From an uncultured Alistipes sp. (GTDB lineage: Bacteria; Bacteroidota; Bacteroidia; Bacteroidales; Rikenellaceae), in contig CALUKH010000003.1 of NCBI GenBank assembly GCA_944321185.1, positions 62,001 through 126,000 on the forward strand: a DNA stretch of 64,000 nt, in the 5' to 3' direction. A model generated the notes under the pieces. The model was not told the DNA's origin, made no database searches, and saw nothing but the letters and a program-made list of their open reading frames with translations. The stretch's first letter is position 1. Each line of letters begins with the position of its first letter. Of the stretch, positions 1 through 64,000 are shown piece after piece. Both the position numbers and the translations under genes were made by a program.

Positions 1-39
1 CCATTTGAAACAGAATCAGGATAAAGAGACCGCAAAATC

Positions 40-1251
40 ATGAAACGACTGTTGATTGCCGTGGCTGCCCTGGGGGCCGCCGCCTGCTCCTCGGGATCGG
101 GAGCGCTGTATGATTCGCCCACGTCGCTGGCCGTACGGATGGCCGAGAGCGAGATCGCCCGCAACCCTTCGCCGACGAACCTCGACGGCATCCCGGCCGG
201 AAAGGTCAAGTGGAACTACACGACGGGCCTCGAACTGCTGGCCATCCGCGATGCGGGCGAGGCGTGGGAGCGTCCCGACTTCATCGCCTATGCGGACCGC
301 TACTTCGATACGATCGTGCAGTCAGACGGCAGCGTGCTGACCTACCGCAAGGAGAAGTTCAACCTCGACCACATCTGCCCGGGGCGTGCGCTGTTCGGGC
401 TCTACACCCGCACGAAGGAGCCGCGCTACCGGCAGGTGCTCGATACGCTCTATTCGCAGCTGCGCAGTCAGCCCCGGAATTTCGACGGCGGATTCTGGCA
501 CAAGCAGATCTATCCGCATCAGATGTGGCTCGACGGCCTCTACATGGCCGAACCGTTCTATGCCGAGTATGCGATGAAGAACCTCACGGGTGCGGCGTTG
601 GACGATGCCGTTTCGGATATTGTCAACCAGTTCGTCGTGGTGGGCAAACACACGTGGGATCCCGCAACGGGGCTCTATCGCCATGCCTACGACGATTCGC
701 GCGAGATGTTCTGGTGCGATTCGATCACCGGACAGTCGGCCCATGCGTGGTGCCGGGCGATGGGGTGGTATGCCATGGCCATCGTCGAGACGATGCAGTA
801 TCTGGGCAAGACCGATGCCACGCGTCCGATGCTGGCCATCCTGGAGCGGATCTACGACGTGCTGCCGAAGTATGCCGACCCCGAGACGGGCATGTGGTAT
901 CAGGTGCTGGACCAGCCGGGCCGCGAGGGCAACTACCTCGAATCGACCGGTTCGGCGATGTTCGTCTATGCGCAGCTGAAGGCCGTGCGGCTGGGCTACC
1001 TGCCCGAGACGATGCGCAAGGAGGCGCTGCACCGTTATGAACAGTTGGTCGACCGCTTCGTGCGGGAGAATGCCGACGGCACGATCTCGCTGACGGACTG
1101 CTGCTCGGTGGCCGGGCTGGGCGGCAAGCAGATGCGCAGCGGCACGTTCGAATACTACATCTCGGAGCCCGTCATCGAGAACGACTGCAAGGGGGTGGGG
1201 CCCTTCATCTGGGCATCGCTCGAATACGACCGCGCCAAGGGCCGTCTGTGA
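40..1251 (+). CDS. GH105/GH88-type unsaturated glucuronyl hydrolase, lipoprotein
   Basis: This 403-aa protein begins with a lipoprotein signal (MKRLLIAVAALGAAAC), so it is probably anchored in a membrane facing the periplasm or the cell surface. The remainder resembles the (alpha/alpha)6-barrel unsaturated rhamnogalacturonyl hydrolases (YteR/GH105 group), which remove the 4,5-unsaturated uronic acid left by pectin lyases. Family-like segments include HQMWLDGLYMAEPF, with Asp165 as the likely catalytic acid, and the Trp-rich AHAWCRAMGWYAMA stretch. Length matches the family. A terminator follows and the SusC gene has its own promoter, so this gene looks like the last member of an upstream transcription unit of a pectin locus that starts outside the window. 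Substrate is inferred from the family. Confidence 0.85.
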   Translation: MKRLLIAVAALGAAACSSGSGALYDSPTSLAVRMAESEIARNPSPTNLDGIPAGKVKWNYTTGLELLAIRDAGEAWERPDFIAYADRYFDTIVQSDGSVLTYRKEKFNLDHICPGRALFGLYTRTKEPRYRQVLDTLYSQLRSQPRNFDGGFWHKQIYPHQMWLDGLYMAEPFYAEYAMKNLTGAALDDAVSDIVNQFVVVGKHTWDPATGLYRHAYDDSREMFWCDSITGQSAHAWCRAMGWYAMAIVETMQYLGKTDATRPMLAILERIYDVLPKYADPETGMWYQVLDQPGREGNYLESTGSAMFVYAQLKAVRLGYLPETMRKEALHRYEQLVDRFVRENADGTISLTDCCSVAGLGGKQMRSGTFEYYISEPVIENDCKGVGPFIWASLEYDRAKGRL

Positions 1252-1335
1252 CGGTGCCGGTATGGTCGGGAGTTCGCCGCGACGTGCGATTTCGTGCGGA
1301 TTGGGATGCCGACCGGCCGGGTTCGATGTTGAAAG

Positions 1336-1361
1336 ATCCTCCCTGCGGGGAGGATTTTTTA
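1336..1361 (+). terminator. Rho-independent terminator after the GH105 gene
   Basis: An 8-bp perfect stem (ATCCTCCC / GGGAGGAT) with a TGCG loop is followed directly by a run of six T. It lies 85 nt after the GH105 stop and separates that gene from the SusC promoter. The rest of 1252-1548 holds only the AT-rich SusC promoter/leader region. Confidence 0.85.
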
Positions 1362-1444
1362 TTCGGCGAAGTGCTCTGGAGGCTCGTCCGGGGCCGATTC
1401 GGGGGATTTGATAAAATATCCATGAGAAGTGATAAATTTTACCA

Positions 1445-1473
1445 TTTGAATCTGGGGATGAATTTTATTTTTG
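1445..1473 (+). promoter_or_regulatory. Bacteroidetes-type promoter for the SusC/SusD operon
   Basis: The -33-like TTTG is at 1445-1448 and the -7-like TATTTTTG at 1466-1473 (spacer 17, slightly shorter than the usual 19-21), in an AT-rich stretch 76 nt before the SusC start. This fits the TTTG/TAnnTTTG promoter of Bacteroidetes; assignment is by pattern only. Confidence 0.5.
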
Positions 1474-1548
1474 TATAGGAAAAAGCGGGTAATTCCACAA
1501 AAAAATTAAAAAAGAATAGCAACCTAATTATTAACCAAAACCTTTTTT

Positions 1549-4500
1549 ATGAAAAACTTTACGCTAAAGTTTGCCCTGACGCTCCTGCTGGGACTGGGGA
1601 TGGCTACCGCGGCCATGGCCCAGAAGATCGGTGGAGTGGTCAAGGATTCGGCAGGCAATCCGGTGATCGGAGCCTCGGTGGTCGTAGAAGGCACGACTTT
1701 GGGAGCCAGCTCGGGCGTCGACGGCTCGTGGTCGCTGCAGGTCCCCGATGCCGCGAAGAAGACGCTGGTGTTCTCCTATATAGGTATGAAGACGCAGCGC
1801 GTGGCCATCGGCACGAAGACAAAGATCGATATCACGCTCGAGGATGAGTCGACGGCTCTGGACGACGTGGTTGTGGTGGGTTACGCCACGGTACGGCGTC
1901 GCGACGTGGTGGGTTCGGTCTCGTCGGTCAATGCCGAGGAGCTGACCCAGATGCCGGTGGCCTCGGTCGCCGAAGCCATGACGGGTCGTATGGCCGGTGT
2001 GCAGATCACCGCGACGGAGGGTGATCCCGATGCCGAGATCAAGATCCGCGTGCGCGGCGGCGGTTCGATCACGCAGGACAACTCGCCGCTGTTTATCGTC
2101 GACGGATTCCCCGTGGAGAGCATCTCGGACATCCCGGCTTCGGACATCGCCTCGATCGACGTGCTGAAGGATGCTTTCTCGACGGCCATCTACGGATCGC
2201 GCGGTGCCAACGGCGTTGTGATCGTGACGACCAAGAGCGGTGAAAAGGGTCGTGTGACGGTCAACTACAACTTCTACATGGGCTTCAAGGAGATGGCCAA
2301 CCAGGACAAGGTCAAGGCCATGGATGTCGGCAACTTCGTCCGTTATCAGTATGAGCTGGCCGCCCTGCAGAGCACCTCGTCGAACAACGTCGTGGCGAAG
2401 AACTACGAACCTTTCTTCGGCAGCTTCAACGACATCGATCTCTACGACACGATGGCCGGCAACGACTGGGTCGATCAGGTCTTCGGACGCACGGGCCAGC
2501 AGTCCAATCATAACCTTTCGGTGTCGGGCGGCGGCGACAAGTTCCGCTGGACGGCCAGCTACTCGCACCTGTACGACAAGGCCATCATGACGGGTTCGAA
2601 CTACAGCCGCGACAACCTCAACCTGAAGGCCAACTACAAACCCGTCAAGCGGGTGACGTTCGACTTCTCGATCCGTTACGCGAATACGAACGTGGCCGGT
2701 GCAGGTGCCAACTCGCTCAACGACATGGGTACCTCGACGTCGGGACGTCTGCGCAACGCAATCCTCTATCCGCCGATTCCGATCTCGGGTCTGACGGCCG
2801 ATGTCGACATGCCCGACAACTCGAGCGATGCGGTCAACCCGCTGGTGGCCATCGCCGACTCGGACAAGAAGCGCAACCGTACGACATGGAACGCCAATGC
2901 CAGCTTCACGTGGGAGATCGTCGACGACCTGAAACTCAAGATCGAGGCCGGTATCGACGACTACCGTCAGCAGGACAACGAGTTCTACGGCGTGACCTCC
3001 TACTATTCGCGTGAGACCTCGACGGTGCTCGGAGCTCCGTCGGCCCTCTACGAAAACGAGACCCGCCGCCGCACGCGCAACACCAATACGCTCTCCTACA
3101 ACTTCAAGAACGTCATCAACAACGACAACCATTCGCTCGACCTGCTGCTGGGCCAGGAGTACATGATCACCCAGGACGAGGTCTTCACGGCCATTGCCGA
3201 CGGTCTGCCCTCGATGTTCACGGCCAAGGATGCGTGGAGCTACATGCGTCTGGCATCGAACGTCAAGGAGGCCTACAACAACATCTCGCCCGACGACGTG
3301 CTCTTCTCGTTCTTCGGCCGCGTGAACTACAACTTCAAGGACAAGTATCTGCTCTCGGCGACGATGCGTGCCGACGGTTCGTCGAAATTCGGCAAGAACC
3401 AGAAGTGGGGTTACTTCCCGTCGGTGGCAGCCTCGTGGCGCCTCTCGGGCGAGGAGTGGCTGAAGAACGTGCGCTGGATCGACAACCTGAAGATCCGTTA
3501 CAGCTACGGTACGGCCGGTAACAACAACATCCCGACCTATGCGTCGCGTCCTTCGCAGGAGTTCTCCTCCTCGTCGTCGGCCCACCTGAACATCGGAACG
3601 TCGTATCTGGATCCCGGTACGGTGATGGCCAATCCGAATCTGACGTGGGAGACGACCCATTCGCACAACATCGGTCTGGATTACAGCTTCTTCAACAGCC
3701 GTCTGGGCGGTTCGGTCGAGGTCTATCAGAATACGACCGAGGATCTGCTGGTCCGCTTCCCGGTGGGCGGCAGCGGCTACACCTATCAGTATCGCAACGT
3801 GGGTTCGACGCGTAACCGCGGTATCGAGGTTTCGCTCAACGCCTCGATCCTGCGCCACGAGAAGTACGGTCTGGACTTCAACGCCAACATCGCCTTCAAT
3901 CAGAACCGGGTGCTTGACCTGGCCGACCTGAATACGACGGGCTGGGGCGTATCGTCGGGCTGGAACAACCGTATCGCCGATTCGGACTACGTCATCTACA
4001 AGGGCGGTTCGGTAGGCGACGTCTACGGCTACACGACGCTGGGCCGCTACGAGGTCGACGACTTCGTGGCCGAGACCGACGACAGCGGCAATACGACCTG
4101 GACGCTGGTCAACGGCGACGACTCGAAGGAGGTGGCCAGCCTGATCGGTACGGTTCGTCCCGGTGCGCTGCGCGTGGCTACCGATGCCGACGGCAAGCCG
4201 CTCTACGGCAAGATCGGCAACGTGCTGCCGAAGTTCACGGGCGGTTTCTCGCTCTCGGGCTACGCCTACGGCTTCGACTTCGCGGCCAACTTCACCTACT
4301 CCTACGGCAACAAGGTCTACAACGCCAACAAACTCGAATATTCGGCTTCGCACACCTACACGGGTGCCGGTCAGATCCGTAACCTGCTGGACTTCATGTC
4401 GCTGGGCAGCCGCTGGACGAACATCGACTGGACGACCGGTCAGGTGATCTCGGATCCGGTGCAGCTGGCCGAGGTGAACCGCAATACGACGATGTGGTCG

Positions 4501-4791
4501 CCCTACATGACGGGCAACTTCGTCCACAGCTGGGGTCTGGAGGATGCGTCGTTCCTGCGGCTGTCGTCGCTGACGGTGGGCTACACGCTCCCCAAGACGC
4601 TGACGATGAAGGTCCGTCTGCAGCGCGTGCGCATCTACGCCACGGGAACGAACCTCTTCTGCTGGACCCCCTACACGGGCTTCGATCCCGAGGTCGATAC
4701 GCGTCGCTCGACGCCCATGACGCCGAGTGTCGACTATTCGGCCTATCCGAAGAGCCGCTCGTGGGTATTCGGTATCAATCTTTCGTTCTAA
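1549..4791 (+). CDS. SusC/RagA family TonB-linked outer membrane glycan transporter
   Basis: This 1080-aa protein has a signal peptide (MKNFTLKFALTLLLGLGMATAAMAQ), then a carboxypeptidase-D-like regulatory domain at about 27-110 (the IGGVVKDSAGNPVIGASVVV start is typical). A TonB plug follows at about 115-230, with the SusC-type segments LFIVDGFPV and SAIYGSRGANGVVIVTTK-like text (here STAIYGSRGANGVV). A 22-stranded-type barrel ends in the aromatic terminus GINLSF. The protein would import oligosaccharides across the outer membrane with the SusD lid encoded 26 nt downstream. There is no N-terminal STN domain, so it is a plain transporter rather than an anti-sigma-signalling one. The GH105 and beta-helix neighbours suggest a pectic substrate, which is inference. 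Confidence 0.95.
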   Translation: MKNFTLKFALTLLLGLGMATAAMAQKIGGVVKDSAGNPVIGASVVVEGTTLGASSGVDGSWSLQVPDAAKKTLVFSYIGMKTQRVAIGTKTKIDITLEDESTALDDVVVVGYATVRRRDVVGSVSSVNAEELTQMPVASVAEAMTGRMAGVQITATEGDPDAEIKIRVRGGGSITQDNSPLFIVDGFPVESISDIPASDIASIDVLKDAFSTAIYGSRGANGVVIVTTKSGEKGRVTVNYNFYMGFKEMANQDKVKAMDVGNFVRYQYELAALQSTSSNNVVAKNYEPFFGSFNDIDLYDTMAGNDWVDQVFGRTGQQSNHNLSVSGGGDKFRWTASYSHLYDKAIMTGSNYSRDNLNLKANYKPVKRVTFDFSIRYANTNVAGAGANSLNDMGTSTSGRLRNAILYPPIPISGLTADVDMPDNSSDAVNPLVAIADSDKKRNRTTWNANASFTWEIVDDLKLKIEAGIDDYRQQDNEFYGVTSYYSRETSTVLGAPSALYENETRRRTRNTNTLSYNFKNVINNDNHSLDLLLGQEYMITQDEVFTAIADGLPSMFTAKDAWSYMRLASNVKEAYNNISPDDVLFSFFGRVNYNFKDKYLLSATMRADGSSKFGKNQKWGYFPSVAASWRLSGEEWLKNVRWIDNLKIRYSYGTAGNNNIPTYASRPSQEFSSSSSAHLNIGTSYLDPGTVMANPNLTWETTHSHNIGLDYSFFNSRLGGSVEVYQNTTEDLLVRFPVGGSGYTYQYRNVGSTRNRGIEVSLNASILRHEKYGLDFNANIAFNQNRVLDLADLNTTGWGVSSGWNNRIADSDYVIYKGGSVGDVYGYTTLGRYEVDDFVAETDDSGNTTWTLVNGDDSKEVASLIGTVRPGALRVATDADGKPLYGKIGNVLPKFTGGFSLSGYAYGFDFAANFTYSYGNKVYNANKLEYSASHTYTGAGQIRNLLDFMSLGSRWTNIDWTTGQVISDPVQLAEVNRNTTMWSPYMTGNFVHSWGLEDASFLRLSSLTVGYTLPKTLTMKVRLQRVRIYATGTNLFCWTPYTGFDPEVDTRRSTPMTPSVDYSAYPKSRSWVFGINLSF

Positions 4792-4817
4792 ACCGCACCG
4801 TCTAAAATTACAGCAAG

Positions 4818-6782
4818 ATGAAAAAACTGATTTATTATATGATCTTTGCGGCCGCCGCACCTTCGATGCTGCTTCAGACGTCGTGCTCGGCGTTGGAGGA
4901 TACGCTGTCGCCGGAATCGCCGTCGTCGTTCGAATCCTCGACGGTCTATTCCAACGTGTCGCTGGCGGACTATGCCGTCACGGGCATCTACCAGTACTTC
5001 ACCATCGACCGTTCGTACCGCAACCGCTTCAACACCTACTACGGCTTCAACAGCGACATCGAGTGGTATAATTCGGCCAACACAGATCCCGGAAAGAGCG
5101 ACGAAAAGTCGAATCTGGCCAACTTCAACACCACGGCCAACTCGTCGAACGAGCTGAACCAGTCGGGTGAACGCCGTCTGTTCTCGCTCATCTACCAGGC
5201 CATCGAGCAGTGCAACCTCAACATCCAGGGGCTGCGCGAATACGGCGACGTGGCCTCGAACCGCGACATGGCCCATCTGCTGGGCGAGTCGCTGACCATG
5301 CGTGCGATGTTCTACTACGACCTGATCAAGGCGTGGGGCGACGTGCCGGCGCGTTTCGAGCCGGTGACCGAGCAGACGATCTACATCCCGAAGAGCGACC
5401 GCGACGTGATCTTCAAGCAGATCATCGCCGATCTTCAGGAGGCTGCCCCGATGATGTACTGGCCCGGCGAATCGAACTTCACGGCCACGACCGGACGCGC
5501 CAACCGCGCCTTTGCCGACGGCCTGCTGGCCCGCATCTGCCTGGCGGCAGCGGGTTATGCGTGGCGTCCCGACGACGGTCAGGTCGGCACGGGCAACTAC
5601 GGTTCCTACCGTCGCAGTACGCTGGTCGAGTCGGGCGAATGGGCCAACGACAAGCTCTATGAAATCGCCCTGGAGGCCTGCCAGGATGTCATCTCGCAGG
5701 AGGGTGTGCACGTGATGCTCGAACCCCAGTACGAGCAGCTGTGGCGCGACGTCTGCACGTGGAAGAACGATGCCGTCAACCGCGAGACGATCTTCGCCAT
5801 GCCGTTCGGCCACACGACGCTGCGCGGCCGCTGGCTTTCGAACAACGCCATCAAGCACAATGCCGTCGATCAGTACTGCCAGTATTCGTCGGGCGGCGGA
5901 TCGGTGGGCCCGATTCCGACGATGTACTACGAATTCGAGGCCAACGACGTACGCCGCGATCTGACGTGCGTGAACTACTCGTGGTCGGCCGAGGCCAACT
6001 CCGTACAGATCCCCGCCGACTTCAACAAGTGGTACTTCGGCAAATACCGCTACGAATGGACCTCGCAGGTCATTACCAGCACCGACGACGGCATCATGCC
6101 CATCGTACTGCGCTACGCCGACGTGCTGCTCATGGCGGCCGAGTGCTACAACCAGCTGGGTCAGCTGGACAAGGCCAAGATCGAATTCCAGAAGGTCCGC
6201 AACCGTGCCTACGTCGGTCATGAGAGCGACGTGACGGCCTACATGGCCCGGATCACCGACAAGGATGCGATGCTGAAGGCCATCATGCACGAGCGTGCGC
6301 TGGAGTTCTGCGGCGAGTATCTGCGCAAGGGCGACCTGATCCGCTGGGGTATCTTCGGAAAGGCCATCCTCGAATCGCGCGCCAAGATGCAGGCCATCCG
6401 CACCCACGGAACCTACACCTCGTCGATCACGGGCCGCGAGTACGATTATTCGACGCTGGGCACCTACCTCTACTACCGCTACGTGGGCGATATGAACAGC
6501 GTCGGCAAGCGCGAGACGATCGAGATGTGGGGTCTGAACCCCGGCGAACAGTCGGCTCCGAGCGGACAGGGCTGGGAGCAGCTCTACAACAGCGACAATA
6601 CGGAGCCCGACGAGTACATCGCCGAGAGCTCGCTCAACGACAACAAGATCGCTACGCTCGACGGCAGCCTCGGCTCGACGGCCGCACGCAGCGAGGAGGA
6701 GCTCAACAGCCGCATGTACTGGCCGATCTTCTCGCAGGATCTTTCGGCCAACCCCAGCATTGTGAACGATTTCGGATATTAG
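4818..6782 (+). CDS. SusD/RagB family nutrient-binding outer membrane lipoprotein
   Basis: This 654-aa protein has a lipoprotein signal with the lipid-modified Cys at 23 (LLQTSC). SusD features include the N-terminal TPR-rich region and the conserved C-terminal blocks: ALRYADVLLMAAECYNQLGQ-like text near 430 (here VLRYADVLLMAAECYNQ) and the ERALEFCGEYLRKGDLIRWG helix. It forms the extracellular lid of the SusC barrel and binds the glycan. The gene lies 26 nt behind susC and 24 nt ahead of a third lipoprotein, so the three are very probably co-transcribed. At 654 aa it is longer than many SusD proteins (about 500-600). Confidence 0.95.
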   Translation: MKKLIYYMIFAAAAPSMLLQTSCSALEDTLSPESPSSFESSTVYSNVSLADYAVTGIYQYFTIDRSYRNRFNTYYGFNSDIEWYNSANTDPGKSDEKSNLANFNTTANSSNELNQSGERRLFSLIYQAIEQCNLNIQGLREYGDVASNRDMAHLLGESLTMRAMFYYDLIKAWGDVPARFEPVTEQTIYIPKSDRDVIFKQIIADLQEAAPMMYWPGESNFTATTGRANRAFADGLLARICLAAAGYAWRPDDGQVGTGNYGSYRRSTLVESGEWANDKLYEIALEACQDVISQEGVHVMLEPQYEQLWRDVCTWKNDAVNRETIFAMPFGHTTLRGRWLSNNAIKHNAVDQYCQYSSGGGSVGPIPTMYYEFEANDVRRDLTCVNYSWSAEANSVQIPADFNKWYFGKYRYEWTSQVITSTDDGIMPIVLRYADVLLMAAECYNQLGQLDKAKIEFQKVRNRAYVGHESDVTAYMARITDKDAMLKAIMHERALEFCGEYLRKGDLIRWGIFGKAILESRAKMQAIRTHGTYTSSITGREYDYSTLGTYLYYRYVGDMNSVGKRETIEMWGLNPGEQSAPSGQGWEQLYNSDNTEPDEYIAESSLNDNKIATLDGSLGSTAARSEEELNSRMYWPIFSQDLSANPSIVNDFGY

Positions 6783-6806
6783 TCGAACGCATAAAACACG
6801 CACAAG

Positions 6807-9800
6807 ATGAAAAATAGCTATAAAAAACTGTTCGGCGGATTGCTGATGCTCGGCGCCCTGACCTTTGCGGGGTGCCACGAGCCGGATGTCGAAATCGACA
6901 CGCTGGACTACTCCCGGACGCTTCAGCCGTTGAACTTCACGGCGTCCGTGGATCGGGCGACGGGTTACGACGTAAACTTCTCGTGGACCATCGCCGAGAA
7001 TACGGATTACCTGCTTTCGATCCAGAAGGTCGACGAGCAGGGCACGGCCGTCGGTTCGCCGATCGACGTGCAGATCCCCGCCGCAGAGGCCGTCAACCCC
7101 TACAAGGTGACCCTCGAGGCCGAGCAGATCTATACGGCCACGCTGCAGGCCTTTTCGGCGCTGAATCCCAATCTGCCGGGTTCGCAGCTCGTCTCGGCGG
7201 GTCCCGTGGAGACCTACTACGTGATGACGTCGCTGAAGCCCGAACTGGCTGCCCGGACGATGAATTCGATCACCGTGAAGTGGGAGAACGACGAGGGTGA
7301 ACAGACGCAGCTGACGCGCATCGTCGCCGAACCGGTCGATGCAACGTCGGGTCTCGAGCCCCAGACGTTGGAGGTGACGGCCGACATCATCCAGGCCCAG
7401 CAGGGTACGGTGACGGGTCTGAACCCCTCGACGCAGTATGTGGTGACGCTCTATCAGAGCAAGTCGTCGCGCGGCGGCGTTACGGCCTGGACGACCCCCG
7501 ATACCGAGGGTGCCACGGCGGTCGACAGCTCCGAGGCCCTGATGACGGCTCTGAAGGATGGTGCCGAGAAGATCCTCGTCAAGGCGAATGCCGAGCCTTA
7601 CGTGCTCGACTTCGGCGAGGCCACCCCGGAAAACCCGAACCCCAACCCGCTGACCGGCTGGACGAAGAACCTCACGATCTACGGCGAAGTGGGCCAGGAC
7701 GGCGCGATGCCCGTGGTGAAGGGTCTGGGCGTGACGCTCAAGCCCGGTACGTCGGCCCTGTCGGTACTGATCGAGAATCTGGTGCTCGACGGTGACGGCG
7801 AAGGCGTTCTGGTGACGTTCGATCCCGGAGCCGATCTGACGGTCGATTCGTACATCGTGCGCAACTGCGAGGTGACCAACTACGAGAAGGGTCTGATCTA
7901 TCGCGGCAGCGGCGACAAGGTGCTCAACGTGACGGAGATCCTCTTCGACGGACTTTACATTCACGATCTGAATGCCAACGGCAGCGGCGGCGGTGACCTG
8001 TTCGACCTGCGCGCCGGAACCTACGGCAGCTTCACGCTGAAGAATTCGACGCTGATCGATGCGGGCCGTACCTTCCTGTTCTTCGATGCGAGCGCCGCCC
8101 TGACGTCGATCAACATCCTGAACAATACGCTCAACCGCGTCGGCATGAACACGACGCGCAAGGGTCTGGTCTGCCTGCGTCAGCCCGCCGCCACCTTCCT
8201 GCTCTCGAAGAACCTCTTCCTGAATGAATACTCGACCAGTGAGAACATGCGTCTGGTGTCGTCGTACGACAACGCACAGGTGCCCTCCATGTCGGGCAAC
8301 TACTTCTACAACGTCAACTACAACTCGAAGAACGAGGATAATTATACGGGTCCGGAGTTCTTCACGACGAAGATCGGCTCGAATGCCACGGCCGTCAATC
8401 AGGCACTGTGCCTGAGCGGCGACGGCAAGATCCTGGCCTCGGATCCGTGCGTGAAGTCCGAGCGCAACCGCATGCAGCTGACCAACGAGGAGGTCATCGC
8501 CAACCAGGTCGGCGACCCCCGCTGGTGGACCGAGGAGGTTCCCGAAACGGTCATCGCTTCGGAACTGACGCCCGTGACGGAGGATTATGTATGGCCGCTG
8601 ACCGACGATCTGGTCTTCGAACCGCAGTCGATCACCGAGACGATCATCTACGGCAACCTGCAGTTCATCGCCTCGAACGCGACCTTCCCCGTGACGATCA
8701 CGTCGGATCATACGATTTCGCTCTCGGGCGCCTCGACCCTGACGGCCGACGGCATCCCGACGAACAACGCCCTGGCCATCCGCGTGGCATCGGCCGGTTC
8801 GCTCGTGCTGACGCCGTCGAATGCCGGTATCGGCGTGCAGCTGGAGATCATTGCCGGCAGCGACCGCTACACGGTGCCGTGCGACGGTGTGGAGCATACG
8901 GTCGGATTGGGCGAGATTGCCGGTGACACGCACGTCTACATCACCACGACCGGAGCCGTTGTGCTTTCGTCGCTGAGCTGGACGTCGGACGTTTCGGTGG
9001 ACGGCGACCTGAAGACGCTGGCCACTCCCGAGGTGACGATCGATCCGCAGACGGTGGCCTGGTCCTCCGCCCAGGAGATCGAACTCACGTGGGAGGCCAT
9101 TGCCAATGCCGCATCGTACGCCGTGACGTGGAACGGACAGTCGCCCGTGACGGTTACCGATACGCAGTGGACGATCCCGGCCTCGACGGTTGCCGGACTG
9201 GCCGTTGGCGAATATCCGATCGAGGTGGTGGCCCGTCCGGTCGAGACCTCGACCAAATACAAGGCCTCGGAGGCTGCCGAACTGAAGTTCGAGGTGACGA
9301 AGATCACGTTGGCAACGCCGCAGGTTACGGTGACGCCGGCCTCGCTGAACGCCGGAACGGCTCAGGAGGTTCAGGTATCGTGGCCGGCCGTCGAGCAGGC
9401 TGCATCGTATGACGTGACGTTCAACGGCGTGACGACGAACCAGACGGAGACGACGCTGACACTGACGTCGGACGTCGTAGCCGCCCTGGCTGCGGGCCGT
9501 TACGAGATCACGGTCGTTGCCCGACCGGTCGATACGGAGCACTATGCCGATTCGGCCGCCGGTGCCGGCGAGCTGGAGCTCAAGGCCGTAGGTGCCGCCA
9601 TGACGCAGACGTGGAACTTCTCGGATGCCGGATTCGATGATATTTACAATTACATCGTTGGAAAGGTCGGCGAAGGTACGAACTTCTCGGAGGAGTGGAC
9701 CGGTGAATGGGATGGTCTGTCGATTGCCACGGGCGGTTCGTCGATCCGTGTCAATTCGAGCGACGGGGTGCGTTTCGTCCAGATGGGCGGTGCGGGCAAT

Positions 9801-10577
9801 CTCACGCGTCGTTACTTCCTCTTCACACCGGCTGCTTCGGGTACGCTGACCGTCGTGGCCTCGAATACGGGCGGTTCGCAGGATGATACGCGTCTGGTGA
9901 CCGTCAACCAGAACGGCGTGGAGAGCAGCCAGATCGGCGGTGTCCCGAGCTCGGAGCCCGTTACGCTGACGTTCGACATCCAGGGCGGTGTTCCGACCTA
10001 CGTCTATCCGACGGGCAACGGACTGCGTTTCTACAGCCTCGAATTCAGCTACGTGGAGGCTTCCACGGCTACGGAAAAGACGATGATGCTGACCAAAGAC
10101 AATTTGGCGGATCTTGGTCTTCCGGGGGGCAAGGACGATGTGAAAGCGCTGACGGCACCTTCGACCTGGAGCTACGAGGGCAAGGCCTTCGAATCGGTGA
10201 TGGCCCTTTCGTCGACGAGCAACTCGGCCTCGGTCAAGGTTCCGGTGCTCTACCTCTACAAGAGTACGGAGAATGCCGCGCTCGGTGCCAATTACATCCG
10301 TACGACGGAGGCCCTGGGGCAGAAGATCCAGAAGATCACGGTGACCTTCGTGGACAGCGGCAAGAAGAAGGGTAACAAACTGTCGATGTATGAGTACGTC
10401 GGAGGGCAGAAGCAGCTGGTTCTCTCCGACAACGAATCCGACAGCGATGCCGAGGTGCTGACCTACGTGTTCAGCGAGACGAACGACGGCAAGTTCAGTC
10501 TGGAGAACGTTCCCCGCAGCGGCAGCGAAGGCGACCTGAAGATCGTTTCGATCCAGATCGACTATCTGGGCGAATGA
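6807..10577 (+). CDS. Large surface lipoprotein with FN3-like and DUF4957/DUF5123 beta-helix domains
   Basis: This 1256-aa lipoprotein (Cys23 after LTFAG) is the third gene of the SusCD operon. Visible architecture: FN3-like strands at about 35-230; a right-handed beta-helix-like region at about 238-590, with repeated short strands (VLIENLVLDG, YIVRNCEVTNYEKGLIYRGS, FTLKNSTLIDAG) resembling the DUF4957/DUF5123 pairs found in pectin loci; a jelly-roll-like region at 590-735; and two similar ~95-aa FN3-like repeats at about 737-832 and 832-930, each with a WxAxxxAASYxVT-type core. Two further beta-rich modules run to the C terminus. It probably binds the polymer at the surface like SusE/SusF or SGBPs. 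Beta-helix lyase activity cannot be excluded, but I see no certain catalytic set. Confidence 0.75.
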   Translation: MKNSYKKLFGGLLMLGALTFAGCHEPDVEIDTLDYSRTLQPLNFTASVDRATGYDVNFSWTIAENTDYLLSIQKVDEQGTAVGSPIDVQIPAAEAVNPYKVTLEAEQIYTATLQAFSALNPNLPGSQLVSAGPVETYYVMTSLKPELAARTMNSITVKWENDEGEQTQLTRIVAEPVDATSGLEPQTLEVTADIIQAQQGTVTGLNPSTQYVVTLYQSKSSRGGVTAWTTPDTEGATAVDSSEALMTALKDGAEKILVKANAEPYVLDFGEATPENPNPNPLTGWTKNLTIYGEVGQDGAMPVVKGLGVTLKPGTSALSVLIENLVLDGDGEGVLVTFDPGADLTVDSYIVRNCEVTNYEKGLIYRGSGDKVLNVTEILFDGLYIHDLNANGSGGGDLFDLRAGTYGSFTLKNSTLIDAGRTFLFFDASAALTSINILNNTLNRVGMNTTRKGLVCLRQPAATFLLSKNLFLNEYSTSENMRLVSSYDNAQVPSMSGNYFYNVNYNSKNEDNYTGPEFFTTKIGSNATAVNQALCLSGDGKILASDPCVKSERNRMQLTNEEVIANQVGDPRWWTEEVPETVIASELTPVTEDYVWPLTDDLVFEPQSITETIIYGNLQFIASNATFPVTITSDHTISLSGASTLTADGIPTNNALAIRVASAGSLVLTPSNAGIGVQLEIIAGSDRYTVPCDGVEHTVGLGEIAGDTHVYITTTGAVVLSSLSWTSDVSVDGDLKTLATPEVTIDPQTVAWSSAQEIELTWEAIANAASYAVTWNGQSPVTVTDTQWTIPASTVAGLAVGEYPIEVVARPVETSTKYKASEAAELKFEVTKITLATPQVTVTPASLNAGTAQEVQVSWPAVEQAASYDVTFNGVTTNQTETTLTLTSDVVAALAAGRYEITVVARPVDTEHYADSAAGAGELELKAVGAAMTQTWNFSDAGFDDIYNYIVGKVGEGTNFSEEWTGEWDGLSIATGGSSIRVNSSDGVRFVQMGGAGNLTRRYFLFTPAASGTLTVVASNTGGSQDDTRLVTVNQNGVESSQIGGVPSSEPVTLTFDIQGGVPTYVYPTGNGLRFYSLEFSYVEASTATEKTMMLTKDNLADLGLPGGKDDVKALTAPSTWSYEGKAFESVMALSSTSNSASVKVPVLYLYKSTENAALGANYIRTTEALGQKIQKITVTFVDSGKKKGNKLSMYEYVGGQKQLVLSDNESDSDAEVLTYVFSETNDGKFSLENVPRSGSEGDLKIVSIQIDYLGE

Positions 10578-10600
10578 TCCCCGGGAACGGATTGTCAGCA

Positions 10601-10632
10601 AGCGTGCGACTTTCGGGTCGCACGCTTTTTTT
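10601..10632 (+). terminator. Strong Rho-independent terminator ending the SusCD operon
   Basis: A perfect 10-bp stem (AGCGTGCGAC / GTCGCACGCT) with a TTTCGG loop is followed by at least six T, 24 nt after the stop of the beta-helix lipoprotein gene. Confidence 0.93.
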
Positions 10633-10680
10633 GCGGCAGGGTGTTTGGAGAGAGTGTGTGCATATTTGCAAATTAATTAT

Positions 10681-10688
10681 TAAATTTG
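10681..10688 (+). promoter_or_regulatory. Possible -7 box of the suf operon
   Basis: TAAATTTG matches TAnnTTTG, but it lies only 19 nt before the SufB ATG and has no properly spaced TTTG upstream (the nearest, at 10665, is too close). The upstream 10640-10680 stretch is AT-rich. Weak call. Confidence 0.3.
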
Positions 10689-10707
10689 CCCGGATATTTT
10701 GCATGCA

Positions 10708-12153
10708 ATGGCTGAAAACGAAAAAGAGATACTGGAAACCATCGGAGAACAGGAGTACAAGTACGGCTTCACCTCCGCCATCGAGACCGAAACCATCGGC
10801 AAGGGGCTTTCGGAGGAGGTCGTGCGGCTGATCTCCGCCAAGAAGGGCGAACCGGAATGGATGACCCAGCGCCGCGTGGCGGCCTACCGCCACTGGCTGA
10901 CGCTCGAGCCCCCGACGTGGGCCCATCTCAAGATCCCGGAGATCGACTTTCAGGATATTATCTACTATGCGGCGCCGAAGGCCCGCAAGATGCTGGGCTC
11001 GATGGACGAAGTCGACCCCGAATTGAAACGTACGTTCGACAAGCTGGGCATTCCGCTCGAGGAGCAGATGGCGCTGTCGGGGGTGGCCGTCGATGCGGTG
11101 ATGGACTCCGTGTCGGTGAAGACCACCTTCAAGGAGACGCTGGCCGAGAAGGGGATCATCTTCTGTTCGATTTCGGAGGCGCTGCGCGACCATCCCGACC
11201 TGGTGAAGAAATACCTGGGAAGCGTCGTCCCCTATACGGACAATTTCTACGCCGCACTGAATGCCGCGGTCTTCTCCGACGGATCGTTCTGCTACATTCC
11301 GAAGGGGGTGCGGTGTCCGATGGAGCTGTCGACCTACTTCCGGATCAATGCCGCCGGTACGGGACAGTTCGAACGGACGCTGATCGTGGCCGACGAGGGT
11401 GCCTACGTGAGCTACCTGGAGGGTTGCACGGCCCCGCAGCGTGACGAGAATCAGCTGCACGCCGCCGTGGTGGAGATCGTCGTCGAGCGCGACGCCGAGG
11501 TGAAGTACTCGACGGTACAGAACTGGTACCCGGGCGACAAGGAGGGGCGCGGCGGCGTCTACAACTTCGTGACCAAACGCGGTCTGTGCCGTGAGAATGC
11601 CCGTCTGTCGTGGACGCAGGTCGAAACGGGTTCGGCCATCACGTGGAAATACCCGAGCTGCATTCTGGCCGGAGACAATTCGGTCGGGGAGTTCTATTCG
11701 GTGGCGATGACCAACAACTACCAGCAGGCCGATACCGGCACGAAGATGATCCACATCGGCCGCAACACGCGCAGCCGGATCGTCTCGAAGGGTATCTCGG
11801 CCGGACAGAGCGAGAACTCCTATCGGGGATTGGTGCGTGTGGCCCGTGGGGCGGAGAATGCACGCAACTATTCGCAGTGCGATTCGCTGCTGATCGGTGA
11901 CCGGTGCGGCGCCCACACCTTCCCGGTGATCGACAGCCGCAACCCGACGGCGGTGGTCGAACACGAGGCCACGACGTCGAAGATTTCGGACGACCAGCTC
12001 TTCTACTGCAACCAGCGCGGACTGTCGACCGAAGATGCCGTGGGGCTGATCGTCAACGGCTACGCGCGTGAGGTGCTGGCCAAACTGCCGATGGAGTTTG
12101 CCGTCGAGGCGCAGAAACTGCTGGCCCTGCAACTGGAGGGCACGGTCGGTTAG
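10708..12153 (+). CDS. sufB: Fe-S cluster assembly scaffold subunit SufB
   Basis: This 481-aa protein is full length for SufB, the cytosolic scaffold subunit of the SufBC2D complex that builds Fe-S clusters from SufS-derived sulfur. Recognisable segments are the N-terminal [18 protein letters not shown], the central [19 protein letters not shown] and the C-terminal [21 protein letters not shown] chose ATG 10708 ([10 protein letters not shown]); an in-frame TTG nine bases upstream is less likely. It is the first gene of sufBCDS, and a 166-nt gap separates it from sufC. Confidence 0.97.
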
Positions 12154-12319
12154 CGGCTGAGGGGCGGCGACGGCGTTCCGGATTGCGGAATGAAACCTGC
12201 TGCACGGGCTCCACGTCGGACGTGGATGGGAAATACGGCCGGACGGGCTCAACGGGCGGCGATGCGGCCGGGCGTCCGGAATGAAAACAAGAGAAATTAA
12301 GAAGAGACAGAAACAGAAT
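12154..12319 (+). other. sufB-sufC spacer with two imperfect direct repeats and a hairpin
   Basis: This 166-nt spacer carries two imperfect copies of a G+C-rich element starting GGGGCGGCGACGGCG (near 12160) and CGGGCGGCGATGCGG (near 12251), each ending in a CCGGA..GGAATGAAA-type motif. Between them a perfect 7-bp hairpin, TCCACGT/ACGTGGA (12210-12226), is visible. There is no T-tract and no coding potential that I trust. Confidence 0.35.
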
Positions 12320-13072
12320 ATGTTAAGCGTAAAGAATTTACATGCGACGGTCGAGGGCAAGGAGATCCTGCGGGGCATCAACCTCGAGGTCAAGGCCGGG
12401 GAGGTGCATGCCATCATGGGCCCGAACGGATCGGGAAAATCGACCCTTGCGTCGGTGCTGGCCGGCAACGAGAAGTTTACGGTCACCGAGGGATCGGTGG
12501 AGTTTCTGGGTCACGACCTGCTCTCGATGTCGATCGAGGACCGGGCGCGTCTGGGACTGTTCCTGGGCTTCCAGTACCCGGTGGAGATTCCAGGCGTGAC
12601 GATGGCCAACTTCATGAAACTGGCCGTCAACGAGCAGCGCAAGTACCGCGGTGAGGAGCCGCTGTCGGCTGCGGAGTTCCTGCGCCTGATGAAGGAGAAG
12701 AGCGCCGTGGTCGAGCTGTCGTCGAAACTCACCGCACGGGCCGTGAACGAAGGCTTCTCGGGCGGCGAAAAGAAGAAGAACGAGATCTTCCAGATGGCGA
12801 TGCTCGATCCGAAACTGGCCATCCTGGACGAGACCGATTCGGGTCTGGACATCGATGCGCTGCGGATCGTCGCTACGGGCGTCACGAAGCTCCACACGGC
12901 GGAGAATGCCACGGTGGTCATTACCCACTACCAGCGTCTGCTGGATTACATCGTGCCCGACGTGGTGCACGTGCTCTACAAGGGACGGATCATCTATACG
13001 GGCGACAAGACGCTGGCCCTGAAGCTCGAAAAGGAGGGCTACGACTGGTTGATCAACCAATACGACAAGTGA
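12320..13072 (+). CDS. sufC: Fe-S cluster assembly ATPase SufC
   Basis: This 250-aa ABC-type ATPase drives the SufBCD scaffold. Walker A is GPNGSGKST at 34-42. The signature FSGGEKKKNE is the characteristic SufC variant, followed by Walker B (LAILDETDSGLD, with the SufC-typical D-E-T-D-S-G-L-D text). I chose ATG 12320 (MLSVKNLHATVEGKE); an in-frame ATG 39 nt upstream would add a Lys/Arg-rich extension not seen in the family. Its stop overlaps the sufD start (TGATG), implying translational coupling. Confidence 0.97.
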   Translation: MLSVKNLHATVEGKEILRGINLEVKAGEVHAIMGPNGSGKSTLASVLAGNEKFTVTEGSVEFLGHDLLSMSIEDRARLGLFLGFQYPVEIPGVTMANFMKLAVNEQRKYRGEEPLSAAEFLRLMKEKSAVVELSSKLTARAVNEGFSGGEKKKNEIFQMAMLDPKLAILDETDSGLDIDALRIVATGVTKLHTAENATVVITHYQRLLDYIVPDVVHVLYKGRIIYTGDKTLALKLEKEGYDWLINQYDK

Positions 13073-13890
13073 TGGAGCGGATTCTGGAAATCATCGGTGA
13101 GCTGCGCAAGGCGGGTCCGGAGCTGTTGCGGGTCGAGGCGCCCGTACCGCAGACCTATGCGGCGGTGGATCCCGACCATCTGCGTGTGGAGCTGACCCGG
13201 GGGGCTGCGGCCGGACTGGTGGTCGTCCATACGAAGGCGGGGGTCGTGCGGCTCGACGTCGAACTGGGCGAAGGAGCGCAGTTCGACCTGACGGAGATTT
13301 TTCTGGGGGAGACTTTTGCTGAAGTAGCCCTGAAGCAGGAAGGGCGCAGCTGCTGCCGGGTGACGACGGTCGAGTTGTCGAGCGCCAACGCTTCGTACCG
13401 TATCGACCTGAACGGTGCGGGGGCCGAGAACACCCTCAACGGGGTCTTCCTCGCAACGGAAAAGGATCATTGCGTGGTCCGGCTGCATACGGCGCATAAC
13501 GTGCCCGACTGTACGAGCGCCTCGTGTGTCAAGGGGGTGGCGGACGACGAGGCCGTGGGCGAATTTTCGGGTCTGGTCTACGTGGCTCGCGACGCCCAGC
13601 GCACCGACGCCCGCCAGCAGAGCCGCAACGTGCTGTTGAGCGAACGGGCGCACATCGAGACGATGCCGCAGCTGGAGATCTATGCCGACGACGTGAAGTG
13701 CTCGCACGGGGCGACGGTCGGGCAGATGGACTCCGATGCCATTCTCTACATGCGGCAGCGGGGGCTGAGTGAGGCGCAGGCCCGGGCCCTTCAGATCGAG
13801 GGCTTCGTGGGCGATATCGTGCGCCGCTGTGGCGTCGAACCGCTGGGCGAGGCACTCATGTCGCTGGCCGCGGAGAAACTGGAGCGATAA
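13072..13890 (+). CDS. sufD: Fe-S cluster assembly subunit SufD
   Basis: This 272-aa protein is the SufB paralogue SufD, the second scaffold subunit of the SufBCD complex. The diagnostic C-terminal core is present: SERAHIETMPQLEIYADDVKCSHGATVGQ-like text (here LEIYADDVKCSHGATVGQMD), then MRQRGLSEAQARALQIEGFV. The N-terminal region is shorter than in E. coli SufD (about 423 aa), as is common in Bacteroidetes. The ATG overlaps the sufC stop by one base; an in-frame GTG lies directly before it. Confidence 0.95.
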   Translation: MERILEIIGELRKAGPELLRVEAPVPQTYAAVDPDHLRVELTRGAAAGLVVVHTKAGVVRLDVELGEGAQFDLTEIFLGETFAEVALKQEGRSCCRVTTVELSSANASYRIDLNGAGAENTLNGVFLATEKDHCVVRLHTAHNVPDCTSASCVKGVADDEAVGEFSGLVYVARDAQRTDARQQSRNVLLSERAHIETMPQLEIYADDVKCSHGATVGQMDSDAILYMRQRGLSEAQARALQIEGFVGDIVRRCGVEPLGEALMSLAAEKLER

Positions 13891-13986
13891 ACCGGCGGCC
13901 GGACAGCCGACAAGGGTCCGGGACCGCCGCGGAACAAAGTCTGCACCGCGGGCGGTGGAAGAGATGTAAACGGATAATAGGAGAAG

Positions 13987-15207
13987 ATGTTCGACGTCGA
14001 AAAGATACGCGAGGAGTTTCCGATCCTCGGCGAGAAGGTCTACGGAAAGCCGCTGATCTACCTCGACAGCGGAGCCACGTCGCAGAAACCGTTGCAGGTG
14101 CTGGAGCGGATCGACTGGCTCAACCGCCACCTGAATGCCAACATCCACCGGGGCGTACACCTGCTTTCGGAGGAGGCCACGGAGCTCTACGAGGCGGCGC
14201 GGCAGCGCATCGCCGACTTCATCGGAGCGGCCGAAAAGGAGGAGGTGGTCTTCACGGCCGGGGCCACGGCATCGCTCAATACGGTGGCTTACGCCTGGGG
14301 CGATGCGTTCGTCGGGGCGGGTGACAACATCGTGGTGAGCGAGATGGAGCACCATTCGAATCTGGTGCCGTGGCAGCTGGTGGCCCAGCGGCGGGGTGCC
14401 GAGGTGCGGATGCTCCCGATCGATGACCGGGGGGCGCTGCGTCTGGATCTGCTCCCGACGCTGATCGACGAACACACGCGCGTGGTGGCCGTGACGCAGG
14501 CCTCGAATACGCTCGGAACGCGCCCCGATCTGCGGCCGGTGATCGAGGCGGCCCATGCCGTCGGAGCCGTTGTCGTTGTCGACGGCTGCCAGGGCGTGGT
14601 CCACGGCGGGGTCGATGTCCGGGCGCTGGACTGTGACTTCTACGCCTTCTCGGGGCACAAACTCTACGGTCCGACGGGTATCGGCGTGCTGTACGGCAAG
14701 CGGGAACTGCTCGAACGGATGCCGCCCTTCCTCGGAGGCGGCGACATGGTCGACCGCGTGACGTTTGCCCGTACGACCTATGCGCCGATTCCGCTGAAGT
14801 TCGAGGCCGGAACGGCCAATTTCATCGGTGCCATCGGGCTGGGTGAGGCTGTGGCCTTCCTGTCGCGGTTCGATGCCGCCGAGATCGAGGCTCACGAAAC
14901 CCGCCTGCGCAAACGGGCCGAGGAGCGCCTGTCGGCCATCCCGGGGCTGCACATCTACGGACAGACGCCGGACAAGTGTGCCATCGTGTCGTTCAACATC
15001 GAGGGGGCCCACCATTACGACGTGGGGATGATCCTCGACAAGCTGGGCATCGCCGTGCGCACGGGCCATCACTGCGCCGAACCGGTCATGGACCATTTCG
15101 GCGTGACGGGCATGTGCCGGGCGTCGCTGGCGCTGTACAATACCGAGGCGGAGGTCGACGCACTGGCCGCCGGAGTCGAACGGGCCGTCAGGATGCTGCG
15201 CAACTGA
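13987..15207 (+). CDS. sufS: SufS-type cysteine desulfurase
   Basis: This 406-aa PLP enzyme of the group II (SufS/CsdA) type releases sulfur from cysteine for the Suf scaffold. Visible residues are the PLP-binding Lys225 in FSGHKLYGPTG and the catalytic Cys363 in RTGHHCAEPVM, with the short active-site loop of SufS rather than the longer IscS loop. It lies 96 nt after sufD. I see no SufE or SufU partner in this window, so the sulfur-transfer partner must be elsewhere if it exists. Confidence 0.96.
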   Translation: MFDVEKIREEFPILGEKVYGKPLIYLDSGATSQKPLQVLERIDWLNRHLNANIHRGVHLLSEEATELYEAARQRIADFIGAAEKEEVVFTAGATASLNTVAYAWGDAFVGAGDNIVVSEMEHHSNLVPWQLVAQRRGAEVRMLPIDDRGALRLDLLPTLIDEHTRVVAVTQASNTLGTRPDLRPVIEAAHAVGAVVVVDGCQGVVHGGVDVRALDCDFYAFSGHKLYGPTGIGVLYGKRELLERMPPFLGGGDMVDRVTFARTTYAPIPLKFEAGTANFIGAIGLGEAVAFLSRFDAAEIEAHETRLRKRAEERLSAIPGLHIYGQTPDKCAIVSFNIEGAHHYDVGMILDKLGIAVRTGHHCAEPVMDHFGVTGMCRASLALYNTEAEVDALAAGVERAVRMLRN

Positions 15208-15250
15208 CCTCCGGCAGACTCAAACCCAAACAAACGAAAGAAGAAAGCCT

Positions 15251-15937
15251 ATGTTCATCGTACTCGAAGGTCTGGACGGAGCCGGAAAATCGACTCAAAT
15301 CGGAATGCTGCGCAAGCTCTTTGCCGAGCGTGGCGTGGCGAGCGAATATGTCCATTTCCCGCGTTTCGACGCGCCGGTCTACGGCGATCTGATCGCCCGT
15401 TTTCTGCGGGGCGAGTTCGGGGGCGTGAACGAGGTGAATCCCTATCTGGTGGCGCTGCTCTACGCCGGCGACCGGGCCGAGGCTGCGGCGACGATCCGCG
15501 GATGGCTGGCTGCGGGACGGGCGGTGATTCTCGACCGCTACGTGTGGTCGAACGTGGGCTACCAGTGTGCGAAACTTCCCGCCGGGGAGGAGCGCGACCG
15601 GCTGGCGCGGTGGATCCTCGATCTGGAGTTCGGCCACAACGCGCTGCCGCGTCCCGACGTGTCGCTGTTCCTCGACGTACCGTTCGCCTTCACGGAGCGC
15701 AAACTCACCCAGGCGCGCGAAGGGGCCGACCGCGACTACCTGCACGGCGGACGCGACATCCATGAGGATGCGCTCGATCTGCAACGCCGCGTGCGCGAAG
15801 TCTATCTGGCGATGGCGGCCCGCGATGCGAAGCTGCGCGTGGTGGAGTGCGGCGATGCTGCCGGAGCGATGGAGACGCCGGAACGTATTTTCGAAAAAAT
15901 CCGCGGGGTCCTGGCCCCGATAATCGACGCACGATGA
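15251..15937 (+). CDS. tmk: Thymidylate kinase
   Basis: This 228-aa P-loop kinase phosphorylates dTMP to dTDP in the cytosol. The P-loop is GLDGAGKST (7-15). The DR(Y/H) motif appears as ILDRYVWSN, with a lid region beyond DREYLHGG-like text (here DRDYLHGGRDIHED). The extra sequence between these blocks is longer than in E. coli Tmk (213 aa). It follows sufS by 43 nt and its stop overlaps the next start (ATGA), so it is likely transcribed with the suf genes. Confidence 0.93.
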   Translation: MFIVLEGLDGAGKSTQIGMLRKLFAERGVASEYVHFPRFDAPVYGDLIARFLRGEFGGVNEVNPYLVALLYAGDRAEAAATIRGWLAAGRAVILDRYVWSNVGYQCAKLPAGEERDRLARWILDLEFGHNALPRPDVSLFLDVPFAFTERKLTQAREGADRDYLHGGRDIHEDALDLQRRVREVYLAMAARDAKLRVVECGDAAGAMETPERIFEKIRGVLAPIIDAR

Positions 15938-17043
15938 GAGGGACGCGGACATTCAAGATCGTGGCAAACATCTGCCGGATCGTGCTGGCCTGCACGTTCA
16001 TCCTGTCGGGCTTCACGAAGGTGATCGACCCGTGGGGTACGGCCCTGAAGGTGAACGAGTACCTCTCGATCTACGGCATGGAGTGGATGCAGCCGGCGTC
16101 GATGACCTTCTCGATCTGGCTGTGCGGCGCAGAACTGATGATGGGCTGCATGCTGCTGTTCAAGGTGCGCATCCGGCTGATCTCGATCTTCGCCGTGGTG
16201 TCGATGACCTTCTTCACGGTGCTGACGCTCCTGAGCGCCACGCTGCTCCCGGTCGAGGACTGCGGATGCTTCGGCGATGCGCTGAAGCTGACCCCGTGGG
16301 AGACCTTCGCCAAGAATGTCATTCTGCTGCCGATGGCGCTGGTGGTGTGGTGGCGCTACCGCCCGGACAAGATCTTTGCCTTCAAGCCCCTGGAGATCGT
16401 CCTGACCTGTACGTTCTTCTGCCTGTCGATGTACCTGGGATACTACTGTTATATTCATCTGCCGCTGATCGATTTTCTGCCCTACAAGGTGGGTGTGAAC
16501 CTCTACGAGGCGATGCAGGCACCGTCGGTGGCTCCGGGCGAGTCGGAGACGGTGCTGGTCTACCGCAACCGGGCAACGGGCGAGGAGCGTGAATTCTCGC
16601 TCGAGGATCCCGAGTGGCAGGACGACACGAAGTGGGAGTGGGTCGACACGCGCACGACGAGCGAGGTGCCGGCCATCCGTCCGCTGGTGAGCGAGTTTGC
16701 ACTGCGCGATGCGGCGGGCGAGGATGTCACCATGCGGGTGATCACCCGTCCGGGGCGGGTCTACATGCTCTGTGTGACGGATTTCGACCGCCTGTCGCGG
16801 AGGTGTGCGGGCCGCATGGCCGCACTCGTCGAGCGGGCCCGCGCAGAAGGGGCCGAGGTGGTCTGCCTGACGCCCGATCCGCTGCGCGGCGCAATGACGC
16901 ACGACTTCGGTACGGGCGAGGTGGCGTGCTACAACATCGACGCCTCGACGATGAAGACCATGCTGCGGGCCGAAAACGGACTGGTGACGCTCGACGACGG
17001 CACGATCACCGCTAAGATGAACTGTCGCGATATTCGTCCGTAA
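15934..17043 (+). CDS. DoxX/MauE-like membrane protein with a C-terminal thioredoxin-like region
   Basis: This 369-aa protein starts at the ATG overlapping the tmk stop. The N-terminal half has about four membrane helices, with the DoxX-like opening ILSGFTKVIDPWGTALKV and the MauE-type motif EDCGCFGDALKL, a Cys pair typical of this family. The C-terminal half (about 250-369) is soluble and contains Cys residues in RRCAGRM, VACYN and KMNCRD. It resembles a degenerate thioredoxin-like fold. It matches the BT_3928-type family common in Bacteroidetes; a periplasmic redox role is plausible but unproven. Confidence 0.75.
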   Translation: MRGTRTFKIVANICRIVLACTFILSGFTKVIDPWGTALKVNEYLSIYGMEWMQPASMTFSIWLCGAELMMGCMLLFKVRIRLISIFAVVSMTFFTVLTLLSATLLPVEDCGCFGDALKLTPWETFAKNVILLPMALVVWWRYRPDKIFAFKPLEIVLTCTFFCLSMYLGYYCYIHLPLIDFLPYKVGVNLYEAMQAPSVAPGESETVLVYRNRATGEEREFSLEDPEWQDDTKWEWVDTRTTSEVPAIRPLVSEFALRDAAGEDVTMRVITRPGRVYMLCVTDFDRLSRRCAGRMAALVERARAEGAEVVCLTPDPLRGAMTHDFGTGEVACYNIDASTMKTMLRAENGLVTLDDGTITAKMNCRDIRP

Positions 17044-17080
17044 GGGTGCGCTGCGGCGGCCCGGACGGCGTGTGGTATGA

Positions 17081-17118
17081 AAGTTGACCTTCGAGTGAAG
17101 GTCGACTTTTCTTTTTTT
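17081..17118 (+). terminator. Terminator after the suf-tmk-DoxX unit
   Basis: A 12-bp stem (AAGTTGACCTTC / GAAGGTCGACTT, one T-G pair) with a GAGT loop precedes a T-rich tract at 17107-17118. Confidence 0.88.
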
Positions 17119-17205
17119 CGGCGGGGAGGGTTGCACGGCGCGGCGCAGTCTGTGGGGGCCTTTCCGGCGGAGGAAAGCGGGTCGATCGTAAAATCGGACC
17201 GTCTC

Positions 17206-18234
17206 ATGCGCATCGTATTTCTGTTGTCAATCGTTATCTGGGCCGTGGCCTGTGGAAACAGGGCTCCGGCACCGCGTGTTGTCCGCCCGGTGAAGACCAC
17301 CACGGCGGCCGGAGCGCGTTTCATCGAGAAGGATTTTGCCGGCATGGCCACACCGGACGACGCCGTGACGCTGGCCTTCAAACTTGCCGGGCAGGTGCTC
17401 AACGTCGCCGTGTCGCAGGGCCAGCGTGTCGGCCGGGGCGAACTGCTGGCCGAACTCGACCCGCGGGATGTCGAACTGCAGGTTGCGGCGACGCGTTCGG
17501 CCTACGAGGAGGCCCGTTCGGTGCAGCAGCGCATGCAGCGGCTGCTGGCCCACGAGGCCGTGTCGCGGCAGGAGGCCGAGGCGGCGCAGACGCGTTACGC
17601 GCAGGCGCGGTCGACCTACGACAATACGCTCGATCTGCTGCAGGAGACGCGCCTGCGGGCACCCTTCGCCGGGGTGATCGAACGCACGTACGTCGATAAT
17701 TTCGAGCGTGTGCAGGCCGGGCAGTCGATCGTGCGGCTGGTCAACCCCGTGACGACGACCGTGCAGTTCACCCTTCCGGAGCGGGCGTTGGAGGCGTTGC
17801 GCGATACGTCGACGCGTTTTTCGGTGCATTTCGACAACTACCCCGGGGTGTCGATCCCGGCCCGGCTGAAGGATTATGCCAAGACGTCGTCCGATGCCTC
17901 GGGCTTCCCGGTGTCGCTGCGGCTGGAGAATCCCGACGCCGGGCGTTGGCGCATCTCGCCCGGCATGTCGTGCACGATCACCATGCGGAGCGGCGATTCG
18001 GTGCCGGATGCCGTATCGCTGCCCGTTTCGGCGATCTGCGCCCCGGCCGAGGGCGGAACTTACGTGTGGGTGGTCGGCCGCGATGACCGTGTCATGCGTC
18101 ACGAGGTGGTGCTGGGTGAGTTGTTCGGCCGCGACCGGGTGGTGGTCGACCGCGGGGTCGAACCCGGCGATCGGGTCGTGACGGCGGGGGTCTACCAGCT
18201 CCGCGAGGGTGACAAGGTGCGGATTCTCAACTGA
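17206..18234 (+). CDS. RND efflux periplasmic adaptor (membrane fusion protein)
   Basis: This 342-aa lipoprotein has its lipid Cys at 16 (IVIWAVAC). It shows the HlyD/AcrA layout: a lipoyl-like half (AFKLAGQVLNVAVSQGQRVGRGELLAELDPRD), a coiled-coil hairpin (about 85-150), the second lipoyl half (LRAPFAGVIERTYVDNFERV), a beta-barrel and a membrane-proximal domain ending EGDKVRILN. I chose ATG 17206 because an upstream in-frame start would lie inside the preceding terminator and lacks a signal. It is first of three efflux genes, 7 nt before the pump gene. Confidence 0.93.
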   Translation: MRIVFLLSIVIWAVACGNRAPAPRVVRPVKTTTAAGARFIEKDFAGMATPDDAVTLAFKLAGQVLNVAVSQGQRVGRGELLAELDPRDVELQVAATRSAYEEARSVQQRMQRLLAHEAVSRQEAEAAQTRYAQARSTYDNTLDLLQETRLRAPFAGVIERTYVDNFERVQAGQSIVRLVNPVTTTVQFTLPERALEALRDTSTRFSVHFDNYPGVSIPARLKDYAKTSSDASGFPVSLRLENPDAGRWRISPGMSCTITMRSGDSVPDAVSLPVSAICAPAEGGTYVWVVGRDDRVMRHEVVLGELFGRDRVVVDRGVEPGDRVVTAGVYQLREGDKVRILN

Positions 18235-18241
18235 TCGGGCC

Positions 18242-21200
18242 ATGAATCTGACGGAATATTCGCTGCGCAACGGCCGCGTGATCCTCTTTTTCCTGCTGGT
18301 GCTGCTGGTAGGCGGGGCCGCGGGTTTCGTGACGCTGGGCAAGAAGGAGGACTCGACGTTTGTTATCAAGAGCGCGTCGCTGCTCTGCTCCTGCCCGGGG
18401 GCGACACCGCGCGAGGTCGAACAGCTGGTCACCGAACCCATCGAACGCGAGGTGCAGTCGATGCGCCGCATCCACAAGATCACCTCGGAGTCCCGTTACG
18501 GGCTCTCGAAGATCCTGGTCGAACTTGACCCGGGCACGCCGGCCCGCGAAATCCCGCAGCTGTGGGACGAACTGCGGCGCAAGGCACTCGACATCCAGCC
18601 GCAGCTTCCGGCCGAGGCCTCGACGATCACCGTGGCGGACGATTACGGTGATGTCTACGGCATCTACTACGGGCTGTCGGCCGACGAGGGCTTCACCGAC
18701 GGCGAACTGCGCGATTGGGCGCAGCGGCTGAAGCGGGCGCTGGTGACGCTCGACGGCGTGCAGAAGGTGACCCTTTTCGGCGAGCCGACTCCCGTGGTGA
18801 ATGTCTACGTGAGCCTCTCGGCGCTGGCCAACTTTTCGATCCGCCCGGAGACGATCGCCGCCACGATCGGCCAACAGAACGCCATCGTCGACAGCGGCGA
18901 GAAGCAGGCCGGCGAGCTGCAGATTCGCATCCTCGAGGAGGGAACCTACCGCACGCTCGACGATCTGGAGAATCAGCTGCTCATTTCGGCCGCGGGCAAG
19001 CAGTACCGGCTGGGCGATCTGGCCCGCATCGAACGGGCGCAGGTCGAGCCGCCGCAGACGCTGATGCGCGTCGACGGCCGCCGCGCCATCGGCATCGGCA
19101 TTTCGACCGAAGCGGGGGCCGACGTCGTCCGTACGGGCGAGTGCATCGACGAGCAGCTGGAGACGCTCCGCGCGCAGATGCCCCTGGGGCTGGAGCTGAC
19201 GGTCCTCTATCCCGAAAACCGCATCGCCCGTGAGGCCACGCGCACGTTTCTGTGGAATCTGGCCGCATCGGTGGCCATCGTCGTTCTGGTGATCATGCTC
19301 GTGATGGGCATCCGCTCGGGGGCGCTCATCGGCTCGTCGCTGTTGTTTTCGATCGGCGGTACGCTGCTGGCCATGCAGCTGGTGGGCGAGGGGCTGAACC
19401 GCACGTCGCTCGCCGGTTTCATCATCGCCATGGGCATGCTCGTCGACAACGCCATCGTCGTCACGGACAACGCCCGGCAGGCCATGCTGCGCGGTGTGGC
19501 GCGCCGCCGGGCCCTGGTCGAGGGGGCCAATTCGCCGCGCTGGAGCCTGTTGGGCGCCACGCTGATTGCCATCTTTTCGTTCCTGCCGCTGTATCTGGCG
19601 CCGTCATCCGTGGCCGAGATCGTGCGGCCGCTGTTCGTCGTCGTGGCCTTCTCGCTGGGGTGGAGCTGGCTGCTGGCCCTGACGCAGACGCCGCTCTTCG
19701 GCGAGGTCATGCTCCGCGTCGCGCCCGCGGCGGGCGACCCCTACGATACGCCGTTCTACCGCCGTTTCGACCGTCTGCTCGGGGTGTTGCTGCGCCATCG
19801 TCTGGCGACCGTTCTGGTGGTGGCGGGGCTCTTCGCCGGGTCGCTGCTGCTCATGGGCCGCATGCCGCAGAACTTCTTCCCGTCGCTCGATAAACCCTAT
19901 TTCCGGGCCGACGTCCTGCTGCCCGAGGGCTTCAACATCCGCGATACGGAGCGTCACATGGCGGCCATGGAGGCGTGGCTGCACGAACAGCCCGAGGTCA
20001 GGTGCGTCTCGTGGACGGCCGGATCGACCCCGCCGCGCTACTATCTGGCCAGCGGCAGCGTCTCGCAGCGTCCGAATTTCGGCAATCTGCTCGTCGAGCT
20101 GCACGACAGCCGGATGACGGCCGCCGTCGAGGAGCGTTTCAACGACTGGGTCACGGCCTCGTTTCCCGACGTGTGGCTGCGCTCGTCGCTCTTCAAGCTC
20201 TCGCCCGTGCCGGATGCGGCGATCGAGTTCGGATTCATCGGCCAGGAGATCGACACGCTGCGACGGCTGACGGCGGCGGCCGAAGCCATCATGTGGCGTA
20301 ACCCGCAGGCCGTGAACATCCGCAACAGCTGGGGCAACCGCATCCCGACGTGGATGCCCCTCTACTCGCAGATGAAGGGCCAGCGCATCGGCATCACGCG
20401 CAGCCAGCTGGCCCGCGGCATCACCATCGCCACTGCGGGCTATCCGCTGGGCCGTTACCGCGAGGGCGACCTCACGATGCCGATTCTGCTCAAGGACGAA
20501 AACATCGCCTCCTACAACCTGACCAACCTCGAGGCGCTGCCGATCTTCAACCCCACGGGGCGGGTCTTCTCGATCGAACAGGCCACCGACGGATTCCGGT
20601 TCGACTTCCGGCCGGGGGTGATCCGCCGTTTCGACCGCCAGCGGGTGATGAAGGCGCAGTGCGATCCGGCACGCGGGGTCAACACCATGCAGCTCTTCAC
20701 GGCGTTGCGCGATTCGATCCGCTGCCAGGTGACGCTCCCCGAGGGCTACACGATGCGCATCTTCGGCGAGCAGGAGAGCCAGCAGGAGTCCAATGCCGCT
20801 CTGGGCCGCTACCTGCCGCTGACCCTCGTGCTGATTTTCCTCGTGCTGCTGCTCCTGTTCCGCAACTACCGCGAGCCGGTGGTGATCCTGCTGATGATTC
20901 CGCTCATCGGAATCGGCGTGGTGCTGGGGCTGATCGTCACGGGCCGGGTCTTCAACTTCTTCTCGCTGCTCGGCCTGCTGGGGCTGGTGGGCATGAACGT
21001 CAAGAACGCCGTGGTGCTGGTCGAACAGATCGGCGTGCTGCGTGCTGCGGGACGGCCTCCGCGCGAGGCGCTTGTCGAGGCCACGCGCAGCCGTATCGTC
21101 CCGGTGACGATGGCCTCGGGAACCACCATCCTGGGCATGCTGCCCCTGTTGTTCGACGCCCTGTTCGGCGCCATGGCCGCCACGATCATGGGCGGGCTGC

Positions 21201-21268
21201 TCGTGGCAACCGTCTTGACGATCTTCGTGCTGCCCGTCGTCTATGCCCTCTTTTATCGAATCCGTTGA
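18242..21268 (+). CDS. RND family inner membrane efflux pump
   Basis: This 1008-aa protein has the duplicated 12-helix RND layout with two large periplasmic loops. The TM4 proton-relay region reads GMLVDNAIVV, i.e. Asp-Asn where AcrB has Asp-Asp. The TM10 Lys is present in NVKNAVVLVEQ. This resembles the HAE1/HAE2-type multidrug exporters of Bacteroidetes rather than metal-specific CusA, though substrate cannot be told. It forms a tripartite pump with its adaptor and outer membrane factor neighbours; the gap to the TolC-like gene is 2 nt. Confidence 0.95.
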   Translation: MNLTEYSLRNGRVILFFLLVLLVGGAAGFVTLGKKEDSTFVIKSASLLCSCPGATPREVEQLVTEPIEREVQSMRRIHKITSESRYGLSKILVELDPGTPAREIPQLWDELRRKALDIQPQLPAEASTITVADDYGDVYGIYYGLSADEGFTDGELRDWAQRLKRALVTLDGVQKVTLFGEPTPVVNVYVSLSALANFSIRPETIAATIGQQNAIVDSGEKQAGELQIRILEEGTYRTLDDLENQLLISAAGKQYRLGDLARIERAQVEPPQTLMRVDGRRAIGIGISTEAGADVVRTGECIDEQLETLRAQMPLGLELTVLYPENRIAREATRTFLWNLAASVAIVVLVIMLVMGIRSGALIGSSLLFSIGGTLLAMQLVGEGLNRTSLAGFIIAMGMLVDNAIVVTDNARQAMLRGVARRRALVEGANSPRWSLLGATLIAIFSFLPLYLAPSSVAEIVRPLFVVVAFSLGWSWLLALTQTPLFGEVMLRVAPAAGDPYDTPFYRRFDRLLGVLLRHRLATVLVVAGLFAGSLLLMGRMPQNFFPSLDKPYFRADVLLPEGFNIRDTERHMAAMEAWLHEQPEVRCVSWTAGSTPPRYYLASGSVSQRPNFGNLLVELHDSRMTAAVEERFNDWVTASFPDVWLRSSLFKLSPVPDAAIEFGFIGQEIDTLRRLTAAAEAIMWRNPQAVNIRNSWGNRIPTWMPLYSQMKGQRIGITRSQLARGITIATAGYPLGRYREGDLTMPILLKDENIASYNLTNLEALPIFNPTGRVFSIEQATDGFRFDFRPGVIRRFDRQRVMKAQCDPARGVNTMQLFTALRDSIRCQVTLPEGYTMRIFGEQESQQESNAALGRYLPLTLVLIFLVLLLLFRNYREPVVILLMIPLIGIGVVLGLIVTGRVFNFFSLLGLLGLVGMNVKNAVVLVEQIGVLRAAGRPPREALVEATRSRIVPVTMASGTTILGMLPLLFDALFGAMAATIMGGLLVATVLTIFVLPVVYALFYRIR

Positions 21269-21270
21269 TC

Positions 21271-22515
21271 ATGAAACCGTTGCTATTGATTCTGATGCTG
21301 GGGCTTGCACCGGTGCCGCCGGCCGTCGGGCAGACCACGCTCGAGGCCTACCGCACGCAGGTCGCCTCCTACAGCCGGGCTCTGAAGATCGCCGCCTCGC
21401 GGAGCGAAGCCGCCGCCGGGGAGGCTGCCGCCGCCCGCACGGGTTACCTGCCCCGCCTGTCGCTTGCCGGGGATTTCTCCTGCGCGTTCCGCTGTCGTGA
21501 CGGTGCCGAACCGTGGACGTTCAGCGTGCTGCCGCAACTCGTGCAGACGCTCTACGGAGGCGGAGGGGTGCGGGCGGCGGCCCGTCAGACGGCACTCGGG
21601 CACGACATCGCCCTCTGCGAGGAGGAATTCTCGCATCTGGAGGTGCGCTATGCGGCCGAATATGCCTACTGGAGCCTCTCGGCCGTGGAGCTCTATGCCG
21701 GGGCGATGCGCGAATACGTCGCGCTGATCCGCTCGCTGCAAGAGGTTGTCGAACGCCGTTTCGAGGAGGGGTATATCGCCCGCGGCGACGTGCTGATGAT
21801 CGATGCCCGGCTGAGCGAAGCGGAGTATTCGCTGGTAAGCGTCGAGCAGAACCGCGAGGTGGCCCTGCACAACTTCAACATTCTGCGCGGTACGGATGCC
21901 GCACAGCCTGTCGTGCTGGCCACGGGGATCCGCGATACGCTGCCCATGCCGCAACGGATTCCGGCCGGCGAAGCCGTGGCACGGCGTCCCGACCACACGG
22001 CAGCGCTGCTGCGCACGGAGCAGGCCGACGAAGGGGTGCGGGCGGCCCGCGCGCCGTACAATCCCCAGCTGAACGTCGGGGTGGGGGGCTCGTGGCAGCC
22101 CGCGCAGCCCAATCGCAACGGACGGACGCTGCTCGACGGTTCGGTCTTCGTGCAGCTGTCGGTTCCGATCTTCCACTGGGGCGAACGCCGCCGCACGGTG
22201 GCCGCCGCCCGGGCCGCCCGTGATGAGATCCGCTGGACGGCCGAGCAGCGTTACGACGATATCGTCCGCGAGGAGATGAACGGCTGGACGGCCCTCGTCC
22301 AGAGCCGGGCCCAGGTCGAGGCCTCGGAGGCGAGCCTGCGCATTGCGGGCGAGAACCTGCAGATCAGCACCTACTCCTACGGCGAGGGGCTGGCGACGAT
22401 TCTCGACGTCCTGCAGGCACAGCTGAGTTGGATCCAGCTCTATACGAATGCCATCCGCGCCCATTTCAACTACGCCGCCGCCGTTTCTGACTACCGCCGC
22501 ATTACGGTGCAGTGA
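21271..22515 (+). CDS. TolC family outer membrane factor
   Basis: This 414-aa protein has a cleavable signal peptide (MKPLLLILMLGLAPVPPAVGQ) and two repeated coiled-coil/beta regions of the outer membrane efflux protein family: TLEAYRTQVASYSRALKIA at the front, ARRPDHTAALLRTEQADEGVRAARAP-like text (ARRPDHTAALLRTEQ), and the SIPIFHWGERR-type strand (here SVPIFHWGERRRTV). It would form the trimeric exit duct of the RND pump encoded just upstream. The start two bases after the pump stop supports co-translation. Confidence 0.93.
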   Translation: MKPLLLILMLGLAPVPPAVGQTTLEAYRTQVASYSRALKIAASRSEAAAGEAAAARTGYLPRLSLAGDFSCAFRCRDGAEPWTFSVLPQLVQTLYGGGGVRAAARQTALGHDIALCEEEFSHLEVRYAAEYAYWSLSAVELYAGAMREYVALIRSLQEVVERRFEEGYIARGDVLMIDARLSEAEYSLVSVEQNREVALHNFNILRGTDAAQPVVLATGIRDTLPMPQRIPAGEAVARRPDHTAALLRTEQADEGVRAARAPYNPQLNVGVGGSWQPAQPNRNGRTLLDGSVFVQLSVPIFHWGERRRTVAAARAARDEIRWTAEQRYDDIVREEMNGWTALVQSRAQVEASEASLRIAGENLQISTYSYGEGLATILDVLQAQLSWIQLYTNAIRAHFNYAAAVSDYRRITVQ

Positions 22516-22536
22516 CCCCATGCGGCATCGGGCCAG

Positions 22537-22581
22537 AAAAAACGGAGGCTCCGAACCTTCCGCGTGGAGGGGGAGTCTCCG
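22537..22581 (-). terminator. Terminator of the osmC-like gene
   Basis: Read on the minus strand, CGGAGACTCC pairs with GGAGCCTCCG (one mismatch), followed by a run of six T. It lies between the convergent TolC-like and OsmC-like genes and may serve both. Confidence 0.75.
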
Positions 22582-22651
22582 TCCGATGTTTTCCCGGAGG
22601 CCGGATTCCGATGCGTGCGCCACGTTCCGGCCCGGTTCAGACCGCGCGGGG

Positions 22652-23059
22652 TCAGACCTTGGCGGGGGCCATGTTGACGACGGCGATTTCGCGCGATACG
22701 GGGGCGATGCGGCCGAGCATCTGAACCAGCCCGCAGTATTTGTCGTGGGTGAGTTCGAGGGCACGGCTCGCCTTCGCACAATCGGCCTCGCCGGCACACG
22801 CGACGTTGTAGACCACGTGGAAGCAGGTAAAGATGCTCTCGGCCTGCAGCGTTTCGGTCGACAGTTCGCCCGTGACGCTGATCTCGAAACTCTTCGGGGT
22901 CAGGCGTTCGCGCTTCATGATGGCGGCAGCGGTCTGACCCGCACACTGTGCCGCGGCGTAGAGCAGTAGCTCCTTGGGATTCATCGAGGCCGTATCGGCC
23001 CCTCCGCGCGGTTCGAAACGCCCGGCGCGGTTCATCTGTACGTTCACTTTTTCAGTCAT
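22652..23059 (-). CDS. OsmC/Ohr family protein
   Basis: This 135-aa protein has the OsmC fold features: the first conserved Cys in AAAQCAGQTAAAIM (Cys39) and the second in KYCGLVQML, with the intervening IFTCFHVVYNV strand. OsmC proteins reduce organic hydroperoxides with these two Cys residues. I chose the ATG giving MTEKVNVQMN; the open frame extends 13 codons upstream without family similarity. It is a single-gene unit, divergent from the TPR gene. The exact substrate is unknown. Confidence 0.85.
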   Translation of the reverse strand: MTEKVNVQMNRAGRFEPRGGADTASMNPKELLLYAAAQCAGQTAAAIMKRERLTPKSFEISVTGELSTETLQAESIFTCFHVVYNVACAGEADCAKASRALELTHDKYCGLVQMLGRIAPVSREIAVVNMAPAKV

Positions 23060-23138
23060 GGTTTCTGGTTTTTGGTTTGAACAACAGGTCAAGGGCAAAT
23101 TCCGTTCCTTTGGAGGTGTGTCGTCGGATAAATTTTCT

Positions 23139-23146
23139 TATCTTTG
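23139..23146 (+). promoter_or_regulatory. -7-like box for the TPR/outer membrane protein pair
   Basis: TATCTTTG fits TAnnTTTG exactly, 56 nt before the TPR protein start. The only TTTG upstream (23109) is 26 nt away, longer than usual. Confidence 0.5.
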
Positions 23147-23202
23147 TCCGATTCTCCACCCTCCCCGGACGACCGGGGCGCGGAGACAAATACGATTGGA
23201 TT

Positions 23203-26181
23203 ATGCGAAGATTCCGAATATTGCTGCCCTTGTTGGCATTGGCGATCTGCATGCCCGGGGCGCGGGCTGCGGATTCCGATCCCGAAACCCTTGTGCGGCG
23301 GGCCCGCGATCTGTTCGGCTACGGCCGCTGGAGCGATGCCCGACATGAACTGCTGCGTGCCGGTCAGGCCCTCGACCCCGCAGATCGTCAGCTTGCCCAG
23401 GAGATCGAATACTATCTGGCGGCGTGTGCCGTCGAGTTGGGCAGTGCCGATGCCGAAGCCGCCCTGCGCCGCTTCGAGGAGCGCTACCCGGAGTCGGTCT
23501 ATGCGAACGACGTCCGCTTCTCGCTGGGATCGTTCTACTGCTCGGCCGGCAACATGGCCAAGGCCCGCGAAGCCTTCGAACGCACCAACTACAAGTCCCT
23601 GAGCGCCCCGCGCCGCGAACAGTACGACATCCGCATGGGGTATGTCGAGTTTTCGGACGGCCGTTACAAGGAGGCCTACGACCACTTCTCGCGCATCGGC
23701 AGCCGCAGCGAATATGCCGACCATGCGCAGTATTACCTCTCCTATATCGATTATGCCGAGGGGCGTTACGCCCGGGCCAAACAGGGCTTCAAGGCCCTTT
23801 CGCGGAGCGATGCCTACGGCGAGCTGGTGCCTTACTACCTGCTTCAGATCGAATTCCGCGAGGGCAACTACCGCTATGTCGTGGACAACGGCGACGAGCT
23901 GGCCCGGCGGGCCGTGCCCGAACGGCGGGCCGAACTCGAACGCGTGATTGCCGAATCGTGGTTCCGGCTCGAGGATTACAACCGTACGCTGGAGCATCTC
24001 AAGGCTTTCCGCGATGCGGGCGGCGAGATGGACCGCGACGCCAGCTATCTGGAGGGCTTCTCGCTCTACCGCACGGCACGCTATGCCGAGGCGGCCGAAT
24101 GGCTGCGCAAGGCGTGCGGCGCCGAGGATGCGCTGACGCAGAACGCCTCCTACCACCTGGCCGACTGCTACCTGCGCGCCGGTGACAAGCAGCGGGCCAT
24201 GCAGGCCTTTGCGATGGCGGCCGACGAGAAACTCGACGCCACCGTGGCTGAGGATGCCCTCTTCAACTACGCCAAGCTGCAGTACGAACTGGGCGGCGGA
24301 GCCTTCAACGGGGCGATCAATCTGCTGACGCGCTACATCGAACGCTACCCCTCGTCGCCGCGGACCCCCGAGGCGCGTACGCTGCTGATTGCCGCCTACT
24401 ACAATTCGCGCGACTACGAGGCTGCCTACCGGGCCATCCGTGCCATGCCTTCGGGCGATGCGGAGATCCGTGCGGCCCAGCAGAAGATCGCCTACTACCG
24501 CGGCCTGGAGGCCTTCAAGGCGGGCGATATGCCGACGGCCCGGCAGTGTTTCGCCGAGGCGCAGGCCACGAACATCAGCCCCAAGTATACGGCCCTGAGC
24601 ACCTTCTGGCAGGGTGAGATCGCCTTCGCCGGAGGGGATTACGCCGTGGCGGCCGCCAAATACAACGCCTATCTGAAACGGGCGCCGCGCAGCGAGCGCG
24701 AATACGCTCTGGCGTGGTACAATCTGGGCTACTGCGCCTTCGATCGCAACGACTGGGCGCAGGCCGGCAATTCGTTCGAACGCTTCCTGGCGGCCTATGC
24801 GCCGCGTGACCGCTACCGGGCCGATGCGCTGAACCGTCTGGGCGACGTGGCCTATTCGGACCGCCGCTTCGAGGAGGCCGTCGGAGAGTACGACCGTGCC
24901 ATCGCGCTGGCCACTCCCGAGCAGGAGTATGCCCGTTATAAACGGGCTGTGACGCTCGGCATCCTCGGCCGTACGGATCAGAAACTGCAGGCTCTGCGGC
25001 AGATCGAGGCCGGGGGAGGCGACTATGCCGAAGCGGCCTCCTACGAACTGGGCCGCAGCTACATCGCCCAGGGTCGCTATGCCGAGGGGGCCGCACAGCT
25101 CGAACGCTTCGTGGCGAAGTATCCAGCCTCGCAGCGCGTGACGGCCGCCTGGTCGGATCTGGGTCTGGCCTATCTGAATCTGGGCAACAAGCAGAAGTCG
25201 CTGGCCTGCTACGATCGGGTGGTGGAGACGGCCCCGCAGTCGTCCGAGGCCCGCGGTGCGATGCAGAGCATCCGCGAGATCTATGTCTCGGAGGGCGATG
25301 CCGACGCCTATTTCGACTATGCGGCCCGGGCCGGCATGGAGAGCGATCTGACGGCCCTGTCGCGCGATTCGCTCTCGTTCGCCGCGGCGCAGAAACTCTA
25401 TCTCGACGGCGACCGTACGGCTGCCACGCGCTCCCTGAACAGCTATCTCGAGAACTATCCGAAGGGATCCTACCGCACCGATGCCCTCTACTACCTGAGC
25501 GACTGCTATCTGGTGGCCGGCGACCGGCCGCGGGCCATCGAGACGCTGACGGCACTGGCCGATCAGGGCCGGACGCAGTATACGGTTCCGGTGCTGGAGA
25601 AGCTCTCGGAGATGACCTTTGCCGACGGACGCTGGGACGAGGCTGCGTCGGCCTACCGGCGGCTCTACGATGCGGCTCCGTCGCGTACGGCACGCGAGGA
25701 TGCCATGACGGGATACGTGCGGGCCACGGTGGCCGGGGGTGATGCCGCAAAGATCGCCGCCATGGCCGCCGATGTCGAGGCCTGCAAGGATGCCGGCACG
25801 GTAGCCACCCGCGAGGCAAAATATGCGCTGGCCACCCAGCTGCGTGAGGCGGGCGATGCGGCGGGTGCCGCAAGACTCTACCGCGATCTGGCCACGGAGG
25901 TCCGCACGAAGGAGGGTTCCGAGGCGGCCTACCGCCTCATCGAGCAGACCTTCGCCTCGGGCGACATGGACCGCACCGAAAAGGAGGTCTTCGCCCTCTC
26001 GGACCGCGAGCCGCAGCCCTACTGGCTGGCCAAGGCCTACCTGCTGCTGGGCGAGGTCTATGTCCGCCGGGGCGATACGTTCCAGGCACGGGCCACGTGG
26101 CAGAGCGTGGCCGACGGATATTCGCCCGACGACGACGGAATCGTCGAGGAGGCCCGGGCTCGAATCGCAAAACTCAACTGA
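23203..26181 (+). CDS. Large periplasmic TPR protein
   Basis: This 992-aa protein has a signal peptide (MRRFRILLPLLALAICMPGARAA). Almost its entire length is built of tetratricopeptide-like helix pairs with recurring A..Y...G-F.-A..F texts such as GDVAYSDRRFEEAVGEYDRA and SYIAQGRYAEGAAQLERF. It resembles the long TPR proteins of Bacteroidetes related to YbgF/BamD-type repeats. It is probably periplasmic and acts as a protein-binding scaffold. The next gene, two bases downstream, encodes an outer membrane barrel, so the two likely form one assembly. No enzymatic domain is visible. Confidence 0.85.
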   Translation: MRRFRILLPLLALAICMPGARAADSDPETLVRRARDLFGYGRWSDARHELLRAGQALDPADRQLAQEIEYYLAACAVELGSADAEAALRRFEERYPESVYANDVRFSLGSFYCSAGNMAKAREAFERTNYKSLSAPRREQYDIRMGYVEFSDGRYKEAYDHFSRIGSRSEYADHAQYYLSYIDYAEGRYARAKQGFKALSRSDAYGELVPYYLLQIEFREGNYRYVVDNGDELARRAVPERRAELERVIAESWFRLEDYNRTLEHLKAFRDAGGEMDRDASYLEGFSLYRTARYAEAAEWLRKACGAEDALTQNASYHLADCYLRAGDKQRAMQAFAMAADEKLDATVAEDALFNYAKLQYELGGGAFNGAINLLTRYIERYPSSPRTPEARTLLIAAYYNSRDYEAAYRAIRAMPSGDAEIRAAQQKIAYYRGLEAFKAGDMPTARQCFAEAQATNISPKYTALSTFWQGEIAFAGGDYAVAAAKYNAYLKRAPRSEREYALAWYNLGYCAFDRNDWAQAGNSFERFLAAYAPRDRYRADALNRLGDVAYSDRRFEEAVGEYDRAIALATPEQEYARYKRAVTLGILGRTDQKLQALRQIEAGGGDYAEAASYELGRSYIAQGRYAEGAAQLERFVAKYPASQRVTAAWSDLGLAYLNLGNKQKSLACYDRVVETAPQSSEARGAMQSIREIYVSEGDADAYFDYAARAGMESDLTALSRDSLSFAAAQKLYLDGDRTAATRSLNSYLENYPKGSYRTDALYYLSDCYLVAGDRPRAIETLTALADQGRTQYTVPVLEKLSEMTFADGRWDEAASAYRRLYDAAPSRTAREDAMTGYVRATVAGGDAAKIAAMAADVEACKDAGTVATREAKYALATQLREAGDAAGAARLYRDLATEVRTKEGSEAAYRLIEQTFASGDMDRTEKEVFALSDREPQPYWLAKAYLLLGEVYVRRGDTFQARATWQSVADGYSPDDDGIVEEARARIAKLN

Positions 26182-26183
26182 CG

Positions 26184-28022
26184 ATGAAACGTTTGTGGAT
26201 GATAGCCGCCTGTGCGGCGGTGCTGCCGCAACTGGTTGCGGCACAGGTGGAGAAACAGGTCGAGGTGACCAAGGCCTACGTGCCGCGTGTGGAGAGCGCC
26301 TCGAAGATTGCCATCGAACCCGACATGACCGATACGACGCACATGCGTCCGGAGATCGACTATACGGTGACGCCGCTGTCGCTGCGCACGACGCTCGCGA
26401 CGCGCCCGATCCGCCCGGCCACGGTCACCTACTGGGAGTTTAACCGTCCGCTGCCCGTCTACGTGAAGGTCGGGGCGGGGTATCCGCTCAATTCGGTGCT
26501 GGACTTCTACGCCACGACGCAGAACCCCTCGACGGGCTATGCCATGGTCTACGTCAACCACGAGGGGCAGTATGCAAAGATCGCCAATTCGTTCGGTGTG
26601 AAGAATAACTCCACGCGGATGTACAACCGGGCGGGCGTTGCGGCCGGGAAGTATCTCGGCCGTCAGACCCTCGAGGGCGAACTCTCCTACGACAACCGCA
26701 TGTATCATCGCTATGGAGCCTGGGCGCCCGCCGCAACGGGACTGGATTTCGGTGTCGGTGCCATGACCGACTACGGGGATGCAAGGCTGCAGCTGCGCTA
26801 TGGGGATGATTTCCAGGACCTTTCGCGTCTGAATTTCGAAGTGGCGCTGCATGGCGGGCTCTTCTTCGACCACACGGAGTGGCCGACCGATGCCGGACAG
26901 GGGGGCGAAGGCTCCATCGGCGCCCGGGGGCGTATCGCCTGGGCCTGGGGCCGGAGCCGCTTCGGTGTGGAGATCGGCTACGATTACATGGGCGGCCGGA
27001 AGTCGCTCGCAAGTGCCAATCAGCAGTTGATCCGGGCCGGCGTGCGCTACGGATTTGCGGGCGGTGTGGCGCGTCTGGACGTGGGGGTTGACTACTACCG
27101 CGACCGCATCACGACGACCTCCATGTCGGATTTCGAGCGTGGCAACTACCTCATTCCCCATCTCCGGCTGGATTTCAACCTCGGCGTTCCGGGTCTCAAA
27201 CCCTTCGTCGAGGCCGACGGAGGCGTGCGCCCGAACGACCTGCGTTCGCTCGCGGAGCAGAATCCCTTCGTGGGACCGGCCGCATGGCTCTACGGCCTGC
27301 CGGGGCTGGGCCGTACGGAGGTGACTGGAACGGCTCCGCTCGAAGGGGTTCCGGCCGACGGGGGATCCTCGCCGTGGCTGGCGAAGAGCTCGGTGGACTA
27401 CAATTTCCGTCTGGGACTGGGCGGCGGTCTCTGGCATTCGATCGTCAACTACCGCCTCTATGCCGGCTTCTCGATCCATGACAACCACCTCTTCTGGACG
27501 GGTTGGCAGGTGGCAACGCCCGAGTCGGGATGCGACGTGCTGTTCGTGCCGGTTCAGGCGCGTCAGACCGTCACGTCGCTCAACGGCGAGATCGAAATCC
27601 GCCCGTTGAGTTCGCTGAAGTTCGACCTCGGCGCCCACGGATATTTATATAACGACGAGACATCGCTCGAAAACGGCGCTCCGGCCTTTGCCGGCAACAT
27701 CGGTGTGACGTACGACGGGCGCAAGATCGCATTCGGCGTCGAGGCCCTGCTCGAGAGCGTGCGCAACTGGACGGTCTACCGCTATGCGCTGCTTCCGGCC
27801 GCGGAGGGTGCAACCCCGGCGGCCACGCCCGAATTTGCGGCGCTGCCGGCGTTCGAAACACCGTTCGGAGCCGATCTGCGGGCCCGTTTCGACTGGCACG
27901 TGTCGGGGCGTGTGACGCTCTTCGCCGAGGGGCGCAACCTGCTGAATCGCAAGCTCTACAACCAGGCCTGGTTCCCGGAGTTGGGCGCTCACTTCATCTT
28001 GGGCATCAAGGCCAACTTCTGA
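26184..28022 (+). CDS. Outer membrane beta-barrel protein paired with the TPR protein
   Basis: This 612-aa protein has a signal peptide (MKRLWMIAACAAVLPQLVAAQ), a short N-terminal stretch (EKQVEVTKAYVPRVESASKI) and then about twenty amphipathic strands ending with the TonB-receptor-like C terminus FILGIKANF. The last strands carry the RVTLFAEGRNLLNRKLYNQ text common in TonB-dependent receptors, but there is no plug domain. It is probably a plugless receptor-type barrel that uses the co-encoded TPR protein, two bases upstream, as periplasmic partner. Function unknown. Confidence 0.75.
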   Translation: MKRLWMIAACAAVLPQLVAAQVEKQVEVTKAYVPRVESASKIAIEPDMTDTTHMRPEIDYTVTPLSLRTTLATRPIRPATVTYWEFNRPLPVYVKVGAGYPLNSVLDFYATTQNPSTGYAMVYVNHEGQYAKIANSFGVKNNSTRMYNRAGVAAGKYLGRQTLEGELSYDNRMYHRYGAWAPAATGLDFGVGAMTDYGDARLQLRYGDDFQDLSRLNFEVALHGGLFFDHTEWPTDAGQGGEGSIGARGRIAWAWGRSRFGVEIGYDYMGGRKSLASANQQLIRAGVRYGFAGGVARLDVGVDYYRDRITTTSMSDFERGNYLIPHLRLDFNLGVPGLKPFVEADGGVRPNDLRSLAEQNPFVGPAAWLYGLPGLGRTEVTGTAPLEGVPADGGSSPWLAKSSVDYNFRLGLGGGLWHSIVNYRLYAGFSIHDNHLFWTGWQVATPESGCDVLFVPVQARQTVTSLNGEIEIRPLSSLKFDLGAHGYLYNDETSLENGAPAFAGNIGVTYDGRKIAFGVEALLESVRNWTVYRYALLPAAEGATPAATPEFAALPAFETPFGADLRARFDWHVSGRVTLFAEGRNLLNRKLYNQAWFPELGAHFILGIKANF

Positions 28023-28091
28023 TGCGGCGATGCGGCTGACGGGGTCTTCCCGGCGGGGCGGCTGACGGGGCCCTCGCGATCCGGGCGGTTT

Positions 28092-28117
28092 CGACCGAAA
28101 GATGGTTTTTTCGGTCG
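28092..28117. other. Hairpin downstream of the outer membrane barrel gene
   Basis: The perfect inverted repeat CGACCGAA (28092-28099) / TTCGGTCG (28110-28117) has a T-rich loop but no T-tract after the stem. It may be a weak terminator or an mRNA 3' end stabiliser. Confidence 0.4.
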
Positions 28118-28143
28118 CTGTGGAAAACTGTGCGGGATTTTTG

Positions 28144-28184
28144 CTATCTTGACACGTGTTGCGGTCGGATCCGCGACACGTGTC
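28144..28184 (+). promoter_or_regulatory. Leader region of the SOD-rubredoxin gene: -7-like box and paired palindromes
   Basis: A degenerate -7 box, CTATCTTG, is at 28144-28150. Directly after it come GACACGTGTT (28151-28160) and GACACGTGTC (28175-28184, a perfect palindrome), 24 bp apart. The flanks also pair, so 28151-28164 and 28171-28184 form a 14-bp stem with one wobble and a 6-nt loop. The region ends 25 nt before the start codon. It could be a repressor operator pair just downstream of the promoter or a 5' mRNA hairpin. Confidence 0.55.
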
Positions 28185-28209
28185 GTTCATTTATCAAAAC
28201 CGTACCGTT

Positions 28210-28947
28210 ATGAAACATGCGATGCCCGAGCTTCCCTATGCGCCGGAAGCCCTTGCCCCGAAGATGAGTCGTGAAACCATCGACTACCACTACGGGAAAC
28301 ACCTTCAGACCTACGTCGACAACCTCAACGGGTTGATCCCCGGAACCCCCTACGAGGCGATGACGCTCGACGACATCGTGCGGCGGGCCGACGGTGCCAT
28401 CTTCAACAATGCCGCCCAGGCCTGGAATCACACCTTCTTTTTCCGGATGCTGACCCCCGCGCAGGGCCCCATGCCCGAGAAACTCACGGCCAAACTCACG
28501 GCGGAGTTCGGCTCGGTCGAGGCTTTCCGCGAACGCTTCACGCGGGCCGCACTCGGATTGTTCGGTTCGGGATGGGTCTGGCTGGTGGCCGATCGCGAGG
28601 GGCATCTGTCGATCGAGGCCCGTTCGAATGCCGGCAATCCGTTGACCGAGGGGCTGCGTCCGCTGCTGACGGTCGACGTCTGGGAGCACGCCTACTACAT
28701 CGATTACCGCAATCGCCGCGCCGACTTCCTGAAGGCCTTCTGGGAGCTGGTCGACTGGCAGCAGGTGGCCGATCGGGCCGTTCCGCGGCGGTATCGCTGC
28801 ACGGCGTGTGATTACGTCTACGACCCGGCGAAGGGCGATCCCGAGACGGGTATTGCTCCCGGAACTCCCTTCGAGGAGATTCCCGACGATTGGACCTGTC
28901 CGTTGTGCGGACTTCACAAGGAGGCCTTCCAGCCCGTCGGGGAGTAG
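28210..28947 (+). CDS. sodB: Fe-type superoxide dismutase fused to a C-terminal rubredoxin domain
   Basis: This 245-aa protein has two domains. Residues 5-190 are a complete Fe/Mn-SOD of FeSOD type: metal ligands His27, His74, Asp156 and His160 ([11 protein letters not shown]), gateway His31 and Tyr35, and the FeSOD-typical Gln70 (NNAAQAWNH). Residues 193-243 are a full rubredoxin: [15 protein letters not shown], then [10 protein letters not shown], with iron-ligand Cys197, 200, 230 and 233. The junction is a short PRR linker with no frame break. SOD dismutates superoxide without an external donor, so a covalently attached one-electron carrier is unexpected. It might give superoxide-reductase-like activity. 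The start is the ATG giving [15 protein letters not shown], matching SodB. Confidence 0.95.
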
Positions 28948-28960
28948 GGGCCTGCGGACG

Positions 28961-28994
28961 AAAAATCCCGCCCGGACTGCGGTCCGGACGGGAT
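28961..28994 (-). terminator. Terminator of the small monooxygenase gene
   Basis: On the minus strand a 13-bp stem (ATCCCGTCCGGAC / GTCCGGGCGGGAT, one mismatch) is followed by TTTT. It sits between the convergent SOD-rubredoxin and monooxygenase genes and may also stop SOD transcripts. Confidence 0.8.
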
Positions 28995-29041
28995 GTTCGG
29001 CGATGCACGGCGTCGCAGCCGGCGTCGGTCGGAGTGCGGGG

Positions 29042-29317
29042 TCAGAAGACGAACTTCTCGAGCTTCAGTTCACCCAGCTGCTCCATGCGCGGAACGAGCG
29101 TCGTGAAGTGCGACGACTGTTCGTGGGCCGTGAGGGCCTTGGCATCGCTCCACGTCTCGCAGATCATCAGAACGTCGCGGCGCGTCGTGCTCTCGAAGAG
29201 GTCGTAGGCGACGCAGCCTTCGTCCTTGAGCGAAGCGGCGACCAGTTCGCGGGCCGTGCGGACGAGTTCTTCACGGTTGCTCTCCGTCGTGCGGATAAAT
29301 ACATTCAAACGTATCAT
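29042..29317 (-). CDS. Antibiotic biosynthesis monooxygenase (ABM) domain protein, YgiN-like
   Basis: This 91-aa protein is a single ABM ferredoxin-like domain: MIRLNVFIRTTESNREELVRTARELV, then CVAYDLFEST, LMICETWSD, and the helix FTTLVPRMEQL (segments given separately). Such small dimeric proteins act as quinol or other cofactor-free oxygenases, or as uncharacterised stress proteins. The ATG was chosen because it starts the first beta-strand; the 33 upstream codons lack similarity. It is a monocistronic gene next to the SOD-rubredoxin fusion, which hints at an oxidative-stress setting but does not show it. Confidence 0.8.
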   Translation of the reverse strand: MIRLNVFIRTTESNREELVRTARELVAASLKDEGCVAYDLFESTTRRDVLMICETWSDAKALTAHEQSSHFTTLVPRMEQLGELKLEKFVF

Positions 29318-29516
29318 AACGTGTCGGTTTATGGATGTCGCGGGGTCATTCCCGGGCCATCCGGTTAGCTTGACGGGACGAATATAGTAAAAAATTCGGG
29401 AAACGGAACCCGTCACGGCGTCTTTTCCAGATCTGGATCGTCTGCGGAACGTGCCGAACGAACCGCCGCAGCCCGAAAGAGATGACCTTTCAACAATCTC
29501 AAAATCTCAATAAAAG

Positions 29517-30584
29517 ATGAAAACAAAACAGCTATTCTTGGCCCTTGCGGCGATGTGCGGAGCTTTCGAGGCGCTGGCCTGTACGGGGCTGTCGCTGACG
29601 GCAGCCGACGGCAGTTACGTCCAGGCGCGGACCATCGAGTGGGGAAACAGTGCGCTGGAGAGCATGTATGTGGTCATTCCGCGCGGACAGTCGCTGCAGT
29701 CGCTCACGCCCGGAAGCGAACCGGGTGTGGCGTTCAAGGCCCGTTACGGGGTGGTGGGGCTGGCCGTCGTCGAGGAGCGCTTCATCGCCGAGGGAATCAA
29801 CGAGGCGGGGCTTTCGGCCGGTCTGTTCTTCTTCCCGCAGTACGGCAGCTACGAGTCATACGAGGCCGCGCAGAGCGACCGTACGCTGGTCGATCTCGAA
29901 GTGGCGCAATGGATTCTGACGCAGTTTGCGACGATCGACGAGGTGAAGGCCTCGATCGGTGACGTGCGCATCGTGGGGCTTGAGGCCAATGCCGTCGTAC
30001 ACTGGCGCATCGGCGAGCCGTCGGGCCGTCAGGTGGTGCTGGAGATCGTCGACGGCGTGCCGCACTTTTATGAAAACGAGGTGGGGGTGCTGACCAATGC
30101 TCCGGGATTCGAGTGGCAGGTGACCAATCTGAACAACTACGTCAATCTGCGTCCGGGCGATGTCGAGCCCTACAAGATGGATGAGAAGACGCTGCGGGCA
30201 TTCGGCGCTACGGCCGGTTTTCTGGGGCTTCCGGGCGACGATACACCGCCGTCGCGCTTCGTGCGTGCGGCCTTCTTCCGCGCTACGGCGCCGCAGCGGG
30301 CTACGGCCTTCGCCACCGTGCAGGAGTGTTTCCACCTGCTGAACAATTTCGACGTGCCGATCGGTCTGGAGCATCCCGCCGGTGAGTGTCCCGATATCCC
30401 GAGCGCCACGCAGTGGACCTCGGCCATCGACCTCACGCACCGCGTGGTCTACTACAAGACGGCCTACAACAATACGATCCGTTCGATCGATCTGTCGCAG
30501 ATCGACTTCGGAAAGGTCCGCTACCAAGTACATCCGCTCGACCGCGAGCCCGTGCAGCCCGTCGAGCGGATCACGGTGCGATAG
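29517..30584 (+). CDS. Choloylglycine hydrolase (Ntn) family linear amide hydrolase, bile-salt-hydrolase-like
   Basis: This 355-aa protein has a signal peptide MKTKQLFLALAAMCGAFEALA, then Cys22, which becomes the N-terminal nucleophile after cleavage. Other family residues are Arg38 (QARTIEWG), Asn95 (GINEAGLSAG), Asn194 (VLTNAPGFEWQ) and Arg247 (SRFVRA). At the position where bile salt hydrolases carry Asp (about 21 in their numbering) this protein has Glu41. The family hydrolyses bile salt, penicillin V or N-acyl homoserine lactone amides. Gut origin favours bile salts, but the substrate cannot be settled here. It is secreted, with no clear operon partner. Confidence 0.88.
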   Translation: MKTKQLFLALAAMCGAFEALACTGLSLTAADGSYVQARTIEWGNSALESMYVVIPRGQSLQSLTPGSEPGVAFKARYGVVGLAVVEERFIAEGINEAGLSAGLFFFPQYGSYESYEAAQSDRTLVDLEVAQWILTQFATIDEVKASIGDVRIVGLEANAVVHWRIGEPSGRQVVLEIVDGVPHFYENEVGVLTNAPGFEWQVTNLNNYVNLRPGDVEPYKMDEKTLRAFGATAGFLGLPGDDTPPSRFVRAAFFRATAPQRATAFATVQECFHLLNNFDVPIGLEHPAGECPDIPSATQWTSAIDLTHRVVYYKTAYNNTIRSIDLSQIDFGKVRYQVHPLDREPVQPVERITVR

Positions 30585-30598
30585 GCAGCCTGGGCCCG

Positions 30599-30660
30599 AC
30601 GCGCACGGCAGCCCGGCGCGCACGGCAGCCCGGCACAAACGGCAGCTCGGCACAAACGGC
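30599..30660 (+). repeat. Short 17-bp tandem repeat, about 3.6 copies
   Basis: Units at 30599-30615, 30616-30632, 30633-30649 and a partial 30650-30660, of the form GCRCRMACGGCAGCYCG. It is noncoding and lies between the convergent choloylglycine hydrolase and DUF486 genes. Confidence 0.8.
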
Positions 30661-30697
30661 GAATGGACGGTCTGCGGCCGGTTGGCGGGCGGATCGG

Positions 30698-31063
30698 TTA
30701 CTTGCGGAAGATGAAGTAGACGGCCATGATCAGGCAGATGAATCCGGCCAGATGGTTCCAGCGCAGCGTGTCGGACTTCATGAAGACCAGCGCGAAGATG
30801 GTGAAGACCGAGAGCGAGACGACCTCCTGAATGACCTTCAGCTCCCAGATGGAGAAGGGGCCTCCGAATTCGGCCGAACCGATGCGGTTGGCCGGCACCT
30901 GGAAGCAGTATTCGAAGAGGGCGACACCCCAGCTCATGAGGACAATCAGCATGAGGCTGAAGCGTTCGAGGCGTGATTTGAAGGCGATTTGCCCGTACCA
31001 GGCCAGCGTCATGAAGGCGTTGGAGATGACGAGCAGCGAGACGGTGGCAATTCCCCGGAACAT
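30698..31063 (-). CDS. DUF486 (DMT-like) small membrane protein
   Basis: This 121-aa protein has four hydrophobic helices (about 5-22, 30-50, 68-90 and 97-117). It matches the DUF486 family of small DMT-superfamily-like membrane proteins, with segments ISNAFMTLAWYGQI, ALFEYCFQVPANRIG and the C-terminal FALVFMKSDTLRWNHLAGF. The start giving MFRGIATVSLLVISN is preferred over a longer Cys-rich upstream extension that overlaps the promoter and terminator region. Function of the family is unknown; transport is guessed from the fold. Confidence 0.82.
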   Translation of the reverse strand: MFRGIATVSLLVISNAFMTLAWYGQIAFKSRLERFSLMLIVLMSWGVALFEYCFQVPANRIGSAEFGGPFSIWELKVIQEVVSLSVFTIFALVFMKSDTLRWNHLAGFICLIMAVYFIFRK

Positions 31064-31087
31064 ATCGATTCTGTTTTGAAAGCGGCG

Positions 31088-31095
31088 CAAAATTA
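31088..31095 (-). promoter_or_regulatory. -7-like box for the DUF486 gene
   Basis: The minus-strand TAATTTTG (TAnnTTTG) lies 25 nt before the chosen start and supports that start. Confidence 0.45.
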
Positions 31096-31130
31096 GCGAT
31101 TTTTTCGCAATGCCGCATCGTCTGCACACG

Positions 31131-31167
31131 AAAACGCACATTTCCATCTTGGGAATGTGCGTTTTTT
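31131..31167 (-). terminator. Terminator after the HAD phosphatase gene (likely bidirectional)
   Basis: A 13-bp stem (AACGCACATTTCC / GGGAATGTGCGTT with one wobble) is flanked by A-run and T-run, so it can act on both strands. It sits 39 nt downstream of the HAD gene stop. Confidence 0.85.
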
Positions 31168-31205
31168 CGGCGTTTGTCCGCGGGGGGCGATGCCTGGGGC
31201 CGGGG

Positions 31206-31865
31206 TCAGGCCAGCAGCGCGTCGAGATCCTTCAGGTCGGCGAACGTCTCGATCACCAGGTCGGCATCGGTTTCGCGTTCCAACACTTCCCGAGGCAGCG
31301 TCGTAGCCAGCGCCACGACCCGTCCGGCTCCGGCCCGACGGGCCGCTTCGATACCTGCCTTGGCATCCTCGAAGACCACGCATTCGGCGGGATCGGTCCC
31401 GACAGCCGCGGCCGCCGTGAGGTAGATCTCCGGATCGGGCTTGCAGCGGGTGACCATGTCGCCCGAGATGCGGGCCTCGAACCACTTGCCGATGGCGCAC
31501 TTCTCCAGCACGAACTCGACGTTGGCACGGCATCCCGACGATCCCACGGCACAGTGTACCCCGGCCGCATGCAACCGTTCGAGCAGTTCGACGAGGCCTC
31601 GCACGGGGCGGATCTCCGGTGCGTAGATCTGGCGGTAGATGGCCTCCTTTTCGTCGGCCAGGGCCGCGATCCCCTTCGTGCGGATCACCTCCTCGGGCAT
31701 GATCAGCCGCATGATGTCGTCGTTGCCCATGCCGTAGGCCTGGCTGAGGCGTTGTTTCCAGTCGTGGACGCCGTAGCGTGCGCAGAAGATTTCGAAGGCC
31801 CGGATGTGGGCCGAAGTGTTGTCGACCAGGGTGCCGTCCATGTCGAACAGAGCCGCTTTTTTCAT
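31206..31865 (-). CDS. HAD-superfamily hydrolase, beta-phosphoglucomutase-like
   Basis: This 219-aa protein has HAD motif I in LFDMDGTLVDN, motif II near AVGSSGCR, motif III Lys in RCKPDPEIYLTAAAA, and motif IV VVFEDAKAGIEAA, with a helical cap between motif I and II. This is the subfamily of beta-phosphoglucomutase and phosphoglycolate/sugar phosphatases. The substrate cannot be told. The start MKKAALFDMDG is preferred; a 16-codon upstream extension lacks similarity and crosses the -7 box. Apparently monocistronic. Confidence 0.88.
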   Translation of the reverse strand: MKKAALFDMDGTLVDNTSAHIRAFEIFCARYGVHDWKQRLSQAYGMGNDDIMRLIMPEEVIRTKGIAALADEKEAIYRQIYAPEIRPVRGLVELLERLHAAGVHCAVGSSGCRANVEFVLEKCAIGKWFEARISGDMVTRCKPDPEIYLTAAAAVGTDPAECVVFEDAKAGIEAARRAGAGRVVALATTLPREVLERETDADLVIETFADLKDLDALLA

Positions 31866-31888
31866 CGTGGTGTTGGATTTTTGTGCCC

Positions 31889-31896
31889 CAAAGATA
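31889..31896 (-). promoter_or_regulatory. -7-like box for the HAD gene
   Basis: The minus-strand TATCTTTG lies 23 nt before the chosen start. Confidence 0.5.
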
Positions 31897-31937
31897 CGCA
31901 AAATCTCCGACACCTGTGCGGCTGCTGTCCGTACGGA

Positions 31938-34427
31938 TCAGAATTTGATCTGAATGCCGAGATTTACGGCGAAGTTCCGGGCCTTGATGCCGGGTTCCGG
32001 CTGGCGGTGGGTCAGTCGCCAGAGGCAGTCCACGCGGAAGATCCGGAAGATGTTCTCCACTCCGAATCCCGCCTCGACGTAGGGATCCCGCACCGTCGAC
32101 ATGCCCGCCGGGAAGAGCAGCGGGGCTCCCGAACCGACCAGCGAGCCGTTGTTCCGGTCGCTGAGTGTTCCCCAGACCCCCTTGCAGACCAGCACCTCAC
32201 GCCACTTGAGGCGTTTGATGAGCGGCAGCCGTCCGAGCAGCAGTCCGTTGAAGTGGTGCTCCCAGAACCACGACACCCACGTATCCGATGCGAATTCGTA
32301 GTAGTTCATGCACGAATAGGTGTGCGGATCGTAGAAGTAGGTGCCGTTCCCTTCGTGGAGCTTGAGCAGCGGGTAGGGGACCTGTCCGAAGATGTGGCCG
32401 CCCTGGAGGCTGATCTTCGAGTAGCCGATCGGCGGGAGATTGACCCGGTAGCGGAGGTCTCCCACCAGGGCGTAATACTCCCGGCTACCGGGCAGCAGGT
32501 CGGGAAGGCCGGCTACGAAGGTCAGCGCCACGACCGGATAGGGCGATCCGAGATACTTCTTGTCGAAGGGCTGGCGGTAGACGGCCTCGTTCTTCGACAG
32601 GCGGATGCCGACCTGCACCGTCGCATCGTTGATCGCGCGGATCGGACCCTGGCCGGGTTGGATCATCGGGACGTAGCGGTTGCCGTGGATGTGCTGCATC
32701 CGCATGCCGACCGTGGTGCTGATGCCTTGCCGCCACTCGTGTTCGTAGGTGGCCTCGCCGCGGTCGACGATCGAGAGCCGCTGGTCGCCGCGCGAAAGAA
32801 TCGACGTGAAGATGCTGTTTTCGGTGAGCAGGTTGTGACCGGCGCCGAGCTGGATGAGGTCGTGACGCGCCGCGAAGGTCAGCTTGCGGGTCAGCCGCCG
32901 GTTGAAGGCCAGTTCGAGCATGCCGCCGCCCTTGAAGTGTTCGTCGCGCGTGCCGTAGGCGACGTATCCGCCCAGGCGCACCGTGCGGCTGACGGCCGGC
33001 GTCGTGCGCAGCCCCACCTGCATGCGAAGGCCCTCGGCATCGTTGAAACTCAGCAGTTTGTGATAGGGTCCCACGCCGATGTATTTCGTGTTCCAGTAGC
33101 CGCCCAGGATGGTATTGATGATCGTGTAGATGTTGCGGTAGAGCGGCACCTGCTTCACCGAGTCGACCATGCGGTAGATCTGCCGTTCGCGGTCGGTGAG
33201 CCTGTAGGGGCGGATCGTCTCCCAGTAGGCCTCGGAGACGTTGCCGGGCTCCTGCTCCTCGACGACGACGTTGTTGTCCATGCGCAGGATCTCGTCCGGA
33301 ATCGGCTGCCCGATCTGCGGGTCGGAGTAGATCACCTCGCGCGTGCCGAGGAACGAGGTGAGTTTCGACGAATCGGCCTCCGAGATCGAGAATTCGGCCG
33401 AGACGCGGTCGCGGGCCCGGAACCACCGTCCGTCGGGCAGCCGCTGGTTCTCACACTCGAGCACCAGGTGGCGTACCCAGTTGACGTTCGTGCCGCGGGG
33501 CATGCGGGCCGTGGCCGATTCGAGGGCATAGCTGGCCGAATCGATGTTCACCTCACCGTCGAGCACCGGCGTAGCCAGCCGTTTGGGGTGGAAGCGGATC
33601 TTGTAGATCTTGCGACCTTCGTGGAGGGTGCTGTCGACCAGAAAGTAGTTGTAGAAAGCGCGTCCGCTCTCGGAGAGCGGGCTGGCGAACCGCGAGTTGA
33701 ACAGCGCGATGTAGTTGTCGTAGAAGTTCACGTCGCCGTGCATCCCGCCGGTGAACTGCGCCACGGCGATGTTGTTGTTGACCCCCGAGACGCGGCTGGC
33801 ACGGATCACCTCGCGTTTGAATTCCGGGCGGCGGCTCCGGTAGAGATCGGCCGTCGATTCGGCGATCATGGCCGGAAGATAGGCCTGCCCGGTGAGTGCC
33901 GAGGTGTCCATGTAGTTGAAAATGAATCCGAAATTGCGTTGCAGACGGCGGTTGCGGAACTCGGGCCGGATGTTCGTCAGATCGAGCTCCATCTTCGTAT
34001 AGGTCCGGCAATGGTAGCTTTCGTGACGGTCCGGGTCGTTGCGCGACCGGTTGCGGATGACCCCGTCGAGAATCGGGAAGGCGGGGTTCTCACCCGGGGT
34101 GATGACCACCTGTCCGATGTCGAACTCGACGCTCCGCAGGCGGAAGTCCACCCGGTTGAAAATCCCCTGCGTTACGGGTTTTGTTGCGGTGGCGTAGCCG
34201 ACCATCGAGGCCTGCACGCAGCTGACCGTGTCACGGGTTTCGAGCGAATAGATGCCCTGCTCGTCGGTGGTGATGCCGACGGTCGTGCCGGGGAATACCA
34301 CACTGACGAACGACAGCGGGTTTCCGTCGTCATCGGTCACTTGTCCTCTCACGCGGGTTGTCTGGGCCATGGCCCCTGCCGTCGCAAAGAGGACGTGCAG
34401 CAACCCGAAAATCATTCTCCGTACCAT
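31938..34427 (-). CDS. DUF5686 outer membrane protein with carboxypeptidase-like regulatory domain
   Basis: This 829-aa protein has a signal peptide (MVRRMIFGLLHVLFATAGAMAQ), a CarboxypepD_reg-like beta-sandwich at about 25-105 (TRVRGQVTDDDGNPLSFVSVVF), and then the long DUF5686 region predicted to form a beta-barrel, ending FAVNLGIQIKF. Such proteins are widespread, uncharacterised outer membrane proteins of Bacteroidetes. Two starts are possible (34427, or 34415 giving MIFGLLHV). I keep 34427 for its positively charged n-region, although the nearby -7 box would leave almost no leader. Confidence 0.82.
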   Translation of the reverse strand: MVRRMIFGLLHVLFATAGAMAQTTRVRGQVTDDDGNPLSFVSVVFPGTTVGITTDEQGIYSLETRDTVSCVQASMVGYATATKPVTQGIFNRVDFRLRSVEFDIGQVVITPGENPAFPILDGVIRNRSRNDPDRHESYHCRTYTKMELDLTNIRPEFRNRRLQRNFGFIFNYMDTSALTGQAYLPAMIAESTADLYRSRRPEFKREVIRASRVSGVNNNIAVAQFTGGMHGDVNFYDNYIALFNSRFASPLSESGRAFYNYFLVDSTLHEGRKIYKIRFHPKRLATPVLDGEVNIDSASYALESATARMPRGTNVNWVRHLVLECENQRLPDGRWFRARDRVSAEFSISEADSSKLTSFLGTREVIYSDPQIGQPIPDEILRMDNNVVVEEQEPGNVSEAYWETIRPYRLTDRERQIYRMVDSVKQVPLYRNIYTIINTILGGYWNTKYIGVGPYHKLLSFNDAEGLRMQVGLRTTPAVSRTVRLGGYVAYGTRDEHFKGGGMLELAFNRRLTRKLTFAARHDLIQLGAGHNLLTENSIFTSILSRGDQRLSIVDRGEATYEHEWRQGISTTVGMRMQHIHGNRYVPMIQPGQGPIRAINDATVQVGIRLSKNEAVYRQPFDKKYLGSPYPVVALTFVAGLPDLLPGSREYYALVGDLRYRVNLPPIGYSKISLQGGHIFGQVPYPLLKLHEGNGTYFYDPHTYSCMNYYEFASDTWVSWFWEHHFNGLLLGRLPLIKRLKWREVLVCKGVWGTLSDRNNGSLVGSGAPLLFPAGMSTVRDPYVEAGFGVENIFRIFRVDCLWRLTHRQPEPGIKARNFAVNLGIQIKF

Positions 34428-34434
34428 ACGGTGG

Positions 34435-34442
34435 CAAATGTA
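34435..34442 (-). promoter_or_regulatory. -7-like box for the DUF5686 gene
   Basis: The minus-strand TACATTTG (TAnnTTTG) lies directly before the start codon, implying a very short leader or use of the later ATG at 34415. It is divergent from the ybaK box about 32 nt away. Confidence 0.5.
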
Positions 34443-34473
34443 GCAAAAAAGTTCAATTTCCAAGAAATTAAGC

Positions 34474-34481
34474 TACCTTTG
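34474..34481 (+). promoter_or_regulatory. -7-like box for ybaK
   Basis: TACCTTTG matches TAnnTTTG and lies 30 nt before the ybaK start in an AT-rich stretch. Confidence 0.55.
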
Positions 34482-34511
34482 CGGCAAAACGGTTGAAAAT
34501 AATGACAGGTT

Positions 34512-35015
34512 ATGGCACACGGCAAGACTGAGAAGATTGAAAAGACCAATGCGGCACGGTTGCTCGACCGTGCGAAAATCGCCTACGAACTGGTTCCCTA
34601 CGAGGTCGACGAGCAGAATCTGGCGGCCACGCACGTTGCCGAACAGTTGGGCGAGGATATTTCGACGGTCTACAAGACGTTGGTGCTCAAGGGCGACCGG
34701 ACGGGCTATTTCGTCTGTGTGGTGCCGGGCGACCACGAGGTTGATCTGAAGGCGGCGGCCCGTGTCTCGGGCAACAAGAAGGTCGATCTGATTCCGATGA
34801 AGGAGCTGTTGCCCGTGACGGGTTACATCCGGGGCGGCTGTTCGCCCGTGGGCATGAAGAAGGCCTTCCCGACCTACATTCACGCTGCGGCCGAGGAGTT
34901 GCCGTTTATCTATATCAGTGCAGGGGTTCGGGGGCTTCAGTTGCGCGTTGCCCCGAAGGAGCTGGCTACGTATGTACGGGCGACGTTTGCCCAGATCAGC
35001 AAGCCCATGGATTAG
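34512..35015 (+). CDS. ybaK: Cys-tRNA(Pro)/Cys-tRNA(Cys) deacylase YbaK
   Basis: This 167-aa protein is a YbaK/EbsC-type trans-editing factor that hydrolyses mischarged Cys-tRNA(Pro). Family features are TNAARLLDRAKIAYELVPYE at the front, the catalytic-type Lys in TVYKTLVLKGD, KVDLIPMKELLPVTGYIRGG, and GCSPVGMKKAFPTYI. Length is typical (E. coli 159 aa). It has its own promoter; a 70-bp repeat array follows instead of a normal terminator. Confidence 0.93.
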   Translation: MAHGKTEKIEKTNAARLLDRAKIAYELVPYEVDEQNLAATHVAEQLGEDISTVYKTLVLKGDRTGYFVCVVPGDHEVDLKAAARVSGNKKVDLIPMKELLPVTGYIRGGCSPVGMKKAFPTYIHAAAEELPFIYISAGVRGLQLRVAPKELATYVRATFAQISKPMD

Positions 35016-35036
35016 AAATTGGAGGGCGCAGGCGGG

Positions 35037-35300
35037 GTTGGAAACCTGTTGAGGCACCATCGCCCCTGAAACCGGCTTCTTAAGCCGGGTCGAGGCGTCG
35101 GCGAGGATTGGAAACCTGTTGAGGCACCATCGCCCCTGAAACCGGCTTCTTAAGCCGGGTTGAGGCGCCGGCAAGGATTGGAAACCTATTGAGATTTTAT
35201 CGCCCCTGAAACCGACTTCTTAAGCTGGGTTGAGGCGCCGGCGAGGATTGGAAACCTGTTGAGATTTCATCGCCCCTGAAACCGGCTTCTTAAGCCGGAG
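35037..35300 (+). repeat. 70-bp tandem repeat array, four copies, each with a hairpin
   Basis: Four units with an exact 70-nt period start near 35037, 35107, 35177 and 35247, each containing GAAACCTGTTGAG, ATCGCCCCTGAAACC and the hairpin CCGGCTT-CTT-AAGCCGG. Copy 3 is the most diverged (CCGACTT / AAGCTGG), yet most stem pairs are kept. The array fills the whole gap between the convergent ybaK and cdaA genes. The hairpins could act as terminators for either gene, though no T-run follows. No coding frame is supported. Confidence 0.92.
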
Positions 35301-35306
35301 CCGGGG

Positions 35307-36110
35307 TTATTCGGCGACCTCCTTGTCGCGGGAACGCTTGCGCGAATTGATGGTCAGATAACGCTGCAGGGTCTGTTGCAGACGGGCCGGATCGAGATGC
35401 TGACGAATCTCTCCGCCCTGGGCGATGGCGATTTCACCGGTCTCCTCCGATACGACCACGATGATGGCATCCGAGATTTCACTCATGCCGATGGCGGCAC
35501 GGTGACGGGTTCCGAACTCCTTCGGGACGTCACTCTGCGTGACGGGCAGGATGCACTTGGCAGCCACGATGCGGTCGCCCTCGATCAGTACGGCGCCGTC
35601 GTGCAACGGGGCATTCTTGAAGAAGATGTTCTTGAGTAGCGGCGTCGAGACCTTGGCATCGAGCGCAATGCCCCCTTCGGCGATCAGACGCAGGTCGCTC
35701 TGCTGTCCGATGACGATCAGTGCGCCGGTCTTCGTTTCGGCCATCTCGCGGCAGGCCGTCACGATCGGCGCGATGTTCGTCTGTACGGGATCCTCGCCCG
35801 AGGAGAAGATCCGCGTGATGAAGTTGAAGTGCTTCTGCCGCATGCCGATCATCTGCAGGAAACGCCGCAGCTCGGGCTGGAAGACGATGATCAGCGCGAT
35901 GGCGCCCACCGAGATCAACTGCCCGAGGATGGTCGAGAGCAGCTCCATGTTCAGCGTGCGGACGACGACCCACAGCAGATACACGGCGATGATTCCCGAG
36001 AGGATATAGGGGGCATTGGTGCCCTTGGTCATGCGGTAGATCCAGTACATGATCAGGGCCACGAGGATGATGTCTATCAGATCGACGAACGTAAACGGAA
36101 CGAATCCCAT
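35307..36110 (-). CDS. cdaA: Diadenylate cyclase CdaA (c-di-AMP synthase)
   Basis: This 267-aa protein has three N-terminal membrane helices (about 8-85) and a cytosolic DAC (DisA_N) domain. The catalytic motifs are the DGA of LHDGAVLIEGDRI and the RHR of FGTRHRAAIGMSE. It makes c-di-AMP from two ATP and is bound to the inner membrane. In Firmicutes cdaA sits next to cdaR/ybbR and glmM; here the YbbR-like gene is about 14 kb away next to coaE. The C terminus is Arg/Lys-rich (NSRKRSRDKEVAE). A single gene with its own -7 box. Confidence 0.95.
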   Translation of the reverse strand: MGFVPFTFVDLIDIILVALIMYWIYRMTKGTNAPYILSGIIAVYLLWVVVRTLNMELLSTILGQLISVGAIALIIVFQPELRRFLQMIGMRQKHFNFITRIFSSGEDPVQTNIAPIVTACREMAETKTGALIVIGQQSDLRLIAEGGIALDAKVSTPLLKNIFFKNAPLHDGAVLIEGDRIVAAKCILPVTQSDVPKEFGTRHRAAIGMSEISDAIIVVVSEETGEIAIAQGGEIRQHLDPARLQQTLQRYLTINSRKRSRDKEVAE

Positions 36111-36148
36111 TGCAGACGGAATTTAATCAGGTATCGGTGTTGACAGCG

Positions 36149-36156
36149 CAAATGTA
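36149..36156 (-). promoter_or_regulatory. -7-like box for cdaA
   Basis: The minus-strand TACATTTG lies 38 nt before the cdaA start, just past the terminator of the OmpH-like gene. Confidence 0.5.
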
Positions 36157-36158
36157 TG

Positions 36159-36199
36159 AAAAAAAACCGACTTCCATTCTTTGTGGAAGCCGGTTTTTT
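36159..36199 (-). terminator. Terminator of the OmpH-like gene
   Basis: A 12-bp stem (AACCGACTTCCA / TGGAAGCCGGTT, one mismatch) is flanked by long A and T runs; on the minus strand it ends in at least eight T. It lies 17 nt past the gene stop. Confidence 0.88.
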
Positions 36200-36216
36200 G
36201 TTCCCTGCGGACCGGA

Positions 36217-36804
36217 CTACTTCTTGGCCTCCTTCTGATCGGCGGCGTAGAGTTCGTTGACCTTGGCCAGGATGGCGGGGGTGATGTCGAGCGTCGAGTC
36301 GGCATCGATCAGCGCCGAGGCATTGATGATGAGTTTGTACTTGCCGTCGGCATTGATCTCCTTGACGGCGCGGTGGAGCAGATCCTGGGCGCGGTTCGTG
36401 AAGACGTAGTTCTCTTCGTCGAGGGTTTGGGCCTCTTTCTGGGCATTGGCCTGGTAGGAGGCTACCTTCTTCTGGATGCTCTCCTGCTGGGCCTGGGCGT
36501 CACGCGTGGTGATCAGGCCCTTCTCGAACTTCTCCTGCAGCTGGGCGGCTTCGGCCTGGAGGCTCTGTTCGCGTTGAGCCCAGCTCTTCTGAGCCTTCTG
36601 GGTCTTCTCCTGCAGAGCGACGCCCTCCTTCTGGAAGAGGTCGCACTGGGCCAGAACGGCCTCGACCTGTATGTAGGCGATGTCGCTGGAGACGACCTCC
36701 TGGGCGGGAGTGGTGCCTGCTGCCTCGGACTGTTCCGCGGTTTTCGTACCGCAGGCCGCGAAGAGGAGAGCCGCAGCCAATACCGGGAATAGCGTTTTTT
36801 TCAT
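36217..36804 (-). CDS. OmpH/Skp family coiled-coil lipoprotein
   Basis: This 195-aa lipoprotein has its lipid Cys at 18 (LLFAACG), an OmpH-like first strand (IAYIQVEAVLAQCDLFQKEG), a long Glu/Gln/Lys-rich coiled coil at about 60-130, and the closing OmpH strands (YKLIINASALIDAD; LDITPAILAKVNELY). Skp chaperones outer membrane proteins in the periplasm. This version is lipid-anchored, a form common in Bacteroidetes, so a membrane-tethered chaperone role is inferred. Confidence 0.85.
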   Translation of the reverse strand: MKKTLFPVLAAALLFAACGTKTAEQSEAAGTTPAQEVVSSDIAYIQVEAVLAQCDLFQKEGVALQEKTQKAQKSWAQREQSLQAEAAQLQEKFEKGLITTRDAQAQQESIQKKVASYQANAQKEAQTLDEENYVFTNRAQDLLHRAVKEINADGKYKLIINASALIDADSTLDITPAILAKVNELYAADQKEAKK

Positions 36805-36845
36805 TTGTTACGTAGTGTTTGGTTAAATATTCTGCATTTGAATCA

Positions 36846-36853
36846 CAAAGGTA
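36846..36853 (-). promoter_or_regulatory. -7-like box for the OmpH-like gene
   Basis: The minus-strand TACCTTTG lies 41 nt before the start and only 12 bp from the divergent box assigned to ruvA. Confidence 0.5.
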
Positions 36854-36865
36854 AAAAAAAATCTT

Positions 36866-36873
36866 TACTTTTG
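36866..36873 (+). promoter_or_regulatory. -7-like box, probably for ruvA
   Basis: TACTTTTG matches TAnnTTTG, 163 nt before the ruvA start. The long leader between (36880-37036) is GC-rich and shows no recognised element. Confidence 0.4.
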
Positions 36874-37036
36874 TTTTTCGGAAACGATTTTTATCACACG
36901 CAGCCGCCGAGCGGTGTCTGAAGGGATTCCGGGCCGGGGTCGCGAGCGGGGATGCCGCCGTGGAGCGAGGCTTCGGGACGGGGCGCGGCTGATGACGTAA
37001 GTGGCGGAGTGCGTGCGGAATTTACAAGCGAACAAC

Positions 37037-37624
37037 ATGTACGAATATATTCAGGGAACGGTTGCAGAAGTGGCCCCGGCCTATGCCGTGATTGATGTCG
37101 GCGGGGTGGGGTATTACCTGCACATTTCGTTGGAAACCTACACGGCCATCGAGCATGCCGCCCAGGCAAAGCTCTTTGTTCATTATGTCGTCCGCGAGGA
37201 TGCGCAGCTGCTCTACGGATTCTCGACCAAGGTCGAACGCGAACTGTTCCGGCTGCTGATCAGCGTGTCGGGTGTGGGCGGAAATACGGCGCGGATGATT
37301 CTTTCGACCTATTCGCCGCGCGAACTGCAGGGGATCATCTCGGCCGGGAATGCCGTGTTGCTGAAGAATGTCAAGGGGTTGGGGCTCAAGACGGCGCAGA
37401 AGATCATCGTCGAGCTGAGCGGCAAGCTCATGACGCTGGCCGTCGACGGGGAGAGTCAGCCCGCCGCAACGCCTGACGGAGGTGTGGTCGACGAGGCGCT
37501 CGAGGCGCTTGTCATGCTGGGGTTTGCCCGCGGCGTGGCCGAGAAGGCCGTGCGGGCGGTTGTGCGTGAAAGCCCGTCGGCACCGGTCGAGGAGGTGGTC
37601 CGCATGGCCCTCAAGCGGCTGTGA
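37037..37624 (+). CDS. ruvA: Holliday junction branch migration protein RuvA
   Basis: This 195-aa protein has RuvA domain I (MYEYIQGTVAEVAPAYAVID, an OB fold), domain II with two helix-hairpin-helix motifs (LISVSGVGGNTARMIL; LKNVKGLGLKTAQKIIVEL), a flexible linker, and domain III (LEALVMLGFARGVAEKAV). It binds four-way DNA junctions and recruits RuvB. The start matches the family (MYEYIQG); a 12-codon upstream extension does not. ruvB and ruvC are not in the window. Confidence 0.96.
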   Translation: MYEYIQGTVAEVAPAYAVIDVGGVGYYLHISLETYTAIEHAAQAKLFVHYVVREDAQLLYGFSTKVERELFRLLISVSGVGGNTARMILSTYSPRELQGIISAGNAVLLKNVKGLGLKTAQKIIVELSGKLMTLAVDGESQPAATPDGGVVDEALEALVMLGFARGVAEKAVRAVVRESPSAPVEEVVRMALKRL

Positions 37625-37776
37625 GGCGCGGCTGGGGGGCCACATGGTCTTCCGGCGACAGTGAGGTGCCGGTTTCAGCTGATTCTGTTTGCCGATGCGG
37701 AGAAATGGTCGAAAAGGCTCCAATCGTAGATTGAAAAGGTATATATATCATTTAAAACCCCAAATTATCGTGCTTG

Positions 37777-37798
37777 GCCTTGTTTGGCAAGGCTTTTG
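37777..37798 (+). terminator. Short terminator between ruvA and the 53-aa gene
   Basis: A 6-bp stem (GCCTTG / CAAGGC) with a TTTGG loop is followed by TTTTGT. It ends 4 nt before the -7 box of the next gene, so promoter and terminator elements overlap closely. Confidence 0.55.
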
Positions 37799-37801
37799 TC
37801 T

Positions 37802-37809
37802 TAACTTTG
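37802..37809 (+). promoter_or_regulatory. -7-like box for the 53-aa membrane protein gene
   Basis: TAACTTTG matches TAnnTTTG, 21 nt before the ATG at 37831. Confidence 0.55.
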
Positions 37810-37830
37810 TAACAGTTAATCAACAAAGTT

Positions 37831-37992
37831 ATGGGCGAATTTCCAACCGGTTTCCTGTATCTGCTGCTGGGCGTTGTCGGTGTTGCCATTGTGGTGGCGC
37901 TGATCGTGTACGGATGGCGCCAGTACAAGTTGTCCCGGCTGCAATCCCCCGATAGGGACTATTCCTATCACTGCCGCCACAAAAGAGGATAG
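37831..37992 (+). CDS. Small single-span membrane protein (53 aa)
   Basis: This short gene reads MGEFPTGFLYLLLGVVGV, then a hydrophobic helix through about residue 27 (AIVVALIVYGW), then a basic cytosolic-type tail (RQYKLSRLQSPDRDYSYHCRHKRG, given here only as composition: Arg/Lys/Tyr-rich). It has its own -7 box 21 nt upstream, and a terminator whose stem begins within the last codons, so it looks like a compact self-standing gene. I do not recognise the family. The N-out/C-in topology is predicted from the positive tail. Confidence 0.65.
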   Translation: MGEFPTGFLYLLLGVVGVAIVVALIVYGWRQYKLSRLQSPDRDYSYHCRHKRG

Positions 37993-38013
37993 CCGGGCTG
38001 TCCTCTTTTTTTT
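37984..38013 (+). terminator. Terminator overlapping the end of the 53-aa gene
   Basis: AGAGGA (37984-37989) pairs with TCCTCT (38001-38006), with an inner AGC/GCT extension, followed by a run of T. The 5' arm lies inside the coding sequence, immediately before the TAG stop. Confidence 0.85.
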
Positions 38014-38078
38014 GCCCGTCCGGATGTCTGGAGAACGATTTTTTGCGTTTCATATTCATGTAAATCGGATTGTTTTTG

Positions 38079-38086
38079 TACATTTG
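38079..38086 (+). promoter_or_regulatory. -7-like box for the FKBP-like lipoprotein operon
   Basis: TACATTTG matches TAnnTTTG, 15 nt before the chosen ATG. Confidence 0.5.
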
Positions 38087-38101
38087 CACGATTATATGCT
38101 C

Positions 38102-38701
38102 ATGAAACGATCGTTGGTCATCCTCTCACTGCTCCTGGCGTGGCTCCTCAGCGGGTGCTCGCAGGAGGTCGACACGCTCTCTGAACAGCGTGAAAAACTC
38201 GTTTCATACCTCGAACGGACCCACTCCCCGACACTCACCCCCGAAACATCTCTCGAGGAGGGCAGTCAGCTGCCCTATTACACGACGGCCGGGAACACGG
38301 TCTACCGCTACATCAAGAACGTCTACGACCCCGAACGGGTCAACAAACCCGTCGTGGACGAGAATTCCACCGTCACGATCACCTTCCGCGCCTACGTGTT
38401 CGAATTCTCGAACATCACCGACTCGACCTTCCCCTTCTGGTCGAACGACCCGCTGTTGGAAAATGCCTACAAGGAGCTCGGGTTGAGTGTGGGTCAGGGC
38501 GGCTGGACGTTCGAACCGCTGCACGTGGAAATGCGTGCCGGCATACTAAACGGGCTTCGTCTGGCGTTATTGGGTTGTCACGAAGGGGATGACGTGGAGA
38601 CCTACATGACCTACAACATGGCCTATGGCGACAGCTATTTCAGCACCATCCCGCGTGAAAGCCCCGTGGCATGGTTCTTTACGGTGGATGCCGTCGAATG
38701 A
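38102..38701 (+). CDS. FKBP-type peptidyl-prolyl isomerase-like lipoprotein
   Basis: This 199-aa lipoprotein has its lipid Cys at 18 (LLSGC). The C-terminal half follows the FKBP pattern: VTITFRAYVFEFSN, then GILNGLRLALLGCHEGDDVETYM, NMAYGDSYFSTIPRESPVAWFFTVDAVE (in pieces: MAYGDSYFSTIP, VAWFFTVDAVE). It is probably a periplasmic or surface folding factor. An alternative start six bases upstream (MLMKRSLV) is possible. It is followed after 35 nt by a second FKBP-like lipoprotein gene, likely co-transcribed. Confidence 0.75.
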   Translation: MKRSLVILSLLLAWLLSGCSQEVDTLSEQREKLVSYLERTHSPTLTPETSLEEGSQLPYYTTAGNTVYRYIKNVYDPERVNKPVVDENSTVTITFRAYVFEFSNITDSTFPFWSNDPLLENAYKELGLSVGQGGWTFEPLHVEMRAGILNGLRLALLGCHEGDDVETYMTYNMAYGDSYFSTIPRESPVAWFFTVDAVE

Positions 38702-38736
38702 GAACAGAATTTGGAACTAGAATCGGAAAACGAAAT

Positions 38737-40326
38737 ATGAAGTTGATCTCGCGTTTGCTCTATCTTCCCGTAGTCGGAATGCTTTTGTTGGCATCGTGCG
38801 CCAAGGAGACTACCGAATCCTACGACAAGTTCGAGGATCAGGCCCTGGAGGCATGGATGACCCAGAACCGCAAGGACCTGTTGGGCAACCTCCAGTCGGA
38901 TGGCAACTATTATGTCGAAGTCCTCGAGGCCGGGGAGGATCTTTCCACGGTCAAACCGGTCCGCGATACGGCCTGCTGGGTGCGGTTCGACTTCTCGGGG
39001 CGTGACCTGAGCGGCAATATCGTGCTGACACGCCGGGCCGCCGAGGCCAAACTGGTCAATACCTTCACCAAATACACCCACTACGTTCCCTACTACCGTT
39101 ACTGCGGAGTGGCCAACACGAGCCTCATGGAGGGAACCTATCTGGCCATGCGCAACGTGCTGCATCTGGATCCGGAGTATGCCCGCGCGCACGGTCTGGA
39201 CGAGGAGTTCGAACTGCGCAAGGGGTCGAAAATCCGGCTCTACATGCCGTCGCGCATCGTCAGCACGGGCGGCGTCGAGGGCGACGGCGGTTACGAAGGC
39301 CAGTACTCGCTCAGTTCGCAGCGCCCGTTCATCGTCGAGATGGAGATCAAAAGCATCGTCAAGAATCCCCTCGAGAGCGAAGGTTCCGAGGTGGATTCGT
39401 TCTGTGCGGCCAACGGCCACCAGTGGCTCTATACCGAGGACGGCGACGAGGCGGGTTCGTCGAAACTCCCCGAGGGCTACGACGACGAAAACCATCCCTA
39501 CAAACTCCGCGAAAAGGGCTATCGGTGGGTGAGTGCCTGCGATACGGTGGCCCAGGTCTATGTCGACATGCTCTATGACCCTACGAGCGAGGCCGACCGT
39601 CTGAAGTTCGATTTCCCGGTCATCTCCGAAGAGAATGCGCTCCTGTGGGAGAACCGGCAATACAACGTCGGTTTCGAGCCCTACAACGGTTCGGATCTCG
39701 AGGCGAAGATCGCCGAGGTGCTCAAGGAGCGTTTCCATGCCGATGCCGATTACAAGAATCCGGGTCTGGAGAGCCGTGATGCGGATTCGGTGGGGCTGGA
39801 GGGCGAAGCCAAGATCTGGTACATCGCACGCATGCTCGACGGATTCATCTACGAGACGAACATCGACGAGGTGAAGGAGCTTGTCTTCGGCGAGGTTGCC
39901 TCCGAGGGTGAAGCCATCACCTACAAGCCCAGCGAGGATCGCAGCAATCAGATCGGGGCCTATTACTATGTGGTTCCGAACCTCTGCTACGGACAGTGGG
40001 CCGAATTTGTGACGGTTTCGACTCAGGGCTTCGGCGCTACGGGGCGTACGGGCAGCACGACGACCAGCGGCGGCACAACGGGCTACTCGCCGAGCTACTA
40101 CGACTATCTGAACTACTATAACTATTACAACAGCTACTACGGCAACAGCTACTACGGCAGTTACTACGACAACTATTACTATAACTACTACAACAGTTAT
40201 TACTACAACTATTACAATTACGGCAATACCACGACGACGGAGACTACGACGACCATCTCCACGGAGATTCCGCCCTATACGCCGCTGGTTTATCAGATCT
40301 ACATCGAACCGGCCGAGGAGGAGTAG
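38737..40326 (+). CDS. Lipoprotein with FKBP-like N-terminal region and an extreme Tyr/Asn-rich tract
   Basis: This 529-aa lipoprotein has its lipid Cys at 21 (GMLLLASC). Residues about 60-220 carry FKBP-like strands (ACWVRFDFSGRDLSGN; LRKGSKIRLYMPSRIV; PFIVEMEIKSIV). The middle region (about 235-440) is not recognised. At about 450-497 there is a low-complexity tract of repeated YYN, YYG and YYD units with 25 Tyr in 48 residues, then a Thr-rich stretch and an acidic end. It is the second gene after the smaller FKBP-like lipoprotein and is followed by a strong terminator. The tract could be an adhesive, self-associating or glycosylated (Ser/Thr) surface region; this is inference. Confidence 0.7.
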   Translation: MKLISRLLYLPVVGMLLLASCAKETTESYDKFEDQALEAWMTQNRKDLLGNLQSDGNYYVEVLEAGEDLSTVKPVRDTACWVRFDFSGRDLSGNIVLTRRAAEAKLVNTFTKYTHYVPYYRYCGVANTSLMEGTYLAMRNVLHLDPEYARAHGLDEEFELRKGSKIRLYMPSRIVSTGGVEGDGGYEGQYSLSSQRPFIVEMEIKSIVKNPLESEGSEVDSFCAANGHQWLYTEDGDEAGSSKLPEGYDDENHPYKLREKGYRWVSACDTVAQVYVDMLYDPTSEADRLKFDFPVISEENALLWENRQYNVGFEPYNGSDLEAKIAEVLKERFHADADYKNPGLESRDADSVGLEGEAKIWYIARMLDGFIYETNIDEVKELVFGEVASEGEAITYKPSEDRSNQIGAYYYVVPNLCYGQWAEFVTVSTQGFGATGRTGSTTTSGGTTGYSPSYYDYLNYYNYYNSYYGNSYYGSYYDNYYYNYYNSYYYNYYNYGNTTTTETTTTISTEIPPYTPLVYQIYIEPAEEE

Positions 40327-40415
40327 TTGCCTTGCGAGCGTGTTGCGGCCGTCGTTGCCGGGAACGGGATCCGTCATCCGACGGAGCTGACGACAGCAAG
40401 TCGATCCATGAAATC

Positions 40416-40455
40416 AGGTCCGAAGGTGCTTGTGCGCCTTCGGGCCTTTTGTTTT
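40416..40455 (+). terminator. Terminator of the FKBP-like lipoprotein operon
   Basis: An 11-bp stem (AGGTCCGAAGG / CCTTCGGGCCT, one wobble) is followed by TTTTGTTTTG. The remaining 40456-40620 is AT-rich upstream sequence of the next gene, with a TAnnTTTG-like TTAATTTAG near 40577 only. Confidence 0.85.
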
Positions 40456-40620
40456 GTTCGGACGCGAGGCGGAAAAAGTTGCGTTTGATCGGGGTTGGAT
40501 GTTACGTTTTGATGACATTTCGTTTACGATTTTTCTGGTTTTTTGACCCGGAAATTTGGCAATTTCGTAAAATTATATTAATTTAGTGTTCAAGAACCAT
40601 CAACCATAAAATCTACGGAT

Positions 40621-40866
40621 ATGATAATCACATTTAACGAGTTGCGCCGTATCAAGGATCGGCTGCCGAGTGGCAGTTCACAGCGCATTGCAGATGAGTT
40701 AGGAATCGATGTCGAGACGGTCCGCAACTATTTCGGAGGTAGTCACGAGGCCAAGGAGTGCGTCGGGGTACACTTCGAACCGGGGCCGGATGGAGGCGTC
40801 GTCACACTGGACGATACGACGATTCTCGATGTTGCGATGCGTATCCTTAGCGCGCAACAGCAATAA
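40621..40866 (+). CDS. Small putative helix-turn-helix DNA-binding protein (81 aa)
   Basis: The N-terminal half looks like a compact HTH (SGSSQRIADELGIDVETVRN, where IADELGIDVETVRNYF is the helix-turn-helix core). The remainder is a short beta-like segment (VGVHFEPGPDGGVVTL) and a helix (ILDVAMRILSA). Similar small proteins occur in Bacteroidetes genomes as uncharacterised DNA-binding proteins. It stands alone between terminators and directly precedes the 68-bp repeat array. Its target is unknown. Confidence 0.7.
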   Translation: MIITFNELRRIKDRLPSGSSQRIADELGIDVETVRNYFGGSHEAKECVGVHFEPGPDGGVVTLDDTTILDVAMRILSAQQQ

Positions 40867-40901
40867 GCATAAAAGGATCAAGTCCGGTGCAAATCGGAAG
40901 C

Positions 40902-40927
40902 AAGCCTGCGTCATCGCAGGCTTTTTT
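40902..40927 (+). terminator. Terminator of the small HTH gene
   Basis: A perfect 9-bp stem (AAGCCTGCG / CGCAGGCTT) with a TCAT loop is followed by T residues, 35 nt after the stop. Confidence 0.92.
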
Positions 40928-40930
40928 CGT

Positions 40931-41440
40931 CCCCTTAGGAAGGGAGCCCCTTAAGAAGGGGCTTCTAGGGGCAACCGGACCTTGTGCCGTTTCCGAGGCG
41001 ATTCCCTGCCTCGGGCCCCTTAGGAAGGGGCTTTTAGAGGCAGCCGGACCCTGTATAGTTCCCGAAACGGTTCTGTGCCTCGGGCCCAGAGGAAGGGGCA
41101 TTTAGGGGCAATCGGACCTTGTGCGGTTTCCGAAACGATTCCCTGTCTCGGCCCCTTAAGAAGGGGCTTCTAGGTGCAACCGGATGTTTTGCGGTTTCTG
41201 AAACGATTCCCTGCCTCGGCCCCTTAAGAAGGGGCTTCTAGGGGCAACCGGATGTTTTGCGGTTTCCGAAGCGATTCCCTGCCTCGGCCCCTTAAGAAGG
41301 GGCATTTAGGGGCAATCGGACCTTGTGGGGTTCCCGAAACGGTTCTGTGCCTCGGCCCCTTAAGAAGGGGCTTTTAGAGGCAGCAGGACCCTGTATAGTT
41401 CCCGAAACGGTTCTGTGCCTCGGGCCCAGAGGAAGGGTCC
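40931..41440 (+). repeat. 67-69 bp tandem repeat array, about seven copies, each with a hairpin
   Basis: Units start (at the GCCCC of the hairpin) at 40946, 41015, 41084, 41151, 41219, 41287, 41355 and 41424 (last partial). Most carry the near-perfect hairpin GCCCCTTAAGAAGGGGC; two copies have GCCCAGAGGAAGGGGC or GCCCAGAGGAAGGGTC instead. Each unit continues with a GGGGCAACCGGA-like block and a GCGATTCCCTGCCTCGG-like block. In copy 1 this last block also pairs (CCGAGGC / GCCTCGG). Two sequence classes alternate, those with ATAGTTCCCGAAACGG and those with TGCGGTTTCCGAAACG. It is noncoding: the period is not a multiple of three throughout. The rest of 41441-41574 shows nothing I recognise. Confidence 0.92.
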
Positions 41441-41574
41441 ATGAAATGCGTGGGGATTGGGAAAGGCTTGTCGCATCGATCCGTAATGAGGTTGTTCCTT
41501 CAGTTGTGCCAAACCCAGGCCTGTTCGAGCCTGTTGAAAATCGGTCATTCTCCCCGTTTTCATCCCCGGTGGCG

Positions 41575-41667
41575 TGACAAAATGCCCGACAAATTGCGGC
41601 CGGCCGGCGGATTCCTGCCAAAATGCTGACAATTTGGCAGAGAAATCCGATTGGTACGACCTTTGCG
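41575..41667 (+). promoter_or_regulatory. Putative sigma-54 promoter of dnaK with upstream inverted repeat
   Basis: TTGGTACGACCTTTGCG (41651-41667) has the -24 GG and -12 GC exactly 10 nt apart, as in TGGCACGnnnnTTGC sigma-54 promoters. Just upstream lies the inverted repeat CTGCCAAA-N10-TTTGGCAG (41615-41640). A related half, TGACAAAATGCCCGACAAAT, is at 41575-41594 and shares TGnCAAAATGC with it. No CIRCE element is visible. This suggests activator-dependent RpoN control, by sequence pattern only. Confidence 0.5.
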
Positions 41668-41767
41668 AGAATTCCGGGCGTAACCGATGGCCGGAGACCG
41701 AAAGGTGGAGGGCCGCAGGCTACGATCAAAAACGAATTAATAAGAACAATTAAAACATAGTACGATT

Positions 41768-43687
41768 ATGGCAAAGATTATTGGTATTGACTTGGGAACC
41801 ACGAACTCCTGCGTAGCAGTGATGGAGGGCAACGAGCCCGTAGTGATTCCGAACTCGGAGGGACACCGTACGACCCCGTCGGTCGTGGCCTTTACGTCGG
41901 AAGGCGAGCGCAAGGTCGGTGACCCGGCAAAGCGTCAGGCTATTACGAACCCGAAGCGCACGGTCTTCTCGATCAAACGTTTCATGGGTGAAACCTATGA
42001 TAAGGTAACGGCTGATATTGCACGTGCCCCGTATACGATCGTGCGTGGCGACAACAACACGCCGCGTGTGGACATCGACGGCCGTCAGTACACGCCGCAG
42101 GAGATTTCGGCCATCATCCTTCAGAAGATGAAGAAGACGGCCGAGGATTACCTCGGTCAGGAGGTTACCGAAGCCGTCATCACGGTTCCGGCCTACTTCT
42201 CCGATTCGCAGCGTCAGGCTACGAAGGAGGCCGGTGAGATTGCCGGTCTGAAGGTTCGCCGTATCATCAACGAGCCTACGGCCGCAGCCCTGGCCTACGG
42301 TCTGGACAAGAAGGCCAACGACATGAAGATCGCCGTATACGACCTGGGTGGCGGTACGTTCGATATCTCGATCCTGGAGCTGGGCGACGGCGTCTTCGAA
42401 GTGAAATCGACCAACGGCGATACGCACCTGGGAGGTGATGACTTCGACCACGTGCTGATCGACTACATGGCCGAGTCGTTCAAGGCCGAGCACGGAATCG
42501 ACCTGCGTGAGGACCCGATGGCGCTGCAGCGTCTGAAGGAGGCCGCCGAGAAGGCGAAGATCGAACTTTCGTCGTCGACCACCACGGAGATCAACCTGCC
42601 GTACATCATGCCGGTGAACGGAATTCCGCAGCACCTGGTCATGACGCTGACGCGGGCCAAGTTCGAGCAGCTGTGCGACCACTTGATCCGCAAGACCGTG
42701 GAGCCTTGCAAACTGGCCCTGCGCGATGCAGGCCTGACCGCTTCGCAGATCGACGAAGTGATCCTCGTGGGTGGTTCGACGCGTATTCCTGCGATCCAGA
42801 AGATCGTCGAGGAGTTCTTCGGCAAGACGCCCAACAAGTCGGTCAACCCGGACGAGGTCGTAGCCATCGGTGCCGCCATTCAGGGTGGTGTGCTGACGGG
42901 CGAAGTGAAGGACGTGCTGCTGCTTGACGTAACGCCGCTGTCGCTGGGTATCGAGACCCTGGGCGGCGTGATGACCAAGCTGATCGACGCCAACACGACC
43001 ATCCCGACCCGCAAGTCGGAGGTCTTCTCGACGGCGGCCGACAACCAGCCTTCGGTAGAGATCAACGTATGCCAGGGTGAGCGTCCGCTGGCCCGCGACA
43101 ACAAGTCGATCGGTCGGTTCCATCTCGATGGGATTCCTGCCGCACCGCGTGGTGTGCCGCAGATCGAGGTAACGTTCGATATCGATGCCAACGGTATCCT
43201 GAACGTATCGGCCAAGGACAAGGGTACGGGCAAGGAACAGAAGATCCGTATCGAGGCATCGTCGGGTCTGACCGAGCAGGAGATCCAGCGGATGCGTGAC
43301 GAGGCCAAGGCCAACGAGGCCAAGGACAAGGCCGAGAAGGAGCGTATCGACAAGATCAACGCCGCCGACTCGAACATCTTCACCACCGAGAAGCAGCTCA
43401 AGGAGTACGGTGACAAACTGCCCGCCGACAAGAAGGCTGCCATCGAAGGGGCTCTGGCCAAACTGAAGGAGGCTCACAAGAATGCCGACGTGGCCGCTAT
43501 CGACACGGCGATGAACGAGCTGAATGCCGCATGGCAGGCCGCTTCGCAGGACATCTACTCGGCTCAGCAGAATCAGCAGAGCCAGCAGAACGCACAGTCC
43601 AATGCGGGCCAGCAGTCGAATGCCGGCAGCCAGCAGGGCGGCAACAACGGTCAGCCCGAGGACGTCGAGTTCGAAGAGGTGAAATAG
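41768..43687 (+). CDS. dnaK: Molecular chaperone DnaK (Hsp70)
   Basis: This 639-aa protein is full-length DnaK: ATPase start [19 protein letters not shown], phosphate loops ([37 protein letters not shown]), the substrate-binding domain ([20 protein letters not shown]), a helical lid, a Gln/Asn-rich tail and the conserved acidic end VEFEEVK. It is a cytosolic ATP-driven protein-folding chaperone. No grpE, dnaJ or hrcA is adjacent, and the gene appears to be transcribed alone between its own promoter region and a strong terminator. Confidence 0.98.
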
Positions 43688-43729
43688 GGTGACGGCCCCG
43701 CCGCAGGGCGGACCGAAGCCTGAACCGAC

Positions 43730-43767
43730 AAGGGTGCATTCCGGAAACGGGATGCGCCCTTTTTTTG
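43730..43767 (+). terminator. Terminator of dnaK
   Basis: A 14-bp stem (AAGGGTGCATTCCG / CGGGATGCGCCCTT, with wobbles) and a GAAA loop are followed by seven T; a duplicated T6GTGCC element lies just after. Confidence 0.92.
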
Positions 43768-43858
43768 TGCCTTTTTTGTGCCTTGACGAAGACAAGGTTT
43801 TGACGAGGGGCGGCTCCGGAATACGGACGGGAGCGTTGTTGCGAGGCGGAGAATTTGC

Positions 43859-43866
43859 TACCTTTG
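43859..43866 (+). promoter_or_regulatory. -7-like box for the SMR gene
   Basis: TACCTTTG matches TAnnTTTG, 36 nt before the ATG. The leader is too short to hold a guanidine riboswitch. Confidence 0.55.
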
Positions 43867-43902
43867 CGCATTGCAAATCACAATCTCAAACTGCGATATC
43901 GT

Positions 43903-44223
43903 ATGGCATGGTGGTATCTGGCTCTGGCGGGACTTTTCGAGATGGGATGGCCGCTGGGTTTCAAACTGGCGGATCTCTGTCCGCAATACCGACCGTTGTA
44001 TCTGTTCCTGGCGGTTGTTTCGATGGGACTGAGCGGCCTGTTTCTCTACTGGGCGCAACGTACGATCCCGATGGGAACGGCCTATCTGGTCTGGACGGGA
44101 ATCGGGGGAATGGGTACGGTGCTGATCGGAATCCTCTTTTTTCACGACGCCGTCACCTTCTGGCGTCTGTTTTTTCTTTCGCTGGTCTTCGTCGGGATCG
44201 TGGGGCTGAAGATGGTTCACTGA
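43903..44223 (+). CDS. SMR family exporter, Gdx/SugE-like (guanidinium)
   Basis: This 106-aa protein has four helices and the central Glu of SMR transporters in LALAGLFEMGWPLGF. It resembles the SugE/Gdx branch rather than EmrE: GTAYLVWTGIGGMGTVLIGI in the third helix and the closing LSLVFVGIVGLKMVH. Gdx proteins export guanidinium in exchange for protons. I chose the ATG giving MAWWYLALAGLFEMG; a 16-codon upstream extension starts within the -7 box. Its stop overlaps the convergent EamA gene by seven bases. Confidence 0.88.
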   Translation: MAWWYLALAGLFEMGWPLGFKLADLCPQYRPLYLFLAVVSMGLSGLFLYWAQRTIPMGTAYLVWTGIGGMGTVLIGILFFHDAVTFWRLFFLSLVFVGIVGLKMVH

Positions 44224-45098
44224 CTCCGTTCGGCGCGCCACATGCCGTAGAGGATCAGCGCGGCGCCGAGCAGTGCCACCGGGGTGATGCGCTCGTTGAT
44301 GAAGAGGGCGGCGGTGAGCATCGTCACCAGCGGATTGAGGTAGATGTAGTTGGTGGTCCGCACGGCGCCCAGGCGACGCATGGCGGCATTCCAGAGCAGG
44401 TAGCAGAGCATCGAGGCGACGAGCCCGAGGAAGAGCAGATTCCCCCACACGGCCGGTCGTGCGAGCATTTCGGTCGTGACGGCGAAGGGTCGGAAGGCGA
44501 AGACGGGCAGAATCGTCAGCAGCCCGTAGAAGAAGACCTTTCGGGTGATGAAGAGGGCGGGGTAGCGCCCGGCGAGGCGTTTGACGGCCATCGAGTAGAA
44601 GACCCAGAGCCAGGCGGCGGCGAATGCCAGCAGATCGCCGCGGGGCGAGAGCCGCAGCACGAAGCGTCCGTTGAGGACGACGAGCACCATGCCGGCAAAG
44701 GCGAGCAGCGAACCGATGGCGGCACGTCGTGACATGCGTTCGCGGCGGTCGACGAGACTCATGGCGAGGGCCGTCCAGAGGGGAGCCGTGCAGACGATCA
44801 GCGAGACGTTCGAGGCCGGAGCGAACTCGAGGGCCATGTTTTCGGTGAGGAAGTAGAACGAACCGCCGCAGATGCCCGCCGCGAGCAGCATCGCCTCGTC
44901 GCGCAGCGTGTCGGACCAGAGGCGTCCGCGGGCCAGCGGCAGGATGCAGAGATAGGCCATCGCAAAGCGGATGAGGAAGATTTCGGCCGGCGTCAGCCCG
45001 TGGGCGATGAGGACCTTCGTCGAGACGAACGTGGCCCCCCAGACGATGACCGAAAACAGCGCCGCAATGTGGTAGCGATATGTCGGGGAGTTGTGCAT
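44217..45098 (-). CDS. EamA/DMT family transporter
   Basis: This 293-aa protein has ten predicted helices in two EamA repeats; segments include SVIVWGATFVSTKVL, FLIRFAMAYLCILPL and the second-repeat GLVASMLCYLLWNAAMRRLGA. The family exports metabolites or amino acids; the substrate is not predictable. The short cytosolic ends and length are typical. It converges with the SMR gene, overlapping it by seven bases, so the two share no terminator. Confidence 0.9.
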   Translation of the reverse strand: MHNSPTYRYHIAALFSVIVWGATFVSTKVLIAHGLTPAEIFLIRFAMAYLCILPLARGRLWSDTLRDEAMLLAAGICGGSFYFLTENMALEFAPASNVSLIVCTAPLWTALAMSLVDRRERMSRRAAIGSLLAFAGMVLVVLNGRFVLRLSPRGDLLAFAAAWLWVFYSMAVKRLAGRYPALFITRKVFFYGLLTILPVFAFRPFAVTTEMLARPAVWGNLLFLGLVASMLCYLLWNAAMRRLGAVRTTNYIYLNPLVTMLTAALFINERITPVALLGAALILYGMWRAERSQ

Positions 45099-45105
45099 GC
45101 GGGCT

Positions 45106-45113
45106 CAAAAGTA
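45106..45113 (-). promoter_or_regulatory. -7-like box for the EamA gene
   Basis: The minus-strand TACTTTTG matches TAnnTTTG, 7 nt before the start codon, implying a very short leader. Confidence 0.4.
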
Positions 45114-45242
45114 GAAAAAAATTCGCAAAACCGAACACTCCGGATGTCGTCCGAGGCTTTCGGCGAGGGCCGACGGGCGGCATAATTTTGCGGCACGGAC
45201 CATTTTCTACGCCTGAAACCGTGCTATTTGATTCTTTTTTTT

Positions 45243-45250
45243 TATCTTTG
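45243..45250 (+). promoter_or_regulatory. -7-like box for secDF
   Basis: TATCTTTG matches TAnnTTTG, 56 nt before the secDF start in an AT-rich tract. Confidence 0.55.
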
Positions 45251-45306
45251 CGTGCTATTGTGCGTAACGACATTAAATCAAACATAATAACAACTATTTT
45301 TTCCAA

Positions 45307-48300
45307 ATGCAAAGTAAAGGTTTCATTAAACTCATCGCGGTCCTTCTGGCCCTCGCATGTGTTTATCAACTCTCGTTCACGTTCAAGACGCGGAGCGTAG
45401 AGAAAAAGGCGGCTCAATACGCCGCCCAGTTCCCCATCGACGAACAGTCGGCGGCCGAACAGCATTATCTGGATTCGATCCAGAATCAGCCGGTCTACAA
45501 CCTGGGCTTCAAGAAGTTCACCTACAAGGAGTGCAAGGAGAAGGAGCTGAACCTGGGTCTGGACCTGAAGGGCGGTATGAACGTCATGCTGGAGGTGCAG
45601 GTCGAGGACGTGGTGAAGGCTCTTGCCGGTGACAGCCAGAACGATCCCGCCTTCCAGCAGGCCATTGCCGAGGCCAACGAGGCCCTGAAGCAGGGCTCGT
45701 CGAACGACTACATCGGCGACTTCGTGAAGGCCTATTCGCGCCTCTCGAACGGACGGCCCCTGGCCGAGATCTTCGTCAGCCCCGATCGCAAGGACATCAC
45801 GCTCGAAAGCTCGGATGCCGACGTCGAGAAGCTGCTCAAGCGCGAAACCGAGGCGGCCATCGGCGCTTCGTTCAACGTGCTGCGCAGCCGTATCGACCAC
45901 TTCGGCGTGACGCAGCCCAACATCATGCGCCTTCCGAACTCGCACCGCATTCTGGTCGAGCTTCCGGGTGTGAAGGAGCCGCAGCGTGTGCGCGACCTGC
46001 TGCAGGGTACGGCCTCGCTGGAGTTCTGGCTGACGTACGATGCGCGCGAGGTGCTTCCGATGCTGGCTTCGGCCGACAAGCTCCTCAAGGAGGAGGCTGT
46101 CAAGGCCCCTGCCGCTGAAGAGACGGCTGCTGCCGCTGAAACCGCCGCTTCCGAGACGGCCGCTCCGGCTGCCGAAGAGGGTCTGATCGGTCAGATCGGC
46201 GGTGCCGATTCGACGGCCGACATGTCGGTTGCCTCGAGCAACTTCGACCGCGAGCAGAACCCGCTCTTTGCCGTTCTGGATCCCAACTATGCCGGGGGTG
46301 CCGCCATCGGTGCCGCCTACAAGGCCGACATCGCCACGGTGAACGAATACCTGGCCCGTCCGGAGATCCGCGAACTCTTCCCGGCCGACATCCTCTTCAA
46401 GTGGGGCGTCAAGGGTGACGACCACATCGACGGCCGCTTCTACCTCTATGCCATCAAGGTGACGACGCCCGACGGCAAGGCTCCGCTCGACGGTTCGGTC
46501 GTAACGGACGCCCGCGAGCAGTATGCACAGCGCGGCGCCACGGCCGAAGTCTCGATGACGATGAACGCCGAGGGTACGCAGGAGTGGGCCCGCATGACGG
46601 GCGAGAACATCGGCAAGTGCATCGCCATCGTTCTCGACGGCTACGTCTACTCGGCTCCTCGCGTCAATACGAAGATCGACAAGGGTCAGTCGCAGATTAC
46701 GGGCGACTTCACCATCCAGGAGGCTCAGGACCTGGCCAACGTCCTCAATTCGGGTAAGGTTCCGGCTCCGGCGAAGATCATCCAGGATACGGTCGTAGGT
46801 CCGTCGCTGGGTCAGGAGTCGATCAACGCCGGTATGCTGTCGTTCGTGATCGCCTTCATCCTGGTGCTCCTCTACATGGGTCTGTTCTACAAGACGGCCG
46901 GCTGGATGGCCGACGTGGCACTGCTGACGAACGTCTTCCTGCTGATGGGCGTGCTGGTATCGTTCGGCGCCGTGCTGACGCTGCCCGGTATCGCCGGTAT
47001 CGTGCTGACGATGGGTATGGCCGTCGACGCCAACGTGATCATCTACGAACGTATCAAGGAGGAGCTCCGTGACGGCAAGGGTCTCTCGCTGGCCATCAAG
47101 GACGGTTTCTCGAAGGCCTATTCGGCCATCATCGACGGTCAGCTGACCACGATCATCACGGGTATCGTCCTCTTCGTCTTCGGTACGGGTCCGGTTCAGG
47201 GCTTCGCCACGACGCTGATCATCGGTATCATCACGTCGGTCTTCTGCGCCATCTTCATCACGCGTCTGCTGATCGAGTGGATCGTCGCCAAGTGGGGCTC
47301 GATCTCCTTCTCGTACAAATGGTCGGAGAACTTCCTCAACAATACGCACGTCGACTTCCTGAGCAAGCGCAAGGTCGCCTACTGGATCTCCTGCGCACTG
47401 ATCGTGCTGTCCGTCATTTCGTTCTTCGTGCGCGGTCTGAACCTGGGCGCCGAGTTCACGGGCGGACGTGCCTACGTGGTCCGCTTCGACAAGGCCGTTT
47501 CGGCCGAGCAGGTGCGTGCAAACCTCGAGCAGGCCTTCTCGCAGATTGCCGATGCCGACGCCTCGTCGATCAGCTTCGAGGTCAAGCAGTACGGCAACGA
47601 GAACCAGATGCGTATCGTGACGCAGTACCGTTACGACGATACGTCGGACGAGGCAACGGGCGAGGTCGAGCAGATCATCTACGACGCCCTCAAGTCGCTC
47701 TACTCGTATGACATCACCTTCAATCAGTTCCGCAACACGCAGACCGATGCCAACGGTATCCTGACGGCCGACAAGATCGGTCCCTCGATTGCCAAGGACA
47801 TGACGTGGAACGCCATCTATTCGGTGCTCTTCTCGCTGATCGCCATCGGACTGTACATCACCTTCCGCTTCAAGCGCTGGCAGTGGGCTACGGGCGCCAC
47901 GCTGGCCCTGGCCTTCAACGCCCTGCTGATCATCGGTATTTTCTCGATGTTCTACGGCATCCTGCCCTTCAACCTGGAGGTGAACCAGGCCTTCATCGCG
48001 GCCATCCTGACGATCATCGGTTACGCGATCAACGATACGGTGGTTGTCTTCGACCGAATCCGCGAGTACCTGGGCATCTACCCGAAGCGCAACCTGAAGG
48101 AGAATGTCAACAACGCCATCAACTCGACGCTGTCGCGTACGATCAATACGTCGGGCACGACGCTCGTCACGCTGCTTGCCATCTTCTTCTTCGGCGGCGA
48201 GACGATCCGCGGCTTCATCTTCGCGCTGATCATCGGTGTGGTAGTCGGTACGGCCGCCACGATCTTCATCGCAACGCCGATCGCCTACGATCTGATGAAG

Positions 48301-48330
48301 AAGCGCGCCAAGATTGACGAGGAGAAGTAA
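45307..48330 (+). CDS. secDF: Fused protein translocase subunit SecDF
   Basis: This 1007-aa inner membrane protein fuses SecD (about 1-640) and SecF (about 660-1007), the usual Bacteroidetes form. SecD marks are LGLDLKGGMNVMLEVQV, the P1 domain, and the helix GIAGIVLTMGMAVDANVIIYER. SecF marks are FTGGRAYVVRF and YAINDTVVVFDRIREYLG. It uses the proton gradient to assist SecYEG export. An Ala/Glu-rich low-complexity insert (near 262-300) lies within the periplasmic P1 region. It is monocistronic with a strong terminator. Confidence 0.97.
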   Translation: MQSKGFIKLIAVLLALACVYQLSFTFKTRSVEKKAAQYAAQFPIDEQSAAEQHYLDSIQNQPVYNLGFKKFTYKECKEKELNLGLDLKGGMNVMLEVQVEDVVKALAGDSQNDPAFQQAIAEANEALKQGSSNDYIGDFVKAYSRLSNGRPLAEIFVSPDRKDITLESSDADVEKLLKRETEAAIGASFNVLRSRIDHFGVTQPNIMRLPNSHRILVELPGVKEPQRVRDLLQGTASLEFWLTYDAREVLPMLASADKLLKEEAVKAPAAEETAAAAETAASETAAPAAEEGLIGQIGGADSTADMSVASSNFDREQNPLFAVLDPNYAGGAAIGAAYKADIATVNEYLARPEIRELFPADILFKWGVKGDDHIDGRFYLYAIKVTTPDGKAPLDGSVVTDAREQYAQRGATAEVSMTMNAEGTQEWARMTGENIGKCIAIVLDGYVYSAPRVNTKIDKGQSQITGDFTIQEAQDLANVLNSGKVPAPAKIIQDTVVGPSLGQESINAGMLSFVIAFILVLLYMGLFYKTAGWMADVALLTNVFLLMGVLVSFGAVLTLPGIAGIVLTMGMAVDANVIIYERIKEELRDGKGLSLAIKDGFSKAYSAIIDGQLTTIITGIVLFVFGTGPVQGFATTLIIGIITSVFCAIFITRLLIEWIVAKWGSISFSYKWSENFLNNTHVDFLSKRKVAYWISCALIVLSVISFFVRGLNLGAEFTGGRAYVVRFDKAVSAEQVRANLEQAFSQIADADASSISFEVKQYGNENQMRIVTQYRYDDTSDEATGEVEQIIYDALKSLYSYDITFNQFRNTQTDANGILTADKIGPSIAKDMTWNAIYSVLFSLIAIGLYITFRFKRWQWATGATLALAFNALLIIGIFSMFYGILPFNLEVNQAFIAAILTIIGYAINDTVVVFDRIREYLGIYPKRNLKENVNNAINSTLSRTINTSGTTLVTLLAIFFFGGETIRGFIFALIIGVVVGTAATIFIATPIAYDLMKKRAKIDEEK

Positions 48331-48351
48331 TTCTTCGCGCCTGCGCAACAG

Positions 48352-48385
48352 AAGCCGCTCCCGGGTTGCCGGGGGCGGCTTTTTG
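48352..48385 (+). terminator. Terminator of secDF
   Basis: A 13-bp stem (AAGCCGCTCCCGG / CCGGGGGCGGCTT, one wobble) is followed by TTTTT. A G-rich stretch with a run of eight G follows at about 48392-48418 and separates it from the next gene. Confidence 0.92.
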
Positions 48386-48515
48386 CGTGGGAGGGGGGGG
48401 AGAGAGGTGGGGGGAGAGTCGGACGGGAGCGGGAAGCATTTGGCTGCCGCAGGAGGGCGGTGTGCGGCATGTTTTTTGCGACCGGAAGGGTGTATAATTA
48501 AAAAGGTACCCCGAA

Positions 48516-48755
48516 ATGGAAGAAAAGAATCATGAAGGCACGCTTACCGTCGCCTTGGAAAACCGGACGTCGCAGATTCCGTCGATCGCCTATCTGATCG
48601 GCGGCGTGGGGGCATTGGCGCTCTCGACGGGATTGATGTTGTGCGGACGCCGCCGCGCGTCGATCGTGGTGGGACAGCTCGCTTCGCCGCTGCTGATCAT
48701 GGGCCTCTACAACAAGATGGTCAAGACGCAGGGTCACGATTCGTTCGATCGCTGA
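48516..48755 (+). CDS. Small membrane protein of unknown function (79 aa)
   Basis: After an acidic start (MEEKNHEGTLTVALENRTSQ) there are two hydrophobic helices (about 22-42 and 50-65) separated by CGRRRASI, then a charged end. The positive loop predicts cytosolic Arg residues. It lies 185 nt after secDF and 76 nt before tspO. I do not recognise the family beyond resemblance to small uncharacterised Bacteroidetes membrane proteins. Confidence 0.6.
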   Translation: MEEKNHEGTLTVALENRTSQIPSIAYLIGGVGALALSTGLMLCGRRRASIVVGQLASPLLIMGLYNKMVKTQGHDSFDR

Positions 48756-48831
48756 CGGATTGTCGGACTCGTTTGCCGCCCGGACCCGGCCGCAGAAAGG
48801 CGGGTGCCGGGCGGCTTAAACAAACGGAAAA

Positions 48832-49332
48832 ATGAAACGGACCTGGAAACGAATCGGGGCGTGCGTGTTGCTCACGCTGGTGTGTTTTACCGTCGGGGGA
48901 CTTTCGTCGTGGTTGCAGGGGGCGTCGCTCGCGGAGTGGTACCCGCTGCTGGCCAAGTCGCCGCTGACGCCTCCGGCCCTGGCTTTCCCCGTGGCGTGGA
49001 GCCTGTTGTACCTCTGCATTGGCATCTCGGGCGGGCTGGTGATGACCTCGGAGCGGATTCCGCGGGTGGAACGCCGACGGACGATGCGTCTCTGGACGGC
49101 CCAGCTGGCCTTCAACTTCGGGTGGAGCCTGCTCTTCTTTGCGTTGCGGAATCCGCTGCTGGGGCTGCTCGACATCGTGGCCCTCGACCTGCTGGTGGTG
49201 CTTTACCTCGTGCGGACGTGGCGACAGCACGAACGGACGGCCGCCTGGCTTTTCATGCCCTATCTGGTGTGGATCCTCTTCGCCACCTATCTCAACGGCT
49301 ACATCCTGGCGGCGAACGGCACGGGTTTCTGA
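48832..49332 (+). CDS. tspO: TspO/MBR family protein
   Basis: This 166-aa protein has five helices and the TspO pattern, including WYPLLAKSPLTPPALAFPVAWSLLYL, split here as WYPLLAKSPLTPP and FPVAWSLLYLCIGISGG, then LAFNFGWSLLFFALRNPLLG and the final VWILFATYLNGYI. TspO proteins bind tetrapyrroles or cholesterol and are linked to oxidative stress and porphyrin traffic. The length is typical. The gene stands between a small membrane protein gene and the coaE cluster. Confidence 0.9.
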   Translation: MKRTWKRIGACVLLTLVCFTVGGLSSWLQGASLAEWYPLLAKSPLTPPALAFPVAWSLLYLCIGISGGLVMTSERIPRVERRRTMRLWTAQLAFNFGWSLLFFALRNPLLGLLDIVALDLLVVLYLVRTWRQHERTAAWLFMPYLVWILFATYLNGYILAANGTGF

Positions 49333-49383
49333 TGCGATCGGCCGCGGCGGCGGATTGCCGTTGCCAATTTGGCATTTATTTTT

Positions 49384-49391
49384 TACCTTTG
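49384..49391 (+). promoter_or_regulatory. -7-like box for the ybbR-like/coaE/folP/lolD run
   Basis: TACCTTTG matches TAnnTTTG, 22 nt before the start of the YbbR-like gene, the first of four overlapping genes. Confidence 0.55.
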
Positions 49392-49413
49392 TCGACAAGA
49401 TAGAGGTCAGACT

Positions 49414-49812
49414 ATGGAAAATCTGCTGCATGGAATGCGACGTTACGTATCGCCGGTCTTTCTGGCGCTGCTCGTAGCGTCGTTCATTCTTTGGTACATC
49501 GCCAAATTGAGCTATACCTATACGACGGACCAGACCGTGCGGGTGAGCATCGACGGCCAGCCCATCGAGGTGACGTGCGTGGTCGAAGGGATCGGCACGA
49601 ACCTGTTCGGTTATAGGGTCTACATGAACAAACGGCTCCGGATTCCGCTTGCGGAACTGCGGACTACCCCCTCGCAGGAGAAGGGTCACGAAGGCAAACT
49701 GATCATCGATCCGCAGTCGTTGCAGGATGCACTGGCCCCGCGTTTCAGCGACATCAAGATCATCTCGATCAAACACATCCCGGAGATCGACCAACCCCAG
49801 TCGGAATCATGA
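49414..49812 (+). CDS. Short YbbR/CdaR-like membrane-anchored protein
   Basis: This 132-aa protein has one N-terminal membrane helix (YVSPVFLALLVASFILWYI) followed by a single domain resembling a YbbR repeat (LSYTYTTDQTVRVSIDGQP; EVTCVVEGIGTNLFGYRV). YbbR/CdaR proteins with several repeats regulate the c-di-AMP cyclase CdaA. Here only one to one and a half repeats are present, compared with about 320 aa for full-length relatives. Its stop overlaps the coaE start (ATGA). A link to CdaA, encoded at 35.3-36.1 kb, is inference. Confidence 0.6.
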   Translation: MENLLHGMRRYVSPVFLALLVASFILWYIAKLSYTYTTDQTVRVSIDGQPIEVTCVVEGIGTNLFGYRVYMNKRLRIPLAELRTTPSQEKGHEGKLIIDPQSLQDALAPRFSDIKIISIKHIPEIDQPQSES

Positions 49813-50411
49813 TGAAGGTGGGCATAACGGGTGGAATCGGCAGCGGCAAGAGTACCGTGTGCCGTCTTTTCCGGCAGCGGGGCGTGGCGGTCTACGATTC
49901 GGACAGCGAGGCCAAGCGGCTGATGACCGACGATGAGTCGCTGCGGCGGCAGATCGCGGCCCGATTCGGCGAGGAGGCCTATGCCGGCGGCGTGTTGAAC
50001 CGGAGCTACTTGGCATCGAGGGTCTTCACGGATCCGCAGGCGCTGGCCGATCTGAACGCTCTGGTCCATCCGGCCGTCATGGCCGATTTTGCGGCGTGGG
50101 CCGAACGCCAGACGGGGGCTTACGTCGTGCTGGAGAGTGCGATCCTCTTCGAAGCGGGGCTGGAACACTCGGTGGACCGGACGGTTGCGGTGGTGGCGCC
50201 GCTCGAGTTGCGTCTCGAACGCACGTGCCGCCGCGACGGTTGCGACCGCGAGGCGGTGCGCCGCCGCATGGCTGCCCAGCTGGATGACGACACGCTGCGC
50301 GAACGGGCCGATTACTGCGTGGTGAACATCCTCGAGGAGGATCTCGAACCGACCGTAGCCGAATTGGACCGCCGTTTTACGCTCGAATCCCGATCTCGAC
50401 ATGACGCTTGA
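49809..50411 (+). CDS. coaE: Dephospho-CoA kinase
   Basis: This 200-aa kinase catalyses the last step of coenzyme A synthesis. The P-loop is GGIGSGKST (8-16); other CoaE text is VYDSDSEAKRLM, HPAVMADFAAWAER, and the ESAILFEAG motif. The ATG overlaps the upstream stop (ATGA), and the next codon is also ATG. It overlaps folP by 11 nt, so translation of the four-gene run is coupled. Confidence 0.95.
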   Translation: MMKVGITGGIGSGKSTVCRLFRQRGVAVYDSDSEAKRLMTDDESLRRQIAARFGEEAYAGGVLNRSYLASRVFTDPQALADLNALVHPAVMADFAAWAERQTGAYVVLESAILFEAGLEHSVDRTVAVVAPLELRLERTCRRDGCDREAVRRRMAAQLDDDTLRERADYCVVNILEEDLEPTVAELDRRFTLESRSRHDA

Positions 50412-51216
50412 TCTGACTGAACCCCGCGTGATGGCGATTCTGAACGTCACGCCCGATTCGTTCTATGCCGGCAGCCGTATGCCGGATCGTGCGGATGTCG
50501 AACGCCGCGTGCGCGAGGCCCTCGACGAGGGTGCTTCGATGATCGACGTGGGCGGTTATTCGTCGCGTCCGGGTGCCGACGAGGTCCCGGTCGAGGAGGA
50601 GTGGCGCCGCGTGGCACTCGGGGTGGAGACGGTGCGGCGGATAGCCCCCGGAATGACAGTGTCGGTCGACACGTTCCGCAGCGAGGTGATCCGTCGCACG
50701 GTCAGCGAGTTCGGCGAGGTGGTCGTCAATGACATCTCGGCCGGCGAACTCGATCCGGGAATGTTGCCGCTGGTGGCGGCGTATGACCTTCCCTATGTGG
50801 CGATGCACATGAAGGGGACGCCGCAGACGATGCAGTCGCAGACCGACTACCGGCGTGACATCACTACGGAGGTGGTCGATTATTTCCGTGGGCGGGTGGC
50901 CGCGATGATCGCCGCCGGAATCCGCCGCGAACGGATCATCCTCGATCCGGGCTTCGGCTTCGCCAAGACCGCTGAGCAGAATTTCTCGCTGCTGGCCGGC
51001 CTGCACCGGCTGTGCAACGAGGGGTTCCCGGTGCTGGCGGGGCTGTCACGCAAGTCGATGATCTACCGCACGTTGGGCTGTACACCGGCCGAATCGCTGG
51101 CCGGGACGGTTGCCCTGGAGTGGGAGTGCCTGCGTCAGGGGGCGCGCATCCTGCGGGTCCACGACGTGCGTGAGGCCGTCGATACGGTCAAACTGTTCAA
51201 TGCTTTCCGATCATGA
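50401..51216 (+). CDS. folP: Dihydropteroate synthase
   Basis: This 271-aa TIM-barrel enzyme joins p-aminobenzoate to the pterin pyrophosphate in folate synthesis and is the sulfonamide target. Motifs are [33 protein letters not shown]-type (here SVDTFRSEV), [28 protein letters not shown] and GLSRKSMI. It overlaps coaE upstream and lolD downstream. Length is normal. Confidence 0.97.
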
Positions 51217-51869
51217 TACGGGTAACGGACATACACAAGAGTTTCGGCACGCTGGAGGTGCTGCGGGGCGTTACGCTGGAGGTGGCACCGCGCGAAGTGG
51301 TCTCGATCGTCGGCGCGAGCGGCGCGGGCAAGACGACGCTGCTGCAGATCATCGGCACGCTGTCGCGCCCCGACTCGGGACGGGTCGAAATCGACGGTCG
51401 CGACGTCTTTGCACTCAACGACAAGGAGTTGTCGCGCTTCCGCAACGAGCGGATTGGCTTCGTCTTTCAGTTCCACCACCTGCTGGCCGAGTTCACGGCC
51501 TTCGAGAATGTCTGCCTTCCGGGGCTGATCGGCCATCGCCCGCGTGTGGAGGTCGAGCGCCGGGCCGGTGAACTGCTCGATCTGATGGGGCTTTCGGCCC
51601 GCCGCGACCACAAGCCCGGCCAGTTGTCGGGCGGCGAGCAGCAGCGTGTGGCCATTGCACGGGCACTGATCAATTCGCCGGCGGTGCTGTTGGCCGACGA
51701 ACCTTCGGGCAACCTCGATTCGCACAACCGCGACGAAATCCACCGCCTCTTCTTCGAACTGCGCGACCGGTTGGGGCAGACGACCATTCTGGTGACTCAC
51801 GACGAAAATCTGGCCTCGATGGCCGACCGCAAGATCACGATGTCCGACGGCATGATCCTCGAACCCTGA
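51213..51869 (+). CDS. lolD: LolD-type ABC transporter ATP-binding protein
   Basis: This 218-aa ATPase has Walker [10 protein letters not shown] (34-42), Q-loop [18 protein letters not shown], signature [15 protein letters not shown] and Walker [13 protein letters not shown]. The FQFHHLL text is characteristic of LolD, the ATPase of the LolCDE lipoprotein release complex of the inner membrane. No LolC/E permease gene lies nearby. The start overlaps the folP stop by four bases (ATGA). Confidence 0.9.
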
Positions 51870-51952
51870 TCCCGTGAGGCCGTCCGGCGCGGAATCGCGG
51901 CTTCGATCGGCCGGCTCGGCCTGTCGGGGTACGGACGACTGTTTGTAGAAAA

Positions 51953-52747
51953 ATGATGGAACCTGCTCTGCTCAAGGAACTTCTCGAAACACTTTACGAC
52001 CGTTACAACCGGCCGGAATTCATCGCCGACGATCCGATTGCGGTGCCTCACCGCTTTACGGAGCAGTCCGATCGCGAGATTGCGGGCTTTCTGGCGGCGA
52101 CGATCGCCTGGGGCAACCGCCGCTCGATCGTCCGCAATGGCCACCGCATGATGCTGCTGATGGACAACGCCCCGGCGGATTTCGTGCGCCATGCCTCGCC
52201 GCACGAACTGGCCCAGTTGGCTTCGTTCGCCCACCGAACCTTCAACGGTGACGATCTGCGTGATTTCGTCGTGGCGCTGCGCGGCATCATGACACAATAC
52301 GGAGGGATCGGCGCCTTTTTCGAACAGCGCTACGAGGTGCTGCATGATCTGCGGCCCGTGCTGGCAGAGTTCCGGCGGGCGTTTTTTGCCGGGCCCCATG
52401 CGCCGCGGTGCGAGAAGCACCTCTCGTCGATCGAGCGGGGCGCCGCCTGCAAGCGCCTGTGCATGTATCTGCGGTGGATGGTCCGCCGCGACGACCGGGG
52501 TGTCGATTTCGGTCTCTGGCGCCGTATTCCGATGTCGGCCCTCTACCTGCCGCTGGATCTCCATGTCGGCGTGACGGGCCGGGCGCTGGGGCTGCTGACG
52601 AGGCGTCAGAACGACTGGCGGGCCGTCGAGCAGATCACCGCCCGGCTTCGCGAATTCGATGCGGAGGATCCCGTACGCTATGACTTTTCGCTCTTCGGAG
52701 CCGGAATGGACGGATATTTCAAGGACGATGATGGATCAATCGGTTGA
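51953..52747 (+). CDS. TIGR02757/DUF2400 family protein
   Basis: This 264-aa protein matches the DUF2400 family, conserved in Bacteroidetes and some other bacteria: LLETLYDRYNRPEFIADDPI, AATIAWGNRRSIVRNG, then a Cys/Arg-rich C-terminal region (SSIERGAACKRLCMYLRWMV; RRIPMSALYLPLDLHVG). The fold is related to endonuclease III/HhH proteins in some annotations, but the function is unknown. The stop overlaps the following methyltransferase start. An alternative ATG is the second codon. Confidence 0.88.
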   Translation: MMEPALLKELLETLYDRYNRPEFIADDPIAVPHRFTEQSDREIAGFLAATIAWGNRRSIVRNGHRMMLLMDNAPADFVRHASPHELAQLASFAHRTFNGDDLRDFVVALRGIMTQYGGIGAFFEQRYEVLHDLRPVLAEFRRAFFAGPHAPRCEKHLSSIERGAACKRLCMYLRWMVRRDDRGVDFGLWRRIPMSALYLPLDLHVGVTGRALGLLTRRQNDWRAVEQITARLREFDAEDPVRYDFSLFGAGMDGYFKDDDGSIG

Positions 52748-53480
52748 ACGCCTCGAGGGGGCCTTTCGTTTCAAACGCTTCACGATCCGGCAGGACCGCT
52801 GCCCGATGAAGGTCGGGACCGACGGCGTGCTGCTCGGGGCCTGGGCCGAGGTGCGGCCCGACGACCGGCAGATCCTCGACATCGGCACCGGCACGGGGCT
52901 CATTGCCGTGATGCTGGCCCAGCGCAGTGCGCAGGCCCGCGTGACGGGCGTCGACATCGACGATGTCTCGCAGGCCCGCGAAAATGCCGATGCCTCGCCC
53001 TGGGGCGACCGGCTGCACTTCGTACAGACGCCCGTCCAGGAGTTCCGGCCGACGGAACGCTTCGATCTGATCGTTTCGAATCCTCCGTTCTATGTCGATT
53101 CGCTGACCAGTCCCGACCTCGGACGCACGACGGCTCGTCATGCGGTTCATCTTTCCTACGGGGAGCTGATCGATGCGGTGGTGCGTCTGCTGGCGCCTGA
53201 AGGTCGCTTTGCCGTGGTGCTGCCCGTGGCCGAGGCCCGGCATTTCCGGACGCTGGCGGTCGACCGTCTCCGGTTGACGCGTCTGACGGAGGTGCGTACC
53301 ACGCCCCGTCGCGGAGCCCGGCGCGTGCTGATGTCCTTCGTAGCGGGAGGCGGTGCCGCTCAGCCGAGTGTGGAGGAGACGTCGCCGCTGCTCGACCAGT
53401 TGGTGATCGGTACGGGCGAGCACGAGTGTTATACGCCCGAATACCGGGCCCTGACCCGGGATTTTTACCTGAAATTTTGA
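52731..53480 (+). CDS. tRNA1(Val) (adenine(37)-N6)-methyltransferase, TrmN6-like
   Basis: This 249-aa SAM-dependent methyltransferase starts FRFKRFTIRQDRCPMKVGTDGVLLG, as usual for TrmN6/YfiC (written here as FRFKRFTIRQ and MKVGTDGVLLGAW). SAM motif I is LDIGTGTGLIAVMLAQ; motif IV is NPPF(Y), in VSNPPFYVDSL, for N6-adenine methylation. It modifies adenine 37 of tRNA(Val). It overlaps the upstream DUF2400 gene and carries the promoter of the next gene at its 3' end. Confidence 0.88.
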   Translation: MDQSVERLEGAFRFKRFTIRQDRCPMKVGTDGVLLGAWAEVRPDDRQILDIGTGTGLIAVMLAQRSAQARVTGVDIDDVSQARENADASPWGDRLHFVQTPVQEFRPTERFDLIVSNPPFYVDSLTSPDLGRTTARHAVHLSYGELIDAVVRLLAPEGRFAVVLPVAEARHFRTLAVDRLRLTRLTEVRTTPRRGARRVLMSFVAGGGAAQPSVEETSPLLDQLVIGTGEHECYTPEYRALTRDFYLKF

Positions 53481-53506
53481 CGTCACGCGAAAAAACGCTA
53501 CATTTG
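53476..53506 (+). promoter_or_regulatory. Consensus Bacteroidetes promoter for the DUF4831 gene
   Basis: TTTG at 53476-53479, a 19-nt spacer, and TACATTTG at 53499-53506 match the TTTG-N19-TAnnTTTG consensus in full. The -33 box lies within the last codons of the methyltransferase gene. Confidence 0.75.
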
Positions 53507-53536
53507 TTCTTCGACAGCATCAAATTGATTCAGACC

Positions 53537-54433
53537 ATGAAATACCAACTTCTGGCGCTGGCCCTGCTGCTTGCGGGCGGCGCTGCGGCACAAAATCCAT
53601 ACATCGCCCTGCAGGGTGCCACCGAAACCGTCGAGGGAATCCGCATCTCGCAGCCGCGGACGATTCTGGCGGTGGACGTCACCGTCGAATGCGACCGTAC
53701 ATTGGCGGGTCCCTATGCGCGTTATGCGCAGAAGTTCCTTGGCGTGCGACCCTCGCTGGCCGACAAGACGACGTGGAGCATCTCCGGCGCCCGGATCGCC
53801 CTGCTCGACGCGTCGACCTGTCTGAATGCTACGGCTCCGGCCGCCGCTACAACCCGCGTACAGAGCTACGCCGCTACGGAGGAGGAGTTTGCCCGGCTGC
53901 AGCCCGACAAACTCGACATGACGACCCTTTCGCTTGAGGATGCGGCGCGTGCGGCCGCCGAGCGGATCTTTTCGCTGCGTCGTCACCGGCTGGATCTCAT
54001 CACCGGTGAGGCGGGTGAGAATGTCTTCGGCGGGGGGCTGGATGCTGCTCTGGAGGAAATCGACCGCCAGGAGCAGAGCTATCTGGAGCTCTTCCTCGGC
54101 AAACATATCATTTCGACCTCCACGCGCCGGTATGTGGTCTATCCGCAGTCGGACAAGAATCAGTATATCGTCTGCCGTTTCAGTCCGGCGGCGGGCCTGC
54201 TTCCGGACAGCGATCTCTCGGGAGACATCGTCCTGTTGCAGATCGAACCCTCGGGTGCTCCGGCCGGTGCCGGAATCGAGGCCGGTCCCAAGGAGTCGAA
54301 TGTCGTGCAGTGCCGGGTGGCCGATCCGTCGACCTGTACGGTCCTCTGCGGCGGTCGCGAATATGCGCGTACGGTCCTTCCCGTCTTCGAGTTCGGACGC
54401 ACGATCAACGTGGCTCTGCCGCGCCGCAAATAA
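53537..54433 (+). CDS. DUF4831 family exported protein
   Basis: This 298-aa protein has a signal peptide (MKYQLLALALLLAGGAAAQ) and matches the DUF4831 pattern: RYAQKFLGVRPSLADKTTWSISG-like text (given as YAQKFLGVRPSLADKTTWSI), the DAARAAAERIFSLRRHRLDLITGEAGENVF helix (in parts: AAERIFSLRRHRLDLITGE), and GGGLDAALEEIDRQEQSYLELF (LEEIDRQEQSYLELFLG). It is a periplasmic or outer membrane-associated protein of unknown function. It has its own clean promoter and is followed by the AlkD-like gene. Confidence 0.82.
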   Translation: MKYQLLALALLLAGGAAAQNPYIALQGATETVEGIRISQPRTILAVDVTVECDRTLAGPYARYAQKFLGVRPSLADKTTWSISGARIALLDASTCLNATAPAAATTRVQSYAATEEEFARLQPDKLDMTTLSLEDAARAAAERIFSLRRHRLDLITGEAGENVFGGGLDAALEEIDRQEQSYLELFLGKHIISTSTRRYVVYPQSDKNQYIVCRFSPAAGLLPDSDLSGDIVLLQIEPSGAPAGAGIEAGPKESNVVQCRVADPSTCTVLCGGREYARTVLPVFEFGRTINVALPRRK

Positions 54434-54474
54434 CTCAGGTGGCGGTTTCTTCCCGGACGAAAACGATCTCGACG

Positions 54475-55137
54475 ATGGATTTTACCTCCCGAATGACGGC
54501 CCTGCTCGGGGCCTTCCGCCGCGAGCGCAACGGTGCCGTGGCCGATTCGATGCGTTACTACGGCCGCAACTACGGCCTCAATTACGGCGTGAGCCTGCCG
54601 ACACTCCGGCGTCTGGCCCGTGCCGAGGGGACGGATCACGATTTTGCCCGCTATCTCTATCTCCAGGATGTACGCGAATTGCGTCTGGCGGCCTTCCATA
54701 TCGCCGACCCTGATCGTCTTACGCCCGATGAGTTCGGCTTCTGGGGCGATGGACTGTTGAATTCCGAGATGGCCGAGGAGGGGGCTTTCGCCCTCCTGAG
54801 CCGTGCACGGTCGCTTCCGGCGCTGTTCGAGGCGTGGATCGCGGCGGATGCGGGTTGGATTCGGCAATATGCGGCCATGATGGCTGCGGCTCGGGCCTCG
54901 GATCCCCGTGTGGAGTGGGTCGGGCCGATTGTTGACGCGTTGCATCGAGCCGCTGTCGACCGACTTCCGGAGAGTCGCCTGCTGGCTCAGGGGGCCGTGG
55001 CGGCTCTGGTGGCCGTCGGCTCCCGAAACGAAGAGAACCGACAGACGGTTCAACGTGCTGCCGGCTCTCTGGGCTCGCTCCCTGCCGAAGACTTCGTCCA
55101 CGAGGAGCTTGCCTGGCGTCTGGATCCTCAGTGCTGA
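54475..55137 (+). CDS. DNA alkylation repair (AlkD-like) HEAT-repeat protein
   Basis: This 220-aa protein consists of helical repeats like AlkD/AlkC: MRYYGRNYGLNYGVSLPTLR at the start, RYLYLQDVRELRLAAFHI, LNSEMAEEGAFALLSRA, and a C-terminal repeat LLAQGAVAALVAVGSRNEEN. AlkD is a glycosylase for bulky or positively charged alkyl adducts. I could not confirm its catalytic Asp/Arg set, so the activity is a family guess. It converges with the thioredoxin-like gene and overlaps it by ten bases. Confidence 0.72.
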   Translation: MDFTSRMTALLGAFRRERNGAVADSMRYYGRNYGLNYGVSLPTLRRLARAEGTDHDFARYLYLQDVRELRLAAFHIADPDRLTPDEFGFWGDGLLNSEMAEEGAFALLSRARSLPALFEAWIAADAGWIRQYAAMMAAARASDPRVEWVGPIVDALHRAAVDRLPESRLLAQGAVAALVAVGSRNEENRQTVQRAAGSLGSLPAEDFVHEELAWRLDPQC

Positions 55138-55460
55138 TCGCTGCGGATCCGTATTTCGAGTTCGTCAACCACCCGCAGAAGGTGCTCCGGAGAGCGCAGG
55201 CCGGTTTCGCGCCACATCACCTCGCCGCGATGGAAAAAGACGACGGTCGGTACCGATACGATCTCCAGGCGGTGGAGAACGCGTTCCAGATTGCGATCCT
55301 CGACGTCGACGTGATAGAGCTCCACGCGGCCCAGCATCCGCTGTTGTAGACGGTCGAGCGTCTTGCGCATCGACCGGCAGGTCGGGTCCCAGCGGGTCAG
55401 AAAATCGATGCAGACGAGTGTGTTCCGCCAGATGATCCGTTCAAAATCCTCGACGTACAT
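55128..55460 (-). CDS. Thioredoxin-like protein with a degenerate active site (WDPTC)
   Basis: This 110-aa protein has the full thioredoxin fold pattern, including the LVCIDFLTRW strand and the cis-proline loop SVPTVVFF. The active site reads W24-D25-P26-T27-C28 instead of WCGPC, so only the second Cys is kept. It is cytosolic by lack of a signal. It is the last gene of the minus-strand run behind the SDR epimerase gene. Dithiol exchange is unlikely; a monothiol, chaperone or binding role is possible. Confidence 0.85.
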   Translation of the reverse strand: MYVEDFERIIWRNTLVCIDFLTRWDPTCRSMRKTLDRLQQRMLGRVELYHVDVEDRNLERVLHRLEIVSVPTVVFFHRGEVMWRETGLRSPEHLLRVVDELEIRIRSDQH

Positions 55461-55475
55461 GTTTTTCTCAGTTGG

Positions 55476-55500
55476 AGGTTCGGGTGAGCCCGAACCTTTT
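55476..55500. other. Hairpin between the SDR and thioredoxin-like genes
   Basis: A perfect 9-bp stem, AGGTTCGGG / CCCGAACCT, with a 4-nt loop. A short T-run follows on the plus strand only, although the flanking genes are on the minus strand. It may be an mRNA processing or attenuation hairpin. Confidence 0.45.
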
Positions 55501-55505
55501 CGTTT

Positions 55506-56474
55506 TCACAACAGCTCGGCCCACGAAAGATTGGCCTGACGTTTTTCGTCGAGCAGCATCTCCGCGTAATCGATCGTGCGGCGCAATCCTTCGGCCAGCG
55601 GCGTATGAGGCATCCATCCCAGATCGCGGCGTGCGGCCGTCAAGTCGGGCGTGCGGCGCCGGACATCGTCCGGACGCGCCTCGGTGTGAACGATCGGCGA
55701 GTGGCTGCCCGTCATCTCGACGATCTTCTCGGCCAGCAGGCGGATCGGGATTTCGTGGCTGCTGCCGAGGTTGACCGTGCGCACCTGCCCGATCGACGGG
55801 GCCTCCATTAGGCTGATCAGCCCCTCGACCAGGTCCTCCACCCAGCAGAAAGTCCGCAGTTGCTCGCCGCTTCCATTCACGACGACCTCCTTGCCGAGCA
55901 GCGCCTCGACGATCATTTTCATCACCACCCGCTGGTCCATCAGTTCGCACCCCGGGCCGTAGGTGTTGAAGATGCGGGCGATGCGGGCATCGATGCCGTA
56001 TTCGTCGCCATAAGCCCGGTGAAGGGCCTCGGCGGCGCGTTTTCCGTCGGCGAGCATCAGCCGCCAGGTGCCGGTCTCGGCCGCCGGCTGGGAGGTGTCA
56101 CTCACGACCGGTCCGTAGACACTTCCCGACGAGGCATAGACGATTCTTGCATGGCTGTTGTGCGCTGCATCGAGGGCGTTGACGGCCCCGAGCATGCAGA
56201 CCTTCAGCGTCTCGACCGGAAGCGACTTGCTGTATTGTACGCAGGTGGGGGCGGCAAGATTGTAGATCTCGTCGCAACGCAGCCCGAAGGGGGTGGTGAT
56301 GTTGTGGCGGACGTATCGGAACCGGGGATGTTGTGCCACCTGCCGCAACAGGGGCGAACAGGCCTTGTCCCGGATATCGACACAGTAGACGACATCGCCC
56401 CGTTCGATGAGTTTCAGACAGAGGTGGGTCCCGATGAACCCCACGCCTCCCAATACGGCAATTCGCTTTTGCAT
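55506..56474 (-). CDS. SDR-family NAD-dependent epimerase/decarboxylase-like protein (UDP-glucuronate decarboxylase-like)
   Basis: This 322-aa extended SDR has the cofactor motif LGGVGFIGTH (Gly9-Gly15) and resembles UDP-glucuronate decarboxylase (UXS): YNLAAPTCVQYSKSLPVETL, RIARIFNTYGPG, and WVEDLVEGLISLME. UXS would convert UDP-glucuronate to UDP-xylose. However, the YxxxK motif reads L141-A-D-G-K145, so the catalytic Tyr is replaced by Leu, which argues for altered or lost activity. It lies 128 nt after radA, with a strong hairpin between. Confidence 0.8.
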   Translation of the reverse strand: MQKRIAVLGGVGFIGTHLCLKLIERGDVVYCVDIRDKACSPLLRQVAQHPRFRYVRHNITTPFGLRCDEIYNLAAPTCVQYSKSLPVETLKVCMLGAVNALDAAHNSHARIVYASSGSVYGPVVSDTSQPAAETGTWRLMLADGKRAAEALHRAYGDEYGIDARIARIFNTYGPGCELMDQRVVMKMIVEALLGKEVVVNGSGEQLRTFCWVEDLVEGLISLMEAPSIGQVRTVNLGSSHEIPIRLLAEKIVEMTGSHSPIVHTEARPDDVRRRTPDLTAARRDLGWMPHTPLAEGLRRTIDYAEMLLDEKRQANLSWAELL

Positions 56475-56542
56475 CGCTTCGTCTTTTCGAGCGACAGGTG
56501 CAAAATCCGTTCCAACCGGGTACGGCTTGTTGTGGAAACGAC

Positions 56543-56583
56543 CGTGCGGCCTCCCGAAAACCGTTTTTCGGTGAAGCCGCACG
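56543..56583. other. Long hairpin between radA and the SDR gene
   Basis: CGTGCGGC (56543-56550) pairs with GCCGCACG (56576-56583), with an inner CCGAAA/TTTCGG extension. No T-tract follows on the minus strand, so it is not a standard terminator. Confidence 0.5.
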
Positions 56584-56602
56584 AAGGCAGATGTTATGGG
56601 TC

Positions 56603-57973
56603 CTATTCCTGGAAGAGGGCGCGGGGCAACTGATCGATGCTGCTGATGCGTACGATCTCGATCCCTTTGGGGTGTTTGGTTCCCTTCGGGAGGTAGCCCG
56701 ACACGACGATGCGTCGGAATCCGAGCCGGGCTGCCTCGCTGATCCGCTGTTCGGTGCGGGGTGCCGGGCGCACCTCGCCCGAGAGCCCGATTTCGCCGGC
56801 ACAGCAGACCCCTTCGGCCACGGGACGGTCGTAATACGACGAGATGACGGCGGCCACCACGGCCAGATCCAGCCCCGGATCGGCCACCTTGAATCCGCCG
56901 GCGAAGTTCAGAAAGACATCCTTCTGGAACATCTTCATTCCGACGCGTTTTTCGAGCACGGCCAGCAGCATGTTCATGCGGCGGGCATCGTAGCCGGTCG
57001 TCGAGCGTTGCGGCGTGCCGTAGGCGGCTCCGCTGACCAGCGCCTGCACCTCGATCAGATAGGGGCGTACGCCGTCGGCCGAGGCTCCCACGGCGATGCC
57101 CGACAGCGGTGTTTCGTAGTGGGTCAGGAGGATCTCCGACGGGTTGTCGACCCCGCGCAGCCCCTCCTCCAGCATCTCGAAGACCCCGATCTCGAACGTG
57201 GCGCCGAAGCGGTTCTTGATGCCCCGCAGAATGCGGTAGACGTTGTTGCTGTCGCCCTCGAACTGCAGCACCACGTCGACGATATGTTCGAGAATCTTCG
57301 GACCGGCAATGGCGCCGTCCTTGGTGATGTGGCCGATGATGAAGATCGACGTGCCGGTGGTTTTGGCGTATTTGAGCAGTGTGGCGGCGCATTCGCGGAT
57401 CTGCGACACGCTGCCGGCCGACGAATCCAGCACGTCGGTGTAGATGGTCTGGATCGAATCGATCACCACCAGATCGGGCCTGTGTTCGGCGATCTGGGCG
57501 ATGATGTTTTCGAGCAGCGTCTCGGGGTAGATCAGACACTCGTCGTTGCCGACGCCGATGCGCATGGCGCGCATCTTGATCTGTTCGGCCGACTCCTCGC
57601 CCGAGACATAGAGCGTCTTCAGTCCGTTGGCCGCCAGGGCAATCTGCAGCGAAAGGGTCGATTTGCCGATGCCGGGTTCACCGCCCAGCAGGATGAGCGA
57701 TCCGGGGACCATGCCGCCGCCCAGTACGCGGTTGACTTCGGCGTTCCCGAGATCGATCCGGCGGTGTTCGCTTTCGCGGATGTCGCGCACGCGCTGGGGT
57801 TTGGTCGTGGGCAGAGGTCCGGCCACGGCAGCAGCTACCGAGCCGCTTTCGCGGGCGATGACCTCCTCCGTGAAGGTGTTCCACTCGCCGCACGAGGGAC
57901 ATTTCCCGAGCCATTTCGGGGCTTCGAAACCGCAATTCTTGCAGAAATAGGCTTTCTTGACTTTCGTGGCCAT
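56603..57973 (-). CDS. radA: DNA repair protein RadA
   Basis: This 456-aa protein has an N-terminal zinc finger (Cys11, Cys14, Cys25, Cys28 in YFCKNCGFEAPKWLGKCPSC), a RecA-like ATPase with Walker A GGEPGIGKST, the RadA signature KNRFG (GIKNRFGATFEIG), and a C-terminal Lon-like domain (GLSGEVRPAPRTEQRISEAA). It helps branch migration in recombination repair. It follows the low-complexity lipoprotein gene by seven bases in the minus-strand run. Confidence 0.97.
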   Translation of the reverse strand: MATKVKKAYFCKNCGFEAPKWLGKCPSCGEWNTFTEEVIARESGSVAAAVAGPLPTTKPQRVRDIRESEHRRIDLGNAEVNRVLGGGMVPGSLILLGGEPGIGKSTLSLQIALAANGLKTLYVSGEESAEQIKMRAMRIGVGNDECLIYPETLLENIIAQIAEHRPDLVVIDSIQTIYTDVLDSSAGSVSQIRECAATLLKYAKTTGTSIFIIGHITKDGAIAGPKILEHIVDVVLQFEGDSNNVYRILRGIKNRFGATFEIGVFEMLEEGLRGVDNPSEILLTHYETPLSGIAVGASADGVRPYLIEVQALVSGAAYGTPQRSTTGYDARRMNMLLAVLEKRVGMKMFQKDVFLNFAGGFKVADPGLDLAVVAAVISSYYDRPVAEGVCCAGEIGLSGEVRPAPRTEQRISEAARLGFRRIVVSGYLPKGTKHPKGIEIVRISSIDQLPRALFQE

Positions 57974-57980
57974 GGGCGGA

Positions 57981-58667
57981 TCAGTTGGTGGGGGTCGAGG
58001 TGTATTCGAGGCGCTGGACCTGCTGGATGTCGGCCGTAGGGTAGCGCTCCTGGTAGAGTTCGGTCAGATCGACCCTCAGCAGCACCTTGTTCCTCCCGTC
58101 CGTATCGGTGTACGACGAGACGGTGCAGGCGTAGGTCTGACCTAGAAAGAAGAGGTTGATCTGCGTGGCTCCGGGCTCCTTGAAGAAGACGCCGTCGACC
58201 GTACCGTTCTCCGTGGCGGTATCGACCGTGAGGGGCCCGCGGTTGTAGCGCGTGAAATCGAGCGTATAGCCTCCACCGGGCTGGACGGGGGCTTCGGCCG
58301 CCACTTCGGCCTGGATCTGTGCAACCAGCGGGTCGACCGGTTCGGGCTCTTCGGTCGTGCTGTCTTCGGAGGTGCTGTCCCTTGTGGTACCGTTTTCGGT
58401 TGAGCCACTTTGCGACGAGCCGCCCTCAGTCGGATTGCCTTCTGTGGTGGTATCCTCTGTGGTGCCGCTCTCGTCCGTTTCTGTTCCGGGAGTTTCGCCG
58501 GTCGAAGGCTCTTCTGGCTCGGGTTCGGGTTCCGGCTCCGGAAGCGTGACCGTCGCCTCGATACGCACGACGGGGTAGGAGATCGAGTAGAAGACCTCCG
58601 AGTTGTTGCTGCAGCCGACCGTCAGCAACAGGGCCGTCAGCAGTGTGATGATGTGCCGGCGGTTCAT
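57981..58667 (-). CDS. Lipoprotein with a long Pro/Glu and Ser/Thr/Glu-rich linker
   Basis: This 228-aa protein has its lipid Cys at 19 (LLLTVGC). An alternating Pro-Glu run near 43-52 and a Ser/Thr/Gly/Glu low-complexity stretch at about 55-110 act as a spacer. The C-terminal ~110 aa (GGGYTLDFTRYNRGPLTV to QRLEYTSTPT) form an unrecognised beta-rich domain. It is probably surface-exposed on a flexible stalk. Its start overlaps the LUD gene stop (ATGA). Confidence 0.75.
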   Translation of the reverse strand: MNRRHIITLLTALLLTVGCSNNSEVFYSISYPVVRIEATVTLPEPEPEPEPEEPSTGETPGTETDESGTTEDTTTEGNPTEGGSSQSGSTENGTTRDSTSEDSTTEEPEPVDPLVAQIQAEVAAEAPVQPGGGYTLDFTRYNRGPLTVDTATENGTVDGVFFKEPGATQINLFFLGQTYACTVSSYTDTDGRNKVLLRVDLTELYQERYPTADIQQVQRLEYTSTPTN

Positions 58668-59296
58668 AATCCCAGATCCTGATCGATCAGTATGACGAGG
58701 ATGCGTCCCGCGGGGTAGCATCGCAGCATCTCCATGCGGGTGTTGCAGATGCGGTCCGGGGAGTTGCAGTCCATGCAGACGCCGGTTTTGGCGCACGGCG
58801 TGCGGAAGCCCGGGTGACGGGCGATATTCTGCGGGGCGGCGATGCGGCGGATGCGATCTTCGGCCTGCGTGCGGTCGGCGACGATCTTGTTGCGTCCGGC
58901 CACGAGAATCACCTTGCGCGGCCCGAATGCCACGGGGGCGATGCGGTTGCCGACCATGTCCAGCCAGTGGAGTGTTCCCTCTTCCGTTACGGCGTTGATT
59001 CCCGTGATGAAGAGGTCGGACATCAGGGCCTGACGGCGGATTTCGAGCCGTTCGGGGCGCGACATCTGCGGGTCGAAGCCGTCGAGCAGCGTCCAGTCGC
59101 CGTTGTCGCGGAGCCAGTCGATGATGCCGGTCTTGCGCATGGTCTTCGAGTCGCCGAACGAGACGAGCTTCGGCGCCTCGGCTTCGACGACGGATCGGAT
59201 CCGTTCGAAGGCTTCGTGGGCGTCGGCAACGATTGCGGTTTCGAAATGATGGCGGCGGAGCGCTTCGGCGCAGGCCTGGAGTTTTTCAGTCGTCAT
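58664..59296 (-). CDS. LUD domain (lactate utilization LutC/YkgG-like) protein
   Basis: This 210-aa protein shows LUD-domain text: LVSFGDSKTMRKTGIIDWLR, DLFITGINAVTEEGTLHWLD, VILVAGRNKIVADRTQAEDR, and a Cys-containing end TPCAKTGVCMDCNSPDRICN. LUD proteins take part in lactate or other oxidoreductase systems, but no lutA/lutB-like partner is seen here. The ATG at 59296 (MTTEKLQACAEALRR) is preferred over an upstream TTG. It overlaps the genes on both sides. Confidence 0.85.
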   Translation of the reverse strand: MTTEKLQACAEALRRHHFETAIVADAHEAFERIRSVVEAEAPKLVSFGDSKTMRKTGIIDWLRDNGDWTLLDGFDPQMSRPERLEIRRQALMSDLFITGINAVTEEGTLHWLDMVGNRIAPVAFGPRKVILVAGRNKIVADRTQAEDRIRRIAAPQNIARHPGFRTPCAKTGVCMDCNSPDRICNTRMEMLRCYPAGRILVILIDQDLGL

Positions 59297-59852
59297 GGTT
59301 GTCAAGTTTGCGTTTTACGACGGCCGGATTTCCGGCAGCCAGTGAATCGTCGGGAATATCGCGCGTAACGACGCTTCCGGCGGCGATGATGCAGCGGTTG
59401 CCGATCGTCACCCCGGGGCAGACCGTCACTCCGCCGCCCAGCCAGCAGTCGTTGCCGATGCGGATGGGCTTGCCGGTTTCGATCGGTTTGCGGCGTTCGA
59501 GGTAGTCGATCGGATGGTGGGGCGTATAGAGCTGGCAGTTGGGGCCGATGAGCGTGTGGTCGCCGATCGTGATGCCGCCGCCGTCGAGGAACGTGCAGTT
59601 GTAATTGATGACCACCCCTTCGCCGATGCGGATCCGGAATCCGAAGTCGCAGTGGAACGGCGTGATCAGGAAGCTCGTGTCGGGGAATCCGGGGATTAGC
59701 TCCCGCAGGGCGGCGCGATAGCTTGTCGTGTCGCGGTAACGGGTCGAATTGAGCTTTTCGATCCGGTCGTGGGCCTGGAGGTTCAACTCCATGGCTTCGG
59801 GGTCGCTGTAGTCGTACAGCTCGCCGCGCATCATCTTTTCCACCTCGGTCAT
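59286..59852 (-). CDS. Sugar O-acetyltransferase (maltose/galactoside acetyltransferase type)
   Basis: This 188-aa left-handed beta-helix enzyme starts with the MAT-type helical cap (TEVEKMMRGELYDYSDPEAM), followed by hexapeptide repeats (IRIGEGVVINYNCTFLDGGG; ITIGDHTLIGPNCQLYTPHH) and the C-terminal repeat block GSVVTRDIPDDSLAAGNPA. His in PHHPID is the likely catalytic base. It acetylates sugars with acetyl-CoA; the physiological sugar is unknown. It follows rseP by ten bases. Confidence 0.92.
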   Translation of the reverse strand: MTEVEKMMRGELYDYSDPEAMELNLQAHDRIEKLNSTRYRDTTSYRAALRELIPGFPDTSFLITPFHCDFGFRIRIGEGVVINYNCTFLDGGGITIGDHTLIGPNCQLYTPHHPIDYLERRKPIETGKPIRIGNDCWLGGGVTVCPGVTIGNRCIIAAGSVVTRDIPDDSLAAGNPAVVKRKLDNHDD

Positions 59853-59862
59853 GGTCTCCGCA

Positions 59863-61176
59863 CTATTTGATGAAGAATCGGTAGATGTCGTTTCCGTTGG
59901 CGTAGAGCAGCAGGATCAGCAGGATGACCAGACCCACGTACTGGGCGCCTTCGAGGACCTTGTCGCTGACCTTTCGGCCGGTGATCATCTCCCAGAAGGT
60001 GAAGATGGCGTGACCGCCGTCGAGCCCCGGGATGGGGATGATGTTCATCACGGCGAGGATGATCGAGATGAAGGCGGTCGTCAGCCAGAAGACCTCCCAG
60101 TTCCACGACGAGGGGAAGATGCTGCCGATGGCGATGAATCCGCCGAGCTCCTCGTACATCTTGGTTTTGGGCTGTACGATCATCTTCAGCTGCTGCCAGT
60201 AGGAGGAGAGGACCTCGCCGGCCTTGTGGAATCCGGCCGGGATGGCCTGCCAGAAGGTATACTGCTGCGTGCGGAGCGGATAGGCCTTGCACAGCACGCC
60301 GAGGGTTCCTTCGTCGGAGACCGGCACGCTGAAGGCCGGCAGCGTGACGCCGCCGCGCAGCACGTGCAGGGCGACCGAATCGCCGGCGTGCGACTGGATG
60401 TATTGCCGGTAGGCGGGGTATTCGACGCCGGCCAGCTTGTCGATGCCGACGATTTCGTCGCCGGGCTGCAGCATGGCCACGCCCGGTGAGACGACGCTGT
60501 CGATGACAAACGGCTGGCGCGGCACGAGCAGATCGTCGTACTGCTTGTTCTGGCGCACGGCGATCAGTTCGTCGAACGGCAGGGTGAGCTCCTTCATCTG
60601 ACCGTTTCGTTCGACGACGACCTTGCGGTCGGCATCGGTGATGATCAGCGCATTGAGGATGTCGACATACTTGTCGATGGGCTGGCCGTCGACCGTCACG
60701 ATGCGGTCACCGTCCTCGAAACCGAGCCGGTGTCCGGCCTCGTTGAAGTTGTAGCCCCACTTGACGTCCTCGTTCGAGAGGTAGGTCGAGCCCCACGTGT
60801 AGCAGATGCCGATGTAGATGGCCACGGCGAGCACCAGGTTCATCACCACGCCGGCGATCATCACCAGAAAGCGCTGCCAGGCGGGTTTGGCGCGGAACTC
60901 CCAGGGTTGTACCTCCTGTTTCTGATACTCCTTGTCCATCGACTCGTCGATCATTCCGGCGATTTTGCAGTATCCGCCCAGGGGGAGCCATCCCAGGCCG
61001 TACTCGGTGTCTCCGCGCCGGAACTTGAATATCGAGAACCAGGGGTCGAAGAAGATGTAGAACTTTTCGACGCGGATCCGGAAGATGCGCGCCATGATGA
61101 AGTGTCCGAGTTCGTGAATGCCCACGAGAATGGTGAAGCAGAGGAAGAACTGGCAGATTTTGATCAGAATATCCAT
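59863..61176 (-). CDS. rseP: Site-2 intramembrane metalloprotease RseP
   Basis: This 437-aa inner membrane protein has the zinc motif HELGH (21-25) in the first helix, PDZ-like domains in the periplasmic loop (one near 155-200, one near 215-300), and the C-terminal catalytic segment NIIPIPGLDGGH. It cleaves membrane-embedded substrates such as anti-sigma factors or signal peptides. It follows dxr by 33 nt, a pairing common in Bacteroidetes. Confidence 0.96.
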   Translation of the reverse strand: MDILIKICQFFLCFTILVGIHELGHFIMARIFRIRVEKFYIFFDPWFSIFKFRRGDTEYGLGWLPLGGYCKIAGMIDESMDKEYQKQEVQPWEFRAKPAWQRFLVMIAGVVMNLVLAVAIYIGICYTWGSTYLSNEDVKWGYNFNEAGHRLGFEDGDRIVTVDGQPIDKYVDILNALIITDADRKVVVERNGQMKELTLPFDELIAVRQNKQYDDLLVPRQPFVIDSVVSPGVAMLQPGDEIVGIDKLAGVEYPAYRQYIQSHAGDSVALHVLRGGVTLPAFSVPVSDEGTLGVLCKAYPLRTQQYTFWQAIPAGFHKAGEVLSSYWQQLKMIVQPKTKMYEELGGFIAIGSIFPSSWNWEVFWLTTAFISIILAVMNIIPIPGLDGGHAIFTFWEMITGRKVSDKVLEGAQYVGLVILLILLLYANGNDIYRFFIK

Positions 61177-61209
61177 TTCAGCGAAGTCGTTTCGGTATGT
61201 TGATCCGTA

Positions 61210-62400
61210 TTATGAAGAAAGTATTAAAAAGCGCTTTGACATTTCAGGTTCGACGCGGAGGAATTCGGCGGCCAGACGCCGTGCTTCGCGATCGGCCGCG
61301 GCGTAGTCGTCCAGCGAAGGTCGTGCCACGAATGATGCCTTCCGCAGTGCGTGTTCGATCGTGCGGACGATGTCGAGCCAGGCACATTTGCGCCCCAGAA
61401 ATGCCGCGACGGCCACCTCGTTGGCGCCGTTCATCGTGCAGGCGGCCGTTCCGCCCCGCCGCAGACAGTCGTAGGCGATGTCCAGCGCGGGGTACTTCAC
61501 GCGGTCGACCTCGGCGAAGGTCAGCGTGGGGTGTTCGGCGAAGCTGAACGCCTGGCCTTCGCGGTGGGCCCGGTCGGGGAACATCAGCGCGAAGCTGATC
61601 GGGGTGCGCATGTCGGGCGAACCGAGCTGGGCCTTGATGGCGCCGTCCTCGAATTCGACCATCGAGTGGACGATCGACTGCGGGTGCATCACCACCGAGA
61701 TGCGGTCGGCCGGGGTGCCGAAGAGCCAGTGAGCCTCGATCACCTCGAAGCCCTTGTTGACGAGCGTCGACGAATCGATCGTAATTTTGGCGCCCATGTG
61801 CCATTGGGGATGGTGGAGGGCCTCCTCGACGGTGACGTGGGCCAGCTCCTCGCGGCGCCGGTCGCGGAAGGCGCCGCCGCTGCAGGTGATGATGAGCCGC
61901 CGCACGGGGGCCCGTTCGCCGATCAGACACTGGAAGATGGCCGAGTGTTCCGAATCGATCGGGAGAATCGGGGCGCGTCGTTCGCGGGCCAGCGGCATGA
62001 CATAGGCTCCGCCCACGACGAGCGACTCCTTGTTGGCCAGGGCGAGTTTCTTGCGGGCCTCGATGGCGGCCACCGTCGGGGCAAGACCGGCATATCCGAC
62101 TAGGGCGTTTACCACCACGTCCGAATCGCCTCCGGCGGCGACCTGCGATACGGCCTCTTCGCCGGCATAGATCTTCGTGTCGGTATCGGCCAGGGCGTCG
62201 CACAGCGGTTCGTAAAACTGTTTGTCGGCGATGACCACCGTATCGGCATCGAATTCCCGGGCCTGACGGGCAAGCTGTTCCCAGTTGCGGCGGGCGGTGA
62301 GGACCCGCACCTCGAAGCGGTCGGGATTTTCGCGTACGATGTCGAGCGTCTGCACGCCGATGGAGCCGGTGGAGCCCAGAATGGCTAGTCGTTGTTTCAT
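61210..62400 (-). CDS. dxr: 1-deoxy-D-xylulose-5-phosphate reductoisomerase
   Basis: This 396-aa NADPH enzyme performs the second step of MEP isoprenoid synthesis. Motifs are LAILGSTGSIGVQTLD, LANKESLVVGG, ILPIDSEHSAIFQCL, TCSGGAFRD, KITIDSSTLVNKGFEVIEAH (as KITIDSSTLVNKGFEVIE), and VMHPQSIVHSMVEF. Length is normal. It follows the degenerate M23 gene by eight bases. Confidence 0.97.
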   Translation of the reverse strand: MKQRLAILGSTGSIGVQTLDIVRENPDRFEVRVLTARRNWEQLARQAREFDADTVVIADKQFYEPLCDALADTDTKIYAGEEAVSQVAAGGDSDVVVNALVGYAGLAPTVAAIEARKKLALANKESLVVGGAYVMPLARERRAPILPIDSEHSAIFQCLIGERAPVRRLIITCSGGAFRDRRREELAHVTVEEALHHPQWHMGAKITIDSSTLVNKGFEVIEAHWLFGTPADRISVVMHPQSIVHSMVEFEDGAIKAQLGSPDMRTPISFALMFPDRAHREGQAFSFAEHPTLTFAEVDRVKYPALDIAYDCLRRGGTAACTMNGANEVAVAAFLGRKCAWLDIVRTIEHALRKASFVARPSLDDYAAADREARRLAAEFLRVEPEMSKRFLILSS

Positions 62401-62408
62401 GGGTTGGG

Positions 62409-63278
62409 TCAGAAGACGATGTATCTTTCGGGATCGACGGGTTTGCCGTTGTTCCAGAGTTCGAATTCGAAGAGTTTCACCTCGCCGTTGTCATCCTCGG
62501 CGCTGTAACCGATCTGTTCGCCCGTACGGATGGTCTGCCCCGTGGTGACGAGTGACTGCGAGAGATTGCGGTAGATCGAGAGGAGGTTTCCGGCGTGCTG
62601 GATGATGATCGTGTAGCCGGCCTCGGGGGTCCAGAGGCTCTGCACGACGGTTCCGTTGTCGACGGCTGCCACACGCGCTGCGGCCGTCGAGGCGATCTTC
62701 ACGCCGTAGTTGTTGGCCTTCAGGTCGAAATGCACGGTGATGATGCCTTCGATCGGCGGGGCGAGTTCGATGGCTTCATGGGACTTGCTGCGCGAGGCGT
62801 TCTCCTGGCCCGAGAGGGCGTAGGGACCGCTGCCCTCCATCTCGGCCCGCAGCAGCGAATCTTCGCGCGAGGGCATGACCAGCACCTTCGAGATGCGCGA
62901 CGAATCAGACGAGGCCAGCACCCGCGAAACGGGTGTGCGACCCTCCATGATCAGCGAGATGTTTTCGTTGTAGGTCATCATGTCGTTCATGACACGCTCC
63001 ATCGAATCGAGGCGGATGATGTTCTGGATGAGGCTTTCGCGCGAACGGTCGGCCTCGGTGCGGTAGCCCGGCAGGAACTCCAGCACGGGGGTGTAGGCCA
63101 CCAGCGAGAGCGTGATGATGAAGAGCATGAGCAGGAAGGCGATCAGGCCGGCGAAGATGCTTGCCGGCGAGAGGTGCATGTGCCACTCCTCGGAGAGGTC
63201 CGTGGCGTTGAGCATGTTGAAGCGCCGCTTGCGGAAAAAGCCGCGCCACCAAGCCTTTATGTTGTTCAACCAGTTCAT
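62409..63278 (-). CDS. M23/LytM-fold protein lacking zinc ligands
   Basis: This 289-aa protein has an N-terminal cytosolic segment, one membrane helix (about 38-60), a coiled-coil stretch and a C-terminal LytM-like fold. The usual HxxxD zinc ligands are replaced (Asn190 and Lys194 in NNYGVKIA), and the final HxH reads LFEF, so it should be inactive as a peptidase. Such degenerate LytM proteins regulate amidases or act in envelope complexes. It heads the minus-strand run with a good promoter. Confidence 0.83.
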   Translation of the reverse strand: MNWLNNIKAWWRGFFRKRRFNMLNATDLSEEWHMHLSPASIFAGLIAFLLMLFIITLSLVAYTPVLEFLPGYRTEADRSRESLIQNIIRLDSMERVMNDMMTYNENISLIMEGRTPVSRVLASSDSSRISKVLVMPSREDSLLRAEMEGSGPYALSGQENASRSKSHEAIELAPPIEGIITVHFDLKANNYGVKIASTAAARVAAVDNGTVVQSLWTPEAGYTIIIQHAGNLLSIYRNLSQSLVTTGQTIRTGEQIGYSAEDDNGEVKLFEFELWNNGKPVDPERYIVF

Positions 63279-63388
63279 GTCCGAAGACGGTTAAGTCGTT
63301 TGACGATCGGATTTGCGTCGGGTGTGGTGCACTGCCCCCCCCCGTACCGGGTTTTGGCAACGGAATGCTCCCTCCCGCTTTATCCATG

Positions 63389-63420
63389 CAAAGATAACAT
63401 ATGCGCTCCGGACTGCCAAA
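63389..63420 (-). promoter_or_regulatory. Promoter of the M23-dxr-rseP run
   Basis: On the minus strand: TTTG (63420-63417), 20-nt spacer, TATCTTTG (63396-63389), a full match to the Bacteroidetes consensus. It lies 111 nt before the start of the M23-like gene. Confidence 0.72.
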
Positions 63421-63478
63421 TTTATTTCGGGTTCGCGGGGCGGCTTTCGGACCTGCCGTCCGAAAGCGAGGAAATTTC

Positions 63479-63509
63479 TTGGCGTTTCGGGCTGAAATCG
63501 TTATCTTTG
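63479..63509 (+). promoter_or_regulatory. Promoter of the nucleotidyltransferase gene
   Basis: TTGG (63479-63482), 19-nt spacer, TATCTTTG (63502-63509), 40 nt before the ATG at 63549. Divergent from the M23-like gene promoter. Confidence 0.65.
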
Positions 63510-63548
63510 CGTGTTTTGGAAACCAAACGTCAAATCAACGATAAAATT

Positions 63549-64000
63549 ATGGTAAAACCCACTTTACTGGTACTCGCCGCGGGCATGGGTTCCCGCTACG
63601 GGTCGCTCAAACAGATGGATGGTGTCGGCCCCAACAACGAGGCTATTATCGACTATTCGATCTATGATGCCATCCGGGCCGGTTTCGGCAAGGTTGTCTT
63701 CGTCATCCGTCACTCCTTTGCCAAGGAGTTCCAGGAGGTCTTCTCGGCCGAGCGTTTCGGCGGTCGCATTGCCGTCGAGTTTGTCTTCCAGGAGTTGGAC
63801 TACCTCCCCGAAGGACTGACCGTTCCCGAAGGCCGCGTCAAGCCGTGGGGTACGAACCACGCCGTGATGATGGCTGCCGATGTCATTCACGAGCCCTTTG
63901 CCGTGATCAATGCCGACGACTTCTACGGAGCCGAGGCCTACAAGACCATCGGTGAATACCTCTCGCAGCTGGGCGATTCGAAGAACCGCTACTGTATGGT
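63549..64000 (+). CDS. Sugar-phosphate nucleotidyltransferase-like protein (partial, right edge)
   Basis: The first about 150 residues are visible: LLVLAAGMGSRYGSLKQMDG is the NTP-transferase nucleotide-binding signature, followed by the strand VVFVIRHSFAKEF and the acidic motif AVINADDFYGAEAY, which binds the metal-nucleotide. The gene runs off the window. It starts with its own promoter, divergent from the M23-like gene. Similar Bacteroidetes genes are annotated as nucleotidyltransferases of unknown sugar substrate; the coupling to a second domain cannot be seen. Confidence 0.85.
   Translation, partial: MVKPTLLVLAAGMGSRYGSLKQMDGVGPNNEAIIDYSIYDAIRAGFGKVVFVIRHSFAKEFQEVFSAERFGGRIAVEFVFQELDYLPEGLTVPEGRVKPWGTNHAVMMAADVIHEPFAVINADDFYGAEAYKTIGEYLSQLGDSKNRYCM

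Follow-up and report, generated by a model that had tools for sequence, protein, structure and literature searches.

An Fe-type superoxide dismutase fused to rubredoxin in Alistipes and its possible derivation from a tspO-sod-rubredoxin gene group

By every sequence test that we applied, a gene of an uncultured Alistipes sp. encodes an Fe-type superoxide dismutase (SOD) that is joined to a rubredoxin in a single polypeptide. The gene is located in a 64,000-nt stretch of contig CALUKH010000003.1, which we refer to as the window. We tentatively propose that its product is a cytosolic Fe-SOD with an attached rubredoxin donor, which, at low levels of superoxide, would work in the mode of a superoxide reductase. 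We give this proposal, including the electron transfer between the two domains that it implies, slightly less than an even chance. SODs and superoxide reductases are viewed as unrelated solutions to the problem of superoxide. If the proposal is true, one scaffold could be switched from dismutation to reduction merely by wiring in electrons, which would be useful to an anaerobe, since no O2 is released. A wider claim appears rather unlikely to us, namely that gut Bacteroidales possess a new superoxide reductase on an SOD scaffold, derived from a tspO-sod-rubredoxin module of which we found no description and which would connect the handling of tetrapyrroles at the membrane with the defence against superoxide.

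A complete SOD and a complete rubredoxin in one reading frame

The fusion gene occupies positions 28210..28947 of the window and, like all features described in this section, lies on the forward strand. It encodes 245 residues between an ATG start and a TAG stop, and its translation contains no internal stop. An in-frame GTG at 28156, if used as the start, would add 18 residues; the aligned fusions start at the Met equivalent to position 28210. The Fe-type SOD domain (residues 1-189, 28210..28776) was delimited by Pfam (Sod_Fe_N, PF00081, residues 2-81, 1e-25; Sod_Fe_C, PF02777, residues 90-189, 3.6e-38), by alignment and by fold match. Its metal ligands are His27 (28288-28290), His74 (28429-28431), Asp156 (28675-28677) and His160 (28687-28689). 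The rubredoxin domain (residues 194-240, 28789..28929) was recognized by Pfam (PF00301, residues 194-240, 8.2e-25), by alignment and by the NCBIfam model RubredRD, against which the protein scores 98 bits, above the cut-off of 90 bits. Two CxxC motifs provide the iron ligands Cys197 (28798-28800), Cys200 (28807-28809), Cys230 (28897-28899) and Cys233 (28906-28908). An alignment of 24 fusions places the junction at residues 186-196 (11 residues, 28765..28797). The initial annotation had described a complete FeSOD continuing in frame into a complete rubredoxin, and the single 245-residue frame with all named ligands and the four Cys residues bears this out.

All of these ligands are invariant in 24 of the 24 aligned fusions, as is Gln70, which corresponds in position to Gln69 of the E. 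coli FeSOD. Two residues before Asp156, the window protein carries Thr154, that is, neither Gly nor Ala, the residues that accompany Mn preference at this position in Fe/Mn-SODs (PMC10172142, in excerpt). At the level of such markers, Gln70 and Thr154 assign the window SOD to the Fe-preferring enzymes. Two residues that seemed suited to a special role did not qualify for one. Cys190, a candidate electron relay near the junction, is Cys in 16 and Ala in eight of the 24 fusions, the window protein among the latter, and is hence not essential. Asp201 stands where Gly usually follows the second Cys and could have tuned the redox site, but is common in free Alistipes rubredoxins as well.

An AlphaFold model calculated with the 24 fusions as input has a mean pLDDT of 90 and a pTM of 0.84. 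By segment, the pLDDT is 93 at residues 181-190 and 91 at residues 191-200, with a dip to 70 at residues 161-170. The SOD part of the model matches the structures of E. coli FeSOD and B. fragilis SodFM2 with TM-scores of 0.91-0.94 of the target, and the first 18 Foldseek rows for this part range from 0.90 to 0.95. Because the N-terminus coincides with the start of other Fe-SODs, we infer that the fusion is a cytosolic protein; by homology, its SOD part should be dimeric.

With E. coli SodB, B. fragilis SodFM2 and the P. gingivalis SOD, the fusion shares the four metal ligands, Gln70, the fold and the position of the N-terminus, and it differs from them by the additional C-terminal rubredoxin. 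Like the two-iron superoxide reductase desulfoferrodoxin (Dx-SOR), it combines an Fe(Cys)4 domain with an iron site that reacts with superoxide (excerpt of PMC3116461). In the fusion, however, the catalytic domain is an SOD instead of the Fe(His)4(Cys) centre II of superoxide reductases (PF01880), and the Fe(Cys)4 site is a full C-terminal rubredoxin. Since Pfam reports no PF01880 match in the protein, the fusion stands outside the superoxide reductase family, yet it may work like a member of it. Built-in rubredoxin donors are also found in the O2/NO-reducing flavorubredoxin NorV and in a flavodiiron-rubredoxin-reductase fusion reported for T. vaginalis (PMC9364112), both of which have a flavodiiron catalytic domain and not an SOD; against the NorV model, the window rubredoxin reaches only 51.6 bits, far below the cut-off of 711 bits. 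A natural SOD fusion is reported for D. radiodurans, where a Cu/Zn-SOD is linked to a beta-propeller lactonase, but it belongs to another SOD family and its partner is no electron carrier (PMC12362111). The hydrogenase-rubrerythrin chimera of C. perfringens likewise joins an electron source to a defence against oxygen species, with other catalytic domains (PMC11926857). Among the matches listed in a literature search, which covered few subscription papers, we found no report of an SOD-rubredoxin or TspO-SOD fusion; the excerpt of PMC8243069 mentions neither rubredoxin nor superoxide dismutase.

Distribution and conservation of the fusion

Searching genomes for further FeSOD-rubredoxin fusions had been suggested by the initial annotation as a check, and such fusions were indeed recovered in two ways. 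Of 268 genomes in the window's family, 21 contain a full-length match, and such matches were sorted to the top of the results. All 21 belong to the window's genus (21 of 180 genomes), with none among the 88 genomes of the other genera. For a wider search, we used a degenerate DNA pattern that spans motifs of both domains and allows 60 nt of play in their spacing; it recognized each of the 21 full-length fusion loci but not a single one of 28 other loci. In 84,980 species' genomes, this pattern detected 23 fusion loci, 18 in Alistipes and five in Phocaeicola/Bacteroides (P. barnesiae DSM 18169, B. ilei Marseille-P3208 and three MAGs). As the pattern requires particular motifs, this count leaves aside fusions with a different spacing, other motif letters or reversed domain order. 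The two sets overlap and jointly contain 26 different SOD domains. Among the matches listed for 393 genomes of the order, best first, there was no additional full-length one. In a tblastn search of 72,556 plasmid records, two records cover at least 80% of the fusion query; the eight rows listed, of 300, align to the SOD part alone (query 19-187).

In 23 of 23 pattern loci, an identical distance separates the SOD motif from the first rubredoxin Cys despite the 60 nt of play, the encoded proteins are 243-246 residues long, and the junction is free of indels across the 24 aligned fusions. An assembly artefact is ruled out by this identical spacing in 23 loci; moreover, four of the records carry no MAG label (A. 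montrealensis kh20, Alistipes sp. An66, P. barnesiae DSM 18169 and B. ilei Marseille-P3208). For the unsaturated pairs of the 24 fusion genes, the median dN/dS is 0.148 for the SOD (166 of 276 pairs), 0.294 for the junction (156 pairs) and 0.092 for the rubredoxin (127 pairs), rough values given that synonymous change is nearly saturated in many pairs. Both domains are thus under purifying selection, with conservation stronger in the rubredoxin than in the SOD. This conservation, together with the consideration that a single iron would make a poor store, argues against the idea that the rubredoxin serves as a redox or iron store or as a sensor, which would stabilize the SOD or signal its state. 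The one-iron site could in principle store, but we regard this explanation as very improbable.

Rubredoxin genes next to unfused SODs

If the two functions belong together, they might also be found as separate neighbours. Outside the fusion, a rubredoxin gene is located within 180 nt of an SOD gene and on the same strand in 12 loci, a non-systematic count, since four of them (L140-L143) were chosen because the pairing was already visible. In nine of these loci (L031, L032, L130, L131, L140-L144), the rubredoxin gene precedes a member of the other Alistipes SOD lineage by 92-178 nt. In the other three, it lies downstream, either of a TspO-SOD gene (L013, L044) or of an SOD gene (L079). In a further locus (L025), a rubredoxin gene is near the SOD gene but in opposite orientation. 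Ten of the 12 SOD-adjacent rubredoxins form a subfamily of their own (support 97/96), apart from the fused one, with L079 and L140 outside it; eight of the nine encoded upstream of the other SOD lineage likewise belong to a subfamily different from the fused one. Because ten of the 12 are of a separate subfamily, the association of SOD and rubredoxin does not go back to a single inheritance.

Arrangements with tspO

A second recurrent partner is the membrane protein TspO. Components of the putative tspO-sod-rubredoxin module are found either fused in pairs (TspO-SOD and SOD-rubredoxin) or encoded next to each other (TspO and rubredoxin). A single reading frame encodes a TspO of ~155 residues, a linker and an SOD in 13 loci of the genus (L013, L015-L022, L024, L044, L046, L047), and the same order is present in three of four loci of another family (L073-L075). 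In the 398-residue frame of L044, for example, Pfam places TspO at residues 44-181 and the SOD at residues 210-397; in this frame (L044:877-2070), the positive residues of TspO, judged by eye, suggest that the fused SOD could face the periplasm. The TspO-SOD genes of L013 and L044 are followed, after a short gap, by the above rubredoxin genes, which are of a different subfamily from the fused one. In six genomes (L134-L139), tspO is followed on the same strand by a rubredoxin gene, with gaps of -2 to 49 nt as measured between the aligned ends, and these rubredoxins share a clade with the fused domain. Finally, tspO is located directly upstream of the SOD-rubredoxin fusion gene itself in one locus (L042, identical to L072).

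These arrangements raise the possibility that SOD and rubredoxin protect or power a membrane tetrapyrrole step of TspO, in which case the SOD-rubredoxin fusion would be a soluble remnant. Besides the TspO-SOD fusions, which occur in this genus and in a second family, the tspO gene upstream of one fusion and the six tspO-rubredoxin pairs, this would agree with B. cereus TspO, which influences the accumulation of porphyrins as well as redox balance under anoxia (PMC13185565, in excerpt). However, TspO was found in nine of the 21 fused genomes, in one of these as a fragment, and the fusion persists without it. In the window, tspO (48832-49332, forward strand, 166 residues) is neither fused nor adjacent to the fusion gene but 20 kb away, and its product groups, weakly, with TspO proteins that have no SOD or rubredoxin neighbour. 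We therefore consider such a service to TspO improbable as an explanation of the fusion. The link to TspO provides a new lead on the function of bacterial TspO.

Phylogeny and origin of the fusion

The initial annotation had also proposed to map the phylogeny of the fusions. In a tree of 98 SOD domains, built by a quick method, the SOD-rubredoxin forms fall within one lineage of 47 rows (SH-aLRT 96), which also contains all 16 TspO-SOD rows and five rows without such a fusion; the branching order inside this lineage is unsure. The other Alistipes SOD lineage is separate (24 rows, support 100) and holds the second SOD of the window's genome; the plain SOD of the genus is of a different lineage from that of the fusion. 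A tree of 50 rows, built with greater care, recovered no single group for the Alistipes fusions or for the Phocaeicola fusions (two and three changes). An AU test did not reject all 26 fused SODs as one clade (p 0.268) and rejected the TspO-SOD forms as one clade at the borderline (p 0.0487). A single origin of the fusion is thus compatible with the trees, though not thereby established.

In a tree of 57 rubredoxins, the 23 fused domains share a clade (bootstrap 97, SH-aLRT 94) with the six free rubredoxins whose genes directly follow tspO, and this clade lies away from the ordinary free rubredoxins. With 53 columns, the order within the clade is uncertain; two of the six free proteins fall among the fused ones. 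Because these closest free relatives adjoin tspO, the first partner of the fused rubredoxin may have been TspO. A further hint comes from the junction: three of the Phocaeicola/Bacteroides fusions (L055, L056, L067) read VMKRY here, with Met at residue 192, which looks like a retained former rubredoxin start. Based on the SOD and rubredoxin clades, the layouts of L013, L044 and L042 and the VMKRY junction, the fusion most likely arose from neighbouring genes of a tspO-sod-rubredoxin group. It looks like a rearranged piece of this group, a relationship that the initial annotation had missed. We further infer that the fusion was transferred between Alistipes and Phocaeicola, with which the differing gene neighbours agree.

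Other superoxide enzymes in the fused genomes

Besides the fusion, the genome of the window (79% complete) encodes a plain SOD with 53% identity and a free rubredoxin with 63% identity. Within the genus, ten of the 21 fused genomes yielded no Fe/Mn-SOD other than the fusion (one PF02777 match each), and their sole other match to the fusion query is a free rubredoxin. Five of these ten genomes are at least 90% complete, and one (G163) is a single contig. The remaining 11 fused genomes have three or four matches to the query, and a second SOD is present in two of the five Phocaeicola/Bacteroides fusion genomes. Cu/Zn-SOD was found in none of the 21 fused genomes, in a search that left Ni-SOD aside, and superoxide reductase (PF01880) in none of the 21 either, including the 79% complete genome of the window. 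Genomes in which the fusion is the sole superoxide enzyme found, with no other Fe/Mn-SOD, Cu/Zn-SOD or superoxide reductase, make the proposed donor role directly testable.

PF01880 occurs in 86 of the 180 genomes of the genus, so we considered whether the fusion had replaced superoxide reductase. In an RpoB tree of 119 genomes, 13 of them fused, the nearest relatives of the fused genomes mostly lack PF01880, too, and of four independent pairs comparing fusion and superoxide reductase none was informative. Because the fused genomes cluster with such relatives, the absence of superoxide reductase carries no independent weight.

The gene content of these genomes also bears on the explanation that we rank as the main rival to a built-in donor, namely that the fusion merely ensures joint production and location of its halves. 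The SOD would make peroxide and the rubredoxin would feed a partner such as rubrerythrin, which removes it, while no electrons would reach the SOD iron. The window's genome has two matches to rubrerythrin-like genes above the cut-off, the lineage of the fused rubredoxin also occurs beside tspO without an SOD and could thus have a job of its own, and adjoining SOD and rubredoxin genes that would be able to fuse are seen. On the other hand, the constant junction length in 24 fusions is more than co-production needs, and a separate free rubredoxin is available in the window's genome and in the ten genomes checked. Taken together, we regard co-production as doubtful.

A proposed built-in electron donor for the SOD

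In the reading that we prefer, with the rubredoxin as donor to the SOD, a cellular rubredoxin reductase would reduce the rubredoxin domain, which would in turn reduce the Fe(III)-SOD, and the resulting Fe(II)-SOD would reduce superoxide to peroxide. With little superoxide present, an oxidised SOD would wait long for a second superoxide, and even a slow internal transfer would suffice to replace the O2-releasing half-cycle. The outcome would be a superoxide:rubredoxin oxidoreductase. At high superoxide, or if no reductant is available, the protein would act as an ordinary dismutase.

Rubredoxins have potentials near 0 V. The optimal potential of an SOD is ~0.3 V (PMC13008324, in excerpt). Given these two values, transfer from the rubredoxin to the SOD iron would be downhill. 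With an SOD rate constant of ~1e9 M-1 s-1 and superoxide at ~1e-10 M, an oxidised SOD meets superoxide about once per 10 s, and any internal transfer faster than this would shift the enzyme towards reduction. On these values, both thermodynamics and kinetics would allow the rubredoxin to reduce the SOD iron.

The intact catalytic residues of all 24 aligned fusions, the fixed spacing, the low dN/dS, the recurrent neighbourhood of SOD and rubredoxin genes and the genomes in which the fusion is the sole SOD all speak for a donor role, whereas the closest free relatives of the fused rubredoxin, adjoining tspO and not an SOD, speak against it. The suggestion of the initial annotation that the rubredoxin serves the SOD thus stood in part: a functional link is credible, because the fusion is genuine and conserved, because purifying selection acts on it and because rubredoxin genes adjoin unfused SODs, but the tspO neighbourhood of those relatives weakens the case for the SOD as the partner served.

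Gene neighbourhood in the window

The open reading frame upstream of the fusion gene ends at 28022, and the next recognized gene downstream (29042-29416) is on the opposite strand; the fusion gene is therefore probably a lone transcription unit. Just downstream, a choloylglycine hydrolase family protein (PF02275) is encoded at 29517-30584 on the forward strand, and the neighbours in L050 appear similar by eye. Elsewhere in the window, an open reading frame on the reverse strand (41750-43876) matches PF10712 (‘NAD-GH’, 3.8e-170), which we take to be a family of spurious antisense frames; the true gene at this place may be the 639-residue frame on the forward strand (41768-43687), possibly dnaK.
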